The notes under the pieces: generated by a model
Seen by the model: only the letters and a program-made list of their open reading frames with translations
Told to the model about the DNA's origin: nothing
Database searches by the model: none
NCBI GenBank assembly: GCA_020186115.1
Contig: WSYJ01000138.1
Span: forward strand, 310,001-374,000
Direction of reading: 5' to 3'
Length of the DNA: 64,000 bases
From: Histomonas meleagridis
Lineage: Eukaryota > Parabasalia > Tritrichomonadida > Dientamoebidae
Program-made: the position numbers and the translations under genes
In this document: positions 1 to 64,000 of the stretch, piece by piece
Numbering within the stretch: the stretch's first letter is position 1
Layout: each line of letters begins with the position of its first letter

Positions 1-662
1 TGAAATTTGAAAGCAAAGACGAATATATTGTTCTTCTTTGACACATTCAAGCAATCTGAGTACCCAGTTCCTTAAAATTGGATTGCCAAAAACTTCAAGA
101 ATATGTCGATGACAAAAGAAACGTGTTAAATTTCATTTTTTTGAGAATTTTATGATTCCTTTTTCCATATCTGACAAAATTGGAATGGAATTTAATAATT
201 CAGAATTAATTCCAAATGACTCAATACTACAGTAAACATTTTCGTAAATATGTGAATTTTCTTTCATTTCAATTGATAAAGCTATTGGAACCGATTTATT
301 GTTCCGAATACTATTGATGCAACAATAACAGTAAGGCTTCGTGGCCTTGAAGGATGCATCTAATTCGATATAATGAGTTTGTTTGATTCTATTTTCAACC
401 CATGAACAAACCCATGTGAATCTTTGAAGTACTTTTCCATCTTCAACAATTAATCCACCTTCTACATAATCTTGAAGAACAATTTCAACATACCCTGGTA
501 AAGATTTTGCTATATTTTGTAATTTTCCTTCTACATTTTCTTCTGAAAGATCTTTATCATATCTTCCAGGCCTTTTGAATAATCCTTTAAAAACAGCATG
601 AAAAATATAACAAGGTGCTCTATCAGTATGTGCAAAACATTTTGCAAAGAAGATGGGAATAA
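1..662 (-). pseudogene. MULE-type transposase relic (partial, runs off the left edge)
   Basis: Reading the minus strand leftward from about 662 gives one frame with no start codon and one in-frame TGA (133-135). The translation carries IELDASFKATKPYCYC, then ILSDMEKGI, then, past the stop, FFCHRHILE. This order (first Asp in a short beta strand, second Asp before a helix, then CHRH) is what I expect of the catalytic core of Mutator-like (MULE) DDE transposases, which are abundant in trichomonads. An upstream stop (TAA) near 663-665 closes the frame, so the N-terminal half is missing or shifted. It faces the damaged 5' end of the LRR gene, so insertion or rearrangement there is plausible. The MULE assignment rests on the motif pattern only. 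I saw no terminal inverted repeats. Confidence 0.6.
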
Positions 663-761
663 TATCTTAAATGGAAAACGTTTATTTTCAGGCATGAGTT
701 ATGAAAAAGTTATTAACGGTTTGAATTTGGGTACCAAATAAACATTGATGATGGGAAATGA

Positions 762-2916
762 GAAAGAATTAATCCCAAATTTAAGTATATTAATTTTATA
801 ACGCCAGAGGATATAAAACAGTACATAAATTCAAGGGTAGAAAGTATTTTAACAAGTCAATGGGTTTCTGTTCCATCAAAGCATAAAGGAGCAAATAAAC
901 CGATATTTTGTGTTGTTTCATCATCTTCATTATACCTAGCAAAGCAGACATTACTATCAGCACTAAAAATCAAGCGTTCATTTCCATGGATTGCTATTCA
1001 ACAAATTAATGCTCGTAAAGGAATCCCTGAATGTAATTTGATTTACAACACAAGCAAGACCATAGAGGTCAAACTTATATTTAGTGATCAAATAAGTTGT
1101 TTTAATTTTGTTTCTCTTATTTGTTCATATCTCAAATCAATTCTTCCAGATTATCATCCACTTAAAATTGATATACCCAACGATATCACCATAAACACAA
1201 CACAGCAAGTTGAATCTCAAATTGCCACACTTTTTGTTTCCCAATGCCAACTTAAGAATGTTCCAATAGATCAGTCATATCTTTCTCACCTAAAACATGA
1301 GTTAAAAAAAGGAAGGCCTCTTGTTATTGATGCCTCATCCACTCCAATTCAACAAGTTCAAGCACTTAGTACTGCACTTTTATATTCCACATCAATCGAT
1401 AATATAAAACTTGGCGGGAAAGGATTTAAACAACTCTACAAAACGCTCGGAAATATCATATCAAAGAACAAAAGCATCATTGCTCTTGAAATTTTCAAAT
1501 CAAAAAAAAAAAATTAAAGAATTTGATTATTTCATAAAAATGCTTGTTCAATCATCAGTACAAGCTCTCGCTTTCACTAGCGTATCACTACAGAAGTCAA
1601 TGGGCATTGAATTAGCTGCAAAACTTCCAAATTTACCAATTTCACAATTAATATTTGATAACTCTAATTTTGCGAAATCGAGTCTCAAATTCTTCGCACG
1701 AACTCCAGATGTGTTTAAAAACGTCACTTCGTTGACTATTCGCACTGATTCAATACAAAATGAATATCTAAATGATCTAGCAAATCTCGTAATTTCTTCA
1801 CATCTCAGAAACCTTTCCGTAGTTGACTGTGGCCTCGACATTAACGCGTTCCTTAGCCTCGTTAGTGTATATGCTGATAATCTTGAGCTTGAAACAATTG
1901 ATCTTTCCAAAAATTTAATGGTTGAATCATACAATGGTAAATTCCGATTTCCATCTTCCCTAACCTCTCTTACTCTAAATCGTGTTGAATGGTGTGGCCA
2001 AAGCTACGCCACTTTTCTGACTAAGCAAACATTTTCTTCATATATTACATTATCAATTTCTCGACCTAAAATCAATCAAAACGACTTTAATGTTCTTCTT
2101 ACGACATTACCAGAACGATCACTGAATCCAACGATTGTTAACCTTTGTATGGATGACAGTGTCATTTTTGGTCGTCTTCTAAACCTGATAACGAAAAATG
2201 TAAACATCACAAGTCTGTCACTTTCCAGGTGCCACTTCCCCAAGAACGAAAAAAGTGCCGTTCTTACTTCACTCAAAGAACTTCTCTCAAATTCGACGGT
2301 TGAACAACTTTCTCTAAAGCAGACATTAAAGCCAATGAAAAGCCAAGCTTTAGAGGAACTTAAAAGTGCGCTTATTCAACATCCTGGAATGGATCGTCTA
2401 AATTTAGATGAGAATGAAATTGGTGATGAAGGATTAAATATTTTATATGAAATTATTAGTAATAATGATAGAATCCGTCATATATCTTTCGATGGTGCTG
2501 CACTGTCATCACCTTCTGTTTTAATATCATTTATTAAGAAAATTGCAGACATTCCGCACATCGATTGCATCTTGAAACCGAAAAATGACGTTCAATTGTT
2601 TACAGAAAAGTTCGGGGCAAAGTTTCATTCGAAGTTCCAAAATGCTTGGACAAAGATGAAAAAGAGTACAGTAATTCAAGAAGATCGTGTACTGGCTTGG
2701 GAAGATGATACTGACCAATCAACTTCAGCCGCTTCTCAATTGATGTATTCACAAGTTCCGAATTCATACGAAAATATGGAAATTAAACAGTTTGACGAAG
2801 TCGAAGCATCATGGGAATTCGATATAGAGATACCAGAAAGTAGTAATGAAGAGGAATGGAAATTATTAGAAAAAAGATTCTCGTATAAGAGACTTGTGGG
2901 TCTGGGACACGTATAG
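762..2916 (+). pseudogene. CARMIL-like leucine-rich-repeat protein, start lost and frameshifted
   Basis: The coding frame is open from 762, just after a TGA at 759-761, to a TAA at 1515-1517. It then continues in another frame to 2916. The switch lies in a run of 12 A at 1502-1513, where the first frame ends FKSKKKN and the second resumes IKEFDYFIKML. There is no in-frame ATG before about 1550. The N-terminal 150 residues resemble the PH-like domain of CARMIL-type actin regulators (FPWIAIQQINARKG, then a helix ending LKSILP). After it come irregular LRRs such as LTSLTLNRVEWCG and MDRLNLDENEIGDEGLNIL, and an acidic tail. The family would bind capping protein or membranes at the actin cortex; this is inference. 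The frameshift could be real or a homopolymer sequencing error. The missing start lies next to the transposase relic. Confidence 0.6.
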
Positions 2917-3137
2917 TGAAATATGTTTTGCGTAGAAACTAGATTTAAAGGAACATAAAAACCTTTTCTGTTTAAGTTAAATCACGGATTGCATAAATCT
3001 TTCTCGAAAATATTTTACGAATATTTGGAATTGTTTGATAATAAAAAATTATATAATTATAAAAAAATTGGTATTTGTCATTGGGAATAATTATAATCAA
3101 AGTATGTTTCAAAAATAATTTAAAAAAAATAGATTAT

Positions 3138-3443
<306 letters not shown>

Positions 3444-3449
3444 TTAAAA

Positions 3450-3454
3450 AATGA
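3450..3454 (-). promoter_or_regulatory. Inr-like motif TCATT of the H4 gene
   Basis: On the minus strand TCATT sits just upstream of the H4 ATG. In Trichomonas the initiator TCA(+1)Py(T/A) marks transcription starts within about 20 nt of the ATG, so this is a good candidate start site. The motif is only five bases long, so chance matches are common in AT-rich DNA. Confidence 0.5.
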
Positions 3455-3480
3455 AGTAATTTCTTTCCCTCCAAAAAATA

Positions 3481-3488
3481 GCGCCAAA
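3481..3488 (-). promoter_or_regulatory. E2F-like site TTTGGCGC upstream of H4
   Basis: The minus strand reads TTTGGCGC, an exact match to the eukaryotic E2F/DP consensus TTTSSCGC, 38 bases before the H4 ATG. G+C blocks are rare in this intergenic DNA. A related GGCGCAAAA lies upstream of PCNA at 26768-26776. A role in S-phase expression is inference. Confidence 0.35.
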
Positions 3489-3993
3489 AATATATCTCTA
3501 ATTGTCTATTTGATACTCTTAAAATTAAATGGATATTTTTGATGAAAACATTTTTATGTATAAATAAACTATTCAAAATTTGCGTTGGATACATCATAAC
3601 ACAAATTGGCCATTTTTTATCTTTTGGTTCAAACAAGAGGATAATATTACTTTAGAGAGTTACAGATGATTTTAGACTTAATTTTATAAGGTCGTAAATA
3701 AATGATCAGTAAAAAAGACACATCATGATTTGTTAAGAATAACAAACTTTTATTTTGTATTACACAAAGTTTTTGATTTACAATAAACAGTGCTTGTTTG
3801 TCCGTTTTTGTATTTCCTTTTAATTTAGTTTCAGAAGAGTATTTGATGCATGCAAAAGTATTAACTTATATTTCTAACAGATCAATCAAAACCCACTAAA
3901 TATACCATAGCATATGCCAAACATACAAGAATTGGCTAAATTTGTACTGAAATTTCGTCTGTGTGTTGTTTGGTTGGACAATTAAGTTTTGGA

Positions 3994-3998
3994 GTCAC
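3994..3998 (+). promoter_or_regulatory. Inr-like motif TCACT of the kinase gene
   Basis: TCACT places a candidate +1 A at 3996, 13 nt before the ATG at 4009. This fits the trichomonad initiator consensus and spacing. Confidence 0.5.
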
Positions 3999-4008
3999 TT
4001 TTTAAACG

Positions 4009-5160
4009 ATGGATTACGATGATGAAAGCGAAGAAGAACAATTAGAAAACGAACCAGTTTTATCTAAATGCACATCAATTGTTCCCGCTGTTCTTCGAAG
4101 TCCAACCGTGGATTCAAATCTTTCTGAGGCAATGTCTCATCTCCAAAGATTTTGTGAGATCATGGATCCTGGAGGAAAAAATGGTCTAGCAAGCGATATC
4201 TTGCAAGAACTTCTTCGTGTAAATTTTATGAAAAAATTAAACCCAATTAATAATGGTTCAAATAATAATAATAATCCTTCTTGGTCAAGATTTCAAACAG
4301 AGTTTTCTTTTGTTGAAGATATTGCATCAAGGGTTGATGTCAAAGTTATTTCAGCTCTTCATTTAATCGATCGTTGCTTGTATGCCATTAAACAAATTCG
4401 TCAACCACTTAATCAAACTAATCCTGAGGATCTCATCACAGAAGTACAGCTTATGACCAATCTTATTCATCCCAATATTGTACGTTATTATACTTCATGG
4501 GTTGAATTTAGCATATCTGGAAATCCTGTCAAAGCCATTGAGTATTCTGGTTATAAGGGATCCCGTAAGCAACCCATCCATTTTATATTTTATATTCAAA
4601 TGGAACTTTGTAAGTCCAAAAATATTCTTGATATTTGTCAAACCCTGAATTTCAAGTCCAAGCTACAACAAGCCTACTTTGTATGCCGTGGCCTTACATA
4701 TCTTCATGATATTGGCATAATTCATAGAGATTTGAAACCTTCCAATATCTTAATCGGAATGGATAATCAACCCAAACTTTCTGACTTTGGGATTTCGATA
4801 TGTGGTGACAAGATGGGCCCCAATGCTATGGAATTTGGTACAGAGCTTTATGCTTCGCCTGAGCATTACAGCATCGAAAAGATCTCAACAAAAGCGGACA
4901 TTTATTCGCTTGGAATTATCTTTTTGGAGATATTCGGTAACTTTAACACCACTATGGAAAGAATGATCGCGATTAGGAAGCTCAAAAAGGACAGAGAAGT
5001 TGTGGTGAAAGAAAACGAATTTCCAAAAAAGTTGAAAAAGTTAATTCTACAAATGACAGAGACTGAATACGACAAAAGGCCATCAGCTAGAGATATCATG
5101 AAGAAGCTGAAAAAGATGTATGGCGAAGATATCGATGTGAACCAGAAAAATTCAAATTGA
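4009..5160 (+). CDS. eIF2-alpha-kinase-like (PEK family) protein kinase
   Basis: The 383-residue protein has an acidic N-terminus, an Asn-rich linker (residues 81-90) and a kinase domain from about residue 95. The ATP-anchoring lysine is in YAIKQI (K128). The signature HPNIVRYYTSWVE (154-166), the small insert up to about residue 190, FYIQMELCK, IIHRDLKPSNI (catalytic D241), DFG (259-261) and GTELYASPEH (277-286) together match the PERK/GCN2/HRI group. These kinases phosphorylate eIF2-alpha to slow translation under stress. The glycine-rich loop is not recognisable: the stretch before K128 reads VEDIASRVDVKVIS with no GxGxxG, so nucleotide binding may be altered. There is no transmembrane or HisRS-like domain, so the stress input is unknown. 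The start is the first ATG, with an Inr-like motif 13 nt upstream. Confidence 0.85.
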   Translation: MDYDDESEEEQLENEPVLSKCTSIVPAVLRSPTVDSNLSEAMSHLQRFCEIMDPGGKNGLASDILQELLRVNFMKKLNPINNGSNNNNNPSWSRFQTEFSFVEDIASRVDVKVISALHLIDRCLYAIKQIRQPLNQTNPEDLITEVQLMTNLIHPNIVRYYTSWVEFSISGNPVKAIEYSGYKGSRKQPIHFIFYIQMELCKSKNILDICQTLNFKSKLQQAYFVCRGLTYLHDIGIIHRDLKPSNILIGMDNQPKLSDFGISICGDKMGPNAMEFGTELYASPEHYSIEKISTKADIYSLGIIFLEIFGNFNTTMERMIAIRKLKKDREVVVKENEFPKKLKKLILQMTETEYDKRPSARDIMKKLKKMYGEDIDVNQKNSN

Positions 5161-5654
5161 TTTTATTAAATGTAAATATTTTAGTGTTTTTATAAAAACA
5201 TGTATCTTCGAAGATACATATTTTGTGACATATACAAGAATGCGCTTCGAGTTGTTTACGGACCAAAGCGAAGCAAACGAAAAGAAGAACTAAAATATGT
5301 ATTTAAAGTTTACAATAAATGTGAAATGTTTTATTCGAAAATAAAGTTTAATATCTTATAAATTTGTATTCACTGGTATAACAACATTCGTTTTTCATTC
5401 TCATTCAACAATTATGTATAACTTTTATCATATTTTGAGCAATGTGTTTGGACAAAAATAATGTTGATAAAATTTAGTTAAAACGTACTTTTATCACGTT
5501 GATTCCATATTTTGATAAACTAAGCTCCTCAAGTTGGTTATTCTTGGTCAAAAAATCAATAAATTATTCACATGAACACATGTTCTGTGTAAGCTTATAA
5601 TGAAAAGTGGCAACTTTACAAAAAAGTTCTATTATCAAAAATTTGCATTTCGAA
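5161..5654. other. Intergenic, no gene; contains a 20-bp palindrome
   Basis: I see no supportable reading frame here. The notable element is a perfect 20-bp palindrome at 5200-5219, 40 bases after the kinase stop. Confidence 0.6.
5200..5219. repeat. Perfect 20-bp palindrome centred on TTCGAA
   Basis: Positions 5200-5219 read the same on both strands, with arms ATGTATCTTC and GAAGATACAT. It lies 40 nt downstream of the kinase stop. It could be a 3'-end signal, a factor site or chance. A second palindrome with the same TTCGAA centre covers the start of the next gene. Confidence 0.7.
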
Positions 5655-5665
5655 ATGCAAATTTT
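5638..5665. repeat. Perfect 28-bp palindrome over the start codon of ankyrin gene A
   Basis: Positions 5638-5665 are a perfect inverted repeat with no spacer, centred on TTTCGAAA. The right arm contains the ATG at 5655-5657. In RNA it would fold the start codon into a stem; in DNA it could be a dimeric factor site or cruciform. Confidence 0.8.
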
Positions 5666-6899
5666 ACGGGAACTCGAGCAAATCATATTCAACATAAATG
5701 AAAAAAATCTTTCACTATCAGTTGATAATACAATACGTTGTTTTGACAAAAATTTTTCATACACATTCAATGCTTCCGTATGTTTATTAGTTTTTTCTGC
5801 TTTTTCTTCACAAAACAATTTAAGCGATGTATACTTAAATTATTTACATTTAATTCAAGCAAAAGAAGAAGAAATAAACAATAATATCCCAAAAATATTT
5901 GATATTTTTTCGTATCAAATCACTTCTATTTTCCAAACTAAAATACAAGAAACATGTTATCTTATTGAAAAAATGATTGTACAAAAATTAGCCCGGCCAA
6001 ATATTAATAAAATAACTACAAAATATTTTGCACATTATAAATCAGAAAAATTAAATAAACTTCAACTTAATTTTGATTTGTTGGAAAATACTTTTTTAAA
6101 TAATTACGAAGAACTTTCCAAAAACAATTGGGAACTTCATAAACAATTCATTAAAGAAGGACATAATCCAAATGAAATTTCAAAAATAATTCGAAACGAT
6201 GAAATAGAAAAACTTCAAGAAATATCATCACAAAGTAATTTTGATTTTAACCAAAAAATTGAACCATCACTTTATGAAAGTTGTTCATTTATTAATCAAA
6301 GAAATGTTACATTAATTGATTATGCAGCATTTTTTGGATCAATTAAATGTTTCAAATTTTTGCTTATGAATGGTGCATATGTAATGAACGCAGGTAAATA
6401 TGCAGTTGCAGGTGGAAATGAAGAAATTATTCATTTATGTGAACAAAATCATTCATCATTTAAAGATGCATATGAAACAGCAATTGAATTCCATCGAAAT
6501 GATATTTTTAAATATATTTATGAAAATAAAATTGAAGATATTAATAGGTTAAAAGAATTAGGAGAAAAATGTGTTTCATGTTTTAATTATGAAATTTTTA
6601 CATATTTAGAAAAAGAAGGAATGAAAATTAATAAAAATATCATTAATGAAGCAGCAAGAACTGGAAACTTATATCTTTTTAAATATTTATTACAAAATGA
6701 GCAAATTCCAAAAGATACTTTATTTTTTTCTATTCGATCAAATAACCATGAATTAGTTAAATTACTTCTTGAACAAGAAGGAATTGATATTAATGCTAAA
6801 GATATTTATTTGTTTTATTTGATATTTATTTTAATGATTTTATATTTCAAAATAATATTTGGAAATTATTTAAATTATTTGATACAGCACTTATTTTAG
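5655..6899 (+). CDS. Ankyrin gene A, DUF3447-type N-terminal part
   Basis: From the first in-frame ATG the frame runs 414 codons. It matches ankyrin gene B at 33.7 kb along its length: an N-terminal helical region, then EISKIIRNDEIEKLQE, then TLIDYAAFFGSIKCFKFLLM (the DUF3447/ankyrin motif of trichomonad proteins), then degenerate ankyrin repeats up to LVKLLLEQEGIDINAKD. After NAKD at 6803 the frame enters an AT-rich spacer and stops at 6899, inside the next ankyrin module read in the wrong frame. The module chain continues in shifted frames to 9007. The gene's true product therefore depends on whether the spacers are removed. The family probably mediates protein binding; no partner is evident. 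A GTG at 5607 could extend the frame but matches nothing in gene B. Confidence 0.75.
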   Translation: MQILRELEQIIFNINEKNLSLSVDNTIRCFDKNFSYTFNASVCLLVFSAFSSQNNLSDVYLNYLHLIQAKEEEINNNIPKIFDIFSYQITSIFQTKIQETCYLIEKMIVQKLARPNINKITTKYFAHYKSEKLNKLQLNFDLLENTFLNNYEELSKNNWELHKQFIKEGHNPNEISKIIRNDEIEKLQEISSQSNFDFNQKIEPSLYESCSFINQRNVTLIDYAAFFGSIKCFKFLLMNGAYVMNAGKYAVAGGNEEIIHLCEQNHSSFKDAYETAIEFHRNDIFKYIYENKIEDINRLKELGEKCVSCFNYEIFTYLEKEGMKINKNIINEAARTGNLYLFKYLLQNEQIPKDTLFFSIRSNNHELVKLLLEQEGIDINAKDIYLFYLIFILMILYFKIIFGNYLNYLIQHLF

Positions 6900-9007
6900 C
6901 ATCTTTAAATGGTCATACAGAAATAGTTAAATTACTTCTTGAACAAAATGGAATTGATATTAATGCTAAAGATATTTATTTGTTTTATTTAAAATTTATT
7001 TTAATAATTTTCTATTTCAAAATAATATATGGAAATTATTTAAATTATTTCAAACAGCACTTATGAAAGCATCTTCAAAAGGTTATACAGAAATAGTTCA
7101 ATTACTTCTTGAAAAAGAAGGAATTGATATTAATGCTAAAAATATTTATTTGTTTTATTTAATATTTATTTTAATAATTTTATATTTCAAAATAATATTT
7201 GGAAATTATTTAAAATATTTGATACAGCACTTATGAAAGCATCTCGATATGGTTATACAGAAATAGTTCAATTACTTCTTGAAAAAGAAGGAATTGTTAT
7301 TAATGCTAAAGATATTTTTTTGTTTTATTCGAAATTTCTATTTCAAAACAATATTTGGAAATTATTCAAATTATTTGTAACAGCACTTATTTTAGCATCG
7401 AAATATGGTCATACAGAAATAGTTAAATTACTTCTTGAACAAGAAGGAATTGATATTAATGCTAAAGATATTTATTTGTTTTATTTAAAATTTATTTTAA
7501 TAATTTTCTATTTCAAAATAATATATGGAAATTATTTAAATTATTTCAAACAGCACTTATTTTAGCATCTGAAAGAGGTGATATAGAAATAGTTCAATTA
7601 CTTCTTGAAAAAGAAGGAATTGATATTAATGCTAAAGATATTCATTTGTTTTATTTAAAATTTATTTTAATAATTTTCTATTTCAAAATAATATATGGAA
7701 ATTATTTAAATTATTTCAAACAGCACTTATTTTAGCATCTGAAAGAGGTGATATAGAAATAGTTCAATTACTTCTTGAAAAAGAAGGAATTGATATTAAT
7801 GCTAAAGATATTCATTTGAATAATTTGAAATATGTTTTAATAATTTGAAACAGCACTTCATATAGCAGTTAGAAATAATAATATAGAAATTGTAAAATTA
7901 CTTTTAGATAAAGAAGGAATTGATGTTAATGCAAAAGACATTCATTTTGATAATTTAAAATATGTTTTAATAATTTGAAATATGTTTTAATAATTTGGAA
8001 TATGTTTTAATAATTTGAAACAGCACTTCATATAGCAGTTAAAAATAATAATATAGAAATAGTAAAATTACTTTTAGATAAAGAAGGAATTGATGTTAAT
8101 GCAAAAACTATTCATTTGAATAATTTAAAATATGTTTTAATAATTTATAATATGTTTTAATAATTTGGAATATGTATATATAACTTGAAATATATTCTAA
8201 CAATTTGAAACAGCACTTATTTTGGCATTAATAAAAAATCATTCTATGATTGCTCAATTACTTCTTGAACAAAAAGGAATTAAAGTTAATACTAAAGATT
8301 TATGTTCTAATTATTTGTTATTTATTTAATTGATTTAATATTTCAAAACAATTAATGGAAATTATTCAAAGTATTTAGAACAGCACTTATATGTGCAACA
8401 CTTAAAAATGATACAGAAATAGTAGATTTAATTCTTAAGAAAGAAGGTGTTGATATTAATGCCAAAAATGTTTATATATTTCATTTAATATTTTATTAAA
8501 AAGCTTTGTGTTTCAAAACATTTTATGGAAATAAATTAAATTATTTTGGACAGCTCTTATGATTGCATCCGCAAATGATTATATTAACATAGTTAAACTC
8601 TTACTTAAGCAAAAAGGAATTGATTTAAATGCTAAAAATGTTTAATCGTTTGTTTTGATATTTATTTTTTTATTGTAATATTTCAATACATTATTTGGAT
8701 ATCATAAAAATAATTTAGAACAGCTTTTATAATAGCATCCAAAAATGGTAAAACAAATATAATTAAAATCCTTAGTAAACAAGAAGGAATAGATACCAAT
8801 TTGATTGTTGTTCATATACTTTATTCGATATATATTTTTGATATTTAAAGTTTTTTATAATAATTTAAAACAGTTTTTTTCAAAAAATATAAAAAAGAAC
8901 TCTTTTTTTACTCATCCATATTTTGTTTTTTTATAATTTTGTTAATAATTTTCTTTTATGTAAGAAATAATTTTTATGCATTTTTTTTGGGATTTTTTAA
9001 TCCCTAA
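6804..9007 (+). repeat. Ankyrin module array A: 90-nt modules separated by frame-breaking spacers
   Basis: Modules start (ACA of TALxLA) at 6884, 7054, 7224, 7380, 7550, 7720, 7850, 8020, 8210, 8380, 8550, 8720 and 8870. The first twelve encode exactly 30 residues of the form TALxxAS-x-GHTEIVKLLLEQEGIDINAKD, with no stop or indel. The spacers between them are 80, 80, 80, 66, 80, 80, 40, 80, 100, 80, 80, 80 and 60 nt. Most change frame and many contain stops. The typical spacer starts ATTTATTTGTTTTATTT and ends ATATTTGGAAATTATTTAAA plus about a dozen bases. Modules from 8210 on have diverged in sequence but keep their length. The last module, from 8870, reads on to TAA at 9005-9007 through a hydrophobic stretch. 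Confidence 0.9.
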
Positions 9008-9219
9008 ATGTACATCATGCGAATTCTTTCGGTACCTCATTCGGAGCACATACATATTGCCCAAGCACAAAGAGTTTATGTTTAAAATATACAAAAAATA
9101 AAGAAAAGTTTTAGTTATGAATGAATAAAAAATTTTTGATTACACAAAAGTTGTATTTATCGTATTCATCGGCGTGTAAAGTACGCAAAAAGTCGAATTA
9201 TCTGTCAAATTTCACTTTG

Positions 9220-10038
9220 TTACTCTATACTTGGAAAAAGAATTTTTATTTTTGTTAACAATTCAATCATTTGCGAAGTTGGTTTACTTTGTCTTATTAT
9301 GGCGTATATTTCATTAATAACATTAATGTCAAATGAATTAATATATTTTTGCGTTATGATGTTACTTATAATTTGTATTAAAACATCAAAAACTTTCGTT
9401 TGATTGCAATATAACTTAATGAGATTTAAAAGTTCGTCAAGAAATTTACTTTTGACTAAATGCATTGCAATTTCATCTTCTATAATACAATTGTGTATCA
9501 TAATTAAAGATGTTTCAAACGTTTTGGCATTAATTGATTTTGAAAGACAATTTTCTTTGACATAATCTAAAACATTTATGACAAATGATTTGAACTCTTT
9601 AAGTAGTAAATGTCTTGTGTCTTTTGATTGAAATAAATTCGCAAATATTCCAATTGTCGCATTTTGGATATCATCATTTGGTTCGTTAAGAAGTAATTCA
9701 ACAATAATTGGAATGACGGAATTGGTTTTAATGATGGACAAACAGTTTTGTTCTTTCGATGATAATATCCAAATTGAATTCAACATTGAAGTAAGTAAAC
9801 TTTCATTAGAACTGAAATAATCATTAACTACACGTTTTAGCCATAAATCTTCATTTTGTAATTCCGTTTCTAATTCGTCATTTTCTTCTTGAATCTTTAC
9901 TAATGAAGAACGATCATTTTTTAATATTTCTTCTGATTGATTAACAAACTCTTGAGCTTCTTTTTTCATATACATTGTCATTTTCTCCAGTTCAGAGAGG
10001 TACATCAGAAAGCATTGGCACTCATCGCGTACATTCAT
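9220..10038 (-). CDS. Armadillo-like helical protein, unknown function
   Basis: The 272-residue product begins with about 70 residues predicted to form a charged coiled coil (EKMTMYMKKEAQEFVNQSEE and what follows). It continues with repeated helical pairs of armadillo/HEAT type, for example NSVIPIIVELLLNEPNDDIQ followed by ATIGIFANLFQSKDTRHLLL. Such repeats form a solenoid for protein binding. I do not recognise a specific orthologue. It is a complete frame with ATG, and TCACA lies upstream as an Inr candidate (10049-10053). It converges with ankyrin gene A across a 212-bp AT-rich gap. Confidence 0.7.
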   Translation of the reverse strand: MNVRDECQCFLMYLSELEKMTMYMKKEAQEFVNQSEEILKNDRSSLVKIQEENDELETELQNEDLWLKRVVNDYFSSNESLLTSMLNSIWILSSKEQNCLSIIKTNSVIPIIVELLLNEPNDDIQNATIGIFANLFQSKDTRHLLLKEFKSFVINVLDYVKENCLSKSINAKTFETSLIMIHNCIIEDEIAMHLVKSKFLDELLNLIKLYCNQTKVFDVLIQIISNIITQKYINSFDINVINEIYAIIRQSKPTSQMIELLTKIKILFPSIE

Positions 10039-10616
10039 CTAAAATAAATGTGAAATAACATCAATTTGAACATCAAAATTTGATTTCACGACATGTGATA
10101 TGAAATATCGTTTAAAATTTTTTGTTTTTGCTTAAATTGGTAAAAATTGATGCATGATTTCAAGTTTATTACTAAAAACTAAATCAGCAATACACAACAT
10201 GCAATTTATTAAAATAATTTGCAAATAGATTTTTCATAATTTAATATCACAAAAAATAAAAATTTATTTGCTTAGTATTTGCAAACTCCCAGCAGATACC
10301 ATGGTGCCTTTATTGATTATTTTAGTTAAATTCATGAGCTAAATTTAAAACTTGTAAAAATTTGTTTTTTTAATTCTATTTTTATTATGAAATTTTATTA
10401 CACTTTAGCCGTAAGATCTATGCTTTATGAATTTGAATTATTGATTAAAACAGATTTCTATTATTTGTGAGAAATATCAATATTTGAAAATATCTTTAAA
10501 TAACGTTATTCTATCGTATACCGTTTAAGCACATTTTTTCTTCAAAAATTCAATGCTTTATTTCTGATCAGATTCACCACTTTTACAGGTTCAAAGCTAG
10601 TTAAAACTCAGTTAAA
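10039..10616. other. Divergent promoter region, otherwise nothing recognised
   Basis: 578 bp between two divergently transcribed genes. An Inr-like TCACA lies at 10049-10053 on the minus strand. I see no coding frame, RNA gene or repeat. Confidence 0.5.
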
Positions 10617-11720
10617 ATGAAGATCATTGAACTCGATTCACATCCATTGATCGAAGCATTTAGAACCATTGCTTGCAATTTTAAAAATGATCCATCATTA
10701 ATGTATCATCTTTTACTTCCACCCGAATATAATATTGGAAATTTAACAGATCCTCTTCTTTATTTATTTGTTGAAGATGAGTCAAACATGAACATACTCA
10801 AACAATACGGTAATGGGAAGTATGTGCTTAAACAAGAAAATAACATTCTGATTCCTATTGAAGGTTTTGATCATAAAATTTGCTTCGAAATTCTACAAAC
10901 TACACCATGTTCTACAACCAACGGGTTTACATTTGAAATGGAAGAAGTTGCTGTGAATCCTTTTATTCCATCACCAATTCCTCCTTTATGTAATGAAATC
11001 CAAGTTGGTTATGAAAATCCATCAAATGCACTTCAATTCCTTAAAACCAGGATACGTTCTCCTGCTCTTCCAGCAGTTCTTCAAGAACTTGAAGCAGTTG
11101 CCTCTAAAACAAAAATTACAATTTCAAATCGATATCAAGTCCTTGAAATGATACACTCATACATGGACAAAATAAGTGACATTGTTTTTACAGTTGTACC
11201 ATTCCATTATATTCCAACCATGTTTAAGATGAGAACAAATTTCATAATTTTTTATGCAGTAGCCAACCTTTTCCATGCAAAACTTCTTAAGGTATATCAC
11301 AGTGCCCTCGAAAAGGACAATCGTGAAGCGCAGAAAGCTGTTCGTGAACCTGTCTCATCGATTGGTGATCCTGTCAAACTTGACAAAGCAGCAACACATT
11401 TACGTAACTTACATCAGATGAAAAATGTGGAGTCTGGAATTAAGATGGTAACAGACTTCTTTGATGGCGTAATGGCATCATTACCAGATGCTAATGCAGC
11501 AGCAGATGATATTCTCCCAGCAGTCTGCGATGGGATGTCAAGGTACGGGAAAAATTCATCATACTTAGTGTCTAGTTTCCAGTACTTGGCCGAAATTTGG
11601 CAGTCTGATGGACTGGACCAAAAAATAACGTACATTTTGGTAACGTGCTCCATTGCAGCATCACATTTCGCATCTGGACCAAGAATGACGCCGATAGAAA
11701 AGCCGATACGTAAGATATAG
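10617..11720 (+). CDS. VPS9-domain protein, probable Rab5-family GEF
   Basis: The 367-residue protein has an unassigned N-terminal half and a helical C-terminal half. The latter carries FHYIPTMFKMRTNFIIFYAV and, near residue 300, AAADDILPAVCDGMSRYGK, followed by YLVSSFQYLAEIW and a last helix YILVTCSIAASHF. The spacing and the ADDILP motif match the VPS9 catalytic domain, which loads GTP onto Rab5/Vps21-type GTPases on early endosomes. In the canonical motif the aspartate before LP contacts the nucleotide-binding site and is present here. No Rabaptin-binding, SH2 or RA domain is visible. ATG start. It converges with the Nup155 gene across 720 bp. Confidence 0.7.
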   Translation: MKIIELDSHPLIEAFRTIACNFKNDPSLMYHLLLPPEYNIGNLTDPLLYLFVEDESNMNILKQYGNGKYVLKQENNILIPIEGFDHKICFEILQTTPCSTTNGFTFEMEEVAVNPFIPSPIPPLCNEIQVGYENPSNALQFLKTRIRSPALPAVLQELEAVASKTKITISNRYQVLEMIHSYMDKISDIVFTVVPFHYIPTMFKMRTNFIIFYAVANLFHAKLLKVYHSALEKDNREAQKAVREPVSSIGDPVKLDKAATHLRNLHQMKNVESGIKMVTDFFDGVMASLPDANAAADDILPAVCDGMSRYGKNSSYLVSSFQYLAEIWQSDGLDQKITYILVTCSIAASHFASGPRMTPIEKPIRKI

Positions 11721-12440
11721 AAAATGGGCAGTTACCATTTTGTCATTATGAGGTAATCTCATTTTATTAAAAGATTTATGACGTATTTATCTCCTATTAT
11801 TGATAATAAATAGTTCCGAACTCTAATTTTTTCAAATGATTTTTTTTTATATAAATAAAATGCTTTCTCTAAAATAGAAAAATATTATCAAATTAATTAT
11901 AACAAGCAAAGATGGCATACTCCAGTTACCTGAACTAAACGCTTCAAAGATAGATAAAGATTTGAATCGAACAACAAATATATGCAAAATAATTAAATGC
12001 TTTGTGAAATTGACTTTAAGTTGAAATGTTTAAGCTACTTTCGTTCCATGATTTATACACTAAAGTCCTTAAAGTTATGAATTTTGAACCTGGTACAGTA
12101 AAATTTTTAAACTGTATATAAGATCTTGAGAAGAAATGATTCATCAAAAACTGTAAAAAGAAGCAAAACAAATATTTAGTAGGGTTGGTTCTTCCAACAA
12201 ATGTGTTTAAGGTATAATATATAATATAATGAATACCTTATTATATGTAATATAGAGGAAAATTATATTGTATTAAAATCAAATACACGTGGTGTATTTT
12301 AAATTATTTGCATTATATTTTATTTGAACATTATCACAATAGTCTCTTTACTTATCAATTTTTCAAATAAATTTACTTCTAAATTTCTCATTAATTAATT
12401 TAATATTTTTCTTAAAAACAACTGATTTAAATTATATCTT
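11721..12440. other. Convergent intergenic region with a small hairpin
   Basis: 720 bp between the 3' ends of the VPS9 gene and Nup155. No coding frame is seen. An inverted repeat AAATACAC-GTG-GTGTATTT lies at 12281-12299. It contains CACGTG and may simply be a 3'-end hairpin. Confidence 0.5.
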
Positions 12441-15400
12441 TTATTCATTAGAAAGGAGGAATTTTATTTCTTCATGATAAGGCTGACTTTCATCCGAAGT
12501 TACCTTTTTAACAAAGTCTGAAATCAGATCATAGTTTCCATCACATCCTTGTTTCAGCACCCACAGTGCGTTATATATCAATTTGTTTCTCCTTTTCACA
12601 GATAAGTCATTACAAATCGGACTTCTTAACATCTCTACGTAACCATTATATATATCAAATTTCGGAATTCCGAATCTTATTAATGTTTCAGGCACCCAAT
12701 TTACCACGAAATGCTTTGACTTTGCAAAGTCTTCGAACGTTGGAATGAACAAAGAAGTCTTTAATACGCATGAATTAGGTTTAAGTTCATGAAACACTTT
12801 ACCCAATTTCAATTTAATTTCATCTTCCGAAACGCAATCCAAACCAAATATCAAATGATCCCATGCATCAATTATTTTAATATCTCTATTTTCCAATGAT
12901 GTAAAGTTCATAATTTCATAAATTTGGAGAACGTTATTCCACAAATCCAAATTGATAGCTTTATCCAAAAGTTCGTCGATTGAGAGCAAAGCCGTTGCGA
13001 ATTCGTCAGATTTTGTAAACCTGTAAATTGACTTTTGAATTTTTGCTAAATCGTTATAATAATTTGCTTCTTCCAAACATTTATAATTATTAATAATTTT
13101 CGAATAATTAATAGCTAATTGGATCCATTCTATTCTTTTCTCGATATTAATATCAGAATCAGATACAATCAAAGTATGTAATAACTCATTAATTGCAGAT
13201 TCATAATCATTCACAGACACGTAATATTGCCAAAGTAATTCGCGCGCATTATCCATTAAGTAATCTCTAAGATAAGGAGACTTAATACTTAATAACCTTT
13301 CGATCTCATTCGAATTAAATAATCGTTGGAAGATACATAAATGTAACATCTCATCATCGCACTTAAGTATCGCTTCCATTCCTTCATCAGTATAAACTAT
13401 TTCGATCACTGATTCATAACATTGATATATTTGATTAAACATTCGTTCGCCATTATAATCGTCTGGATCGCATCCATTCTTAAACCAATAATAACCTCGT
13501 TGATTCTCATCAATTGAATGTACTCGTGACACAACAATATTAATCGCTCGTTCATATTGATGTAATTGGATAAGGATACTGCAAACTAAAACTAAGTTAA
13601 TCTCGTACTCACTGTAATGGATTAATGTCGCAACTGATTGTTCTATAAGTTGCTTTTGTTCTTTCTCTTCAACATTAGGCGCCATCTCTAAGTCATGAAT
13701 AGCTTGTTCTAGGCGATACTCTGCCGATAATGTAAAGTGTGGACATTCTGTGCATATTTCGGCTGATAAATTGGTTAAATCGTTTTCGTTAGGTATTACT
13801 TCAATTAGTTTGGAAACAAATGTACGTAATGCTGATTCTAATGATAGCGTAGAATCGGGTGAATATATGGGTTGAAGAATAAGACGTCTATAAGTGGATT
13901 TGTCAATTTGATCAAAAGCAACTTTAATTAATTGTGATATTTTTCGTGATTTAATGATTTGTAAAAATCGAATAAGTTCGATCATTAAATTTATAAGACT
14001 TATGAGTTCATCAAGTAAATCTGAACATTCCTCTGTTAATTCTGTGGTGGTTTTGTATGACTTGATTAAATTTAATATATGATTAAGTTTTTGGATATAT
14101 TCAATTTGGATTGTTTTGATAATGGGATTGACTTTAATGGTGATTGGAGTTGTGAAAAAGCATGGTGAACCCCAGAGAAGATTAAATAGGCGAGATACAT
14201 ATACAAAAAATGAATGTGTAATGTGTGTAAGTGGCTTAGGTGTAGAGTCTTCTTTATATGGAAGAAGTTTTTCACATTCAGTACTAATGAACATTGAGTT
14301 TGGATCATCTGATGAAATCAATAAACAACATGCAAAGGATTCATCGTTCGATGAATAACAATTCATCCAATCATGAACTGTTTTATCATAACATCCATGG
14401 TTTTGTGCAATAATTCGTTTAATTGTTGTTGCAGGTGGTAACAAATTGACTTTAAAGCTTCCTACTGTAGTTAAGACATAAACAGGAGGTGGAGTAATGA
14501 GGTATTGCCAAGTTATAGGATATTTAACAAAGTAATTTTGGTTGAAGTAAACATGCGGGAGACCGTTTATCTTCAAACCGTTTCCATCAATTGGAATTTC
14601 TGCAATAAACTCTGATCCTTCGAAGGTATCAGCACGACAAACTACAAATTTATCATTACAAATGAATAATGTAAACCCAAGGATATAATAACCATCCTTA
14701 ACAATTCTATCACTTAATTCAACTGGAGGAGAACGCTTACCACGAAGTCCAATTCCAGAAACAAGTGAAAATAACTTCTTTGTAGTACCAAAATAAAGTC
14801 TTTCACCTTTTGATGTAAATGCAATTAAACGTATTTCATCAGAATCAGATAATGGAACTAATGAAATTGACGCAATTTTGGTTCCTTTAGGTGGAATAAA
14901 GATTTCTGATTTCTGAAGTCCTTGTGAAAAGTTGAAATTAAACATTAAAATTCGATTATCTTCATCAAGAGCACCAATGAATTCACTTGAACTATCATAA
15001 ATAATTTTTGTGATCTGTGGTTTCTTTTTAAGTAACAAAAGTTTTGGAAGGAAATTATACCATTTTGTCGATACATTTGTAATTTCGAGTCTAGTTCCTT
15101 CAGTAATCTTTTCCAGCTCCATAAATTTGCACATATGTATACACCCATCAGAACCACCGATTAAAAATTGACCAAAATCACCATCCATACATAAAGGCGC
15201 AAAATCTAATTGGATAAAATCAGAAAATTCTGGTGAAATTCTATCATTAGCTATTGGAAATAATTTAATAAACGAAGGCGTCCCTATAACTACTAGAGAT
15301 GAAACTGATTTAGGATAATATTCTCTTGGTGCAATAATTGTACACACAGAAGTAATTGTTTCTTCTTCAACAGTGATGCTTTCATATGTAGGAATTCCAT

Positions 15401-15722
15401 TTGTTCTCCAAAAGATAATTTTATTGTCAAGAATAGAATAAAATCTGTCTATTTTTGGAAGGCAACCAATATCTGCACATTTTGAAGATGAAGCGTAATG
15501 ATAATTTACTTCATCTGGAAATTGAGCATTTTCTGTTATTGTATACATATCTTCTTGTTCTGAACATTGATAATATTTTGGTTCAATATTTGAACCAACC
15601 ACACTAAAAAAAGACAAAGAATTATTGTCCTTTGTAGCGCAATCAACAATTTGCTGTATAGCTCTTCCTGCAATTAGATCATCTGAAAAGATTTGAGATT
15701 GATCCATGGAAGAGTGTGGCAT
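12441..15722 (-). CDS. NUP155: Nucleoporin Nup155/Nup170 homologue
   Basis: From the ATG (MPHSSMDQSQ...) the product is 1093 residues. A TTG ten codons upstream is not used. The N-terminal beta-propeller shows CLPKIDRFYSILDNKIIFW, an IGTPSFIKLFP strand, FLIGGSDGCIHM and ITKIIYDSSSEFIGALDEDN, all typical of Nup155/Nup170. The C-terminal half is an alpha-solenoid (LHQYERAINIV, YYVSNDYESAINELL-like helices). The protein is a scaffold of the inner ring of the nuclear pore and binds membrane and Nup93-type partners. Its length is somewhat short of the roughly 1400 residues usual in animals and yeast. Its 5' end is divergent from the small gene at 15792, only 69 bp away, so the two likely share a promoter. 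Confidence 0.88.
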   Translation of the reverse strand: MPHSSMDQSQIFSDDLIAGRAIQQIVDCATKDNNSLSFFSVVGSNIEPKYYQCSEQEDMYTITENAQFPDEVNYHYASSSKCADIGCLPKIDRFYSILDNKIIFWRTNGIPTYESITVEEETITSVCTIIAPREYYPKSVSSLVVIGTPSFIKLFPIANDRISPEFSDFIQLDFAPLCMDGDFGQFLIGGSDGCIHMCKFMELEKITEGTRLEITNVSTKWYNFLPKLLLLKKKPQITKIIYDSSSEFIGALDEDNRILMFNFNFSQGLQKSEIFIPPKGTKIASISLVPLSDSDEIRLIAFTSKGERLYFGTTKKLFSLVSGIGLRGKRSPPVELSDRIVKDGYYILGFTLFICNDKFVVCRADTFEGSEFIAEIPIDGNGLKINGLPHVYFNQNYFVKYPITWQYLITPPPVYVLTTVGSFKVNLLPPATTIKRIIAQNHGCYDKTVHDWMNCYSSNDESFACCLLISSDDPNSMFISTECEKLLPYKEDSTPKPLTHITHSFFVYVSRLFNLLWGSPCFFTTPITIKVNPIIKTIQIEYIQKLNHILNLIKSYKTTTELTEECSDLLDELISLINLMIELIRFLQIIKSRKISQLIKVAFDQIDKSTYRRLILQPIYSPDSTLSLESALRTFVSKLIEVIPNENDLTNLSAEICTECPHFTLSAEYRLEQAIHDLEMAPNVEEKEQKQLIEQSVATLIHYSEYEINLVLVCSILIQLHQYERAINIVVSRVHSIDENQRGYYWFKNGCDPDDYNGERMFNQIYQCYESVIEIVYTDEGMEAILKCDDEMLHLCIFQRLFNSNEIERLLSIKSPYLRDYLMDNARELLWQYYVSVNDYESAINELLHTLIVSDSDINIEKRIEWIQLAINYSKIINNYKCLEEANYYNDLAKIQKSIYRFTKSDEFATALLSIDELLDKAINLDLWNNVLQIYEIMNFTSLENRDIKIIDAWDHLIFGLDCVSEDEIKLKLGKVFHELKPNSCVLKTSLFIPTFEDFAKSKHFVVNWVPETLIRFGIPKFDIYNGYVEMLRSPICNDLSVKRRNKLIYNALWVLKQGCDGNYDLISDFVKKVTSDESQPYHEEIKFLLSNE

Positions 15723-15791
15723 TTCATAAAACAATTCAAATTTCTTTGACAAATATTTTTTGATTCTTGGCCAATAATTTCAAGATTTTAA

Positions 15792-16154
15792 ATGGACGAT
15801 TTTGATATAGAAGAAGTAGGAAATAAACAAAATACAGAGCCAGATGATAAAATTGTAGTTAGACGAAGTGATGATCAATACATAAATGATAAAATTCAAA
15901 TGAGTAATTTAAATTTATCATTAGATCTTCTTGAAGATTTCATAGAAACAGATGAAAATAAAATAATAAATCCCCTTGAATTCGAACCAACCTCAACCAG
16001 TGATTATAGATTATATATGAAAACGATTATACAAATTTTTAATCAAATTAATCCTCAAGATCATGTCGAATGTATCAAAATTCTTATAGATTATCTTGCA
16101 GATAGATTTTGTTCTAGACAACTTCAAGAACTTTCAGAAAATATTGTTGCATGA
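15792..16154 (+). CDS. Small acidic protein, unknown
   Basis: This is a complete 120-residue frame with an acidic, probably disordered N-terminus (MDDFDIEEVGNK...). The C-terminus is helical, including YRLYMKTIIQIFNQINPQDH and ILIDYLADRFCSRQLQELSE. I do not recognise the family. It is squeezed between the divergent Nup155 (69 bp) and the convergent DRC7 gene (12 bp). The compact arrangement and sensible composition suggest a real gene. Confidence 0.6.
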   Translation: MDDFDIEEVGNKQNTEPDDKIVVRRSDDQYINDKIQMSNLNLSLDLLEDFIETDENKIINPLEFEPTSTSDYRLYMKTIIQIFNQINPQDHVECIKILIDYLADRFCSRQLQELSENIVA

Positions 16155-16166
16155 ATAAATTTTTTA

Positions 16167-18710
16167 TTAATCTTTTTTATCTATATTCTGCATTTCTTTA
16201 ATTTTCTCGTCAACTTGTTCCATAGTTAAATCAGTACCACCCAAGAATGGCATTAACTTTGGATGATTTTTCAAATTTTTCATTAAATCGAATAATTTTC
16301 TTGCTGCTGTAGCTTCGAATCTTTTTAATCTCTTTTGTAGAACAGAAATCAAAAATGTTTTCTTATTACAAAACTCTTGATGTTCATCACTTTGTTTCTT
16401 AGACATCGATTGATGTTGATCCATTTCGAATTCCAACACCTTTTTCTTCAACGCCGCTATTTCTTGATTTAATCTATTTTGTAATAATTCATGTTCTTCA
16501 TGTAGCCTTAGCTTCAATGCTTCGATTGCTTTATTAAATATATCTTTAGCTATTTCTTCATTCATTTCTACTTGTTCAACAGGGAAGTAAACTGATAATG
16601 GATCATTAATCGATAATTGATATCGATTCTTCTCATCTAAATCATCACTTTCCGATTTAGGCTCTGGCGGTGGCTGATCAACCATTACACCCGTTTGATC
16701 TTTCATAGAATAAAGTTTACGATGTAATGCAACATCAATACTTTTCATCTTTAAGTATGGACGACTTTCTTCTTCTGTTCTAAATTGGATCCATTGAACT
16801 ATTTCTTCTGCTATTTTCTTGGAATCTTTTTTACTTAATTTACAGATTTCTAATAATTTGTTTTGTGTTTGATCAATATACCATTGATCAATTTCAGGAG
16901 GATTAGGATAAAATTTCGATGGATCAGCTATATAATAATTGTCATTTTCATTTTCTTTTCGATATTCAATACTAAAATTAGTGATACGACCTGGTTGATG
17001 ATGATATACAACACCCATAATATGATTAACAAAATCAAAGTATACTTTATAAAAGTTTTGTTCAAGTGCATATGTTTTTGTATATGAAAATGGTACTTGT
17101 GACGATGGCCGGTACTTTTGCGTAATCCTTTCAATATACGGGCCACCCTCATATAGAATTTCTTTTGATGTGGGGTTGCTATCGGTTATGATGCAAATTT
17201 TTCTTTCATAAAGCCCATCATCTCGATCACCAAATTTTTCGACAATCTTTTGCCCAAATAATTCATAACGTGAAATTAACTTGTCAAGTCTTTGACTAGA
17301 ATCAAATTCTAATAATCGATATTGATTATGTTTCATTTTATGTGTACAAATCGAGGATTTATTACCAGATTCAAACCTTTCATACATTTCTTCTTCTTTT
17401 ATAAAAATTCTTCGCTCGACTAATGATTGTCTTAAAGATGCAAATTCTTCTCGAACTTCATAAATATCAGATAATGATGATTGAAAGATAAAAAAGCGTT
17501 TAACTAAGCCATCAGGCCTTGTATATGCAGCGTATCTTTCTTCAAGTGTATCTTGCCATAAAAGTTTTTTTTCACCTTTTGGATATTTTTGGAAAATAAG
17601 TTTTTCAGGAACTTGTAATCTTTTTATAACTGGTGATGGCATTTTAAGTGTTTCAGAAATAACAGGTTTCCATAAATTTGTTTCTTCAAAATTTAATGTA
17701 TCATCATTTTTAGGTGCATCAATATCCTGTAAATTAATCCACACATTTTGGTGGTTAAAAGCAAGTTCAATATAACCAAATAATGGGGAATCTAAAGGAT
17801 ATTGATCACCTGTTGAACAATCAATAAAAACTGTATTTGGAAGTTCAACTCTTGCTGATTTAACCATTACCCATGAGAAAATTCGCTTACCTTCATATTC
17901 ATCTGGTGGTGGAATGGGATCTGGTTGATGTGGTGTTGGGGCGGGTTCGGGGTGCTCCGTTTTATAGTCAAACTTTGAGCGAAGGTCCAGAACTCTGTTT
18001 ATAACTTTCTCAAGGTATTTATTCTTAGGGATTTTGTTAGTGTCTTCTTTTTCTTCGTTACGTATGATCCCAGGACATTTTTTATAACGAAGATCTGAAA
18101 ACGTTAATTCACGATTGGCATATCCAACTATAACAAAAGCATCATAACCAATGCCAGTGAGTGTGGTGGTAAGGAGAACAGAAAGATCATAGCAATCACC
18201 AATTTGGGAAGAAATTGTGAAATTTGGTGTTGTAATACAACGTGGCGGTGAAAAAAAGTCATATAAAATTTGGTAGTCACAAATATCTGCAACAAATGAT
18301 GCTGCAAGATTAACATTTGATGTTTCAATAATTGGTAAAACTGAAGGGCGAATAAATGATGATAGAAAATACATGGCACCATTTTCATTTTCAGCTGTTA
18401 AAAATACATGAAGACGAAATGGATATTCTTTAAAAAATTGGATAAGAAAATCATCAACTTTTGATAAAAATTCTTTATATTCTGGTGTTAGAATTTCTTC
18501 ATGTGGTTCAATTTCATTTGATTCATAAAATTGATCAATTCTATCTTCCTTTGGAATAATCGTTGGTAATGGATAATTAACTGGGAAAAGGTTAGAAAAA
18601 CGATAACTAAGGGCAGAAGATATTGCATTAGAAAATGGATCAACTGCAGTTGTTAAATCAACCGAAATAGGTACTACAGACTCTGAAATTGGTGGAAGCG
18701 AGTCATGCAT
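16167..18710 (-). CDS. DRC7: Dynein regulatory complex subunit 7 (DRC7/CCDC135)
   Basis: The 847-residue protein matches the DRC7 layout. There is an N-terminal helical region, then a transglutaminase-like domain around residue 165 with SSQIGDCYDLSVLLTTTL and GYDAFVIVGYANRE. A proline-rich linker (HPEPAPTPHQPDPIPPP) precedes FSWVMVKSARVELPNTVFID, then the family motif RYAAYTRPDGLVKRFF, and a C-terminal coiled coil ending near LGGTDLTMEQVDEKIKEMQN. DRC7 is part of the nexin-dynein regulatory complex that links outer doublets of the axoneme and tunes dynein. In the transglutaminase region the cysteine (GDC) is kept, but these domains are usually not enzymes. It overlaps no neighbour. The ATG is preceded by GTTAGGTAA with no obvious Inr. 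Confidence 0.92.
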   Translation of the reverse strand: MHDSLPPISESVVPISVDLTTAVDPFSNAISSALSYRFSNLFPVNYPLPTIIPKEDRIDQFYESNEIEPHEEILTPEYKEFLSKVDDFLIQFFKEYPFRLHVFLTAENENGAMYFLSSFIRPSVLPIIETSNVNLAASFVADICDYQILYDFFSPPRCITTPNFTISSQIGDCYDLSVLLTTTLTGIGYDAFVIVGYANRELTFSDLRYKKCPGIIRNEEKEDTNKIPKNKYLEKVINRVLDLRSKFDYKTEHPEPAPTPHQPDPIPPPDEYEGKRIFSWVMVKSARVELPNTVFIDCSTGDQYPLDSPLFGYIELAFNHQNVWINLQDIDAPKNDDTLNFEETNLWKPVISETLKMPSPVIKRLQVPEKLIFQKYPKGEKKLLWQDTLEERYAAYTRPDGLVKRFFIFQSSLSDIYEVREEFASLRQSLVERRIFIKEEEMYERFESGNKSSICTHKMKHNQYRLLEFDSSQRLDKLISRYELFGQKIVEKFGDRDDGLYERKICIITDSNPTSKEILYEGGPYIERITQKYRPSSQVPFSYTKTYALEQNFYKVYFDFVNHIMGVVYHHQPGRITNFSIEYRKENENDNYYIADPSKFYPNPPEIDQWYIDQTQNKLLEICKLSKKDSKKIAEEIVQWIQFRTEEESRPYLKMKSIDVALHRKLYSMKDQTGVMVDQPPPEPKSESDDLDEKNRYQLSINDPLSVYFPVEQVEMNEEIAKDIFNKAIEALKLRLHEEHELLQNRLNQEIAALKKKVLEFEMDQHQSMSKKQSDEHQEFCNKKTFLISVLQKRLKRFEATAARKLFDLMKNLKNHPKLMPFLGGTDLTMEQVDEKIKEMQNIDKKD

Positions 18711-18807
18711 TTACCTAACGTATTTGGAAATTGCTAAGAAATATTTGTCAAACAAAGACTGTCAATATGTAAAATGTCATTTCTGCACAAAAAGACAACC
18801 CATCAAC

Positions 18808-19399
18808 ATGGAAAAACCAGAACTCGTTATTAAAATCTTGTTTATTGGTGATACATCTGTCGGGAAAAATGAAATAATAACACAATTCTTTGGAGAACGA
18901 CTTAATGAAAATTTCTTATCTACTATTGGTTTAGATTTCAAGGTGAAACGAACGACCATTGATGAAAGACCAATCAATTTGCAAGCATGGAATTCTGATG
19001 GACAAGAACAATATTTGAATATTACGTACACTTTCATAAGAGGTGCAGATGGACTCTTTTTAACATTTGACTATACGAATGCACATTCCTTCAAAATGGT
19101 AAGTGATTGGATGGATTCAATAATAGAAAGTTAATGAAGATCATGCAGATCTTTTCCTCATTGGGAACAATTGTGATCAAGAAAAAGTTGTTTCACAAGA
19201 CGATGTTTTTAAATTCAAAGAAAAGTACAACCTTCCTCTGTTCGATGTTTCAAGCAAATCAGGTCTAAATATCAATGAAACGTTTCTTAAAGCAGCAAAA
19301 GTTATAAAAGAGCGCAAGGAAAGAGAAGAAAGCGTCAGTGAAGAGAAGAAACCTAAACCTAAAAAGGATGCCAATAAAGAAGCGTGTGATATATGTTAA
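18808..19399 (+). pseudogene. Degenerate, frameshifted Rab-type GTPase
   Basis: The frame from ATG (MEKPELVIKILFIGDTSVGK) encodes a Rab fold to WMDSIIES and stops at 19132-19134. A one-base shift continues the fold: VNEDHADLFLIGNNCDQEKV, then LPLFDVSSKSGLNI, a charged linker and a terminal CDIC at 19385-19396. Nucleotide-binding motifs are all altered: GDTSVGKN instead of GK(S/T), WNSDGQE instead of WDTAGQE, and NNCD instead of NKxD. The effector-like STIGLDFK is kept. Even without the frameshift this would probably be inactive or a pseudo-GTPase. The C-terminal cysteines suggest the ancestor was prenylated. An upstream TTG at 18724 extends the frame but adds nothing Rab-like. Confidence 0.8.
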
Positions 19400-19509
19400 C
19401 TTCGGAACTACGAATTTTTTCTTTTTAGTGGATATTCACTAAATAAAAAAAAATTATTTTATTCATAAAAAAATATTATTTTTTATTTATAAATAAATGA
19501 TAGAACACA

Positions 19510-22500
19510 TTACATTTCAAAATCTTTATCATCGTCATCATCATCAGAGAAAGTTTTGTCATCTTCCATCTCATATATATCCGATTTTATTTCTGTTTTT
19601 CTTTTTCTTGTTCTAATTCCCATGAATTGGTCATCATTATCATCATCATTTTCATCTTCATTAACCACATAATCCGAATCGAATTTATTACTTTTATTAT
19701 ATTTCATTGGCTTTTTTGCTTTTTTCTCTTCTTTAATACCTTTTTCGCCTGTTACGTATTCATATAAAAGTTCCTCATTGAATACGTACTCAGGTAATCT
19801 TGACAACGCCAAATTTCGTCGTTTCTTCTTACCAGTAATATACGCCATATCTGAAGGAGAAACGAATTGTTCGAATCCGAATCTTTGATCGATTAATAAA
19901 TCGGTCATACTATCAATTCCATATTTTATTACTAATTCCAAATATTTTTTATTATGATAATCACTCCATTCAGGCGTCTCAGGCATATCAGGGATTTCCT
20001 GAATTTTTTGGTTAATTCTATTGATTAAAATATGTCGATTTTTCAAGTTTTTGATTTTCCGATAAGTTAATGTTTTCCAAGTAGAAAATCCGCGCATATT
20101 ATTAAAGCATTCAGGTGCTAATGACATTTTATGCATAGTTTTCGGTAATGTTAATGGTCCTTTTGTATGACTTTCAATTAATTCGAAGAATTTCATATAA
20201 AATTGTTCGACTTCATCAGTGGATTTTGTTGGAATCACTGCTTTTTCATGAAAGTTTACCATATCTGTTGTATTAAATATATAATTTGTACACGTGGAAT
20301 AAAACGCTGAGAATTCGATACTGTTCCAAAAAGAGAATTGATAAGCGTTATCATTTTGTTTTGCATGAATTAGAAATGAGTTTAATTTAGATACAATTTC
20401 TTGAACACGTAAATTAAATGGATCAAATTTTTCATTATCAATTATCGATTGATAATATTCGTTATCTTTTTGTGTTACGGGTGGTGATAACCAATTAATA
20501 TCAAATGATTCACGAGAATTAAATTGTAGCCAATACTTCGCAATTAATTTCATTTCTAAAATGGATAAAAATTCAAACGCATTTTTAAAGATTAAATCTT
20601 TCAACTTTTTACATGATTCGACTTCTAAAAAATATTCAGTATCTTCAGGAAAAACATTCGACCAACGTGTTTTACCTTCAGTTACTAACATTGCGATATT
20701 AAAAGTTTTATCTTCTTGTAATATTAATTTAATTAAATATGGTAAATAAAACATTTCGCCTGGATTTAATGCACGAAATGAAAATATAATAAAAACTATA
20801 CAAAATGAACTAATTTCATCTTCATTTTGCATTGATAAATCTAAAGCAATTAAATTCCATTCACCATAACCATATAATTTCATCTTCTCATAAATTTTAA
20901 CCATGGTATCATAATCAAATGAAAAGTTTTCACTTTCATAATTCTTTGGTCGTGATGTACTTCGTCGAATACCTAAATCTTCTTGAAGTGGAAATGAATT
21001 TATAAATTCTTCATCATCTAATATATCATTATCATAAGTAATTTCATGTTTTAATGGTTGTTCAAGAAAATCTAATCGATCAATTGAGAAATCTGAAACA
21101 ACTGTTGAAATTTTCGGTAATAATTCTTTTAAATTAATATTATTATCACTAATGAATTCGATTTCTGGTGGCTTTAACTCTTCATAATTCATGAATTCAT
21201 CATTACTATGATTATGTTGGACAACATTTTTATCTTCTTCTTTGGATCCCAATATTGTTAACCATAATCCAAGTTTACGTTGCGCACGTATAAACATTTC
21301 ATGTTCATATGTTTGATATGATACTAATCTTAAAACATCGACTTTTTGCGTTTGACCAATTCGATGACATCTTGCTTGTGCTTGTAAATCATTTTGAGGA
21401 TTCCAATCAGGATCAAATATAATTGCAGTATCAGCAACAGTCAAATTTAATCCTTCAGAACCTGCACGTGTAGAGATCAAGAAAATGAACGAATCGGAAT
21501 CGATTGAAGAAAATCTTTCGATTGATGAATTTCTTTCATTATCATCCATTGAACCGATTAACATTTCCGTATTATAACCTCTTAAAGTACAAAATTCATT
21601 TAATAATTTTAATAAATCAACTCGAAAGCTAAATATTAATACTTTATGTCCACCTCTTTTTAATACGCGTAATACATTATCAAGCCATTGGAACTTAGCA
21701 GAGACAGCTAATAATAAATCGACTCGTTTTAATTTAAGTTTCTTTGTATAAAATTCTTCCGCTTCTGGTATTAAAAATGGATGTGAACATATCTTTAAGA
21801 TTGCTAATCCTTCATTAGTTGCGTCATCTTCTTCTGTCATTTTTTTCCCTCTTAATCTCCATAACTTATGTAAATGTGTTAACCGAATTAAATCTTTTTG
21901 TACATCTGTTAATGTTACAAAAACAACATTTTCTTCTTTAGGTGCTATACTTTGTTCGACTTCAAGTATCGACCTTCGTAATAAATGTTGTGAAATAGTT
22001 TGCTTAATTTCAAGGACTTTTTCTTCAGGTAAATTATCAATGTCTTCACTAAATTCATTCGGTTCATCTTCAAAACAATTCGGCGATACAAATTTTAATA
22101 ATGACCATAGTTCTTCTAATGAACTTTGGATTGGTGTTCCTGTTAATATTATTCGATGTTTACAATTTAATTGTGCTAACATATGATTCTTTTTCCCATT
22201 TTTATTCTTTATTCGATGCCCTTCATCTAAGACAACAACATTCCAATTAATGGTATTAATTAATTCATAATCTTTCATTAATATTTCATATGTTACTAAC
22301 AAGATATGGAACTTTAAATGACCTGGAATGATATTCCCTAATTCATCTAAAGCATAAAATTGATGATCACGAATAAGTTTTCGTCGTGCAGGATCAGCCA
22401 TATATGGAATGCAAACCAAATCTGTCCATTTATGAATCTCATCACACCACTGTTTAAAGGTACTATATCGAATAACTATCAGATATGGCCCTTCCCATTT

Positions 22501-23793
22501 GGTACAATGGTTTAAATAAGATAAAAAAGATAATAATTCAATCGTTTTTCCTAATCCCATTTCATCCGCTAATACAGAGCCATGTCCTTGACGCCAACAA
22601 TCAACAAGCCATCGGAGACCTTCAATTTGGTATGAACGCATCGTTTCGCCTTTTTTCGAAATTATCACATTTGATCTCGGATCGGGTAATTCGCCCTCTG
22701 GAGGTGTCGGATCTGCCTCTACGTAATCAATTAAGGTCGAATAATAGCTTGCTAAGGTTTCGTCATCTGGAATATCCCAATAAAAAAGATCAGTTTGGTC
22801 ATATGTAAGACGAAAGAGAAGCTCTGGCCGTGCGTCTGGATGTTCTCTTCGATGAGCAACAGGAATATTGTTTTTGTCTGGATCTGGTATCTCATCAATA
22901 GATATTGGATCTGACAAAAATCGATTAAGATGGAATTCTGCATTGGGCACCATCGAAAGAAGATACTCAGGAACCCATTGGCATAGGCCTGGAGGAGTTT
23001 CTTGGAATCTGACAAGATATTGAACTTCTCCATCATGAAAACGTGACATGTACATATGCTCAAGAAGATCGGCTCCAAACGTTGGCGCTTGAGGTTCGAT
23101 TATATCTTCTTCTTCATTAAAGAATATTTCATTTTCGTCAACATGAGTTTGTTTCCGATTTTCTCGGATTTTAATATGACTTTCAGTAATAGGTACATCT
23201 GATCCATCATGTTCACCCTCTTCTTCTTCGGAGGATTCACTGAATTCAGCCTCTGATGACGATGTATAATTCTCAGCTTCAACATCTGCATCATCTGAAA
23301 CAATCATTTCATCAAAAATAGTACCTGCCCTTGCAGTGCTTCTAGTGCTTGCATGTTTGTTGGCTGCTTGTGGCTGTGGTTTATTGTTATTGATTTGATT
23401 TATGTATTGACATAATAAAGGATTCATACATAACAATTGAAATTGCTGAATTATTTCTGGACTTACATTTGATGAACCTTGTTGCTTTATGTAGTTTGCT
23501 AGTCGTACCATTGTTAAAAGTTGTTGATTTAATAGTTGAGGATCCATTTGACTCGGATTTTGTTGTTGTTGTACAGTATTTATTTTGATTTGATTTGCCT
23601 GTGGATTTGTTTGAGGGTTAACAAAAGGTTGTATTATTACGTTTGGTGAACTTTGCTGATGTGCTTGCCCAAAAAGTGGTGGTTGAATTTGTGAACTTGA
23701 AACATTCCCATGATTCAATTGATTTTGTTGTGGGTAATTAACGCCTAAAGGAGCATTTCCTTGTGTACTATTTGGAAATTGGGAATTGCTCAT
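19510..23793 (-). CDS. CHD-type chromatin remodelling ATPase
   Basis: The 1427-residue protein has a Gln/Asn-rich N-terminus (to about 140) and an acidic stretch. A chromodomain-like segment follows near residue 260 (VQYLVRFQETPPGLCQWVPE), then a SNF2 ATPase from about 384 with ADEMGLGKTIELLSF (Walker A) and VVVLDEGHRIKN near 520. The second RecA lobe lies from about 714 (KVLIFSFRVDLLKLL, ISTRAGSEGLNLT, QAQARCHRIGQTQ). A helical C-terminus ends in acidic and KRKT-rich, NLS-like tails. CHD remodellers slide nucleosomes using ATP. The DEAH box reads DEGH, an Ala-to-Gly change next to the catalytic Glu; the catalytic D and E are intact. Only one chromodomain is clear. The start is the first ATG. 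Confidence 0.93.
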   Translation of the reverse strand: MSNSQFPNSTQGNAPLGVNYPQQNQLNHGNVSSSQIQPPLFGQAHQQSSPNVIIQPFVNPQTNPQANQIKINTVQQQQNPSQMDPQLLNQQLLTMVRLANYIKQQGSSNVSPEIIQQFQLLCMNPLLCQYINQINNNKPQPQAANKHASTRSTARAGTIFDEMIVSDDADVEAENYTSSSEAEFSESSEEEEGEHDGSDVPITESHIKIRENRKQTHVDENEIFFNEEEDIIEPQAPTFGADLLEHMYMSRFHDGEVQYLVRFQETPPGLCQWVPEYLLSMVPNAEFHLNRFLSDPISIDEIPDPDKNNIPVAHRREHPDARPELLFRLTYDQTDLFYWDIPDDETLASYYSTLIDYVEADPTPPEGELPDPRSNVIISKKGETMRSYQIEGLRWLVDCWRQGHGSVLADEMGLGKTIELLSFLSYLNHCTKWEGPYLIVIRYSTFKQWCDEIHKWTDLVCIPYMADPARRKLIRDHQFYALDELGNIIPGHLKFHILLVTYEILMKDYELINTINWNVVVLDEGHRIKNKNGKKNHMLAQLNCKHRIILTGTPIQSSLEELWSLLKFVSPNCFEDEPNEFSEDIDNLPEEKVLEIKQTISQHLLRRSILEVEQSIAPKEENVVFVTLTDVQKDLIRLTHLHKLWRLRGKKMTEEDDATNEGLAILKICSHPFLIPEAEEFYTKKLKLKRVDLLLAVSAKFQWLDNVLRVLKRGGHKVLIFSFRVDLLKLLNEFCTLRGYNTEMLIGSMDDNERNSSIERFSSIDSDSFIFLISTRAGSEGLNLTVADTAIIFDPDWNPQNDLQAQARCHRIGQTQKVDVLRLVSYQTYEHEMFIRAQRKLGLWLTILGSKEEDKNVVQHNHSNDEFMNYEELKPPEIEFISDNNINLKELLPKISTVVSDFSIDRLDFLEQPLKHEITYDNDILDDEEFINSFPLQEDLGIRRSTSRPKNYESENFSFDYDTMVKIYEKMKLYGYGEWNLIALDLSMQNEDEISSFCIVFIIFSFRALNPGEMFYLPYLIKLILQEDKTFNIAMLVTEGKTRWSNVFPEDTEYFLEVESCKKLKDLIFKNAFEFLSILEMKLIAKYWLQFNSRESFDINWLSPPVTQKDNEYYQSIIDNEKFDPFNLRVQEIVSKLNSFLIHAKQNDNAYQFSFWNSIEFSAFYSTCTNYIFNTTDMVNFHEKAVIPTKSTDEVEQFYMKFFELIESHTKGPLTLPKTMHKMSLAPECFNNMRGFSTWKTLTYRKIKNLKNRHILINRINQKIQEIPDMPETPEWSDYHNKKYLELVIKYGIDSMTDLLIDQRFGFEQFVSPSDMAYITGKKKRRNLALSRLPEYVFNEELLYEYVTGEKGIKEEKKAKKPMKYNKSNKFDSDYVVNEDENDDDNDDQFMGIRTRKRKTEIKSDIYEMEDDKTFSDDDDDDKDFEM

Positions 23794-24201
23794 TTTGGAT
23801 TCTTGTGTGTCCGCCTCCTAACCGAAATACCCATTGAATTCTAGGGAATTGGCGGTTTGTTTTTTCTATTAGCAAATCAAAAAAAATCTGGAATAGAAAT
23901 GAATTCAATGGATTTTGAATCACTGGTATTAAAATATGATCTATTTATAAGATTGGAAAAGAAAATTAGTTATAAATATAAAATGAAATATTATATTTTT
24001 TTTTTTTTGCTAAAATAATTCACTAGTGTTCAGATCCATGAATAAATTTTCTATTTTTAATAGGTAAATCAGTAATTTAAAAATTGGTGTTTGAATCAAA
24101 GAGAAAAATTCTCAAAATTTTTCCCGCCAATTTTTTCAAATAAAAGTACATAGTGAATTCATATAACAATTATTATAATGATCTTTTCTTATAATACGTC
24201 A
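23794..24201. other. Intergenic upstream of CHD; E2F-like TTTCCCGC
   Basis: About 400 bp with a T14 run near 23996-24009 and a TTTCCCGC element at 24120-24127 that matches the E2F consensus TTTSSCGC. No coding frame is seen. Confidence 0.4.
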
Positions 24202-24274
24202 GTACCACTGGCCCAATGGATAAGGCGTGTGCCTACGGAGCATGAGATTCCAGGTTCGAGTCCTGGGTGGTACA
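24202..24274 (+). tRNA. tRNA-Arg (anticodon ACG)
   Basis: A full cloverleaf can be drawn. The acceptor GTACCAC pairs with GTGGTAC, with discriminator A at 24274. The D arm is GCC...GGC. The anticodon stem TGTGC/GCATG has two wobble pairs and loop CTACGGA, so the anticodon is ACG. The T arm is CCAGG-TTCGAGT-CCTGG. The A box and the GGTTCGAGTCC B box are normal. No intron and no encoded CCA, as expected of a eukaryotic nuclear tRNA. Confidence 0.96.
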
Positions 24275-24280
24275 TTTTTT
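24275..24280 (+). terminator. RNA polymerase III terminator (T6)
   Basis: TTTTTT follows directly after the tRNA discriminator base, the standard Pol III stop signal. Confidence 0.85.
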
Positions 24281-24367
24281 GATTTTATCGATGTAATTCG
24301 TTTTTAGCTACCAGTATACTATAATACCATACCAGAACCTTTTTGCGATAAGATTGACAAAGAAAAA

Positions 24368-25378
24368 GTGTCTAAACCAGCAGTTATTGTTTGTTCCTGC
24401 CTTCTGGTAATATCTACCATTCATTTCTTTTGCATTTATTTCTTTTTCTTTGTGGAATATCAAAATGTAAAAAATGATAATCCAGATCTTTCTTTTCTAG
24501 ATGTAACATCAACAGAAAAAGCATTTCACTGGCTAACTTATCTTGCCATGGTTTTTCTTTTTGTATATTATCCAATTTATCTTTACTTGGAACCATGTGG
24601 CAAATCAAAAAGACACTACGGTAGAAACAATCACACATCCTGTCCAATGATGACATTGTGTCTAATTTTAACAGCTGTTACTGTTTTCTGGATTATGTAT
24701 GCTATCTTTATTTCTGGCTCTACACAAGCCGGTATAGCCGGTGGTGGCGACCATCTTATAAGCTATAGTCAATATCAGCAAAAATTAGAAAAGACAAATT
24801 CATCAGTACCATATCTTATCTTTGTAGCCACAGCCACATATTTCAATCGCGATTATGAATATATGGAATGTGAGTTTGCGAAATTTGTATACGAAGCAAG
24901 TTCCATGAATACCACTCGCGATCTTCCAAATTTCAATTCGAGTGATTATGCGTGGGTTCAAGCGGATGTTCATGTAACACTAACTGATGAACAGCAAAGA
25001 TATGTTGATCAATTCGAAGCGACATATAGAAGTTTTTTGCCAAGTCAAATAGATGGAAGAGATCTAAGTTATGAATATTCAATGGGCGCACATTTAGACC
25101 ATGAGTTCCCAGACTCCATTGAAAAGAAACCAATTTCGTTATATTTAGTCACCGAGAATGGAAAAGCAGAAGGTAAATATAATTATAATCTTGGGAGAGC
25201 GATGATGGCACTTTGGTCTGGAATTGGATACTTGTTTAGGCTTTCGTCAATTCCTGTTTATCCGATTGAAATCATTGCATCAGATGTTCAATTCAAAGAT
25301 TTGCCAGCACAAGTTCCACCAGCAAACGATACGTTTTGGGATGGCGTACGTAATCCAAATTGTCACCGTTATGTTTGA
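24368..25378 (+). CDS. Membrane protein with three predicted TM helices, unknown; start unclear
   Basis: The frame encodes three hydrophobic segments: VIVCSCLLVISTIHFFCIYF, a second around YLAMVFLFVYYPIYLYL, and a third around LCLILTAVTVFWIMYAIFI. A roughly 200-residue globular C-terminal part rich in Asn-glycosylation-like sites (NSS, NTT, NSS, NDT) follows, probably lumenal or extracellular. I do not recognise the family. No ATG begins this frame: it is open from about 24308 through GTG at 24368 without Met, and the first in-frame ATG is inside the second TM segment. A start by non-ATG codon, a missed 5' exon, or a damaged gene are all possible. The tRNA-Arg lies 93 bp upstream. Confidence 0.6.
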   Translation: MSKPAVIVCSCLLVISTIHFFCIYFFFFVEYQNVKNDNPDLSFLDVTSTEKAFHWLTYLAMVFLFVYYPIYLYLEPCGKSKRHYGRNNHTSCPMMTLCLILTAVTVFWIMYAIFISGSTQAGIAGGGDHLISYSQYQQKLEKTNSSVPYLIFVATATYFNRDYEYMECEFAKFVYEASSMNTTRDLPNFNSSDYAWVQADVHVTLTDEQQRYVDQFEATYRSFLPSQIDGRDLSYEYSMGAHLDHEFPDSIEKKPISLYLVTENGKAEGKYNYNLGRAMMALWSGIGYLFRLSSIPVYPIEIIASDVQFKDLPAQVPPANDTFWDGVRNPNCHRYV

Positions 25379-25960
25379 TTTTTTCAGTTAAGTAAAAGTT
25401 TGATCACGAAAATAATTTCTAAAGTCAAAAAGTTCATTATATCAGTTATCAGATTTTTTTTTGACAACATATACAAGGAAATAAGAAATGAAAGGAATTT
25501 GTTTTGATTTTTAAGTGTTTTTTAATGTGCTCAATTATATGATTTAAATTTTTTGTTCTTTCTTTTAAGTCATTTTAATGATCTTAGAAACTTCCTGTTT
25601 GTCTGCTGCTTAAAATGCATATTCATATTTTATTTTCTTAATGTTTTTTGATTCTTCAAAATTTAAAAATTTTATAAGCTGATATCAAGTGACTAGTGTG
25701 GCCCAGAGCTTGTCTACCTTTTAGATTCCTCAATTTCGTTGGTTATATTTTTAACTTTTGATAATTGTTGATATTTATTACCATGGTTTTCATGATTGTT
25801 TACTTTCTATTTTATCAATATAATATTGATGATTATCATTATGTACTTTGCACCATAATGTTTGCTTAACCCTAAATACAAAACAACAATGAAAAAAAAA
25901 TTCGATCACATATGTAAAGGTAATCAGCAAATTGAGCTAATTGTACAATTCATTGTTTTA
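25379..25960. other. Convergent intergenic region, nothing recognised
   Basis: 582 bp of AT-rich sequence between the 3' ends of the membrane protein and PCNA. No coding frame, RNA gene or clear repeat was found. Confidence 0.5.
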
Positions 25961-26755
25961 TTAAAGTTCTTCATCTGATCCATCTTCATCAACTTTTGGT
26001 GCAAGATAGAATTTAACAAATCCTCCTTCGTTGAGTTGGTATTCAACAAGAAGAGGGAAGTTTGGTGAAAAATGTAATGTCACACGACTTGCGAGTCCTG
26101 ATTCAGCGGATATTGCCTTTAAATATCGTAATGCATAGGAAACTCGACATGACTCAGAAACATTAACTTCAACATCTTCATCCATATTTCCTGGAACTTC
26201 TCCAGTGCTATAAGTTGTTATAGCATCGACAAGAGAATCGGAAACTGAAAACGAAACAGATCCATCTGTACAATTCACTGTAACAGAATCGTTGACTTCA
26301 GAAAGACTCTTTACAAGCTTGGTCAGTCCGTCAGATCCAAGAGAAAGTTTAGCTCTGTATTGATGCATTGGAATTGATACTGGTTCTTTTTGAACATCAA
26401 CTGGTTTAAGTTTGAAGCGAGTTGACTTCTCATCGTTAGGTGAATTTATTTGTATTTCAATGTCTTCATTTTGGTGATCTGTTTTAATTGTAAGTAAATC
26501 ATTTGATCCAGCACTCTTTAAAACTTTAATTAATGTTCCAACATTAAAAGATAATTCTAAAGGTTCTGTGCATGTATATGTCGAGAAAGTTTCTGCGGGA
26601 AGTTCTATGGAGATTAAAGAAACATGACTAACATCAATAGCTTGAAGAGTCATTCCATCTGAATCACAATTAAATGTAACATCTTCAACAAGATCCTTTA
26701 AACTGTCAACAATGCGTTTAAAGAAAGATGCTTGATGGAAGACAATTTCTACCAT
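25961..26755 (-). CDS. PCNA: PCNA, DNA polymerase sliding clamp
   Basis: The 264-residue product is a complete PCNA: VTFNCDSDGMTLQAIDVSHV, then LSFNVGTLIKVLKSAGSNDL, VSYALRYLKAISAESGLASR and the C-terminal LLVEYQLNEGGFVKFYLAPK with an acidic tail. It forms the trimeric ring that tethers replicative polymerases and repair factors. Length is as expected. At the site equivalent to human Lys164 (CAKDGVKF), the ubiquitin/SUMO switch, this protein reads CTDGSVSF, so an Asp takes its place by simple alignment. Its promoter is shared with the divergent PQ-loop gene (94 bp). That gap holds GGCGCAAAA at 26768-26776. Confidence 0.97.
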   Translation of the reverse strand: MVEIVFHQASFFKRIVDSLKDLVEDVTFNCDSDGMTLQAIDVSHVSLISIELPAETFSTYTCTEPLELSFNVGTLIKVLKSAGSNDLLTIKTDHQNEDIEIQINSPNDEKSTRFKLKPVDVQKEPVSIPMHQYRAKLSLGSDGLTKLVKSLSEVNDSVTVNCTDGSVSFSVSDSLVDAITTYSTGEVPGNMDEDVEVNVSESCRVSYALRYLKAISAESGLASRVTLHFSPNFPLLVEYQLNEGGFVKFYLAPKVDEDGSDEEL

Positions 26756-26767
26756 CTGGAAATTGGT

Positions 26768-26776
26768 GGCGCAAAA
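26768..26776 (-). promoter_or_regulatory. E2F-like GC element upstream of PCNA
   Basis: On the minus strand the element reads TTTTGCGCC, a near match to E2F sites, 13 bases before the PCNA ATG. A better match (TTTGGCGC) precedes histone H4. The link to S-phase control is inference. Confidence 0.3.
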
Positions 26777-26842
26777 TACGTACGTTAAAAATGACTTTTT
26801 GCGGGGACGACCGTTTAATTGTTAACAGTTAACTTCAAACCG

Positions 26843-26847
26843 TCATA
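26843..26847 (+). promoter_or_regulatory. Inr-like motif TCATA of the PQ-loop gene
   Basis: TCATA lies three bases before the ATG at 26850. It fits the trichomonad initiator, giving an extremely short leader of about five bases, which is within what is known for these organisms. Confidence 0.45.
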
Positions 26848-26849
26848 CA

Positions 26850-27713
26850 ATGGGATATGAATTCAGTGGTTTCGTAGATTACTCTTCAAACTTTCCCGCA
26901 ACTCCTATTCTTTGGCTAATTGTTGGTATTGTAATCGGGCTTGGTACTTTTATTTCTATATTCCCTCAATTATTTATTATTGTAAAAAATCGATCAACCT
27001 TCGGAATTAATCCTTATTTTGTCTTTGTAAATAGCTTTGCACAATTTATGAATCCAACATTAAATATTATATGTCTTCGTACTACTGATTTTATCGGAAT
27101 AATTCAAGTTGGTTTTGTTAAAGCCTTTCCAAGAATGTTAACCTTTATAAATGGTTTTCTTTTATGGTTTATTTATTTCCCTGTTGTATGTTATTGCCTT
27201 GTCTTTTTTGATCAAGAACCACGTCCAGTTCGTGATGCAGAAAAAATCAAGCGTGAACGAAAACTAAGCATTCTTTTTGTTGGCCTATGTTTTCTATGCA
27301 ACTTTTTACTCGTTTGTCTCTTTATCGGTTTCATTTTTAATTATGGATTAGGATCAAAACAAGTTGAATACACAGGGAAAACATTAGGAACAGTTTCATT
27401 TGTATTTGCTCTTATTACATGGATACCACAAATTGTTACGACTATTCGTCTGAGAGATCCCGGATCGTTTTCGATTATTTTGTTGCTCCTCCAAGCGCCT
27501 GGCGGCACTCTCAGCTCATTGTTCATGATGATTGGGCAAGGCGATGATTGGTCTACGTGGCTCGGGTCACTCACAGCTGCCATCCAAATGTATGTGCTGC
27601 TCGGATTCTGTATCTACTTCAAATACAAGAAAAGGAAAGCGCAAAAAGCGGCGGAGTTTTCAAAGGATCCACTCATAAACCAAAACTCTTCAACTTTTAG
27701 TGAAATGGAATAA
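26850..27713 (+). CDS. PQ-loop repeat membrane transporter
   Basis: The 287-residue protein has about seven hydrophobic helices and two PQ-loop motifs: ISIFPQLFIIVKNRSTFGIN in the first repeat and ITWIPQIVTTIRLRDPGSFS in the second. The PQ-loop/SWEET-like fold is a pair of three-helix bundles. Relatives export cationic amino acids or cystine from lysosomes or act as sugar carriers; the substrate cannot be told from sequence. The C-terminal tail (KDPLINQNSSTFSEME) contains a possible DxxLI-type acidic dileucine sorting signal, which would fit an endolysosomal location. Confidence 0.85.
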   Translation: MGYEFSGFVDYSSNFPATPILWLIVGIVIGLGTFISIFPQLFIIVKNRSTFGINPYFVFVNSFAQFMNPTLNIICLRTTDFIGIIQVGFVKAFPRMLTFINGFLLWFIYFPVVCYCLVFFDQEPRPVRDAEKIKRERKLSILFVGLCFLCNFLLVCLFIGFIFNYGLGSKQVEYTGKTLGTVSFVFALITWIPQIVTTIRLRDPGSFSIILLLLQAPGGTLSSLFMMIGQGDDWSTWLGSLTAAIQMYVLLGFCIYFKYKKRKAQKAAEFSKDPLINQNSSTFSEME

Positions 27714-27843
27714 ATAGTTCTATCATAATTTTGTATATGAAATTGTTATTTATGGTAAAGATCTTTTGTTATGTGTTTTATATCATATATCCTCTAAAAA
27801 GTCAATTTCTTCTTTTTACTTTGTGCTTAATGTTGTAATTTAG

Positions 27844-28032
27844 AAGTTCGACTTTGTGTATGTGTTTGAGCTTGAAAACGAATATGTAAATACCGGTGTT
27901 CATGCTCCTTCACTTTATTCATTAACTCGAAATGGACCAAATCTTGAGTCTTCATATGCTGGATATGTAAGAACTGCTGCATTAAATGAAGAAAATGCAC
28001 TTTCTCCAATCCATGGTTGTGAAGTACCGTAA
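27844..28032 (+). pseudogene. Orphan coding-like fragment without start
   Basis: An open frame of 62 codons between stops reads FELENEYVNTGVHAPSLYS and SYAGYVRTAALNEENALSP, ending at TAA 28030-28032. It has a balanced, protein-like composition unlike the surrounding AT-rich DNA and no ATG. I do not recognise it. It looks like a gene relic in the 671-bp gap between the PQ-loop gene and the convergent Hsp110-like gene. The rest of that gap shows nothing. Confidence 0.3.
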
Positions 28033-28384
28033 TAATAAATACATTAAAGACTATGACAATTCGAAAATGCACCATCTGAAATTTCTGCTAAACTTCTGTC
28101 ATTATTCTTAAACTATAGCAGTGTGAAAATGCTGAGCCTCCAATTGTTGTAACCGAATTTGGAATTGAAGTTTATCGGTGGTGTACGATTTGAAAAAGCC
28201 GAAGCTTCTATTTTCGTTATTGAATTCGAAAAATTAACATAAATATATGATATATAAAGATTTACTATTTGATGTAACTCATTCACAAAAAAATGTAATT
28301 TCTTCGTATAATTTAAACTTTGTTTATCATATTTCCAATTCTTTCATCACTTAATATCGAAACGAGTTCATTCTTTATTATAAT

Positions 28385-31159
28385 TCAGAAGAACGGGTTC
28401 TGCCACATCATTGGCCCACCCCACGGGTCTCTTTGTATTCTTCTCTGCGGCCTTCGGTACTGCGGTATCTCCTCCTGCCGCGGCCTCTGCCTTACTCTAC
28501 TTGGTATGCCGAACATGTTACTCCATATGTCTGGTTCCTCGTACTGTTGCTGCTGCTGTTGCTGTTCTTCGTCTTCGTCATTATCATCGTCATCATTCAC
28601 GAATATCCTTTGGAACGGACTTTCCTCGCTGCCCCACATGTTCTGCGCCGCTTTTCTTCTCCTCATTTCTTCTTCCTGTTGCTTACGGAGCATTTCTTCT
28701 TCTTTCTTTCTTCGTTCTTCTTCTTCAATTAGCTTTTGTCGCCTTAACTCTTCAGCTCGTCTTTGTAACTCTGCTCTTCGTTCTGCTTCTTTCTGACGCT
28801 CTCTTTGCGCTTCTTCTTCCGCTCTTCGTTTCGCTTCAAGTAGTTCAGGATTATACTGCTTACGTCGCGGATATCTGTTTCGGCGTATCGATGGAATGCC
28901 AAATATTGCGCTCCACGGATCAATGTATTCTTCTTCCTCTTCTTCGTTTTCGTCATTGTCGTACATTTGTTGTTGTTCCATGAATTTACGTCGTAAGTTT
29001 TCGCGTTGTCTTCGCGGATCTTCTTTTGCTTCTGCTCTCCAACTTTGTTCTTGTTGTTGTTGTTGTTGTTCTTTTTCTTTTTGCTTTTGTTGTTGTTGTT
29101 TCTTTTCGATTATTTCTTTTGACTTAGTTTCGAATTCTTTTATCTTTTCGTTGTATGAATTTTCATCGAAATCAATTTCGTTATACTTTGGCGTGTTTAA
29201 TGTTTCTTTTAGTTTGTTAATGTTCGAAGTAATTTCATCACGTATTTGTACTAAATCATTATCATCCAAATTCGATTTATCTTCTTCAATTGTCTTTAAT
29301 ATTTTTTCAAGTTTACTTTGGATATTTGGTATCTTTTCAATAGTTTCATTATATTTATTTATATGCGCATTAATTGGCTTAATTAAATCAATGATTAAAT
29401 TTAATTTCGTTTCATATTCATTAATTGGTAATCGATCGAATTCATTTTCACTATACCAATTTTGGATGTCTTCAAGTTGTTTTTGTATTTCTGGAAGTTT
29501 CTCATTTGGTTCAATATAATCTTTCGAATCTTTAATTATCGATTGTAAATTAAAGATTTTGCTTTCAAGTTCATTACGAATGTCGTCAATCTTTTCTTCA
29601 TTTAAATCCGATTCTGACATTTCAGCTTCAAGTTTTTGATACTCTTCAAGCTTTTCTTTCGTTAACATTTCGGGAATCGTTGCTTTAATTTCGACTGGAA
29701 TTTCAGTTCCATTTTCTTCTTTATATTTCGCACATTCGATTTCAATAATACTACTTTGGTTTAACTTAATTCGTAATATTACATCAACTTCCTTTTCAAC
29801 ATTAGTATTAAGTTCAATATGAATAATCTCTTCGCCATTAGAACGTAATTTAACTTCAGATTTCTTAACAACTTTAAGTGTAATCTCATTAATCGATGGT
29901 ATCACCGAAAATTGTTGGAATATTTCTTTCTCTTTCGGATGGCCATCACTCCATTCAGCTATTACTGAATATGGAGTTATATCTTTCACAACTAAATCGA
30001 TCTTAAACTTAGTCGGTGATAACAATGCAGCATAATAACCTGTGCCAATCGCAAAGCATTCATCCAAATTTAATGATCGCGATGGCTCTTTGCCAAAGAT
30101 TAATGATATTCGGTTTTGTACTGATGGTACACGTGAGCCGCCGCCTAAAAGTTCAATGGATTTAATGTCTTCGATCTTATAACCTGAGGAATCAAGTGCA
30201 TGTTGAATAGGTAACTCTATGCGATCAAGTAATTCTTTGATTTGGGACTCGAATTCTTCGCGTTTGATAAGAATCGAAACATCAATGTCATTAAGTAAAC
30301 TTTGTATCTCAAATGTGACAACAGGATTAATGGAAAGTGTCTTCTTGACTTGCTCAACTGTGGACCGGAATCGTGCCATCGCACGTGGATTAGTTGTAGG
30401 ATCAATGTTATACTTTTGTTTGACTTTGTCGAGAAGATATTGAATTAATGGAGTGGTGAAATAAGAGCCACCAAGATGGTTATCAGTGGCAAAACTTTTG
30501 ATTTCGATGTTCCCACGCTTAAGAAGTGCAACAGCAACGTTCATTGATGAATTTCCAAAATCAATAAATACATAAGGTTCGGATTTCTCGGATTGTAACT
30601 TCTCAGGATGAGTCATAGTATATGCAATGGCTGCTGCAGTGGTGGAATTAACAAGAGAAAGACATTGAATATCTGCAATTTTACATGCATTAAGTAAAGT
30701 ACGACGATGCTTCTCTGGCCACCATGGAGAAACAGCTACAATGTACTTGGAGATTTTTGGCTCCACAGTTTTGGCCATTTTATCCATATCTTTTAATATA
30801 GAAGCAATGCATTGTTCTGGTCGCATTATTATGGTCTCTTCTTTGAATGGGATTTTTACTCCTGTATAACCATCATCGGTTTCAGTCAGAGTAAAAGATA
30901 CCATATCTTGAATAACTTCTCTTTCTTTTGATCTGAAAGGCAAACAAACAAGTCTTTTTAGCTGTGAAACTGTACTATCCAGATATATCATTTGTTGATG
31001 AAGAGAAGGTTCACCAACATATCTCCGAGTTCCTGTATAAGTGATCATTGTTGGAGAAATTCTATTTGATGATTGGCTTTGTGCTATTTCGACTCCATTT
31101 TTTGGAACACCTACAACATAATTTTCATTTCCAAAATCAAACCCTGCAGCAATCCACAT
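28385..31159 (-). CDS. Hsp110/SSE-like Hsp70-superfamily chaperone with a long coiled-coil tail
   Basis: From the ATG (MWIAAGFDFGNENYVVG) the product is 924 residues; an earlier GTG is discarded. The nucleotide-binding domain shows phosphate-1 GFDFGNENY, DFGNSSMNVAVALL, LGGSYFTTPL and the adenosine motif ELLGGGSRVPSVQNRI. The pattern is closer to Hsp110/Grp170 than to canonical Hsp70. A substrate-domain-like region follows, then about 300 residues of coiled coil rich in Glu, Lys and Gln. The tail holds two copies of a motif, WSAIFGIPS and WSNMFGIPS, each next to arginine-rich sequence. Family members act as nucleotide-exchange factors for Hsp70. There is no signal peptide, so it is probably cytosolic. 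The strong low-complexity bias creates many false frames on the opposite strand. Confidence 0.85.
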   Translation of the reverse strand: MWIAAGFDFGNENYVVGVPKNGVEIAQSQSSNRISPTMITYTGTRRYVGEPSLHQQMIYLDSTVSQLKRLVCLPFRSKEREVIQDMVSFTLTETDDGYTGVKIPFKEETIIMRPEQCIASILKDMDKMAKTVEPKISKYIVAVSPWWPEKHRRTLLNACKIADIQCLSLVNSTTAAAIAYTMTHPEKLQSEKSEPYVFIDFGNSSMNVAVALLKRGNIEIKSFATDNHLGGSYFTTPLIQYLLDKVKQKYNIDPTTNPRAMARFRSTVEQVKKTLSINPVVTFEIQSLLNDIDVSILIKREEFESQIKELLDRIELPIQHALDSSGYKIEDIKSIELLGGGSRVPSVQNRISLIFGKEPSRSLNLDECFAIGTGYYAALLSPTKFKIDLVVKDITPYSVIAEWSDGHPKEKEIFQQFSVIPSINEITLKVVKKSEVKLRSNGEEIIHIELNTNVEKEVDVILRIKLNQSSIIEIECAKYKEENGTEIPVEIKATIPEMLTKEKLEEYQKLEAEMSESDLNEEKIDDIRNELESKIFNLQSIIKDSKDYIEPNEKLPEIQKQLEDIQNWYSENEFDRLPINEYETKLNLIIDLIKPINAHINKYNETIEKIPNIQSKLEKILKTIEEDKSNLDDNDLVQIRDEITSNINKLKETLNTPKYNEIDFDENSYNEKIKEFETKSKEIIEKKQQQQKQKEKEQQQQQQEQSWRAEAKEDPRRQRENLRRKFMEQQQMYDNDENEEEEEEYIDPWSAIFGIPSIRRNRYPRRKQYNPELLEAKRRAEEEAQRERQKEAERRAELQRRAEELRRQKLIEEEERRKKEEEMLRKQQEEEMRRRKAAQNMWGSEESPFQRIFVNDDDDNDEDEEQQQQQQQYEEPDIWSNMFGIPSRVRQRPRQEEIPQYRRPQRRIQRDPWGGPMMWQNPFF

Positions 31160-31488
31160 GAAATTTAATTGAATATTTGGCCGGCAATTTAATTTCACAT
31201 TAGAATTGAATGGAAATTTGGTTCAAAAAGTCAATTTTTTTGATCGTGATAGAAAAAAAGTTATCATCATTTTTCTTTGTTCAAAGTTTATTTGTGTTTT
31301 TTTTATATATGTAACACGTAAAAAAAAATATTTTTTTGTTGAAGCATAAGTTCAAAGGAGAAAATAATTTAAATTTTGTTTTTGCATTATACAAATTCAT
31401 TACAAAAAAAATTTGAATCATTTTGTGAATACATGTAGGTATTTATGTAATAGTAATAAATGACATTTATCGATATATAACTATAATT
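31160..31488. other. Intergenic, nothing recognised
   Basis: 329 bp of A/T-rich DNA upstream of the Hsp110-like gene. No coding frame or clear control motif. Confidence 0.4.
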
Positions 31489-32688
31489 TTATTCAAATGT
31501 GAACGATGAAATTGTATTTATATATTTACTATAAAATGTAATCGAAAGTGTAATAGACAATGACTGCGTTAAAGTGCACGAATGTGTTAAAGTTACATCC
31601 GATGGATAAGCAACTGATGCAGTGAATGTGTTCGACTTAGTGAATGTATCACTTTGTGTCAATGTGAATATGCTTGTTGGGGGAGACATTCGTCAAATGT
31701 TGTCCCTTAGTAATATTCATATTTCCAAATGTTTCATTTTGATATGTTTTTAATGTCATAAATGTTGTCGCATTTATGTTAACAAATGCACCATTTTATA
31801 TTTCTGGTGAAGTTTCTCCATTAAAATGAATACATTGAAGTGATGTACAATTAGTAAATGCGCAAGAATTAATATAATGAACATTTTCACCAATAAAAAT
31901 TGTTTCTAAATTATTCTTGCAAATGCATAATCCTTAATAGAAGTGACTGAATTGTGATTGTTTTACTTTTCCCATTCGGATGAATAATAATTTGTGTAAT
32001 TTCTTTCCATATAAACCCCATCATTTTCATAAACCAATATTAAAAATTTTAAACTGAAACTTTAATAAATTGAAGTTTTGTACATTCTAAAAATGCATTT
32101 CCGATCGAATAAACAGAACTTGGTATATAAATATTCACAAGGTTTGTACATCCTCTGAATGCATCAGATCCAATACTTCGTACGCCTACATCTAAAGTTA
32201 ATGTTTCAAGTCCTGTACATTTCGAAAATGCATTATCACCAATGAATTGTAACATTAATTAATGAAATACATTCATAAAATGCACCATCTCCAATTGAAC
32301 TCAATGTTTTATCTTGAAATGGTACATATTCTAATTTTTTACATGATGCATATGCTCCATTATTTATAGTTTCAACTGTTTCTCCAATTATTACTGTTGT
32401 TAATAAAGGCCATTCTCTGAACGCATTATTTTCAAGCTCTCCAACATTAATAATTATAACACGTTTTGTAACATTCATATACTCTTTTGATAGATCATAT
32501 AAATCAATAAATAATGTGAGTGTTTTTGTCTCTGCTTCATATGATTGCATTGTATTAACAAAAAATATAATCAATAAAATTGGAATAACTTCGTTTTTTT
32601 TTTTTTTTTTTTTTTTTTGATTAATGCTTTTCTGATCAAAATAAATTTTGGATAAGGAAGTAAAAACATTGAATATAAATACGAACAA
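31489..32688 (-). pseudogene. BspA-like leucine-rich surface protein, multiply broken
   Basis: Minus-strand fragments add up to one BspA (TpLRR/LRR_5) protein. A hydrophobic signal-like segment (VIPILLIIFFVNT) comes first, then repeats such as LSSIGDGAFYECISLINVTI, FIGDNAFSKCTGLETLTLD, SIGSDAFRGCTNLVNIYIPS and NSCAFTNCTSLQCIHFNGET. A Thr/Ser-rich region follows (TLTQSDTFTKSNTFTASV), ending at 31489. Breaks: a frameshift near 32240-32250, a stop near 32049, a further stop in the third fragment near 31795, and no ATG. A T25 run at 32594-32618 sits where the start should be. BspA-like proteins are the largest surface family of trichomonads; this copy is dead. Confidence 0.8.
32594..32618. repeat. 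Homopolymer T25
   Basis: An uninterrupted run of 25 T on the plus strand, coding for lysines on the minus strand just before the BspA signal-like segment. It may have replaced the original start region. Confidence 0.9.
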
Positions 32689-32699
32689 AGCTGTATTTG

Positions 32700-33676
32700 A
32701 AACATGCCGCAGTAATTAATGCATTTAATATCTATGGTAGATTTTTATAGATATTAGTGTTGCAATAGATTGATAAATAACATCGAAAAACTTCATTAAA
32801 ATGATATCTATAATGCAAGATATGGAAGATTACAGTAATTTTGGAATAAAAATATAAAATGTTCAAATCCTATTATATTGTTATTAAAAGTATCTTTGAG
32901 TGAAACCCATTGCAGTCAATAATTTATGTTGTTCGTTGTTTGAACTTTTTGTATATATATTTTTTGACTCTTAATGCGTTTTATCTTATTACGTGACATA
33001 TAATTGATATGCAGGGAAGATGAAAGTGCCAATGTGACATGTGAGTTTTCATCGAATATGATGCCATTAGATTAAATGTGAAAACGTTTTCACTTGAATG
33101 AATTACAGGAAAAACCGACTTAAAACAACCGACTTTTTATTAAAAGTTTGTGTGTTAATGTCAAAATTGTATCAAAATATTTTCAATCGAAATAATTTCC
33201 TGAGAATACCCTCAGATTGTACAATCATTCTCTACTATTTTTTCGAAAAAATTTATATATAAAATATACTAAAAAAAATATAATACTTATAAACATTAAA
33301 TCATATATTCTTATTTATCACTATACAAAGACCAGCGCCATTCCATATAAAAAGTTACATCCGATAAATTTTTGAAGAAGTTTATTTTTTCATGTATTTT
33401 CACTTTTTCTCAAAATTTTTAATAAAAATGGTACAAGATAATGATTTAGAAAATAAAAATATCTAACATACAACATACTATATAGGAATCATTCTAAGAC
33501 TCCCGAAAAAGTATGGTCGAAATCAGATCGAATTTCGAAAGATTGAACAATCGAAATTTCATAATGAGGGAAATTTTTGTAATCTCCTAAAATTACTGCT
33601 GGAAAAAAATATTGCAGGATTTGGAACTCTATTTCCTTATTAAAGTGGGGTATCATGGTCACTTAGAACCGTTTAT
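32700..33676. other. Intergenic, nothing recognised
   Basis: About 1 kb of AT-rich DNA with no supportable frame, RNA gene or repeat, between the BspA relic and ankyrin gene B. Confidence 0.5.
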
Positions 33677-33681
33677 TCATT
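33677..33681 (+). promoter_or_regulatory. Inr-like motif TCATT of ankyrin gene B
   Basis: TCATT gives a candidate +1 A at 33679, 21 nt before the ATG at 33700. If real, it argues that the gene is transcribed despite its interrupted repeat part. Confidence 0.45.
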
Positions 33682-33699
33682 TTAGAATATTGTTCTTTG

Positions 33700-35067
33700 A
33701 TGGAAATCATTAAAGCACTTAATAACATAGTGGTAAACTTAAGAAAAGAAAATATTGAACATTCTGTTGAAAAAATAATGAATTTATATGATTCAAATTA
33801 CCCTTACACGTTTAATCTTATCATTTGTAAGATGGTTCAAACTCACATTTCATTAAATTGGGAAAACTGTAATAGTTATTTATGTTTTTTGCAAACATTA
33901 CAAAAATCAGAAGAAAAAGAACATCCTAATCAACCTAAAATATTTAGTATTTTCGAAAATATTCTGGAGAAAAGTTATAAACATGAAGCATTTTATTTGT
34001 TGGATAAAATGATCGAATGTAATCTAATTAATTCGAAAATTACAAAAGACATCAAAATAAAATATTTTGCACATTATAAGACAGAAGAAGAAAACAAGAA
34101 AAGATATTTTAATTTTGATCTATTTGAAGAAGCTTTTCTTAATAATTATACAGAACTTTCAAGGAATGATTTTGAACTTCACAAAAAATATGTTAAAGAA
34201 GGAGTTAATCCAAATGAAATTGAAAAAATAATTCGAAATGATGAAATAGAAAAACTTCAAGAAATAACATCACAAAATGATTTTGATTTTGACCAAACAA
34301 TTAAACCATCACTTTATGAAAGATGTGATTATATTAACAATTATACTAAAGATGAAGGAGTTACGTTAATTGATTATGCAGCATTTTTTGGATCAGTTAA
34401 ATGCTTTAAATATTTACTTATGAATGGTGCAAATATTAAAAAAACAGGGAAATATGCTGTTGCAAGTGGAAATCTTGAAATCATTCATTTATGTAAGCAA
34501 AATAATTCATCTTTTAAAGGTTCATACAAAGCTGCTATTAAATTTCATCAAAATGATATTTTTCATTTCCTTTATGAAAACAAATTTGAAGATTTTAATA
34601 ACCAAAAATCACCAATTAAATTTATCAATATTTTGGGTGCAACTTGTATTTCTTATGATAACTATGAAATTTTATCATTTTTGGAAGAAGAAGGAATGGA
34701 GCCAGATCAATACATCATTAATAGAGCTTCAACAATTGGAAATTTATATCTTGTCAAATATTTTATAAAAAATAATCCTACTCCTAAAGATATTTTAGTT
34801 TTCTCCGTCATATCAAAAAATATTGAACTTGTTAAATATCTTCTTGAGCAAAATCTAATTGATATTAATGCTAAAAATATTTATTTGTTTTATTTAACAT
34901 TTATTTTAATAATTTCTTATTTCAAAATAATATTTGGAAATTCTTTAAATTATTTCAAACAGCACTTATTGATGCATCTCAATATGGTTATACAGAAATA
35001 TTTATATTACTTCTTGAACAAGAAGGAATTGATGTTAATGCTAAAGATATTTATTTGTTTTATTTAA
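33700..35067 (+). CDS. Ankyrin gene B, DUF3447-type N-terminal part
   Basis: The ATG follows a TTG that would add one residue. The 455-codon frame begins with a helical N-terminal domain (EIIKALNNIVVNLRKENIEH), continues with NEIEKIIRNDEIEKLQEITS, then LIDYAAFFGSVKCFKYLLMN, the DUF3447/ankyrin motif, and further degenerate repeats to VKYLLEQNLIDINAKN. From about 34879 the frame runs into the same type of spacer as gene A and ends at 35065-35067, within the second module. It is a close paralogue of gene A, 28 kb away, and of the solo domain at 61.7 kb. The full product, if the spacers are removed, would run to 36583. Confidence 0.75.
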   Translation: MEIIKALNNIVVNLRKENIEHSVEKIMNLYDSNYPYTFNLIICKMVQTHISLNWENCNSYLCFLQTLQKSEEKEHPNQPKIFSIFENILEKSYKHEAFYLLDKMIECNLINSKITKDIKIKYFAHYKTEEENKKRYFNFDLFEEAFLNNYTELSRNDFELHKKYVKEGVNPNEIEKIIRNDEIEKLQEITSQNDFDFDQTIKPSLYERCDYINNYTKDEGVTLIDYAAFFGSVKCFKYLLMNGANIKKTGKYAVASGNLEIIHLCKQNNSSFKGSYKAAIKFHQNDIFHFLYENKFEDFNNQKSPIKFINILGATCISYDNYEILSFLEEEGMEPDQYIINRASTIGNLYLVKYFIKNNPTPKDILVFSVISKNIELVKYLLEQNLIDINAKNIYLFYLTFILIISYFKIIFGNSLNYFKQHLLMHLNMVIQKYLYYFLNKKELMLMLKIFICFI

Positions 35068-36583
35068 CATTTATTTTAATAATTTCTTATTTCAAAATAA
35101 TATTTGGAAATTATTTAAATTATTTTATACAGCACTTATTGATGCATCTCAATATGGTTATACAGAAATAGTTAAATTACTTCTTGAACAAGAAGGAATT
35201 GATGTTAATGCTAAAGATATTTATTTGTTTTAATTGTTATATATTTTAATAATTTCATATTTCAAAATAATATTTGAAAATTATTTAAAATATTTGGAAC
35301 AGCACTTATTTATGCATCTTCAAAAGGTTATACAGAAATAGTTAAATTACTTCTTGACAAAGAAGGAATTGTTATTAATGCTAAAGATATTTATTTGTTT
35401 TATTTTTCATTTATTTTTTTAATTTCATATTTCAAAATAATATTTGGAAATTATTTAAGTTATTTGCTACAGCACTTATGTTAGCATCTTATAAAGGTTA
35501 TACCGAAATAGTTAAATTACTTCTTGAACAAAAAGGTATTGATATTAAAGCTAAAGATATTTATTTGTTTTATTTGAAATTTATTTTAATAATTTGGAAA
35601 TTCAAAATAATATTTGGAAATTATTTTATATATTTAAAACAGCACTTATAAAAGCATCTGAAAATGGTCATATAGAAATAGTTAAATTACTTCTTGAACA
35701 AAAAGGAATTAATATTAACGCTCAAGATATTTATTTGTTTTATTCAAAATTTATTTTAATAATTTTCTATTTCAAAAAAATATTTGGAAATTATTTTATA
35801 TATTTAAAACAGCACTTATGAAAGCATCTGAAAAAGGTTATACAGAAATCGTTAAATTACTTCTTGAACAAAAAGGAATTAATATTAACGCTAAAGATAT
35901 TTATTTGTTTTATTCAAAATTTATTTTAATAATTTTTTATTTCAAAATATTATTTGGATATTATTTAAATTATTTAATACAGCACTTATATGGGCATCTT
36001 CAAAAGGTTATACAGAAATAGTTAAATTACTTCTTGAAAAAGAAGGAATTGTTATTAATGCTAAAGATATTTATTTGTTTTAATTGTTATATATTTTAAT
36101 AATTTGGAAATTCAAAATAATATTTGGAAATTATTTAAATTATTTAATACAGCACTTATTTATGCATCTGCACATGGTCATCTAGAAATAGTTAAATTGC
36201 TTCTTAAGCAAGAAGGAATCAATATTAATGCTAAAAATATTTATTTGTTTTATTTAAAATTTTTTATAATAATTTAATATTTCAAAATAATATTTGGAAA
36301 TTCTTTAAATTATTTCAAACATCACACATAGTGGCATCTTTAAATGGTCATACAGAAATAGTTAATTTACTTCTAGAACAAAAAGGAAATGATATTAATA
36401 CTCAGACTATTTTTTTATATTAATTTGTATTTATTTCAATAGTTCAAAGTTTAAAATTAATATTTGAAAATTCATTTCTTTTTCTTATGTGAAACAGCAC
36501 TTACATCAATAGCATCAAGTAAAGAAATAATGAAATATTTCAATTACCAGATGTACCACAAAGAAATAGAAACTAAAAATTAG
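34879..36583 (+). repeat. Ankyrin module array B: nine modules at an exact 170-bp period, then a terminal module
   Basis: Module starts (ACA of TALxxAS) are at 34959, 35129, 35299, 35469, 35639, 35809, 35979, 36149 and 36319: eight successive intervals of exactly 170 bp. Each is 90 nt of clean ankyrin code plus 80 nt of spacer. The terminal module starts at 36494 after an 85-nt spacer and reads TALTSIASSKEIMKYF to an in-frame TAG at 36581-36583, a sensible C-terminus. 170 is not a multiple of three, so each spacer changes frame. The spacers match those of gene A closely. Confidence 0.9.
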
Positions 36584-36845
36584 GATACTTCTATAATATG
36601 TGTAAGATTAAAATTACCATTTTGAAAATATTTTTTAAACTTTTTTATGAAACTATCAAACTATTTTTCAAGGAACAATCAGTAAACTTTAAATAGATTA
36701 TCCAATTGGAATTTTATTTATGAGTAATCATTTCAAAAAATTTCATTGAAAATCATGTAATTTAAATTCCACAACACTAGTGCTCTCGCAAATACACTTT
36801 TTTAATAAAGCACTTTAAATTGCAGTTTGGGGACGTTTATATTCA

Positions 36846-38627
36846 ATGGCTCTTGCAACTGTTGTCAAAGCTGTTGACATTGCCAAAGAGCGTGACCCTG
36901 CCATAAACAAGATGATAGAAATGATGGAAAATCAAAAGCCATCCAACAAACGAGTTTTTCAAAGACTTCCAAAACATCTTCGAAGAAGGGCAATGAGCTA
37001 TGACATTCGTAAAGTTCCAAGGGCTATGCGTCCTTCGGTTCAAGGTCAAGTTGAAAGTGCATTAGAAGCCAAACTTCGAAATAAACCTAAGGGAAGAGAT
37101 CATCAAAAGTATCGTTATCACGGAACAAATCAAGCAGTACACAGAAATGAAAAACATAGATGGCTTGAAACACATCTTTGGCATGCTAAACGTTTTCACA
37201 TGGTCGATCTTTGGGATTGGAAAATTCCATTAGCTCCCACAATGAAACAGACTCGAAACTTTATCCGAATGACTGCAGAAAGCTGTACTATTCGAGATAT
37301 ATCATACACAACAATTATTTCTTTGAAAGGTACACACGAAAATTTGATTAATGTTTTAACCAAATTTATGAAGCCAAATTCTCGGATTGAACCATCCCTT
37401 CATATTATGTTTGGGGCAGAATTTTACCAACCGAATGGCTATCCAATTGGACCTGTGCAATTATTTTGGATATCAGATTCACATCTATGGATTATTTCTC
37501 ATCCAACACTTAAGAGTGAACTAGGAAGTTCATTACATGACGGCAGCTATGAACTTGAAATCATTGACGGAAAAATTAATATTTTTGAAGTTTGTGGTCC
37601 ATTATCAACAAAGGTTATTCGCCAGTCCCTTCAACCATCAGGTGAAACTCCTGAAGCCATCCAACAGATTCTTTATGGAATTCCTCATCCATCAGCAGTA
37701 CCTCCTGGATTTAGTATTTCTTACACTGCTAGTGATCCTCGAACCTTCCCTGATCACTTAGAAGATAAGACCGTTCCTTTATTTGATTTTCAAAACATTC
37801 CTTCGAACATTTGCGAATCAAGACTATTCAGCGACCGTTTATTTGATTGTCCTGATGAAAATGAATTCAACAAAGAGAGAGCAAAACTCCTCTTTCCAAT
37901 GGCTGAAGGGCCTTCTGGGTCTATACCAATTTTGCTCATGCAACGTTATTCAACAAGTCCAACTGGGTTTGGAGCTAGTTGGCTTGTCTTTTCACCATTT
38001 GGATGTGGAAGCATTATTTTCAAAAAATTTGTGAAACAGGGAGCAAGAGTATTTGGCCTTGAAGGCTCTCGTAAAATAGATTTGGAAGCAGGAAGATTCA
38101 ACTTTCCAAATGATCGACCAGATACAAATGTTGGTCTTCAGCTAATGACAAAAGAAATGTTAGAGATGACAGCAGCTAACGATTCAAAACCAAAAGGAAA
38201 ACGAATTGCATTGAACTTTTACCAGTTTCCAGATCAATTTCGTATCTCATGCGAAAGCGGAGAAAATTCATATCTAAAAGTTTCGATTGTAATGGCAAAG
38301 AGAGGAACGCCATCAAGGTTTTCAAACATATATTTGCCAGATATAAGTGACTATCAATTTGTTGATAAAGTTGCTGAAATCAAAGGTGAAAGAAAGCCTA
38401 TTGGAATGGTATTGAATGGAAATTCTTCGTTACTAGCAGGAGAAGGAAGAGGAATTGGTATTATTGAAACAGATGCATTTCTTATATTATTGCCAAAAAT
38501 TGAAGCTGAAGCAAATTTCCAGTTTAACCACAGACCAAAACAATCTCTATTGGCATTGGTTAAGGAACAAGGATCACAGTTCTATCATTTGGCATGGATA
38601 AGCCCCCACTCATCCAACTTTTATTAG
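36846..38627 (+). CDS. POP1: POP1, RNase P/MRP subunit
   Basis: The 593-residue protein has the two POP1 signatures. The N-terminal basic segment contains RLPKHLRRRAMSYDIRKVPR and, about 60 residues on, RWLETHLWHAKRFHMVDLWD. The C-terminal part holds POPLD-like sequence (SYTASDPRTFPDHLEDK) and a last domain with PIGMVLNGNSSLLAGEGRGI. POP1 is the largest protein of RNase P and RNase MRP and holds the RNA for tRNA 5' and rRNA processing. It is shorter than the animal protein (about 1000) but close to compact protist forms. ATG start; no Inr seen. Confidence 0.95.
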   Translation: MALATVVKAVDIAKERDPAINKMIEMMENQKPSNKRVFQRLPKHLRRRAMSYDIRKVPRAMRPSVQGQVESALEAKLRNKPKGRDHQKYRYHGTNQAVHRNEKHRWLETHLWHAKRFHMVDLWDWKIPLAPTMKQTRNFIRMTAESCTIRDISYTTIISLKGTHENLINVLTKFMKPNSRIEPSLHIMFGAEFYQPNGYPIGPVQLFWISDSHLWIISHPTLKSELGSSLHDGSYELEIIDGKINIFEVCGPLSTKVIRQSLQPSGETPEAIQQILYGIPHPSAVPPGFSISYTASDPRTFPDHLEDKTVPLFDFQNIPSNICESRLFSDRLFDCPDENEFNKERAKLLFPMAEGPSGSIPILLMQRYSTSPTGFGASWLVFSPFGCGSIIFKKFVKQGARVFGLEGSRKIDLEAGRFNFPNDRPDTNVGLQLMTKEMLEMTAANDSKPKGKRIALNFYQFPDQFRISCESGENSYLKVSIVMAKRGTPSRFSNIYLPDISDYQFVDKVAEIKGERKPIGMVLNGNSSLLAGEGRGIGIIETDAFLILLPKIEAEANFQFNHRPKQSLLALVKEQGSQFYHLAWISPHSSNFY

Positions 38628-38727
38628 CATTTTTTTGTAAAGTTATGAATTATATTTTTGACGTTTGTAATGAGGTACCCCATAAATGTACGTTTTGTAA
38701 TTGTTGGTTTACAAGGAACGTTTAAAA

Positions 38728-40209
38728 ATGAACTCAGCTGTTCCTTCGAAGCTTCAAAGAATCCATGATGATGGTAGAAAAGATAATTTTGTAGTAGAGA
38801 AGAAACTAGGTCATGGTTCATTTGGTACAGTTTTTCAAATTCTTAATGTAGGAACAGGGAAGAGATTTGCTTTAAAAGCAATTTCTTTAGATTTTACCGA
38901 AGATCCAGATTTCAAATCCAGATTAGATCAAGAAATAGCAATTCAAGAATCTCTTAATCATCAAAATGTTTTAAAACTTTATGATCATTTTGAGGATGAT
39001 TTCAATTCATATTTAGTTTTAGAGTTATGCACCAACCAATCTGTTGAGACCATGCTCAAACGAAAAGGCACCTTTTCTGAAATAGAAGCATCAGAACTTT
39101 TATATCAGATAATTGATGGCGTTTCATATCTTCACGAAAATCAAGTACTACATAGAGATCTTAAACTTGAAAACTTTCTTATTGGTGATGATGGTAAAAT
39201 AAAAATAGCTGACTTTGGAATTAGCACACGTATCGAAAAGAAAAAAAGAAGGCATAGCATTTGTGGTACTGTTGGTTATCTCAGTCCAGAAGTTGTATCT
39301 AAAGCGCCAAATGGTTACAGCTTCGAAAGCGACATTTGGGCTATTGGCGTTGGTGCTTTTATTATGCTAGTTGGGCATCCTCCATTTGATCGACGCAACA
39401 AAAACGAAACATATGAATGCATCAAAAATTGTAATTATTCGTTTCCAAATAACATATCACTTTCATTTGTTGCAAAGGACTTTATTCAGTCCATCTTGCA
39501 AGTAAAACCTGAGGCAAGACCTCATGCAAGCGATCTACTTAAGCATCCATTCATTCTCCAATCGCAAAATGTAAAGAAAAGTGTCATTCCAAAAGCAAAA
39601 CAAGTTCCAGAAATAATTGTGCCTAAAGTAAGTGCACCACAAACAGAACAATTACCAACATATTTGGTTTCAAGGTACTATGACAAAAATCAAAATGTAG
39701 GATTAATTTATTTACTCATGGATGGAACTGTTGGAGCGGTCTTTACAGATTTTTCAAGAATGGTTATAGACCCTTATGAAACGTTTATACATTATTATGC
39801 TAATTATCAAGTATCAAATCCTCAGATAATTGAAAAAGATGATCAAAAACATGCAAAGAAAGTTTCTATATTAACAAAATATGCAACGCTTTTAAAAAAG
39901 GATGAATCATATTTCGAACTTCCACATCCGGAACCAAATGATGTTCTTCGACATGTGAAATATTGGATCAAGTCTGAACATGGAATAATGTTTAGAACAG
40001 ATGATAGGGTAATTCAGTTAAACTTTGCAGATAAAAGAAAGTTAGTAATTTTTTGGGAAAAGAAAAAAATATACTTACTAACATCCGAAAAGAAAATTGA
40101 AACAGCACGTACCTTCAGCGAAATAAAGCAAAGAAATAAGGGAGATGAAGATATATGTAAAAGGTTTTCAATTGCTCTGAAAATGATTGATGAAATGAAT
40201 AACCAATAG
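38728..40209 (+). CDS. PLK: Polo-like kinase
   Basis: The ATG (MNSAVPSKLQ) is nine codons after a TTG. The 493-residue protein has a kinase domain with GHGSFG (28-33), ALKAI (K50), HRDLKLEN (142-149), DFG (162-164) and ICGTVGYLSPEV. The residue before ICGT is Ser, at the place of the activating Thr of PLK1. After a linker, polo boxes follow from about residue 310: LVSRYYDKNQNVGLIYLLMD, GAVFTDFSRMVID and a second box with IMFRTDDRVIQLNFADKRK. Polo kinases control mitotic entry, spindle poles and cytokinesis through phospho-peptide binding by the polo boxes. Confidence 0.93.
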   Translation: MNSAVPSKLQRIHDDGRKDNFVVEKKLGHGSFGTVFQILNVGTGKRFALKAISLDFTEDPDFKSRLDQEIAIQESLNHQNVLKLYDHFEDDFNSYLVLELCTNQSVETMLKRKGTFSEIEASELLYQIIDGVSYLHENQVLHRDLKLENFLIGDDGKIKIADFGISTRIEKKKRRHSICGTVGYLSPEVVSKAPNGYSFESDIWAIGVGAFIMLVGHPPFDRRNKNETYECIKNCNYSFPNNISLSFVAKDFIQSILQVKPEARPHASDLLKHPFILQSQNVKKSVIPKAKQVPEIIVPKVSAPQTEQLPTYLVSRYYDKNQNVGLIYLLMDGTVGAVFTDFSRMVIDPYETFIHYYANYQVSNPQIIEKDDQKHAKKVSILTKYATLLKKDESYFELPHPEPNDVLRHVKYWIKSEHGIMFRTDDRVIQLNFADKRKLVIFWEKKKIYLLTSEKKIETARTFSEIKQRNKGDEDICKRFSIALKMIDEMNNQ

Positions 40210-40657
40210 TTGCTTGTTCGAATTATTGTATCAAGAATACAAGAACAGGCAATGCGCACATGATGTCAATAACGTTTTCCTTTCGCCTTTTTGTCAACGT
40301 TTAGAATCCATAAAACGCTTTTGATGACGATCACAAAATTTGTGTTGATAAAAGAAAATTTTGAGAACACGGATTGAGTAAATTTGTATAACGATCGTTT
40401 TTGGTCAAAGGTCAATTCAAAAATATGCCGAACAATAAAAAAAGGATTTCTTTAAACCCAATGAAAAAGAACAAAAAAATTTTTTGTTTTTTAATTATAA
40501 TTCTTTTTTAAAGTGTCAAATATTGTCAATCCTAAAATAATTTATTTTCATAATCCGATCATCGTGAGCTCTTGATCACAGAGCTTTTGTTGGCATAAAA
40601 TTCTGCGACCGTTTACATTTTTCAGAAGGTTTTATCGAGCCTTGTTCAATTTGAAAA
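40210..40657. other. Intergenic, nothing recognised
   Basis: 448 bp of AT-rich sequence between the Polo kinase and a small gene. No supportable feature. Confidence 0.4.
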
Positions 40658-41059
40658 ATGGGAAGAAGAAGTTGCAACTATCGAAGAATAAAGTACATTA
40701 TTTTCAGGCCAAGAGCAAACGAAACAGTAACACTTGAAATTGACAAACAAAAATTTACCGATTCTGCGCTTATCAAACTCGAGCAACTAGAATCTTACAA
40801 TCAAAACAAACCTAAAGATGAGAGCGTATCAGAGCATCCATGTTTCCCACAGCCAATGCAAATGCTTCAAATGTACCCTCCTTTTATTCCAGCTCCTAAA
40901 ACACGTCAAGAACTAATAGCATGCTTTAAGCACACACCACCAATGCTAAGAGGCAAAAAGGGTTTACAATTTGTGAGTAATAATCAAAACGTTCAATATG
41001 ATCAGTTTCCTAATTTTAGTTTGTTCCCAGTAGAAAATGGAAATGTTCAAATGATTTAA
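40658..41059 (+). CDS. Small basic protein, unknown
   Basis: A complete 133-residue frame with a basic N-terminus (MGRRSCNYRRIKYIIF), an internal LIKLEQLESYNQNKP segment, and a proline- and methionine-rich part (PCFPQPMQMLQMYPPFIP). I do not recognise it. The length and composition suggest a real gene; no neighbour indicates its function. Confidence 0.55.
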   Translation: MGRRSCNYRRIKYIIFRPRANETVTLEIDKQKFTDSALIKLEQLESYNQNKPKDESVSEHPCFPQPMQMLQMYPPFIPAPKTRQELIACFKHTPPMLRGKKGLQFVSNNQNVQYDQFPNFSLFPVENGNVQMI

Positions 41060-41348
41060 AAATAGATCTTACGAAACACAATAAATTATTGATGTTCGTT
41101 AATTTTGTTTGAGATAATCTGATTAAGAATTCATTTTTCAATCACAGCCTTATTAGAAATTTCTTTTTGTTATTTTATATCAATATCCCACCAAAACTAT
41201 TTGCAAATCCTAAACTATGAGGGAAAAACTCAGCAGAAAATTTGATTGTGTCGTAACATTGATTTAAAGGTTTTTCACAGCTTGGCACATTTTTTTCTGC
41301 GGTGAGGATTTTCGGTTTATGTGAAATTTGTTCGAGTTTTCAATTTCA

Positions 41349-41465
41349 ATGGCCGGTGGGGAACTGTACGGACCATTGTTTCTCATCGATCATGATCGCA
41401 GAAAAAAATTTTTGAGTAAAACCAAAGAACTTTTCACATTAATTGATTTGAAACCAGATGGATAA
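41349..41465 (+). CDS. Possible 38-residue small protein
   Basis: An ATG-to-TAA frame of 38 codons reads MAGGELYGPLFLIDHDRRKK, then FLSKTKELFTLIDLKPDG. The GC-richer start (ATGGCCGGTGGGGAACTG) stands out from the AT-rich flanks, which hints at coding, but no family is recognised and the length is short. It lies in a 517-bp gap that otherwise shows nothing. Confidence 0.3.
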   Translation: MAGGELYGPLFLIDHDRRKKFLSKTKELFTLIDLKPDG

Positions 41466-41576
41466 TGTATTGTTTACTTACAAATAATAACTAGATGCAT
41501 CGATAGCTCATCATAAAAATTTGTTGCTTTCTTTTTATTTTGTTCAAGATTGAACAAGGATTTTCACTATGATTGC

Positions 41577-41972
41577 TTAACTTGGTTGTTTTATCATAAA
41601 TTGTTCAAGTGAGTAAAGAAGCTTAGAAAGCTTAAGGACATCATCGTATAAAAAGTCAATTGCTTTTATATCTTCCATTAGTCCATCTACGTTTTCCATG
41701 AGTTCGTCTAATTGTATCATTTTTTCTTTTGCAAATACATCAAATTTTGTAATAGTCTTCATACTTTCTTCAAGAGAAAGTGTTGCTACTTCTGATGTTT
41801 TAGAAACTCGAGATTTTAACTCTTGAAGAATATTGGAGTGTGATTTTATCAAAGATTTTGAATATTCTTCAAGATTACTTAATGCTTCTGAAAGCAATTT
41901 TTCACCTTTTTCTGGAGTATCAATTGCCTGGACTTGTAAATCATCAGGTATATCATATCTTAAAATCGCCAT
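41577..41972 (-). CDS. Coiled-coil protein, possibly BORCS6-like
   Basis: The 131-residue, mostly helical protein has a heptad pattern across KGEKLLSEALSNLEEYSKSL and LDELMENVDGLMEDIKAIDF to LYSLEQFM. The end, with alternating acidic and hydrophobic residues leading to LSKLLYSLEQ, resembles the last helix of BORCS6, a subunit of the lysosome-positioning BORC complex. The similarity is by eye and weak; other BLOC-type coiled coils are possible. It is divergent from the membrane protein gene at 42010, only 37 bp away. Confidence 0.4.
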   Translation of the reverse strand: MAILRYDIPDDLQVQAIDTPEKGEKLLSEALSNLEEYSKSLIKSHSNILQELKSRVSKTSEVATLSLEESMKTITKFDVFAKEKMIQLDELMENVDGLMEDIKAIDFLYDDVLKLSKLLYSLEQFMIKQPS

Positions 41973-42009
41973 TTAATTCGGGGTAGTCCAATAACGAACG
42001 TTTAAATGG

Positions 42010-42693
42010 ATGTCTCTTTTTCACCTTCTTCCAGGACTTGTACTATATTTCATATGGAGCTTCACTGAAATGAATTCAATTGGCACCGGACTAAATTTTT
42101 TGGTGAAAATGATTTTGTTTTTGTTTTCTTTGCTCTTTCAATATAAATTTTTTACAAATTCAAAAAAATATCAGCTTTTTCGAGGTTCTCCAAATATTGG
42201 TGGTTCTTATATAAAAGAGGCTTCAGTTAATCATCCAAGTAAAAATGATTTACATTTTTATGAATTAACTGTTTGGAAGGTTGACCCATATCTTCGTGGA
42301 ATATTTATTCTCTTTTCACCAATGCATTTACTTTCTGGGTTTCTAATATTAGATCCATTAAAATCACAAATCATATATTTAACAATCGTAGTAGTTCTAT
42401 ATACTTTGATGAATAAACTGGACTCTTCTCTTGAGGCAGAAGTCGTCATCACAAGAGAGCTTATAAAATCTACTGAACCGATTTCATCTCATATTTCAAA
42501 GGAAATCTTTTCGCAAAATCGAAAAAAGACTCTTAACCAAAACGAAAAAAAATATACAAAAGATGGTGTTCCGACTTGTGGTGCAAAGATTAATCAATCA
42601 TCAAGGATATACCAACGAAATCTAAAATTTATTCCACCATTTACAAAAACGAATCCATCGTTTTTTGACCGCCTGAGAGAAGTCTTTTCTTAG
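42010..42693 (+). CDS. Membrane protein, unknown
   Basis: A complete 227-residue frame with about four hydrophobic segments: FHLLPGLVLYFIWSF, LNFLVKMILFLFSLLFQYKF, LRGIFILFSPMHLLSGFLIL and QIIYLTIVVVLYTLM. A Gly- and Ser-containing loop (FRGSPNIGGSYIKEAS) lies between the second and third, and a basic C-terminal tail follows. I do not recognise the family. It shares a 37-bp divergent promoter with the coiled-coil gene. ATG at 42006 is in another frame that closes quickly. Confidence 0.6.
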   Translation: MSLFHLLPGLVLYFIWSFTEMNSIGTGLNFLVKMILFLFSLLFQYKFFTNSKKYQLFRGSPNIGGSYIKEASVNHPSKNDLHFYELTVWKVDPYLRGIFILFSPMHLLSGFLILDPLKSQIIYLTIVVVLYTLMNKLDSSLEAEVVITRELIKSTEPISSHISKEIFSQNRKKTLNQNEKKYTKDGVPTCGAKINQSSRIYQRNLKFIPPFTKTNPSFFDRLREVFS

Positions 42694-42904
42694 TGCACAA
42701 AGTTTAAGATCTGTGCTCTATTAATAGTCAATATATATATATTTTCAACAAACAAATTACGACAAATACAAATGTACTGGTTTTCAAGGATAAGCTGATT
42801 TATATGTTTGCTTTAACTCTTATACTTGCTGCAACAAATTATTTTGATGCTTATGTTTGCGTGTAAACTTTAGAAAAATATTAACGTCCACTAACGTATA
42901 TCGA

Positions 42905-43909
42905 ATGGAAGGAACACAACTGTCTGATCTCTATAAGCAAAAGCAAAAGGCAGTTGAATCCCTTGACTTTGAGGCTGCTGAACTTATTAACTCGAAAATT
43001 CTAAACACACTTCGCAAAAATGCTCAGAATCAAATAGATCAGGCACTTAATCAGGCTTCAAATGACTTAAATAATTTATTTAACAAACACAGGGGGAAGC
43101 TATTCAAGAATGCTGAAAACAAAAGACAGCAAGATTCCTATTTATATTCAAAGTATCAAGTCTTGTATGAAGAAATAAAAAATGAGCATAACATAGAACT
43201 TTTAGATCTAGAGCGAGATCGTGTGAACACTCTTTTGGAAGAATCAGAAAAAGAAGTTCCAGAACAAATTCAATATCTTGAGCAAGCCAAAAAAGAAGCT
43301 GCTTTATCCAACTTCGAAAAAGCCAAAGAACTCAAAGAAAAATCATTTGACGTCTGTGAGGAAGAGCTTGAGCGACGAAGGCTAAAAGTTAATCAACAAT
43401 TTTCCGAACTTAAAAAGCAGTTATTAGCCAGACAACAACAGGAACTTGACGAAATCACTGAAATGCACGAACATGAGTTCAATGAGTTCAACAAAGACAC
43501 ATCATCAATTGATTTATCCACATCGCAAAAATATAAGCAACAAATTTCTTCAATAAGAAATATCGCTCTTGTGAAAATCGAAGAATATTCTGTTGACAAA
43601 ACCATGAAAAATGAATCAATTCGTCGACTTGAAGAAATGATTAATGAGAAAATTTATTCATCTAAACAAACGCCGCCACCAATGCCCAAGCTAACTTCGT
43701 CCGAAAAGATGCGATTGACCGCGTTGTCTCCTTCTAAAGCAACCATGAATCAGGTCAAAGATGAATCAATTGAAGAAATTTTAAGGAAAACAAACTCTTC
43801 TTACTCATTAAGAAGAAACTCAATGCATAACAATTATGCGCATGCATCAACAGGTTTATTATCTCGTGCCTCGACTGCGAATATAGGGCATCGGACACAC
43901 CGCAAATAA
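42905..43909 (+). CDS. Coiled-coil protein with UVR-like helical hairpins
   Basis: The ATG (MEGTQLSDLYKQ) is 16 codons after a TTG. The 334-residue protein is almost entirely coiled coil from about 1 to 250, then a basic, Ser-rich tail. Two short segments resemble the UVR motif of UvrB/UvrC: LYKQKQKAVESLDFEAAELI near the start and EQAKKEAALSNFEKAKELKE around 145. UVR motifs also occur in eukaryotic coiled-coil proteins, so a repair role is not implied. A cytoskeletal structural role is plausible but not shown. Confidence 0.6.
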   Translation: MEGTQLSDLYKQKQKAVESLDFEAAELINSKILNTLRKNAQNQIDQALNQASNDLNNLFNKHRGKLFKNAENKRQQDSYLYSKYQVLYEEIKNEHNIELLDLERDRVNTLLEESEKEVPEQIQYLEQAKKEAALSNFEKAKELKEKSFDVCEEELERRRLKVNQQFSELKKQLLARQQQELDEITEMHEHEFNEFNKDTSSIDLSTSQKYKQQISSIRNIALVKIEEYSVDKTMKNESIRRLEEMINEKIYSSKQTPPPMPKLTSSEKMRLTALSPSKATMNQVKDESIEEILRKTNSSYSLRRNSMHNNYAHASTGLLSRASTANIGHRTHRK

Positions 43910-44167
43910 ATATTTGTATGTAAGTAAATTTGATTAATCGTAATATAAATTTTTAATCATTTTTTATCTGTGTATCATAAAACATCAAGCAAAACAGAAT
44001 CTAAAAATCATTTGTTTGCATATACAATAGGAAATGCTTTTTGATAAGAATATTGTAAAATTACTAAAAGACTTTACACCTTTCCTCGACTATTGTAAAA
44101 TTTATGATTTTCATTTGAGCTGAATTTTGGCTATCGGGGCACCCTAATTCCTAAAAGTGGAAATCTC

Positions 44168-44653
44168 ATGAGCTCAAAATTTGATCCTTTTTCAGCCTCA
44201 AAACTAAATGACGATGGAACACCAGTAATATCAGATAGTGAAAATTCTGAGCAAACACAATCAGAAGAAAATATATCTAAAATCAATAATAATGATAAAC
44301 TGCATGATTCTGACCCTCAAAATAAAGAAGAGCTTGCTGAAGTAGATAGCACACAAAAAATCGCGGAAGTAAAAAATAACTCTACTAAGGAAGAACAAAA
44401 ATCATTTCCATTAAAAGAAAATCAAAAAGAAGTACTTGAAGATTTTACGCCTTTTAGCAGAGACCATATTGATACTCATGTTTCTATTGTATTTGATGAT
44501 TTAATCCATCCTGAATATCCTGAATTATCTTGTTATGAAAATCCCATTCCTGAACCTGGAAACATTGTTTCTTTCGAAAAGTCAATTGCTGCCGAAATTT
44601 TAGCCAAGTTTTGCGAAAATAATTTTGGATATAAACCTACATTTAATGTTTAA
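44168..44653 (+). CDS. Acidic, probably disordered protein, unknown
   Basis: A 161-residue frame rich in Glu, Asp, Ser and Lys (KLNDDGTPVISDSENSEQTQ). An ordered C-terminal stretch carries VSIVFDDLIHPEYPELSCYE and SIAAEILAKFCENNFGYKP. The last helix resembles nothing I recognise. It lies 213 bp before the TBC gene on the same strand. Low complexity lowers confidence, but the conserved-looking end suggests coding. Confidence 0.5.
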   Translation: MSSKFDPFSASKLNDDGTPVISDSENSEQTQSEENISKINNNDKLHDSDPQNKEELAEVDSTQKIAEVKNNSTKEEQKSFPLKENQKEVLEDFTPFSRDHIDTHVSIVFDDLIHPEYPELSCYENPIPEPGNIVSFEKSIAAEILAKFCENNFGYKPTFNV

Positions 44654-44866
44654 TATAAAAATTAGATTAATTTTTTTATTAATTAATGTACTATGATTTA
44701 CTTGTTTTTCTTTTTAGATAAAGGAACATTTTCTTGCAATGTTTAATATGAATTCGAATTTATTTCGAGGTTTCAATCGAACGGTTAACTGCATTTGGAT
44801 TAACTGCTATATGCATTGAATTTTCAGAGAAAAATTTCAAAATTTATTACTTCATTTTTTAGTTGC

Positions 44867-45751
44867 ATGAAAGACCCTTCGAAGGAAGAAACAGAATGGA
44901 TCCAAATAATACAATGCCCAGAACAGCGCAAGACGCTTGAATCCAAAATTCTTGGTGGAATTCCAGATTCATTACGTTCACTTGTATGGAAACTTCTTCT
45001 TGAACCAGATTTGAAACAAATTGGTAAACTCGAAAGTGTTAGCCATTATTATGATATGTGTGAACCTGCTGCAAACAAAGTAATACTTGCTGATATTCCT
45101 CGGACAATTTTCTTTCAATCACCACAAGAAGAAATAAGCAACTCCCTTTACCGTGTTTTACGAGCCTACCATAATTATGATCCAGAAATAGGTTACATGA
45201 GTGGGATGTCATTTATTTGTGGATTTCTATTGAAATACATGGAAGAAGAAACAGCTTTCAGATGTTTTGTTTCAATCATGCATGGCCAGCATCATAATCT
45301 CCGAAATTTATACAAAAATATGAACAATAATTATCAAATAGTTTCATTAGTTTGGACTGAACTTCTCAAGATAAAGTTCCCAACTGTACATCAAAAGCTT
45401 GTTGACTTCGATATGGCCAAGACTCTGCAAGCATATGATTACACAACAGCACTTGTAATTTTTTTGGAAAAAGATTTCCCACTTGAAATCAAATCAAAGA
45501 TTTTTGATCGTTATGTGTTGTTTGGGAATAGAGCAGTAATATCTTTTTCATTAGCAATTGTGGAATTTAATAAGAATGAATTTGAAAATATAACAACGCA
45601 AAATTCGTTGTTTTCTTTTCTGTTTGGTGGACAACTGAAAACAGTTTTAAACGATCTTGGAACATTAATGGATTTGTATGATAAGAATATGTTAACAGAA
45701 GAAGAGTACAAATCAGTTTTTCAAGTATTAAATTTGGAATTCATTCCATAA
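44867..45751 (+). CDS. TBC-domain Rab GTPase-activating protein
   Basis: From the ATG MKDPSKEETEWI the protein is 294 residues; an upstream TTG adds 17 and is less likely. The TBC core shows GGIPDSLRSLVWKLLLEPDL, then LADIPRTIF with the catalytic arginine, NSLYRVLRAYHNYDPEIGY, SGMSFICGFLLKYM and a C-terminal ALVIFLEKDFPLEIKSKIFD. In active TBC proteins the second finger is a Gln in YxQGM; here the motif is YMSGM, so the glutamine is Ser. The protein may therefore act without the usual glutamine or be a binding protein only. Family members turn off Rabs in membrane traffic. Confidence 0.85.
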   Translation: MKDPSKEETEWIQIIQCPEQRKTLESKILGGIPDSLRSLVWKLLLEPDLKQIGKLESVSHYYDMCEPAANKVILADIPRTIFFQSPQEEISNSLYRVLRAYHNYDPEIGYMSGMSFICGFLLKYMEEETAFRCFVSIMHGQHHNLRNLYKNMNNNYQIVSLVWTELLKIKFPTVHQKLVDFDMAKTLQAYDYTTALVIFLEKDFPLEIKSKIFDRYVLFGNRAVISFSLAIVEFNKNEFENITTQNSLFSFLFGGQLKTVLNDLGTLMDLYDKNMLTEEEYKSVFQVLNLEFIP

Positions 45752-45932
45752 AAAAAAATTATTAATAAAATCACTTTTAAATGCTTCTGCTTCCATATCT
45801 GATGGAATTTTATGGGTAATGGATTAATAGATATATCAACTGTATTACCATTTGAAGATGACAATTTTGGTTTAAGATTTTCGAATATTATTAAGATGTC
45901 AACAATTTTAAAATTGTTTTATCTGTTCACAT

Positions 45933-47199
45933 GATATACATTTAAATATTGAATCATTAATATCAAATTATTTTGATTTAGATTTAATAGTTATTTCACA
46001 AACCAAAAAAATTTATGTTGGAAATAATCGTATTAATGATACAGAACATTATAATTTAAATGAAAAGATTATAATTCCAATAAAAGAATTAGAAATTGGT
46101 GAATATGAAATTCATGTAATATCAAATATTGAAATCACTTCAACAATTTCATATACTATAGCAACAATTGAACTATTTGAACATACTGATAAAAATTCAA
46201 ATCCCAAATATATTGAAATGCAAAACACGAATGAACATATATCAACAAAAAATTCGAATGGATGTAATAACGGAAAACTAATATGTAAAAATGGAAAATT
46301 AATATGTAAAAATGGATTTACAGGACAATTAAGTCACAAGAAAACTATTTCTTTATCACAAATAATTGTCCTTATTCTTCACATTTTTTGCAGCTGTATT
46401 AAATAAGCCTAATGAAAATGATCCATTATGTTTCTGTAATAACAATAAATGCAGTAACAAAGAGATTTGCAAATTACAAAATACATATTCAACAATTTCT
46501 GCGTCATATGGAATTTTTTATCATTGTTATGATCGAGTGATTTATATTGACAAAGATATCGATTCAAGGCTTTTAAATAAAGAAAAAAATACCTTTTGAA
46601 TTACTTAAAAATAATATAAAACATTTGATTACTTTTACAAATTGTATTTCTGCTGCGAGTGCTTATAATTATTATTATTTATCAATTAATAACTTAAGAA
46701 TTAAATTCACTGAAACAAGTTTCAAGTAACGTAATTCATTTCGAATATTTAGAACTTAAAACCATTGCTTTTGAAGATGATAAAATTTTGTTTTGTCAAT
46801 CAATAATTTAAAGAATCATTTGATTCAAATAATAAATTAAAATAAATAATTCTGAAATTACAATTAAAACTTTAAAACTTTTGTTAATTTGAATGATGAA
46901 ATAAAGAAAATTAATTTAGTTGAAAATTTGAATTTATTGTAATTGTATATAATAATGCTTTAATTAATATATTAAATGGTGAAAATTATCCATTAAGTTT
47001 ACCAAATAATGTTCAAATTATTATTAATTTTAATGGAACAGTAAATTCAAATTATAAAATTGACGAAAGTGTTATCTTTAAAGATAAAGTTACAATAATT
47101 GAAGATAAACATAAAAAAGGTTTAACAACATTTCGCATTGCTTTAGTTGCTGTCGTTGTGGTAATTATAATCCTTATAAAAAAGAAAAAAGATAAATAA
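45933..47199 (+). pseudogene. Degenerate gene for a membrane-anchored protein with a Cys-rich segment
   Basis: Separate frames on the plus strand look like pieces of one gene. The first runs HLNIESLISNYFDLDLIVIS to ELEIGEYEIHVISNIEITST. It goes on through a short Cys repeat (GKLICKNGKLICKNGFTGQ, roughly 46275-46325), stopping at 46404-46406. A second piece carries LCFCNNNKCSNKEICKLQNT. The last, from about 46975, ends with a TM helix and lysine tail (RIALVAVVVVIIILIKKKKD) at TAA 47197-47199. Beta-rich ectodomain, EGF-like Cys region and a TM-KKKK tail suggest a surface protein or membrane-anchored protease, but I cannot name the family. Confidence 0.5.
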
Positions 47200-47497
47200 T
47201 GAATGTAAAATGTCATCAACTGACGTAATGAATAAAGAATTGATTTGATAAATTTTACATCATTTCATTTTGCTATGTGCGTGTTTATTAACATTTTTAA
47301 TGCATTCTTTCAAGTCATAAAAAATTAAATCAAATTTTTCTCATCACCAGAACAAAATCAATAAACATTAACATAGTTTATGAGTACATTTATTTAAAAA
47401 AAAAATATTTCCATAATTCTTTTCTGATTTACTGAAAGTCAAGATAGGAGGGGGTCAGGACTTTTGAACACCCTATAGTTAAGATATATTTCCCCTA

Positions 47498-47545
47498 CTT
47501 ACACAAGCCTCTGAAAATCATACAGCAATAGTGATATTACTTCTA
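47498..47545 (+). pseudogene. Isolated ankyrin-module relic
   Basis: Sixteen codons read LTQASENHTAIVILLL before a TGA. This matches the start of the modules of arrays A and B (TALILASENGHTEIVKLLLEQ). Nothing ankyrin-like flanks it, so it is a relic of a lost or transposed array copy. Confidence 0.5.
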
Positions 47546-47548
47546 TGA

Positions 47549-48762
47549 CATCAACAGATTCATGTTTGTTATATTTCAAAATGAAAAGATAAAATTGAAA
47601 AAAAATAAGTGAACAGATAATTTGATTTGATATACGGACCTTTGATATGAATAATTTTTTATATGTTATTCAGCAAATCGTTTGATATTATGCAAATATG
47701 ATGGAATCATGCGAACTTTCACTCATAAAAACTATTTGTTAGTTATTTCTAGAATATTCAATTGATTGAATCAATTTCAATACGAATAATTGTTCGTATA
47801 CAGAAAGCTTTGTATCGTATACACAGAATCCCACCTGCCGAACATTGATTTTTTTCAAAATTGAATTCCGAAAATTTATTCGATTGAATTCCTACTCAAA
47901 TAAAAATTGAACATAATAAATTATAATTCACTAACAAAAAGATGCAGAAGTAGGTTCCCATTTTTGTTTGAATGACTTTAATAACGATATTATTTGATGA
48001 TTTGTATGCTAATTCTGATGGCATAAATCTTCTTCGCTAAATTTTCTCAATGATTCTTTTTGACAATCAAATTATTCTTAGATTTTTTTTTCAAACGACA
48101 GCTCATCTAATTTTCGAACATTTGATATTAGCACGAAAATATTATTTTATCCATTAAAAATATGCATATCAAAATTTTTCAAACATATATTCCAGGTTAT
48201 AATAAAGATGGTTTTTAAAACAGTATTGCTTACTCATTAAAATGATTGAGCTAATAACATTCATCTAATATTCCTAGAATAAAGCCATATTAATTACAAT
48301 TTGAAAATAAAAATATTAGATTATAATAGTGAGATTCACATTGATCTTATATAATTATATGTATGATTTAATAATATCCATAGCTACCATCCATTAAAGA
48401 AAAAGAAAAAATATATAATTAATTATATTATTATTTGTGGTGCAGAACGATAATAGTTACTTTTGATATAAAACTATAACGTTCAGGCATAGAAAATTAA
48501 AATAAAGTTCAGAATAATTATTTGACAAAATTTAAATATCTTAACAAGATATATATATATATATATATATATAAAGAAGCAAAAATAAGATAACCTATGA
48601 TATGAGCACATGAACATTTGCTAATTAACATGTAATAGCATAGAAAAAAAAAATATCTTTACGATCTGACCCGCCGAAACCGAAATTCAAATTTTCAAAG
48701 GAGAAATTTCGTTCTCTCAAATAATTAAATAATTATTCAAATTGACCGGTTAAGCAAAACAA
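47549..48762. other. Intergenic, AT-rich, with a TA microsatellite
   Basis: About 1.2 kb without a supportable gene. It holds an (AT)n tract at 48549-48573 and a GC-richer GACCCGCCGAAACCG at about 48666-48680, close to the RasGEF start, which may be a promoter element. Confidence 0.4.
48549..48573. repeat. (AT)12 microsatellite
   Basis: About 12 perfect AT dinucleotides. Confidence 0.9.
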
Positions 48763-50241
48763 ATGTCGGTGCACTCGCTTACATCCTTACCCAAAAAAGG
48801 AGGAGAAGTAATAGAAATTAAAAATGATATATATAAAACTGAGTCGCATCAACCGACAAGAAAATATAAAATAAGAACAAAATCTGGACTATTTATGAGT
48901 TTGAAACCAATGCATCAAACAATGTTTGAATCCAAATCAGACTATGAATCTATATTAACTTTTATATACAGAACACTTGCTCTGGACAAAGAACAGAAAG
49001 ATATTGCAACAAATCTTAATCAAGAAGTTTTCCCCAGTGAAAATTTTATCCTTGATGAAACTAACAAATCCGCAGTTGCAGGATCTTTTTCGCAATTGTT
49101 ATTATATTTAACGTCTGCAGATTCACCTATTTTGTTTCATAATCAATTTTTACAAACTTTTATGTCTTTTTCAACACCCAGATTAATATTGGCATTTCTG
49201 ATAACACGATATTTTGCTTATAAAGTGAACAATAATGAAGATAATCTCAAGCTCAGAGATCGTGTTATTCACATTCTTGACATATGGACTTCGATAACAT
49301 CATTCCAATTCGATGAAAACATGATCGAATCTCTCGAAATGTTCAGCACTTTTCTCAATGATGAAGAAAAAAATATTAACCACTCAAGTCAAGTCACAGC
49401 GATTATCCAAAAGATAAAGGGCAACATAAAGCACGAAGAGAAAATCCAACTTCCAGAATGTCCAGAACCAATAATCAATATGAATTTACCCGAAGATGAA
49501 TGGACGTTACAAAATGTTCATCCGCTTGAGCTTGCTCGTCAAGTTACTTTACTTCATTATTCAATTTTCAAACAAATCGAACCAAATGAATTATTAGATG
49601 ATATATGGGGCGACAAAAAAAGTCGTGCGTCCGTCAACATTGATCATCTTGTTGAACATTTTACTATGTTTTCGAGTTATGTTTCCTTATCCATCATTAC
49701 AGGCGAAACCGCCAAAGTCCGCGGTAAAGTATTCAAAAACTGGATTGATGTTGCCAAACAATTTTTAGATCTAAATAATTTTCATGGCGTATTTTCCGTA
49801 ATATTAGGTCTTACACATCGTTCAGTGAGTCGCATGAGCAACACAATGAAATATGCAATGAAGACAAATAGCAAACGTAAGAAAGAATATGAAAAGATGC
49901 TTAATATTTGTAACATATCTAATGATTTTCAGAACTATAGATCAATAATAACTACAGCTAAAGAACCATGTATCCCATTTATCGGATGTTATCAAAAGGA
50001 TTTAATTTATGTTCAAGAAACATTTCCAAATAAAGTGAACGGTTTGATAAACTTCAGAAAGTGCCAAGAGTGTTATAAGTTAGTAAAGACGATTCAAGAC
50101 TTCCAAAGGATCGGATATAACTTTATGGAAGTCCCTAAGATACAAAAACTATTGGAATATTTACCTGAGCCAACAGATTCAATTGATTTAATGAAATTGT
50201 CTATGGCGAAGGAGAAAAAAGAAAAAGAGAAAAAGAAATAG
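48763..50241 (+). CDS. Ras guanine-nucleotide exchange factor (RasGEF/CDC25 type)
   Basis: The 492-residue protein has an N-terminal REM-like helical region (about 100-215, with FLQTFMSFSTPRLILAFLIT) and a CDC25 catalytic domain from about 245. The latter begins HPLELARQVTLLHYSIFKQI, followed by IDHLVEHFTMFSSYVSLSII, then KFLDLNNFHGVFSVILGLTH-like sequence and ACIPFIGCYQKDLIY-like sequence, with the helical hairpin between. The tail is a Lys/Glu run. RasGEFs open the nucleotide site of Ras or Rap. A RasGAP lies 14 kb downstream. ATG start. Confidence 0.92.
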   Translation: MSVHSLTSLPKKGGEVIEIKNDIYKTESHQPTRKYKIRTKSGLFMSLKPMHQTMFESKSDYESILTFIYRTLALDKEQKDIATNLNQEVFPSENFILDETNKSAVAGSFSQLLLYLTSADSPILFHNQFLQTFMSFSTPRLILAFLITRYFAYKVNNNEDNLKLRDRVIHILDIWTSITSFQFDENMIESLEMFSTFLNDEEKNINHSSQVTAIIQKIKGNIKHEEKIQLPECPEPIINMNLPEDEWTLQNVHPLELARQVTLLHYSIFKQIEPNELLDDIWGDKKSRASVNIDHLVEHFTMFSSYVSLSIITGETAKVRGKVFKNWIDVAKQFLDLNNFHGVFSVILGLTHRSVSRMSNTMKYAMKTNSKRKKEYEKMLNICNISNDFQNYRSIITTAKEPCIPFIGCYQKDLIYVQETFPNKVNGLINFRKCQECYKLVKTIQDFQRIGYNFMEVPKIQKLLEYLPEPTDSIDLMKLSMAKEKKEKEKKK

Positions 50242-50463
50242 AAAGGTTTCTTCTATTTTGCTTTGGATTTATTTATGTATATACAGATATTTTTGATTTA
50301 TCAATCAGTAAATAATCTATGAATACACTTTATAACAATTTTAATGAGGCTGTTAACAAAAGGTTTCGTTTTGAATGACCGATACTCAATTTTCTGATGA
50401 TTTTGAATCATTTCAACTGTCTTGGCTAATCATAACGTGCGCTCTGCATAAAGGGTTTAAGAA

Positions 50464-53163
50464 ATGGACTCTGGAATCCCAATTAGCCCAAATGATTTCG
50501 AACAAATCGCTCAAGCCTTTTATCAAAGTAATGAAGATGGTGAAAAAGCTCGCGCAATAATTGGTTCATTAGGTGATCATCCATACTCATTGTATATTTT
50601 TCATACTTTATTAATGAATTCAACTTCAAATGAAGCGAAATATCTTTGTTTATCTGTCATTGCATCAAAAATAAATTCACAATGGAATATTTTCTCAGAA
50701 CAACAGAAAGCTCAATTAAGGAGTATTTACTTTGGTTTCATATGTGATTGGCCTACCAAAGATGTTACTCTACCAATTTTACGTCAATTAGATAATGTTT
50801 TGATTCAAATCATTTTCGAAGAATGGCCGAATAATTGGCCTTCTTTTATTTTAGACATGATAAATAATTCAAGTAATAATCCAAGCATAATGTTAAATAA
50901 TATTTATCTTTTCTGTTCTTTATCTGAACAAATTCGTAATTCAACTAATATCTCTACTACTAAAAAGAAAGAACTTACAACAGCTTTACGTAATGATTTC
51001 CAATTAATATATGGTTTTCTTAAATTTGTTTTTTTACAAACACAAATTGATCAAATCAAAATCGAATCCTTAACAACATTAGCTGAATATCTTAGTTGGA
51101 TTGATTTAAACTTTGTTGAAGAGGACAAAATCTTTGATTTTTTCTTTGAGAATTTAATGCCATTACCATCATTTCGAATTCCAGTTCTAAAATGTTTATC
51201 ATCAGTTGTTTCACGAGAAACAGCCACCGCAAATCCACTTTTTGTATCTCTTTTCCATAAATTTATTTGTGTTCTTTCTAATGATTCCGAAATGCTACAA
51301 AATCCTGAGTTAATTCCATCACTTGTTATTATTTTAATCAAATTCATATCAATGGATCGCGGCTCATTATTACCGAATGATATTGTCATTCAATGGATGA
51401 TAGAATATTCCAAAATTGTTGATGATGAACTTTTTGTACAAATCATTGATATGTGGCATTCACTTGCGAAGATATTTATTTTCGATGCACAAATTCTTCC
51501 ATTTTCGAATTGTTATTTATTTCCATTACAATTAACATTATGTAGTCGTATGCCGAAGCCACCAGAATATAATGGAGATAAAGAACTATTTGATAAGATG
51601 CGAGAGACATTAATGTTATTATTTGGTATGCATCGTGATGAGATTCTTCATGTAATTGTGGATAAAATTAATTTACCGAATTATGACGAATCAATGCTTC
51701 CATTTATATATGCTATTGGTGCGATTTCAGGTGTTTGTGATGAAAATGAAGAAATATCATTTATGACTATAATTATTCAATCATTATTACGCTTTATGCA
51801 AAACGGTAATGAACTTTTGTCACAAGTTACATCTGCTTTTATGTATATAGCTTCATTATATCCACGATTTTTATCTTGTAATTTGCCGATTTTGGGTTTG
51901 TCTTTATCAAAGCATTATGAATATTTTATGAGTGGAAATCAATTCGCTCAATTTGTAGCTGTTAAAACTTTTATCAACTTGGCTAAAAATTGTGGAAAAA
52001 TTATCACTGAAAAAGGTTATTCGAGAAATATATTTGAACAAATTGCAATGATTCTTCAAAAAATTCCAATATATCTTCATCATTCATTCTTTGAAAGTTT
52101 AACTTATTTCGTAAATTATTGTGAAGATGAAGCAGAAAAACAAAAAATGACTGTCGTCTTATTAAATTATGCTAATTCAACAGATATTATAACAGAATTA
52201 ATTCCAATTGTCGAACCTTCTTTCCAACAAACTATTGAACAAATACTTCAAGGTGTTATATTAAATTTCCAAACTGTAATAAAAGAAGAAGATAAACATC
52301 AAATATATGAACTATTTCAAGCATTTTTAACTAAGTTCCCTCATTCCGCTTGCGTAATGCAATTAATTAATGAAATTTATAATGATTTCGGGAAAAATCA
52401 TTCTTATGAAGCATTTGATTTCTTTTCAATTTTAATCAAAAATGGTTATGCCGATTTGATCCCACATTTATTCAGTAACCTTTTGGCGCCAACTTTTCAA
52501 TACATTTCGGGAACGTTTACGGAGTACCCCGAAATACGTTTACCTTTTTTTCAATTCATTCGTTCTGCATTTGATTATTTTCATCAAATCCCACAAGAAA
52601 TCTTCACAGAAATGTTCCATTATACATATTTTGGTATAATGCATCCACAATCAAATATTTCAGAATTAGCAATGAATTGCATATCAACTGTTCTTTATCA
52701 TTTAGATTCAAATAATGATATTAATGTGCTGAATTCGTTCTATTCTGCATTTTATTTCGAGCTACTTTCACAATTTTTCGATGTGTTATTTGACGGTTTA
52801 CATTCTTTTCTTTTTTCTCAAGTGACTCAATCGCTTCATTACTTATTACAGATTGCTGCAACTGGAAAAATTACATTTTTGGAATTACAACAAATTTATG
52901 ATTTCATATGCCAAAAATTAACGGAAACTTTTCCAAATCGAAATAGTGAAGAAATACAATTCGTTTCGGGTGAAATAATGAACAGTATGCAAAACTGCGG
53001 AAAGTTAAGGCAAGTGATTAAAGATTTCATTATACTTTCGCATCAAGTAAATATAAGTGAAGAAGATTCGTTGACATTTAATATAAATTCAACAGAAGTA
53101 AATCCACAACAAATAGAACAAATTCAAGAAGAAGATAATAGAGATGAACTTACAGAAATTTAA
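50464..53163 (+). CDS. XPO1: Exportin-1 (CRM1)-type karyopherin
   Basis: An 899-residue HEAT-repeat protein. The N-terminus has the importin-beta-like and exportin helices: HPYSLYIFHTLLMNSTSNEA, KYLCLSVIASKINSQWNIFS, then RQLDNVLIQIIFEEWPNNWP and SFILDMINNSSNNPSIMLNN, the last two in the arrangement typical of CRM1 (LVQILKQEWPKHWPTFI in other species). The rest is HEAT repeats with a CRM1-like C-terminal extension (PFFQFIRSAFDYFHQIPQ). CRM1 exports leucine-rich NES cargo with Ran-GTP. It is shorter than usual (about 1070). A short frame from ATG 50375 overlaps the start in another frame and is probably incidental. Confidence 0.85.
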   Translation: MDSGIPISPNDFEQIAQAFYQSNEDGEKARAIIGSLGDHPYSLYIFHTLLMNSTSNEAKYLCLSVIASKINSQWNIFSEQQKAQLRSIYFGFICDWPTKDVTLPILRQLDNVLIQIIFEEWPNNWPSFILDMINNSSNNPSIMLNNIYLFCSLSEQIRNSTNISTTKKKELTTALRNDFQLIYGFLKFVFLQTQIDQIKIESLTTLAEYLSWIDLNFVEEDKIFDFFFENLMPLPSFRIPVLKCLSSVVSRETATANPLFVSLFHKFICVLSNDSEMLQNPELIPSLVIILIKFISMDRGSLLPNDIVIQWMIEYSKIVDDELFVQIIDMWHSLAKIFIFDAQILPFSNCYLFPLQLTLCSRMPKPPEYNGDKELFDKMRETLMLLFGMHRDEILHVIVDKINLPNYDESMLPFIYAIGAISGVCDENEEISFMTIIIQSLLRFMQNGNELLSQVTSAFMYIASLYPRFLSCNLPILGLSLSKHYEYFMSGNQFAQFVAVKTFINLAKNCGKIITEKGYSRNIFEQIAMILQKIPIYLHHSFFESLTYFVNYCEDEAEKQKMTVVLLNYANSTDIITELIPIVEPSFQQTIEQILQGVILNFQTVIKEEDKHQIYELFQAFLTKFPHSACVMQLINEIYNDFGKNHSYEAFDFFSILIKNGYADLIPHLFSNLLAPTFQYISGTFTEYPEIRLPFFQFIRSAFDYFHQIPQEIFTEMFHYTYFGIMHPQSNISELAMNCISTVLYHLDSNNDINVLNSFYSAFYFELLSQFFDVLFDGLHSFLFSQVTQSLHYLLQIAATGKITFLELQQIYDFICQKLTETFPNRNSEEIQFVSGEIMNSMQNCGKLRQVIKDFIILSHQVNISEEDSLTFNINSTEVNPQQIEQIQEEDNRDELTEI

Positions 53164-53264
53164 ATATAGAAAACTAAATTAATTAATTATATAGAAATAA
53201 ATTCTTAAATAAATGTACATTTACTGTTTAATTAAACTTTTTGTAGAAAGATAAAAAATCAATT

Positions 53265-53271
53265 AAAAAAA
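53265..53271 (-). terminator. RNA polymerase III terminator (T7)
   Basis: A run of seven A on the plus strand directly follows the 3' end of the minus-strand tRNA-Phe. Confidence 0.85.
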
Positions 53272-53344
53272 TGGGACTCCGCGGACTCGAACCACGTACC
53301 TCACGATCTTCAGTCGTGTGCTCTCCCAGGTGAGCTAGAGTCCC
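53272..53344 (-). tRNA. tRNA-Phe (anticodon GAA)
   Basis: On the minus strand: acceptor GGGACTC/GAGTCCC with discriminator A, D arm GCTC...GAGC, anticodon stem CACGA/TCGTG with loop CTGAAGA (anticodon GAA), and T arm CGTGG-TTCGAGT-CCGCG with one wobble pair. No intron or CCA. Confidence 0.97.
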
Positions 53345-53433
53345 TTCCGATTTCTATGAAAATGGAATGTTATATAATATATCTTTTGAGAATTATATTA
53401 ATATTTTAACGTTTTTTATCAAAACATCAGCAG

Positions 53434-54669
53434 ATGCTTTATATTTTTCAAATTGCATATCTTTACAAAACATCCATCAATCAGCGAACAACTGTTCAAC
53501 TCCTTCCTGAATATGGATATTTTAATGATGGTGTTTTTAATATTTCATTTTTAGCATCAAATTATTCTGGTGTTTATCTTTTTTTCCCAACGAAACAAAG
53601 ATTCAATTTCTTTTTCCCAAATAAGTCAAAAATTAATAAACTTTGTGGTACCATGGGATTATTTTTTAGCACGTATTCACCAAAATCCAAAGATAATTAT
53701 ACAATAACTCTCAAAATTAATAAAAAAGGTGTCTACATACCTATAATTGGAAATTGCCGAAAACAAAATCTTACTATTATTTCTCAATATTATAATCCAC
53801 AAAATTTACTCGATTATCGTCAACAGAATTATCCGTATCTTTATTTTGTTTTTACCATAATTTATTGTTTTTTCACACTAGTGTGGGTTTTAAATGCATT
53901 TCTATTTCCACGGTTACGCACATCATCACATTTTTGTTTTATGTTATCCTGCGCCCTTAAGAGCATTTCGTTATTTTCCTCGTCAAAACTTTGGCTTCAT
54001 AAATCAATTAATGATGATGACAATATATTTAGTTTCATCATAGACATTTTTCTTTTTCTAATTACGCACTGCTTTATTGTCTACATTAATTATTTTACCA
54101 GTATTGGCTGGTCAATTTTTTTTGATCATGTTGACATCAAATCACATCTTCCTATGATTTTACTTGTTTTTTCATTTTTTGTGTTTTCGATGCTTTTGAA
54201 TACTATTCTTGAGCTGAGAGTTTTGTTGTTAACCATAATGGCGTCTGAGTTATTTTATTATTGTGTAAGTATTTCATTTTCATTCCAAACTTCTCTTGAA
54301 ATGATTTACACGCAATATTCGCCATTACGAAGTAACACGTTAATGAAAAAGATCGAATTAGTTACGAACTTCTTTCGATTACATATTTATTCTGTTGTGT
54401 TATCTTCTGTTTTTGTTTTAGTTGCGTTTTTGATTGCGAATAAAAGTTATGTAAGTAATTTAATATTCGAAATAACTGTAGTTATAGTGCAGCTAATTGA
54501 CATGTACAAATTCTTGTTCAGGAAATCTTATGAGGATGGAATAGAACTGGAAGAAGTCACTGTGACAGAAACAAAGAAGGAACAAGGGCCAAAGGAGTTT
54601 CTATTAATAGATGAACCGAATTCAAGCGAATTCGGATTTGTGACAAATATTGTACAAAATGTTCTGTGA
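53434..54669 (+). CDS. Seven-TM protein of GOST/Lung_7-TM type
   Basis: The 411-residue protein has a lumenal N-terminal beta-rich domain of about 130 residues with glycosylation sites (NIS, NYS, NKS). Seven hydrophobic helices follow, starting YPYLYFVFTIIYCFFTLVWV and ending around SVVLSSVFVLVAFLIANKSY, then an acidic cytosolic tail. This layout is that of GOST family proteins (GPR107/108, TMEM87), which work in Golgi and endosomal traffic. The family assignment is by topology and a few shared motifs only. There is no clear signal peptide: the first residues (MLYIFQIAYLYK) are hydrophobic and may serve as one. Confidence 0.55.
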   Translation: MLYIFQIAYLYKTSINQRTTVQLLPEYGYFNDGVFNISFLASNYSGVYLFFPTKQRFNFFFPNKSKINKLCGTMGLFFSTYSPKSKDNYTITLKINKKGVYIPIIGNCRKQNLTIISQYYNPQNLLDYRQQNYPYLYFVFTIIYCFFTLVWVLNAFLFPRLRTSSHFCFMLSCALKSISLFSSSKLWLHKSINDDDNIFSFIIDIFLFLITHCFIVYINYFTSIGWSIFFDHVDIKSHLPMILLVFSFFVFSMLLNTILELRVLLLTIMASELFYYCVSISFSFQTSLEMIYTQYSPLRSNTLMKKIELVTNFFRLHIYSVVLSSVFVLVAFLIANKSYVSNLIFEITVVIVQLIDMYKFLFRKSYEDGIELEEVTVTETKKEQGPKEFLLIDEPNSSEFGFVTNIVQNVL

Positions 54670-54926
54670 GTAAAATGTTTGTATGTAATCACTTTGTTTT
54701 GTATCAAAAATTTTTTTATTTAAATAATCATGTTTTTGATTTGAAATGTTATAACAAGTTAAGTATTAATATTAATCATTTTATATAATTTTATATGTCC
54801 AGAAAGAGAAAAAAAGAAAATTTGCTTAAAACGTAAACACAAAAGTTAAAATTAGATTCGAATACAATAAAATTTGATTATATTTTTTTTAAGAAACAGT
54901 ATTTATTATTAGCAACTTAAAAACAA

Positions 54927-55529
54927 TTATTGTTGTTCTTTTTGAATGTTTTCTAATTCTTTCATTTTGTTGAACAAGAAAGACGCTATTTCACGATGAC
55001 CTCCTTCAATTGCTTTTTGGATCGCATTTTCTCCGATTGAATTTTTGAATGAAATATTTATATTTTTGTTTTCGCAAAGTATTTTCACAATATCATTAAA
55101 TCCATAAAAAGCAGCAAAGAACAAAGGCGTATACAATCAATTAATTAAACACCAAATATTTTCTCTTAACATTAAACAATATAAATAAATCCAATTTGGT
55201 TTGTTTACATCAATTCCATCCAAATGCAGTAAGAAATCACAAATTTCTTTCGAATTAGTAACAACAGAGACAATCAAAGGTGTTGCAAAAGAAAATAACA
55301 AAATTTTTTCAATATTCACACAATTAATATCGACATTTTTATTCTCAATCAAAATTTTTACCAATTCCAAATTCTCATTTTGTACTGCAAGATGAAGCGC
55401 TGTATTAAAAGCGAAAATTAAAATCCATCAATGAAAAGAATGAAAAAACTCCATGATGATTCACATCAATGTTATTTAAACTCAACAAATATTTAACAAC
55501 TTTCATTTTATCATTTTGTACAGCTATAG
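54927..55529 (-). repeat. Ankyrin gene D, interrupted C-terminal modules
   Basis: Continuing from gene D on the minus strand, the ankyrin helices run on through inserts: SPLTIAVQNDKMKVVKYLLS, then TALHLAVQNENLELVKILIE, then ATPLIVSVVTNSKEICDFLL, then TPLFFAAFYGFNDIVKILCE and a last repeat to NIQKEQQ-stop (54927-54929). Inserts: 20 nt (55540-55559, upstream boundary), 46 nt (55404-55449), 21 nt in frame (55284-55304) and 63 nt (55131-55193). All lie just before the T(A/P)L helix. Confidence 0.8.
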
Positions 55530-56717
55530 TTAAAGGAGAATCAAAAGATAAAAACAAATTCCATCTTTCAAAGTACAATTTATATCAATATAAGATAAAG
55601 AACTTAATAATTTTACAGTTTCTATTTTCCCATTTTTTGCAGCGTCAATTAAATTCTCATTTATTATATCAATTGGTATATTATGTTCCAATGCTTTTTG
55701 CATTATAATAAGTGCTTCTGATTTACAACTTGTTATAAATATTTTTTCCCAATTTATTTCTTTAATTTTTGTTAAAAAATAATCAAATAAATCAAATTGA
55801 CTATAAATCGTCGCTTGATTTAATGATAACTCATTAATAATCATTCCTTTTTCCTCACATATTTTAATAATATCAATATTCCCACTCATTATAGCAAAAT
55901 CTAAAATCGTTTTTTTACGTGTATCGACATAATCCAAATTCGGATTTCGTTCGAGTAAATATTTAAAACATTTTATCGATCCGAAAAATGCTGCAACTTG
56001 AATTAACGAAGGTTTATATAGAAGAGAATTATGTGGAAGTAATATTGATGGCTCTAATATATCCGATGGATTAATATTTTGTTCTTGAAGTTTATTAACA
56101 TTATCATTAATAAATATATCAATTAATGGGTTTTCTAATATTTGATATATTGAGCGCGGATCTTCTTCATGAATATTTTGTAATTGTTCATCAAACGCCA
56201 TGTATAAACGTGAGGATAATGGTGTCAATGGATGTTGACGTGATTGACCTTGTTTATTTGCTGAGTGAATAATCGAAATTTCAATTTCTTGGAAAAAGTT
56301 TTCTTCAATTAGATCAAGACATTCTTGATAAAAGAAGGCAAACATTGAGCAATTAAATGTTGTGGGCTGTTTATAAAATGATACAATAGAACGGACAATT
56401 GCTTCATCTGAAATAATCGATGAATCCATTAAATAATGAATGAAATATAAAAATTGATGTCTGGATTCATTTAAAGTACTTAATGCAGATTTATTAAAAT
56501 AGTTATGAAATGTTTCATTTGAATTACAAATATCACAACATAATTTACCATATAATTGCAAATTACTTGGTCGAAAGTTGATTCCTGATATAAATTGTGA
56601 AATGATTTGTTCAAAGGTATCTTCGTTTCCTTGTGAAATATCAGTCATAAGAATTTGTTTGGTTTCTTCATAGTTGCTTTGATTAAGTTGGAGTAAAACT
56701 TTGTGGAATTTATTCAT
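55530..56717 (-). CDS. Ankyrin gene D, N-terminal part
   Basis: From the ATG (MNKFHKVLLQLN), nine codons after a TTG, the frame is 395 codons. A 250-residue helical N-terminal domain differs from genes A and B. It is followed by SLIQVAAFFGSIKCFKYLLE, the shared DUF3447/ankyrin motif, then repeats up to VKLLSSLSYIDINCTLKDG. At 55559 the frame enters a 20-nt insert and stops at 55530-55532 after GICFYLLILL. Removing the insert joins DG to SPLTIAVQND in frame. Partner gene C starts about 700 bp away on the other strand, and the 56718-57417 gap between them shows nothing else. Confidence 0.7.
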   Translation of the reverse strand: MNKFHKVLLQLNQSNYEETKQILMTDISQGNEDTFEQIISQFISGINFRPSNLQLYGKLCCDICNSNETFHNYFNKSALSTLNESRHQFLYFIHYLMDSSIISDEAIVRSIVSFYKQPTTFNCSMFAFFYQECLDLIEENFFQEIEISIIHSANKQGQSRQHPLTPLSSRLYMAFDEQLQNIHEEDPRSIYQILENPLIDIFINDNVNKLQEQNINPSDILEPSILLPHNSLLYKPSLIQVAAFFGSIKCFKYLLERNPNLDYVDTRKKTILDFAIMSGNIDIIKICEEKGMIINELSLNQATIYSQFDLFDYFLTKIKEINWEKIFITSCKSEALIIMQKALEHNIPIDIINENLIDAAKNGKIETVKLLSSLSYIDINCTLKDGICFYLLILL

Positions 56718-57417
56718 TTTTTGAATCCAAACGAACTTTGTCAATAATTTATAACGAAATGAACTAATTCAAGAAACGCAAAAAGAAAAAAAATATATAC
56801 ATAATTATAGTTAAAACATATACGTATATTATGATTCAAAATACTTTAAACAATTCTATAGTAATTGAAGATTTATTATCATATTAATATATTAATCATT
56901 TGTTGAGTAAAAAGATTTTTCAAAAAATCTTGATCTTTTTCATAGCCAGCAGTTCATGTTTCTCGCTAAGACATAAGCTTTTATGAGTTTAAAATAAAAA
57001 ATTGGTATAACAAATATTAAGTTTCCATTAGCAATGATTTTTAAATTCCTACAATTTTATCATATCGTTTCCCTGCGTATTGTCACTTTCACATCTGTAG
57101 CAAGAAACATATTTTTTATAAATAATTGCCAATGTAAATTAAATATATTTTTGTTATAATTGTTGAGTATCGGAACATAAAGCATGAAGTTAGTTTAATA
57201 GTCTGTTTCCTTTTTTAAAATCATATATTTTTATTTTTTTGCATCCTCATCATCACAAAAATTTTGATCACTTCGCAATCTCCGACTTTTTATAAACATT
57301 ACGATTATTTTTTACTCAATTATTTCAATTTATATAAAATTTTCAAGTCTCAGAATTCTTAGCATTTTGTGACAAAACTTTTGAACTTTGAATGTATCCG
57401 AAAAACACTTTTTCTGG

Positions 57418-58065
57418 ATGTTTTCTCCGTTTGAAATGTTCTTATGCTTCAAAGAAGATAAAGTCAGTTATCTAGAACAACAGCTAAGTAATGGTCTAAG
57501 TGTTGACGCGCGTTTTCCAAGAGATTGTAAAATTGGTCATAAAATATTAAACAACCAACCAACATTACTCAACGTTGCAGTTTATTGCCGAGCAGAAAAA
57601 TGTATGAGGCTATTAATTGGGCAAGGTGCAGATATTGAAGCCACGGATTCTGCTGGAATTCAATTATCACACTTTGCTATCGCTGGTGGTTCTGTTAAAA
57701 TCGCAAATTTTTTAGATAACATTGGTGTTAAATTTAATAATTCTATTCAAATTGCAGTTGAAAATGGAAATTTCGAAGCATTTTTTTGGTTATACAATAA
57801 CAAATCCATACGTTTAAATGCTACATATGCGAAACGAAACAGTCTATTACATTATGCAGCCAAAGGAGGTAATCCGCGCATCTTAAAATTTATTCAATCT
57901 GAAACGAATCTTGATATCAATATCACCAATGAATATCTTCTTACCCCGCTACATTTAGCAGCCAAATATGGTAAATGCGAAGTCATGAAAGCACTTCTTG
58001 AATACCCCAACATCAAAGTCAACTGCCAAGATAACGTCTTTTTTGCATATTCAGAATTTCATTGA
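57418..58065 (+). CDS. Ankyrin gene C, N-terminal part
   Basis: From the ATG (MFSPFEMFLCFKED), ten codons after a TTG, the frame is 215 codons. Ankyrin repeats include PTLLNVAVYCRAEKCMRLLI, NSLLHYAAKGGNPRILKFIQ and TPLHLAAKYGKCEVMKALLE. After QDN at 58033-58035 a 60-nt insert (58036-58095, GTCTTT to TTCAG) adds an in-frame TGA. Beyond it the code continues TPLHYACKSRN and on to 58899 with further inserts. The repeats are much closer to the classic ankyrin consensus than those of genes A and B. Confidence 0.75.
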   Translation: MFSPFEMFLCFKEDKVSYLEQQLSNGLSVDARFPRDCKIGHKILNNQPTLLNVAVYCRAEKCMRLLIGQGADIEATDSAGIQLSHFAIAGGSVKIANFLDNIGVKFNNSIQIAVENGNFEAFFWLYNNKSIRLNATYAKRNSLLHYAAKGGNPRILKFIQSETNLDINITNEYLLTPLHLAAKYGKCEVMKALLEYPNIKVNCQDNVFFAYSEFH

Positions 58066-58899
58066 ATTTTTTTCAGTTTATTCCATTCAATTCAGACACC
58101 ACTTCACTATGCCTGTAAATCACGAAATCTTGAAGCTGTTCGTTTACTTTGTAATCGGAGTGACATAATCATCAATTGTAAGGACACGTATATCCGTAGT
58201 CCACTTCATTTAGCAGTTGAGAAAGACATGTGTGACATTGTCGAACTTTTATTAACAAAAATGCCAACTAAAGTATTACAACCAGACATCTCTAAGGTAT
58301 ATTTTTAATGTTTAATACTCCGTTTCATATCTCTGCTCAATGTGCAACTATTGATACTATTTTGTTACTTTCCAAATGTCAAAACTTTGATATTAATCAA
58401 ATCAACTCTATTTGTTTTAGCTATAAAATGTTAATTTTTAAATTTTTGGAGTTAATTTTATTATATTTTCGACAGCACTTCATTTAGCAGTACATCGAGG
58501 TCGACCTGAAATTGTTTGTTTTCTTTTAGGCTTTGATAACATTAATGTTAATGCGAAAGATAATAATCAATTTTCTTTATATATTTATCAAACACCATTA
58601 CATATCGCAGCAATAGAAAGTAAATTTGAGGTTTTAATGTTCTTGTTAAACTTCCCGGGAATTGAGGTCAACAATCAAGACGTAACTGGTAAGACACCAC
58701 TTCATTACACTGTGCAAAATGACGACTTGAAAAGTAGTTTGTCAATTCTTGAAAATGAAGAAGTGTTGGTGAACATAAGGGATAAAAACGGCGTTTGTTT
58801 TGTGTTTTGAAGACTCCTATCGACTATTGCGTGTCAAGAGAATTACAGGACGCAATCGCTGAGAAAAGGCAGCAACAGTCAGGATGCAGCGTCCAATGA
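58036..58899 (+). repeat. Ankyrin gene C, interrupted C-terminal modules
   Basis: Four inserts separate ankyrin modules: 58036-58095 (60 nt, GT...AG), 58297-58316 (20 nt, GTATAT...), 58410-58471 (62 nt, ATTTGT...) and 58793-58812 (20 nt, GTTTGT...GAAG). The modules they separate read TPLHYACKSRN, TPFHISAQCATIDTILLLSK, TALHLAVHRGRPEIVCFLLG and KTPLHYTVQNDDLKSSLSIL, then TPIDYCVSRELQDAIAEKRQ and a stop at 58897-58899. Another in-frame addition (FSLYIYQ) sits before TPLHIAAIESKFEVLMFLLN. Confidence 0.85.
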
Positions 58900-59432
58900 T
58901 ATAGTTCTTGATGTGACAGAATGATAATGAATAAAATCTATTCTCGGATGTGTTTAAGAACAACTTTTTTTAAATTTATACAGTGAATTTGAGTCCTTAT
59001 GGCAAATTAAGTTTAATGGATGTGTAATGATATGTTGTTAAATTTAAAATGATTTAAATAACGAGAATATATTGATAAAACTTTTTATCTGAGTTAAACA
59101 TAATGGTGGTTTACTTTCATTATGAAATATATATTTAATAATCAATAGTAATGCATTTTTATGAAAATTATCACATTTTGGGTATTTTTCATAAGATTTG
59201 GAATAAAAAGCGCATTAATTCGTTTTTAATTTTATGAAGTTTTCTATAATATAATGCAATGAATGATCTGATATAAAAAAATTGGACTAATAGTAGATGT
59301 ATCATTGTGAGCAATATATTTTATAATTTATAAAAAAAAAAAAAAAAATGAAAACATATGAAATTAAAAACGATTTTCCCATGGCCAAAATGTGTGTTAA
59401 AATCATTAATAGCAAAGAATATGTATAATTAT
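58900..59432. other. Convergent intergenic region, nothing recognised
   Basis: 533 bp between the 3' ends of ankyrin gene C and the UBL-UBA gene, with an A17 run near 59332-59348. No gene is seen. Confidence 0.4.
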
Positions 59433-60158
59433 TTATTTAAAATCACTTAACAATGACATTGCCATTTTTTCGTCTTTTTCGCTGGCCATGAACAGTTGAT
59501 ATATTGTCGAAATGTCCAAATTCGGAAACATTTTTTTGAGCCGTTTAACTGCACTTAGCTCATCGTCTGGTAAATCCATGATTTTCTGGTTTATTTGATT
59601 AATGTTGTTTCGGGCAGCAATGCTTTCATCTTCGTATGAATAAACATCCTCTGTTTTTTCAATTACTGAATGTTTCTTGCCATCGATTCCAATTGCTTTT
59701 CCATACAAAAGCAAGGATATGGTTTCTTCTGTATCATATCCAGTATATGTTAATGCTGCAATTGCTTGTTCTTTTGTAAATTGCATTGATGAGATAAATT
59801 TGGTGAGATCATCAATATTAAATGGTATGTTTTTACCACGAATATCTTGTGGTGGAATAACTTCCTTATTTAGTTCTCGAGTAAGCTTATTTGTAGATGG
59901 AATTTTGTGAATAGAATTATCAAAACAAATTAAAAATGAATTTTCATCAATACCAAGACTCGAAATTAAGATGTTATCATCAAGAACTTGTTTTTTATAA
60001 ATAAATGAAAGTAAATCTGGTGATATTGATAATAATTTTGAAAGTGGTTCCTTTATTGTTTTTATTGAAGAATCCTCATTTACATCAATTTCATATTTTT
60101 TTCCTGAGAAAGTTCTTATCGGAATTTTTGATATTTGTGGTTTTTCCACAATTTGCAT
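59433..60158 (-). CDS. Ubiquitin-like/UBA shuttle protein (Rad23/Dsk2-type layout)
   Basis: The 241-residue protein has an N-terminal ubiquitin-like domain (IPIRTFSGKKYEIDVNEDSS, ending ISSLGIDENSFLICF). A UBA-like helical domain lies around 125-150 (FTKEQAIAALTYTGYDTEET). A C-terminal CUE/UBA-like bundle follows (DELSAVKRLKKMFPNLDIST, then IYQLFMASEKDEKMAMSLL). Shuttle proteins of this type bind the proteasome by the UBL and ubiquitin by the UBA. It is shorter than Rad23 and I see no XPC-binding domain, so Rad23 orthology is uncertain. ATG start; TCATA four bases upstream on the minus strand is an Inr candidate. Confidence 0.7.
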   Translation of the reverse strand: MQIVEKPQISKIPIRTFSGKKYEIDVNEDSSIKTIKEPLSKLLSISPDLLSFIYKKQVLDDNILISSLGIDENSFLICFDNSIHKIPSTNKLTRELNKEVIPPQDIRGKNIPFNIDDLTKFISSMQFTKEQAIAALTYTGYDTEETISLLLYGKAIGIDGKKHSVIEKTEDVYSYEDESIAARNNINQINQKIMDLPDDELSAVKRLKKMFPNLDISTIYQLFMASEKDEKMAMSLLSDFK

Positions 60159-60159
60159 T

Positions 60160-60164
60160 TATGA
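60160..60164 (-). promoter_or_regulatory. Inr-like motif TCATA of the UBL-UBA gene
   Basis: TCATA ends just before the ATG, giving a leader of about four bases if used. Confidence 0.4.
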
Positions 60165-60213
60165 CGATAGAAAACAACAGACACTTTTCAAACCGAAACA
60201 AACTCTCACAAAT

Positions 60214-61608
60214 TCAATTTCTATTTTTTACATTATACAAACATTCCACTTCGAAATCATTATCAAACAAGAACTTATTTTCCAATTCTTCCTTCTCAAG
60301 GACTTCCGCAGTTTTCCCTCTAGCTCTATGCACCATAGGTAACATTCTCTTTGCTATAGGTCTTTTTTCTTTTTTGGGAATTGGAGTTGCAGCTCTTTTC
60401 ATTGTTCGTTCCACTTTCTTTCTATGTTCTTCTTGTCTTTTTTCAGCTTGTTTCTTTCTATTCTCCTCTTTTCTTTCTTCAGCTTTTGCATCTCTTTTTT
60501 CTTTTGCGAAAATTGGATCGATATATTTCTCCACTTGGATCATTTCTTCCAATTTTCTTTCGATTCGTTCAAGTAAACTTTGTGTACTCATTTCTTTTTG
60601 TGCGTTATCACCGAAACATTTTTCATATGTTTGTGCAACAATTTTACCGATTTTATGAAGTTCATTTTCTACAATTTCTAATTCCATTTCTTCGGATTTA
60701 ATGGAATTAGAGAAATTATTTTCTTCAGGAAAATCAATTTTTCGATTTTCAGCTCGTTGAAGTTCAGATGAAACATAAGAATTAGTTTGAATAAGTGGAA
60801 GAGCACGAACAGATGCTGAGTTTTCAGCATTGTTAAAAATGTTTATTAAAAGAAGATTTTCTTCTTGCATTCGCTCAAGTGCATCAACTAATTCATGGGG
60901 CGAATTAAGACATTGAGGTGAGAAAATGCGGATGAAAGACTTATATCGCTTATATAATTCGATTGTGGATGTTTTTGTGTCATGTTCAGAACGAAGAGAT
61001 TCTAATTGTAAAGTCAGTTTTTTAAGTTCTGATTGTTTGGAAATGATGGATCTGGTGGTAGAATTGGCTGTGCTTCGTTCAGTTGCAACAAGTGATTCTA
61101 TTTTATGGGTTTGGGATTTGAATTGATTATTTGATTCATTGATTTTTGCTTCTTTAGATTGGAGAGCTTTGTCCTGTTTAGATTGTGCATGCAAAAGAGT
61201 CAATGCTTCTCGTTTTTTCTTTTGAATAATGAGCTGTAACTGATATATTTCACGCTTATCTTGAACAAATTCATTCATTGTAAGTTTACGCTCTTTGGGG
61301 TGAATAGATGAAATACTTCGAGGTGTGACAGTTATAGAGTTAGATCTATTTTTTCTGAGTGATGAACGGATTTGAGTTGACCTAGTTTCACATGAAAAAA
61401 ATGTTGGCTTAATTGGCACACTTCGCTCTACAAGGCTTGATCTTTGTATTCTATCCTTTTTTATCTGTGATTTCCTATTGTAAAATTTGGAATTTAAAAA
61501 TAATTCTTTAGTTGGTTGCAATAAAAATGGATTCCCTGTTTTATTGTCGTCAACTGTCACGCCGCCATTTGAGATGTCCATGTATTCATGGATTTCTTCG
61601 TCATCCAT
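60214..61608 (-). CDS. CFAP100: CFAP100-like (DUF4200) flagellar coiled-coil protein
   Basis: The 464-residue protein carries a DUF4200 coiled coil from about residue 110 to 230 (NEFVQDKREIYQLQLIIQKK, ... LQLESLRSEHDTKTSTIELYKRYKSFIRIF in two parts) and a basic, Lys/Arg/Glu-rich C-terminus. This is the layout of CFAP100/MIA1-type proteins, which with CFAP73 tether inner-arm dynein f to the doublet in the modifier-of-inner-arms complex. Other DUF4200 members (CCDC38, CCDC42) are possible. With DRC7 it gives the window two axonemal genes. It lies 55 bp upstream of the UBL-UBA gene on the same strand. Confidence 0.7.
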   Translation of the reverse strand: MDDEEIHEYMDISNGGVTVDDNKTGNPFLLQPTKELFLNSKFYNRKSQIKKDRIQRSSLVERSVPIKPTFFSCETRSTQIRSSLRKNRSNSITVTPRSISSIHPKERKLTMNEFVQDKREIYQLQLIIQKKKREALTLLHAQSKQDKALQSKEAKINESNNQFKSQTHKIESLVATERSTANSTTRSIISKQSELKKLTLQLESLRSEHDTKTSTIELYKRYKSFIRIFSPQCLNSPHELVDALERMQEENLLLINIFNNAENSASVRALPLIQTNSYVSSELQRAENRKIDFPEENNFSNSIKSEEMELEIVENELHKIGKIVAQTYEKCFGDNAQKEMSTQSLLERIERKLEEMIQVEKYIDPIFAKEKRDAKAEERKEENRKKQAEKRQEEHRKKVERTMKRAATPIPKKEKRPIAKRMLPMVHRARGKTAEVLEKEELENKFLFDNDFEVECLYNVKNRN

Positions 61609-61668
61609 CCCCTTTTGCAGGGATCCCAGAAAATAACCTCTTTATTGAATTAAAAGTGACAAGACGAA

Positions 61669-61673
61669 TCATT
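61669..61673 (+). promoter_or_regulatory. Inr-like motif TCATT of the solo-domain gene
   Basis: TCATT gives a +1 A at 61671, 17 nt before the ATG at 61688, an ideal trichomonad spacing. Confidence 0.5.
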
Positions 61674-61687
61674 TAAACAATAAAAGC

Positions 61688-62128
61688 ATGTTTCCAAGGA
61701 ATGCAACAAATTCTTTTAATGTAGAAATCAAAGACAACAAGAGCCAATTTCTTAATTTATCCGATTTAAATGAATTAGAAAAAATAATTTTTAATTTGAC
61801 TGAAAACATTCTTCAAACAGTCCAGCAATCAATGAATTTATTTAATACAAACTATCAATATTCATTTAATATTGTTATAAATGTTTTAGTTTTTTCTGCA
61901 TTTTGTGCACAAAATAGTGTAAATGAAAAATATCTAAATTATTTACAATTAATTCAAGAGAAAGAAGAAGAAATCAATAAAAAAACCAAAATCATTACAA
62001 TGTTGGCAAGATATATATTTGGCAATAAGAAACAAGAACCATATTATCTCCTTGAGATGATGATTGAAAAAAATATAATTAATAAAAATATCATCAAACT
62101 TCCACTCAAAAGCGCATCGTTGCTCTGA
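61688..62128 (+). CDS. Solo N-terminal domain of the ankyrin (DUF3447-type) family
   Basis: The 146-residue protein matches the first about 130 residues of genes A and B: DLNELEKIIFNLTENILQTV, then NYQYSFNIVINVLVFSAFCA, then YLNYLQLIQEKEEEINKKTK and YLLEMMIEKNIINKNI. It then ends abruptly with KLPLKSASLL, where the paralogues continue KYFAHYK. It lacks ankyrin repeats. It has its own Inr-like motif, so it could be expressed as a short protein, or it may be a truncated copy. It converges with the RasGAP gene across 65 bp. Confidence 0.6.
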   Translation: MFPRNATNSFNVEIKDNKSQFLNLSDLNELEKIIFNLTENILQTVQQSMNLFNTNYQYSFNIVINVLVFSAFCAQNSVNEKYLNYLQLIQEKEEEINKKTKIITMLARYIFGNKKQEPYYLLEMMIEKNIINKNIIKLPLKSASLL

Positions 62129-62193
62129 AATATTCGTCGTTATATTTACAGAGAAATTTTATTTATTAATAATATTATTAATCGCCGATTATT

Positions 62194-63954
62194 CTATGCC
62201 TGAAACATTTTTATGAACATATTCGACATCGCGAAACCTGCGGCCGACAGCTTCGCGTTATTTTCGGATACTTCCTTATATCTCTTTGTGAACACTTCTG
62301 AGCTTTTCGCCACGCACCCGATCAAGTTGAGCAGCGACTTCTGCTTTTCTGTTTCTGTTGGCTTCGGGTACTCGACTTGCTGGTCGTAGTTTGCGATGGA
62401 CACCACAAAGTTATATATCTCCTGATACCTGTTCATTATTTGTTCGTTGACTGTCGAAAGATAATCGAATCTCTCCGACAATGGCTGCAAGTTGAACATT
62501 TGCTGCAGAAGTTGCGTGAATTGTATCGACGTATTTCGGCTTCGTGACTTAGGGACGCCAGCAACTTCATAGTTCGCGGGATCAGCCAAAATGGCAGTGG
62601 TGTATCTGGAGCATATAAACATTGATAACGCATTAAAGACGGCGTGTCGAGTCTTAAGAACTAAGAAGACACTATTCCGTAAGACTGATGCGAAATGATG
62701 GAACTGTGGTGAAATGTATTGGGATCCGCTTAAAAACTTATCGAGAACCCAATTTAATAGATTTAAGATATCTTGTACTCGTGACGTATCTTTTTCTCGA
62801 ATACCTAAATCACCAGCTTCTGCTATCTTGGTAATAATTGGTAATAAGATGTTATTATGGAAATCTGTAGAAAATAAGTCATAATATACTTTGAATAAAA
62901 AAGTAAGATGTGAGTTATGGCGTAAAATGGTGTCTTCATTAACATTAGTGGTGGATAATTCATTTGTGGAGACAAGAGTGACGAGCCTATGAACTAGCCC
63001 ATGATAAGAAAACACATTAAAAAGATCGCGCATCAATGACGGGCCGTGGCCCATCGTAATCACATCAAAGTCCAAAAGTGACAGAAGAACAAAACCGTCG
63101 GACGATAGAAGCGCTTTTTCAAATGCATCAACAAGTAATGGTGGATACGTAGAAGCTTCTTGACAAAATAAGTTGGGTAAAAGTGTGTCTGTATTGGACC
63201 AAATTTTGGTGGTATGATCTGATAATGGTTTAAGTTTAATTGATTCTTTAGGTGTCTTATAAACTTTGATATCATGGCCTGATAATTCTGTATGATCAAA
63301 TGGTGCTTGCTCTACAAGTTTTAGATTGTCATGACGATATAAATAAAATTGATTTGATTGTGTAACTAATGCCCAATATAGTTTTTTGTCTTTAAATATA
63401 CCTTGGCATCTTTTAAAAATGCCACAGAGTTTAACAATTTCACTTGTGTTGGAATACATTGAATTTAAATTAGATGGAATTAAAGATTGTCCAATCCATG
63501 CAACAATTTCATTGGTATTATCGTGACCATAAAAAAGAAGTGCAATTGCTGGAAAAGATGTTGCATAATTCTGAGGAATGCTTGTAAGGATAGTTCCTAT
63601 ATTAATAGGGAAAATATCTGTAACCATAGTGATGATGTAAGGAGGGAAAAGGTTTCCTAGCACTCGTCTTAGGTGAGATAAATCTTTATCTGATGAATAA
63701 TCTGCTGTCAAATCACCAATTTTGTTCAGAGGACCTTTCATAGAATCAATGTAGGAAAGATAATCACTTCCGTTAGGCAGAATCATTTTGCAGAATTCGC
63801 TTTCTTTTGCTTTTGGCGTTAACAATAATGCTGATTCTGTTAGATTGGAAAATTGGTAGAAAGGTTTAGCAAGCTCTTGGTTAAAAGCTTCGAATTTAGA
63901 CTGTGTATCTGGGTAATTATCGAAACAGATGTGGATTTCATACCTTTTCCGCAT
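62194..63954 (-). CDS. RasGAP-domain protein
   Basis: From the ATG (MRKRYEIHICFDNY) the product is 586 residues; a GTG seven codons upstream is discarded, and a TAA lies just beyond it. The N-terminal 250 residues are unassigned. The central domain has VHRLVTLVSTNELSTTNVNE, then TILRHNSHLTFLFKVYYDLF with the likely arginine finger. Further on come FHHFASVLRNSVFLVLKTRH and NALSMFICSRYTTAILADPA in place of the FLRxxxPAxxxP motif. The signature is degenerate at the FLR position (FIC), but the arginine-finger region is kept. RasGAPs turn off Ras; the RasGEF at 48.8 kb is the opposite activity. The window ends 46 bases beyond the start. Confidence 0.7.
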   Translation of the reverse strand: MRKRYEIHICFDNYPDTQSKFEAFNQELAKPFYQFSNLTESALLLTPKAKESEFCKMILPNGSDYLSYIDSMKGPLNKIGDLTADYSSDKDLSHLRRVLGNLFPPYIITMVTDIFPINIGTILTSIPQNYATSFPAIALLFYGHDNTNEIVAWIGQSLIPSNLNSMYSNTSEIVKLCGIFKRCQGIFKDKKLYWALVTQSNQFYLYRHDNLKLVEQAPFDHTELSGHDIKVYKTPKESIKLKPLSDHTTKIWSNTDTLLPNLFCQEASTYPPLLVDAFEKALLSSDGFVLLSLLDFDVITMGHGPSLMRDLFNVFSYHGLVHRLVTLVSTNELSTTNVNEDTILRHNSHLTFLFKVYYDLFSTDFHNNILLPIITKIAEAGDLGIREKDTSRVQDILNLLNWVLDKFLSGSQYISPQFHHFASVLRNSVFLVLKTRHAVFNALSMFICSRYTTAILADPANYEVAGVPKSRSRNTSIQFTQLLQQMFNLQPLSERFDYLSTVNEQIMNRYQEIYNFVVSIANYDQQVEYPKPTETEKQKSLLNLIGCVAKSSEVFTKRYKEVSENNAKLSAAGFAMSNMFIKMFQA

Positions 63955-64000
63955 CCAAGTGTTTTCTACAAGCACTTTTTAATTAGTTTACACAACCAGA

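What the first reader, a model, noticed from the sequence alone, without database searches (positions are those of the whole stretch)
6804..8869. Frame-breaking spacers between every ankyrin module of gene A, with clean modules either side
Twelve ankyrin modules of exactly 90 nt (360 codons in all) contain no stop and no indel although the DNA is strongly AT-rich and unprotected sequence would be expected to fill with TAA, TAG and TGA. The spacers between them break frame (80 nt is not a multiple of three) and some contain stops, yet sit at exactly one structural point, between NAKD and TALxLA. Modules that have diverged in sequence (8210-8720) still keep the 90+80 length. Purifying selection on modules with non-coding spacers is what introns, or other removed segments, would give. 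A trichomonad gene with about twelve introns would be unprecedented, since few introns are known in this group.
Basis: partly seen in the sequence, partly recalled or inferred. Interest (0 to 1): 0.92.

Follow-up and report, generated by a model that had tools for sequence, protein, structure and literature searches.

The report
Ankyrin genes interrupted every codon
In a poultry gut parasite, a large family of ankyrin-repeat genes has 17-letter inserts between single codons of each repeat's loop; the cell probably removes dozens of these per gene, by a mechanism that matches no known kind of intron.

Summary
In window gene A (about 5655-9007) and gene B (about 33700-36583), intact 90-nt ankyrin modules alternate with frame-breaking, mostly 80-nt spacers. 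The spacer is not one intron-like block. It is four 17-nt A/T-rich elements separated by single codons: 17-NNN-17-NNN-17-GGA-17-NNN. The four isolated triplets are the ankyrin loop D-x-x-G-x-T. In 214 distinct 80-nt spacers they hold no stop (about 38 expected from independent columns), and the third is Gly in 188. Among 68 spacers of other lengths, 49 are 17k+6, 9, 12 or 15 nt. Gene A parses into 49 elements. The genome has at least 4,092 such loops (control 8). The published annotation lists 573 introns, at most one per gene. The modules are under coding constraint. Elements are almost never GT..AG (2 of 856). Best explanation: RNA-level removal of ultra-short, non-GT-AG introns with single-codon exons. 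Removal itself is inferred, because no RNA data were available. The organism matches Histomonas meleagridis.

The parts
5655..6803 (+). Gene A, N-terminal coding part (DUF3447 plus first ankyrin module, 6714-6803); open frame starts at GTG 5607, first ATG in frame at 5655
   Evidence: ORF list; Pfam DUF3447 5.8e-12 and Ank_2 3.3e-12; start read from translation
6804..6883 (+). Loop 1: 17-nt elements 6804-6820, 6824-6840, 6844-6860, 6864-6880; codons GAT TAT GGA GAT (D Y G D)
   Evidence: parse
6884..6973 (+). Ankyrin module TALILASLNGHTEIVKLLLEQNGIDINAKD; 11 more start at 7054, 7224, 7380, 7550, 7720, 7850, 8020, 8210, 8380, 8550, 8720
6974..7053 (+). Loop 2: four 17-nt elements, codons K S G Q
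7144..7223 (+). Loop 3: four 17-nt elements, codons N Y G D
7314..7379 (+). Loop 4 (66 nt): three 17-nt elements, codons E I S G V
7470..7549 (+). Loop 5: four 17-nt elements, codons K S G Q
7640..7719 (+). Loop 6: four 17-nt elements, codons K S G Q
7810..7849 (+). Loop 7 (40 nt): two 17-nt elements, codons E E
7940..8019 (+). Loop 8: four 17-nt elements (another element family, ATATGTTTTAATAATTT), codons K E G E
8110..8209 (+). Loop 9 (100 nt): five 17-nt elements, codons K I G E E
8300..8379 (+). Loop 10: four 17-nt elements (diverged), codons V N G R
8470..8549 (+). Loop 11: four 17-nt elements (diverged), codons N C G W
8640..8719 (+). Loop 12: four 17-nt elements (diverged), codons D N G R
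8810..8869 (+). Loop 13 (60 nt): three 17-nt elements, codons D K K
8870..9007 (+). Last coding piece of gene A: open for 45 codons with a hydrophobic, membrane-helix-like stretch, ends in TAA
   Evidence: translation; sequence
33700..34878 (+). Gene B, N-terminal coding part of the same family, with first module 34789-34878
   Evidence: ORF list
34879..36408 (+). Gene B array: nine 80-nt loops of four 17-nt elements each, alternating with modules at 34959, 35129, 35299, 35469, 35639, 35809, 35979, 36149, 36319
36409..36493 (+). Gene B last loop, 85 nt: does not fit the 17-nt rule (three 17-nt pieces and one of about 22 nt)
   Evidence: sequence, read by hand; the scripted parse was given a wrong end (36491)
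36494..36583 (+). Gene B last coding piece: degenerate cap module, 29 codons, ends in TAG
   Evidence: sequence, read by hand

Best explanation
Shown: the spacers are series of 17-nt A/T-rich intervening sequences (consensus ATTT-N9-ATTT) placed between codons, so that in the common 80-nt form each codon of the ankyrin beta-hairpin loop (x33, x1, G2, x3) stands alone as a 3-nt coding island. Counting each element as nothing leaves one continuous frame from module to module. Inferred: the elements are removed from the transcript, about 49 times in gene A, as ultra-short introns of tightly fixed length by a splicing activity that does not use GT and AG. The nearest precedent in size is the spliceosome of Stentor, which removes 15-16-nt introns. 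Inferred function: the family (at least about a hundred genes) encodes ankyrin proteins whose ligand-contact residues are diversified; the nearly constant elements give matching DNA between units where duplication and conversion can shuffle modules without touching codons.
For: 1) Isolated triplets at columns 18, 38, 58, 78 of 214 distinct 80-nt spacers: 0 stops (5.6, 11.8, 0 and 20.9 expected from independent columns); residues mostly K/N/D/E, then Y/D/N among others, then G (188 of 214), then N/E/K/W/R/Q/D/Y, i.e. the D-x-x-G-x-T loop. In 53 mutually diverged spacers this offset has 0 stops of 212, the most triplet types of 20 offsets (38) and Gly at slot 3 in 47 of 53; offset 17 has 88 stops; offsets 1 and 2 also have 0 stops, but few triplet types (20, 18) and no Gly at slot 3. 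2) Length arithmetic: 282 of 300 spacers, and 49 of the 68 that follow a 90-nt module and are not 80 nt, are 17k+{6,9,12,15}. The pattern with one codon between D and element 2, as if element 1 were missing and its codon kept, occurs 102 times (control 0). 3) The triplets evolve unlike the elements beside them: in 3,591 unit pairs whose elements differ by less than 3%, elements differ at 2.1% of sites, but triplets x33, x1 and x3 at 36, 43 and 50%, and G2 at 6%. 4) A distant relative, L041, has clean loops (VDGM, KDGL) and loops with one 17-nt element (KFD-17-M, ENG-17-N) in one gene. 5) Modules: 6 stops in 8,970 codons; in far pairs framework position 2 differs 0.13 against 0.29 at position 3 and 0.31 in elements. 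6) Scale: 4,092 loops with TTTGGA exactly 20 nt before ACAGC (control 8). 7) Spliceosomal U2 (two copies, above cut-off) and a U6 candidate (43.7 bits, just under 44) are present.
Against: No transcript was seen. Elements lack GT..AG (2 of 856), so the known spliceosome would have to be altered or another machinery used. In about 258 kb scanned for switches of coding frame, 55 of 76 clusters by my reading lie in ankyrin arrays; none of the other 21 was shown to be a 17-nt element, and they were not followed one by one, so no general intron class is shown. Exact patterns for loops lacking only element 3 or only element 4 gave 0 hits (element 2 not tested), so single precise loss is seen for element 1 only. 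Some elements are 16 or 18 nt, and 18 of 300 spacers miss the length rule; gene B's last loop misses it too. The parses favour 17 nt by their scoring. In the closest pairs elements (2.1%) are more alike than third codon positions (7.9%), so they are not simply neutral there, though those pairs were chosen by element likeness. Units are related by duplication, so counts are not independent events.
Confidence: 0.6

Rival explanations
1. Translational bypassing: the ribosome skips each 17-nt element, and the mRNA keeps them.
For: Fixed length and position between whole codons would suit a hop; no known splice signals are seen.
Against: Known bypassing re-pairs the peptidyl-tRNA with a matching landing codon (recalled): the codon before an element equals its last triplet in 10 of 856. 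Six folded loops show no unusual structure, z from -1.35 to +1.17. About 49 hops in one protein would need very high efficiency.
Confidence: 0.12
2. Dead or silent arrays: only the N-terminal open frame with its first module is expressed (stop in loop 1); the rest is a decaying tail or a store of donor modules for gene conversion.
For: Two of the three NCBI H. meleagridis models found (P0020, P0021) appear to stop at the first loop. Units are alike across loci, often above 90% identity.
Against: Near absence of stops in interior modules, coding constraint on triplets inside the loops, and last modules that stay open in frame longer than in the other frames (medians 16.5 against 7 and 3 codons) before a stop (weak). 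No interruption-free copy with the same words was found to act as expressed recipient: the exact pattern with a gap of 3-32 nt gave 1 hit, and that one (L037) is an ordinary 80-nt loop whose fourth element happens to contain AATGCTAAA.
Confidence: 0.13
3. One intron per spacer: about 68-80 nt removed in one piece.
For: Would also restore the frame. With a loop of 1-5 codons left, an AT..AC segment fits 230 of 277 spacers and a TT..TT one 275 of 277, but such matches are cheap in this A/T-rich DNA; without that limit the commonest AT..AC positions cut 7 nt into the next module.
Against: Leaves unexplained the stop-free, Gly-at-third triplets inside the spacer and the 17-nt arithmetic. GT-AG fits 52 of 277 with no limit on what is left and 19 of 277 with a loop of 1-5 codons.
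Confidence: 0.06
4. DNA-level elimination of the elements from a somatic genome.
For: Precise short inserts resemble eliminated sequences of ciliates (recalled).
Against: TA at both junctions in only 144 of 856 elements; no nuclear dimorphism is known in parabasalids (recalled); no loop of the exact words without elements was found in the assembly.
Confidence: 0.03
5. The spacers are translated with a frameshift and form an inserted loop.
For: 197 of 245 spacers of length 2 mod 3 could be read with a single change of frame, and 18 of 31 of length 0 mod 3 are open throughout.
Against: 48 of 245 and 13 of 31 cannot. Element sites change about as often as third codon positions in far pairs (0.31 against 0.29). 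The isolated-triplet pattern is not explained.
Confidence: 0.04

Closest known systems
Ultra-short spliceosomal introns of the ciliate Stentor coeruleus (15-16 nt; PMC9505925, passages read)
   Same: Nearly fixed length, very A/U-rich; the size shows that a spliceosome can cut out such pieces.
   Different: Stentor introns have the common 5' and 3' splice sites of the major spliceosome and an A at position 10 in about 91%. Here 2 of 856 are GT..AG, length is 17, and neighbouring elements are mostly one codon apart.
Trichomonas vaginalis type B introns (23-25 nt; PMC12316389, passages read)
   Same: Very short introns in a parabasalid; some T. vaginalis intron-containing genes have ankyrin or leucine-rich repeats.
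   Different: GT/AG with a branch site (ACTAA) fused to the 3' motif; 63 active introns in that genome. The 12-mer ACTAACACACAG (recalled) occurs 3 times here, against 2 for its reversed control.
Translational bypassing (phage T4 gene 60, mitochondrial byps; recalled, and listings)
   Same: Non-coding gaps within a reading frame.
   Different: No matching take-off and landing codons (10 of 856), no hairpin signal in six loops.
Ankyrin/DUF3447 proteins of tritrichomonads
   Same: Same domain family; T. foetus, T. musculus and metagenome relatives found. Several protein models end at the same loop with F/Y/I/L-rich tails (e.g. P0004, P0018, P0039, P0050).
   Different: Only their proteins were available, so element length there is not shown.

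Membership tests
U2-type spliceosomal introns | GT at the 5' end and AG at the 3' end | tested here: not met
   GT start 38 of 856 and AG end 2 of 856 elements; both together 2 of 856. One GT-AG intron per spacer leaving 1-5 loop codons in phase: 19 of 277; no limit: 52 of 277.
U2-type spliceosomal introns | Trichomonad fused branch/3' site, tested as ACTAACACACAG (motif recalled) | tested here: not met
   3 in the genome against 2 in the reversed control.
U2-type spliceosomal introns | Sequence must be removed to keep the coding frame | tested here: met
   17k+3c length rule, loop codons, module constraint. Inference from sequence.
U2-type spliceosomal introns | Spliceosomal snRNAs in the genome | tested here: inconclusive
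   U2 two copies above cut-off; U6 one candidate at 43.7 bits, cut-off 44. U1, U4, U5 not searched; the sequences could not be fetched.
U2-type spliceosomal introns | Removed in mature mRNA | not testable with these tools
   No RNA data.
U12-type AT-AC introns | AT start and AC end | tested here: not met
   4 of 856 elements. As one segment per spacer leaving 1-5 codons, AT..AC fits 230 of 277, with TT..TT fitting 275 of 277, so this fit carries little weight.
Translational bypassing (gene 60, byps) | Take-off codon matches the landing site | tested here: not met
   10 of 856.
Translational bypassing (gene 60, byps) | Structured gap | tested here: not met
   Six loops folded, z -1.35 to 1.17.
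Ciliate-type internal eliminated sequences | TA at both boundaries | tested here: not met
   144 of 856.
Ankyrin repeat proteins | Repeat with T-A/P-L, helix pair and D-x-x-G-x loop | tested here: met
   Pfam Ank_2 and DUF3447 on gene A's N-terminal part; module and loop residues.

The most novel reading that the evidence does not exclude
A new class of intervening sequence: 17-nt, non-GT-AG mini-introns that isolate single codons as 3-nt exons, present in at least about 4,000 ankyrin loops (some 10,000-16,000 elements, my estimate) of one parasite genome that is annotated with 573 introns. They would be removed by a length-measuring splicing machinery, and would serve as constant recombination blocks around hypervariable ankyrin contact codons.
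Probability: 0.45. Interest if true: 0.96.

Novelty: categorically new. Interest (0 to 1): 0.9.

Why it matters
If the elements are removed from RNA, this is the densest interruption of coding sequence known to me: exons of one codon and introns of 17 nt without the usual splice sites. It would show what a spliceosome, or something else, can do at its physical limit. It would also overturn the view of this genome as intron-poor, bring out a family of at least about a hundred diversified ankyrin genes that is hardly visible among its public proteins, and give a directly testable system: one RT-PCR answers it. If they are not removed from RNA, the alternative (skipping of about 49 gaps by the ribosome) would be equally surprising.

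Tried and rejected
Single GT-AG, GC-AG, AT-AC intron per spacer. Direct-repeat excision at TTATTT (wrong frame; worked out by hand). Conserved RNA structure (six loops). Read-through with one frameshift. Relatives in viral contigs (none) and in genome contigs (one contaminant contig, without an array). Frame-switch scan for elements outside ankyrin arrays: 21 of 76 clusters, not followed one by one. Papers: of all papers cited I saw passages or listings only. Searches that listed no report of such elements.
Full report
What the window is. The window lies at C74:310001-374000 of a 43.28-Mb, 121-contig assembly. A protein search with gene A's N-terminal part returns 58 proteins, three of them named Histomonas meleagridis; one lies on a contig of 984,133 bases, the length of C74, and one on a contig of 3,384,422 bases. 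Both agree with the published virulent-strain genome (43.4 Mb, largest contig 3,384,422, GC 28.66%, but 187 contigs; PMC8529796, passages read). That paper reports 573 introns (638 in the attenuated strain), at most one per gene, and it is not among the two papers found with Histomonas and ankyrin.

Observation. Gene A (about 5655-9007) has an open N-terminal part with DUF3447 and an ankyrin module, then 12 more modules of exactly 90 nt separated by spacers of 40 to 100 nt, mostly 80. Gene B (about 33700-36583) repeats the design. In the window plus 38 loci, interior 90-nt modules (299) hold 6 stops in 8,970 codons, against 566 and 1,569 of 8,671 in the other frames. Module detection used a protein profile, which favours intact modules; that inflates the contrast somewhat. 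Copies in overlapping loci were not removed in that count; from then on, identical module-spacer copies were.

What the spacers are. Per-column differences between closely related units showed that inside the otherwise constant spacer a few columns vary as strongly as the hypervariable module codons (18, 20, 38, 39, 78-80), and columns 58-60 are mostly GGA. This gives the reading 17-NNN-17-NNN-17-GGA-17-NNN. Tests: (a) in 214 distinct 80-nt spacers the four triplets contain no stop, where independent columns would give 5.6, 11.8, 0 and 20.9; their residues are mostly K/N/D/E, then Y/D/N and others, then G in 188 of 214, then N/E/K/W/R/Q/D/Y. That is the ankyrin loop D-x-x-G-x-T, also seen in loops without elements in the same genome (G at that place in 18 of 31 loops caught by a loose pattern, some of them chance matches). 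(b) In 53 spacers at least 16 differences apart from each other, the offset stands out: 0 stops of 212, 38 triplet types, Gly at slot 3 in 47; offsets 1 and 2 also have no stops, but few triplet types and no Gly; offset 17 has 88 stops. (c) Lengths: 282 of 300 spacers, and 49 of the 68 non-80-nt spacers behind 90-nt modules, are 17k+{6,9,12,15}. Spacers of 63 nt mostly parse as the 80-nt form without the first element, codon kept; an exact pattern for this form occurs 102 times, control 0 (15 strings shown). Exact patterns for loss of element 3 or 4 alone gave none. (d) In 3,591 unit pairs whose elements differ at under 3% of sites, the triplets differ at 36% (x33), 43% (x1), 6% (G2) and 50% (x3), elements at 2.1%. 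Relatedness of units makes these counts non-independent, but the contrast between adjacent columns is not made by it.

Elements. Of 1,065 parsed elements 1,033 are 17 nt (the parse prefers 17, and 856 of them come from 80-nt spacers). Consensus A1 T2 T3 T4 ... A14 T15 T16 T17. In 53 diverged spacers positions 3 and 4 are T in 79-92% in each slot, position 2 in 91% in slots 1-3, while in slot 4 A prevails at position 2. In far pairs the ends differ less (0.23) than the middle (0.37), and elements as a whole (0.31) change about as fast as third codon positions (0.29) while framework second positions stay at 0.13; in the closest pairs elements are more alike than third positions (0.021 against 0.079), though these pairs were picked by element likeness. 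So the elements look close to neutral in their middle and constrained in length, phase and ends.

Independent relatives. L041, a distant ankyrin gene of the same genome, mixes clean loops (VDGM, KDGL), loops with one 17-nt element (KFD-17-M, ENG-17-N) and, by eye, a loop D-17-NE-17-G-17-W. L045 shows by eye K-17-DVYG-18-H and K-17-CFRG-17-C.

Scale. The pattern TTTGGA-N20-ACAGC, i.e. Gly codon, 17 nt, one codon, module start, occurs 4,092 times (control 8). With up to four elements per loop this suggests of the order of 10,000-16,000 elements; that product is my estimate. The N-terminal domain matches at 104 places, all candidates that were scored. Ankyrin genes without elements, with long open frames, also exist here (e.g. 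903 to 1,578 codons).

Selection on the protein. Between near units, module codons 5 and 8 (ankyrin positions 8 and 11) differ at 54-75% of sites, codon 9 at 17-42%, and the codon before the module at 30-70%, while the spacer differs at 5.8% and framework second positions at 4%. These are positions that contact ligands in ankyrin proteins (recalled). This looks like a diversified binding repertoire, and it argues that modules and isolated loop codons are translated together. It also makes pN/pS uninformative for the whole module (1.18 to 0.73).

Mechanism. Elements must be absent from what the ribosome reads, or skipped. GT..AG is nearly absent (2 of 856), AT..AC 4 of 856, TA at both junctions 144 of 856, take-off codon equal to last triplet 10 of 856. 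One GT-AG intron per spacer leaving 1-5 codons fits 19 of 277; A/T dinucleotide pairs fit up to 275 of 277, which says little in such DNA. Folding shows nothing special in six loops. U2 and probably U6 snRNAs exist. The tight length recalls the 15-16-nt introns of Stentor (PMC9505925, passages read). I therefore hold RNA-level removal as ultra-short, non-GT-AG introns most likely (0.6). Shown: the architecture and the coding constraint. Inferred: removal, its machinery, and the role in module shuffling.

Limits. Elements outside ankyrin loops were sought only in about 258 kb, where 55 of 76 frame-switch clusters lie in arrays by my reading.

Noticed in passing
8870-9007: The last coding piece of gene A is 45 codons with a long hydrophobic stretch that could anchor the protein in a membrane; gene B instead ends in a degenerate ankyrin cap (36494-36583).
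   Followed up: partly
36409-36493: Gene B's last loop (85 nt) breaks the 17-nt rule; its last intervening piece is about 22 nt.
   Followed up: partly
7810-8209: Loops 7-9 of gene A use a second element family (ATATGTTTTAATAATTT) also seen in loci L036 and L046, with visible 20-nt (element plus codon) tandem copies.
   Followed up: partly
window minus strand near 32280: What looks like a BspA-type leucine-rich-repeat gene (by motif, recalled; no family search) shows a switch of coding frame without a 17-nt element; perhaps a pseudogene or a small indel.
   Followed up: no
Proteins P0017, P0020, P0021 (H. meleagridis): Only three public proteins named for this species were among the 58 hits (query length limits candidates to about 220-700 aa) although the domain matches at 104 genome places; they are named cask-interacting protein, two appear to end at the first loop, and P0017 and P0021 carry low-complexity inserts.
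   Followed up: partly
whole genome: The T. vaginalis-type 12-mer ACTAACACACAG is no more frequent than its reversed control (3 against 2), so splice signals in this lineage may differ generally.
   Followed up: partly
L048 (CALUSQ010000040.1): A contig in a bacterial MAG (Candidatus Gastranaerophilales) encodes a relative of the N-terminal domain (47% identity) and a long ORF that looks like a DDE-type transposase (by motif, recalled): probably eukaryotic contamination of the MAG.
   Followed up: partly
module codons 5, 8, 9 and loop codons: Hypervariability is near saturation between units whose elements are nearly identical; whether selection alone or targeted mutation produces it is open.
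   Followed up: partly
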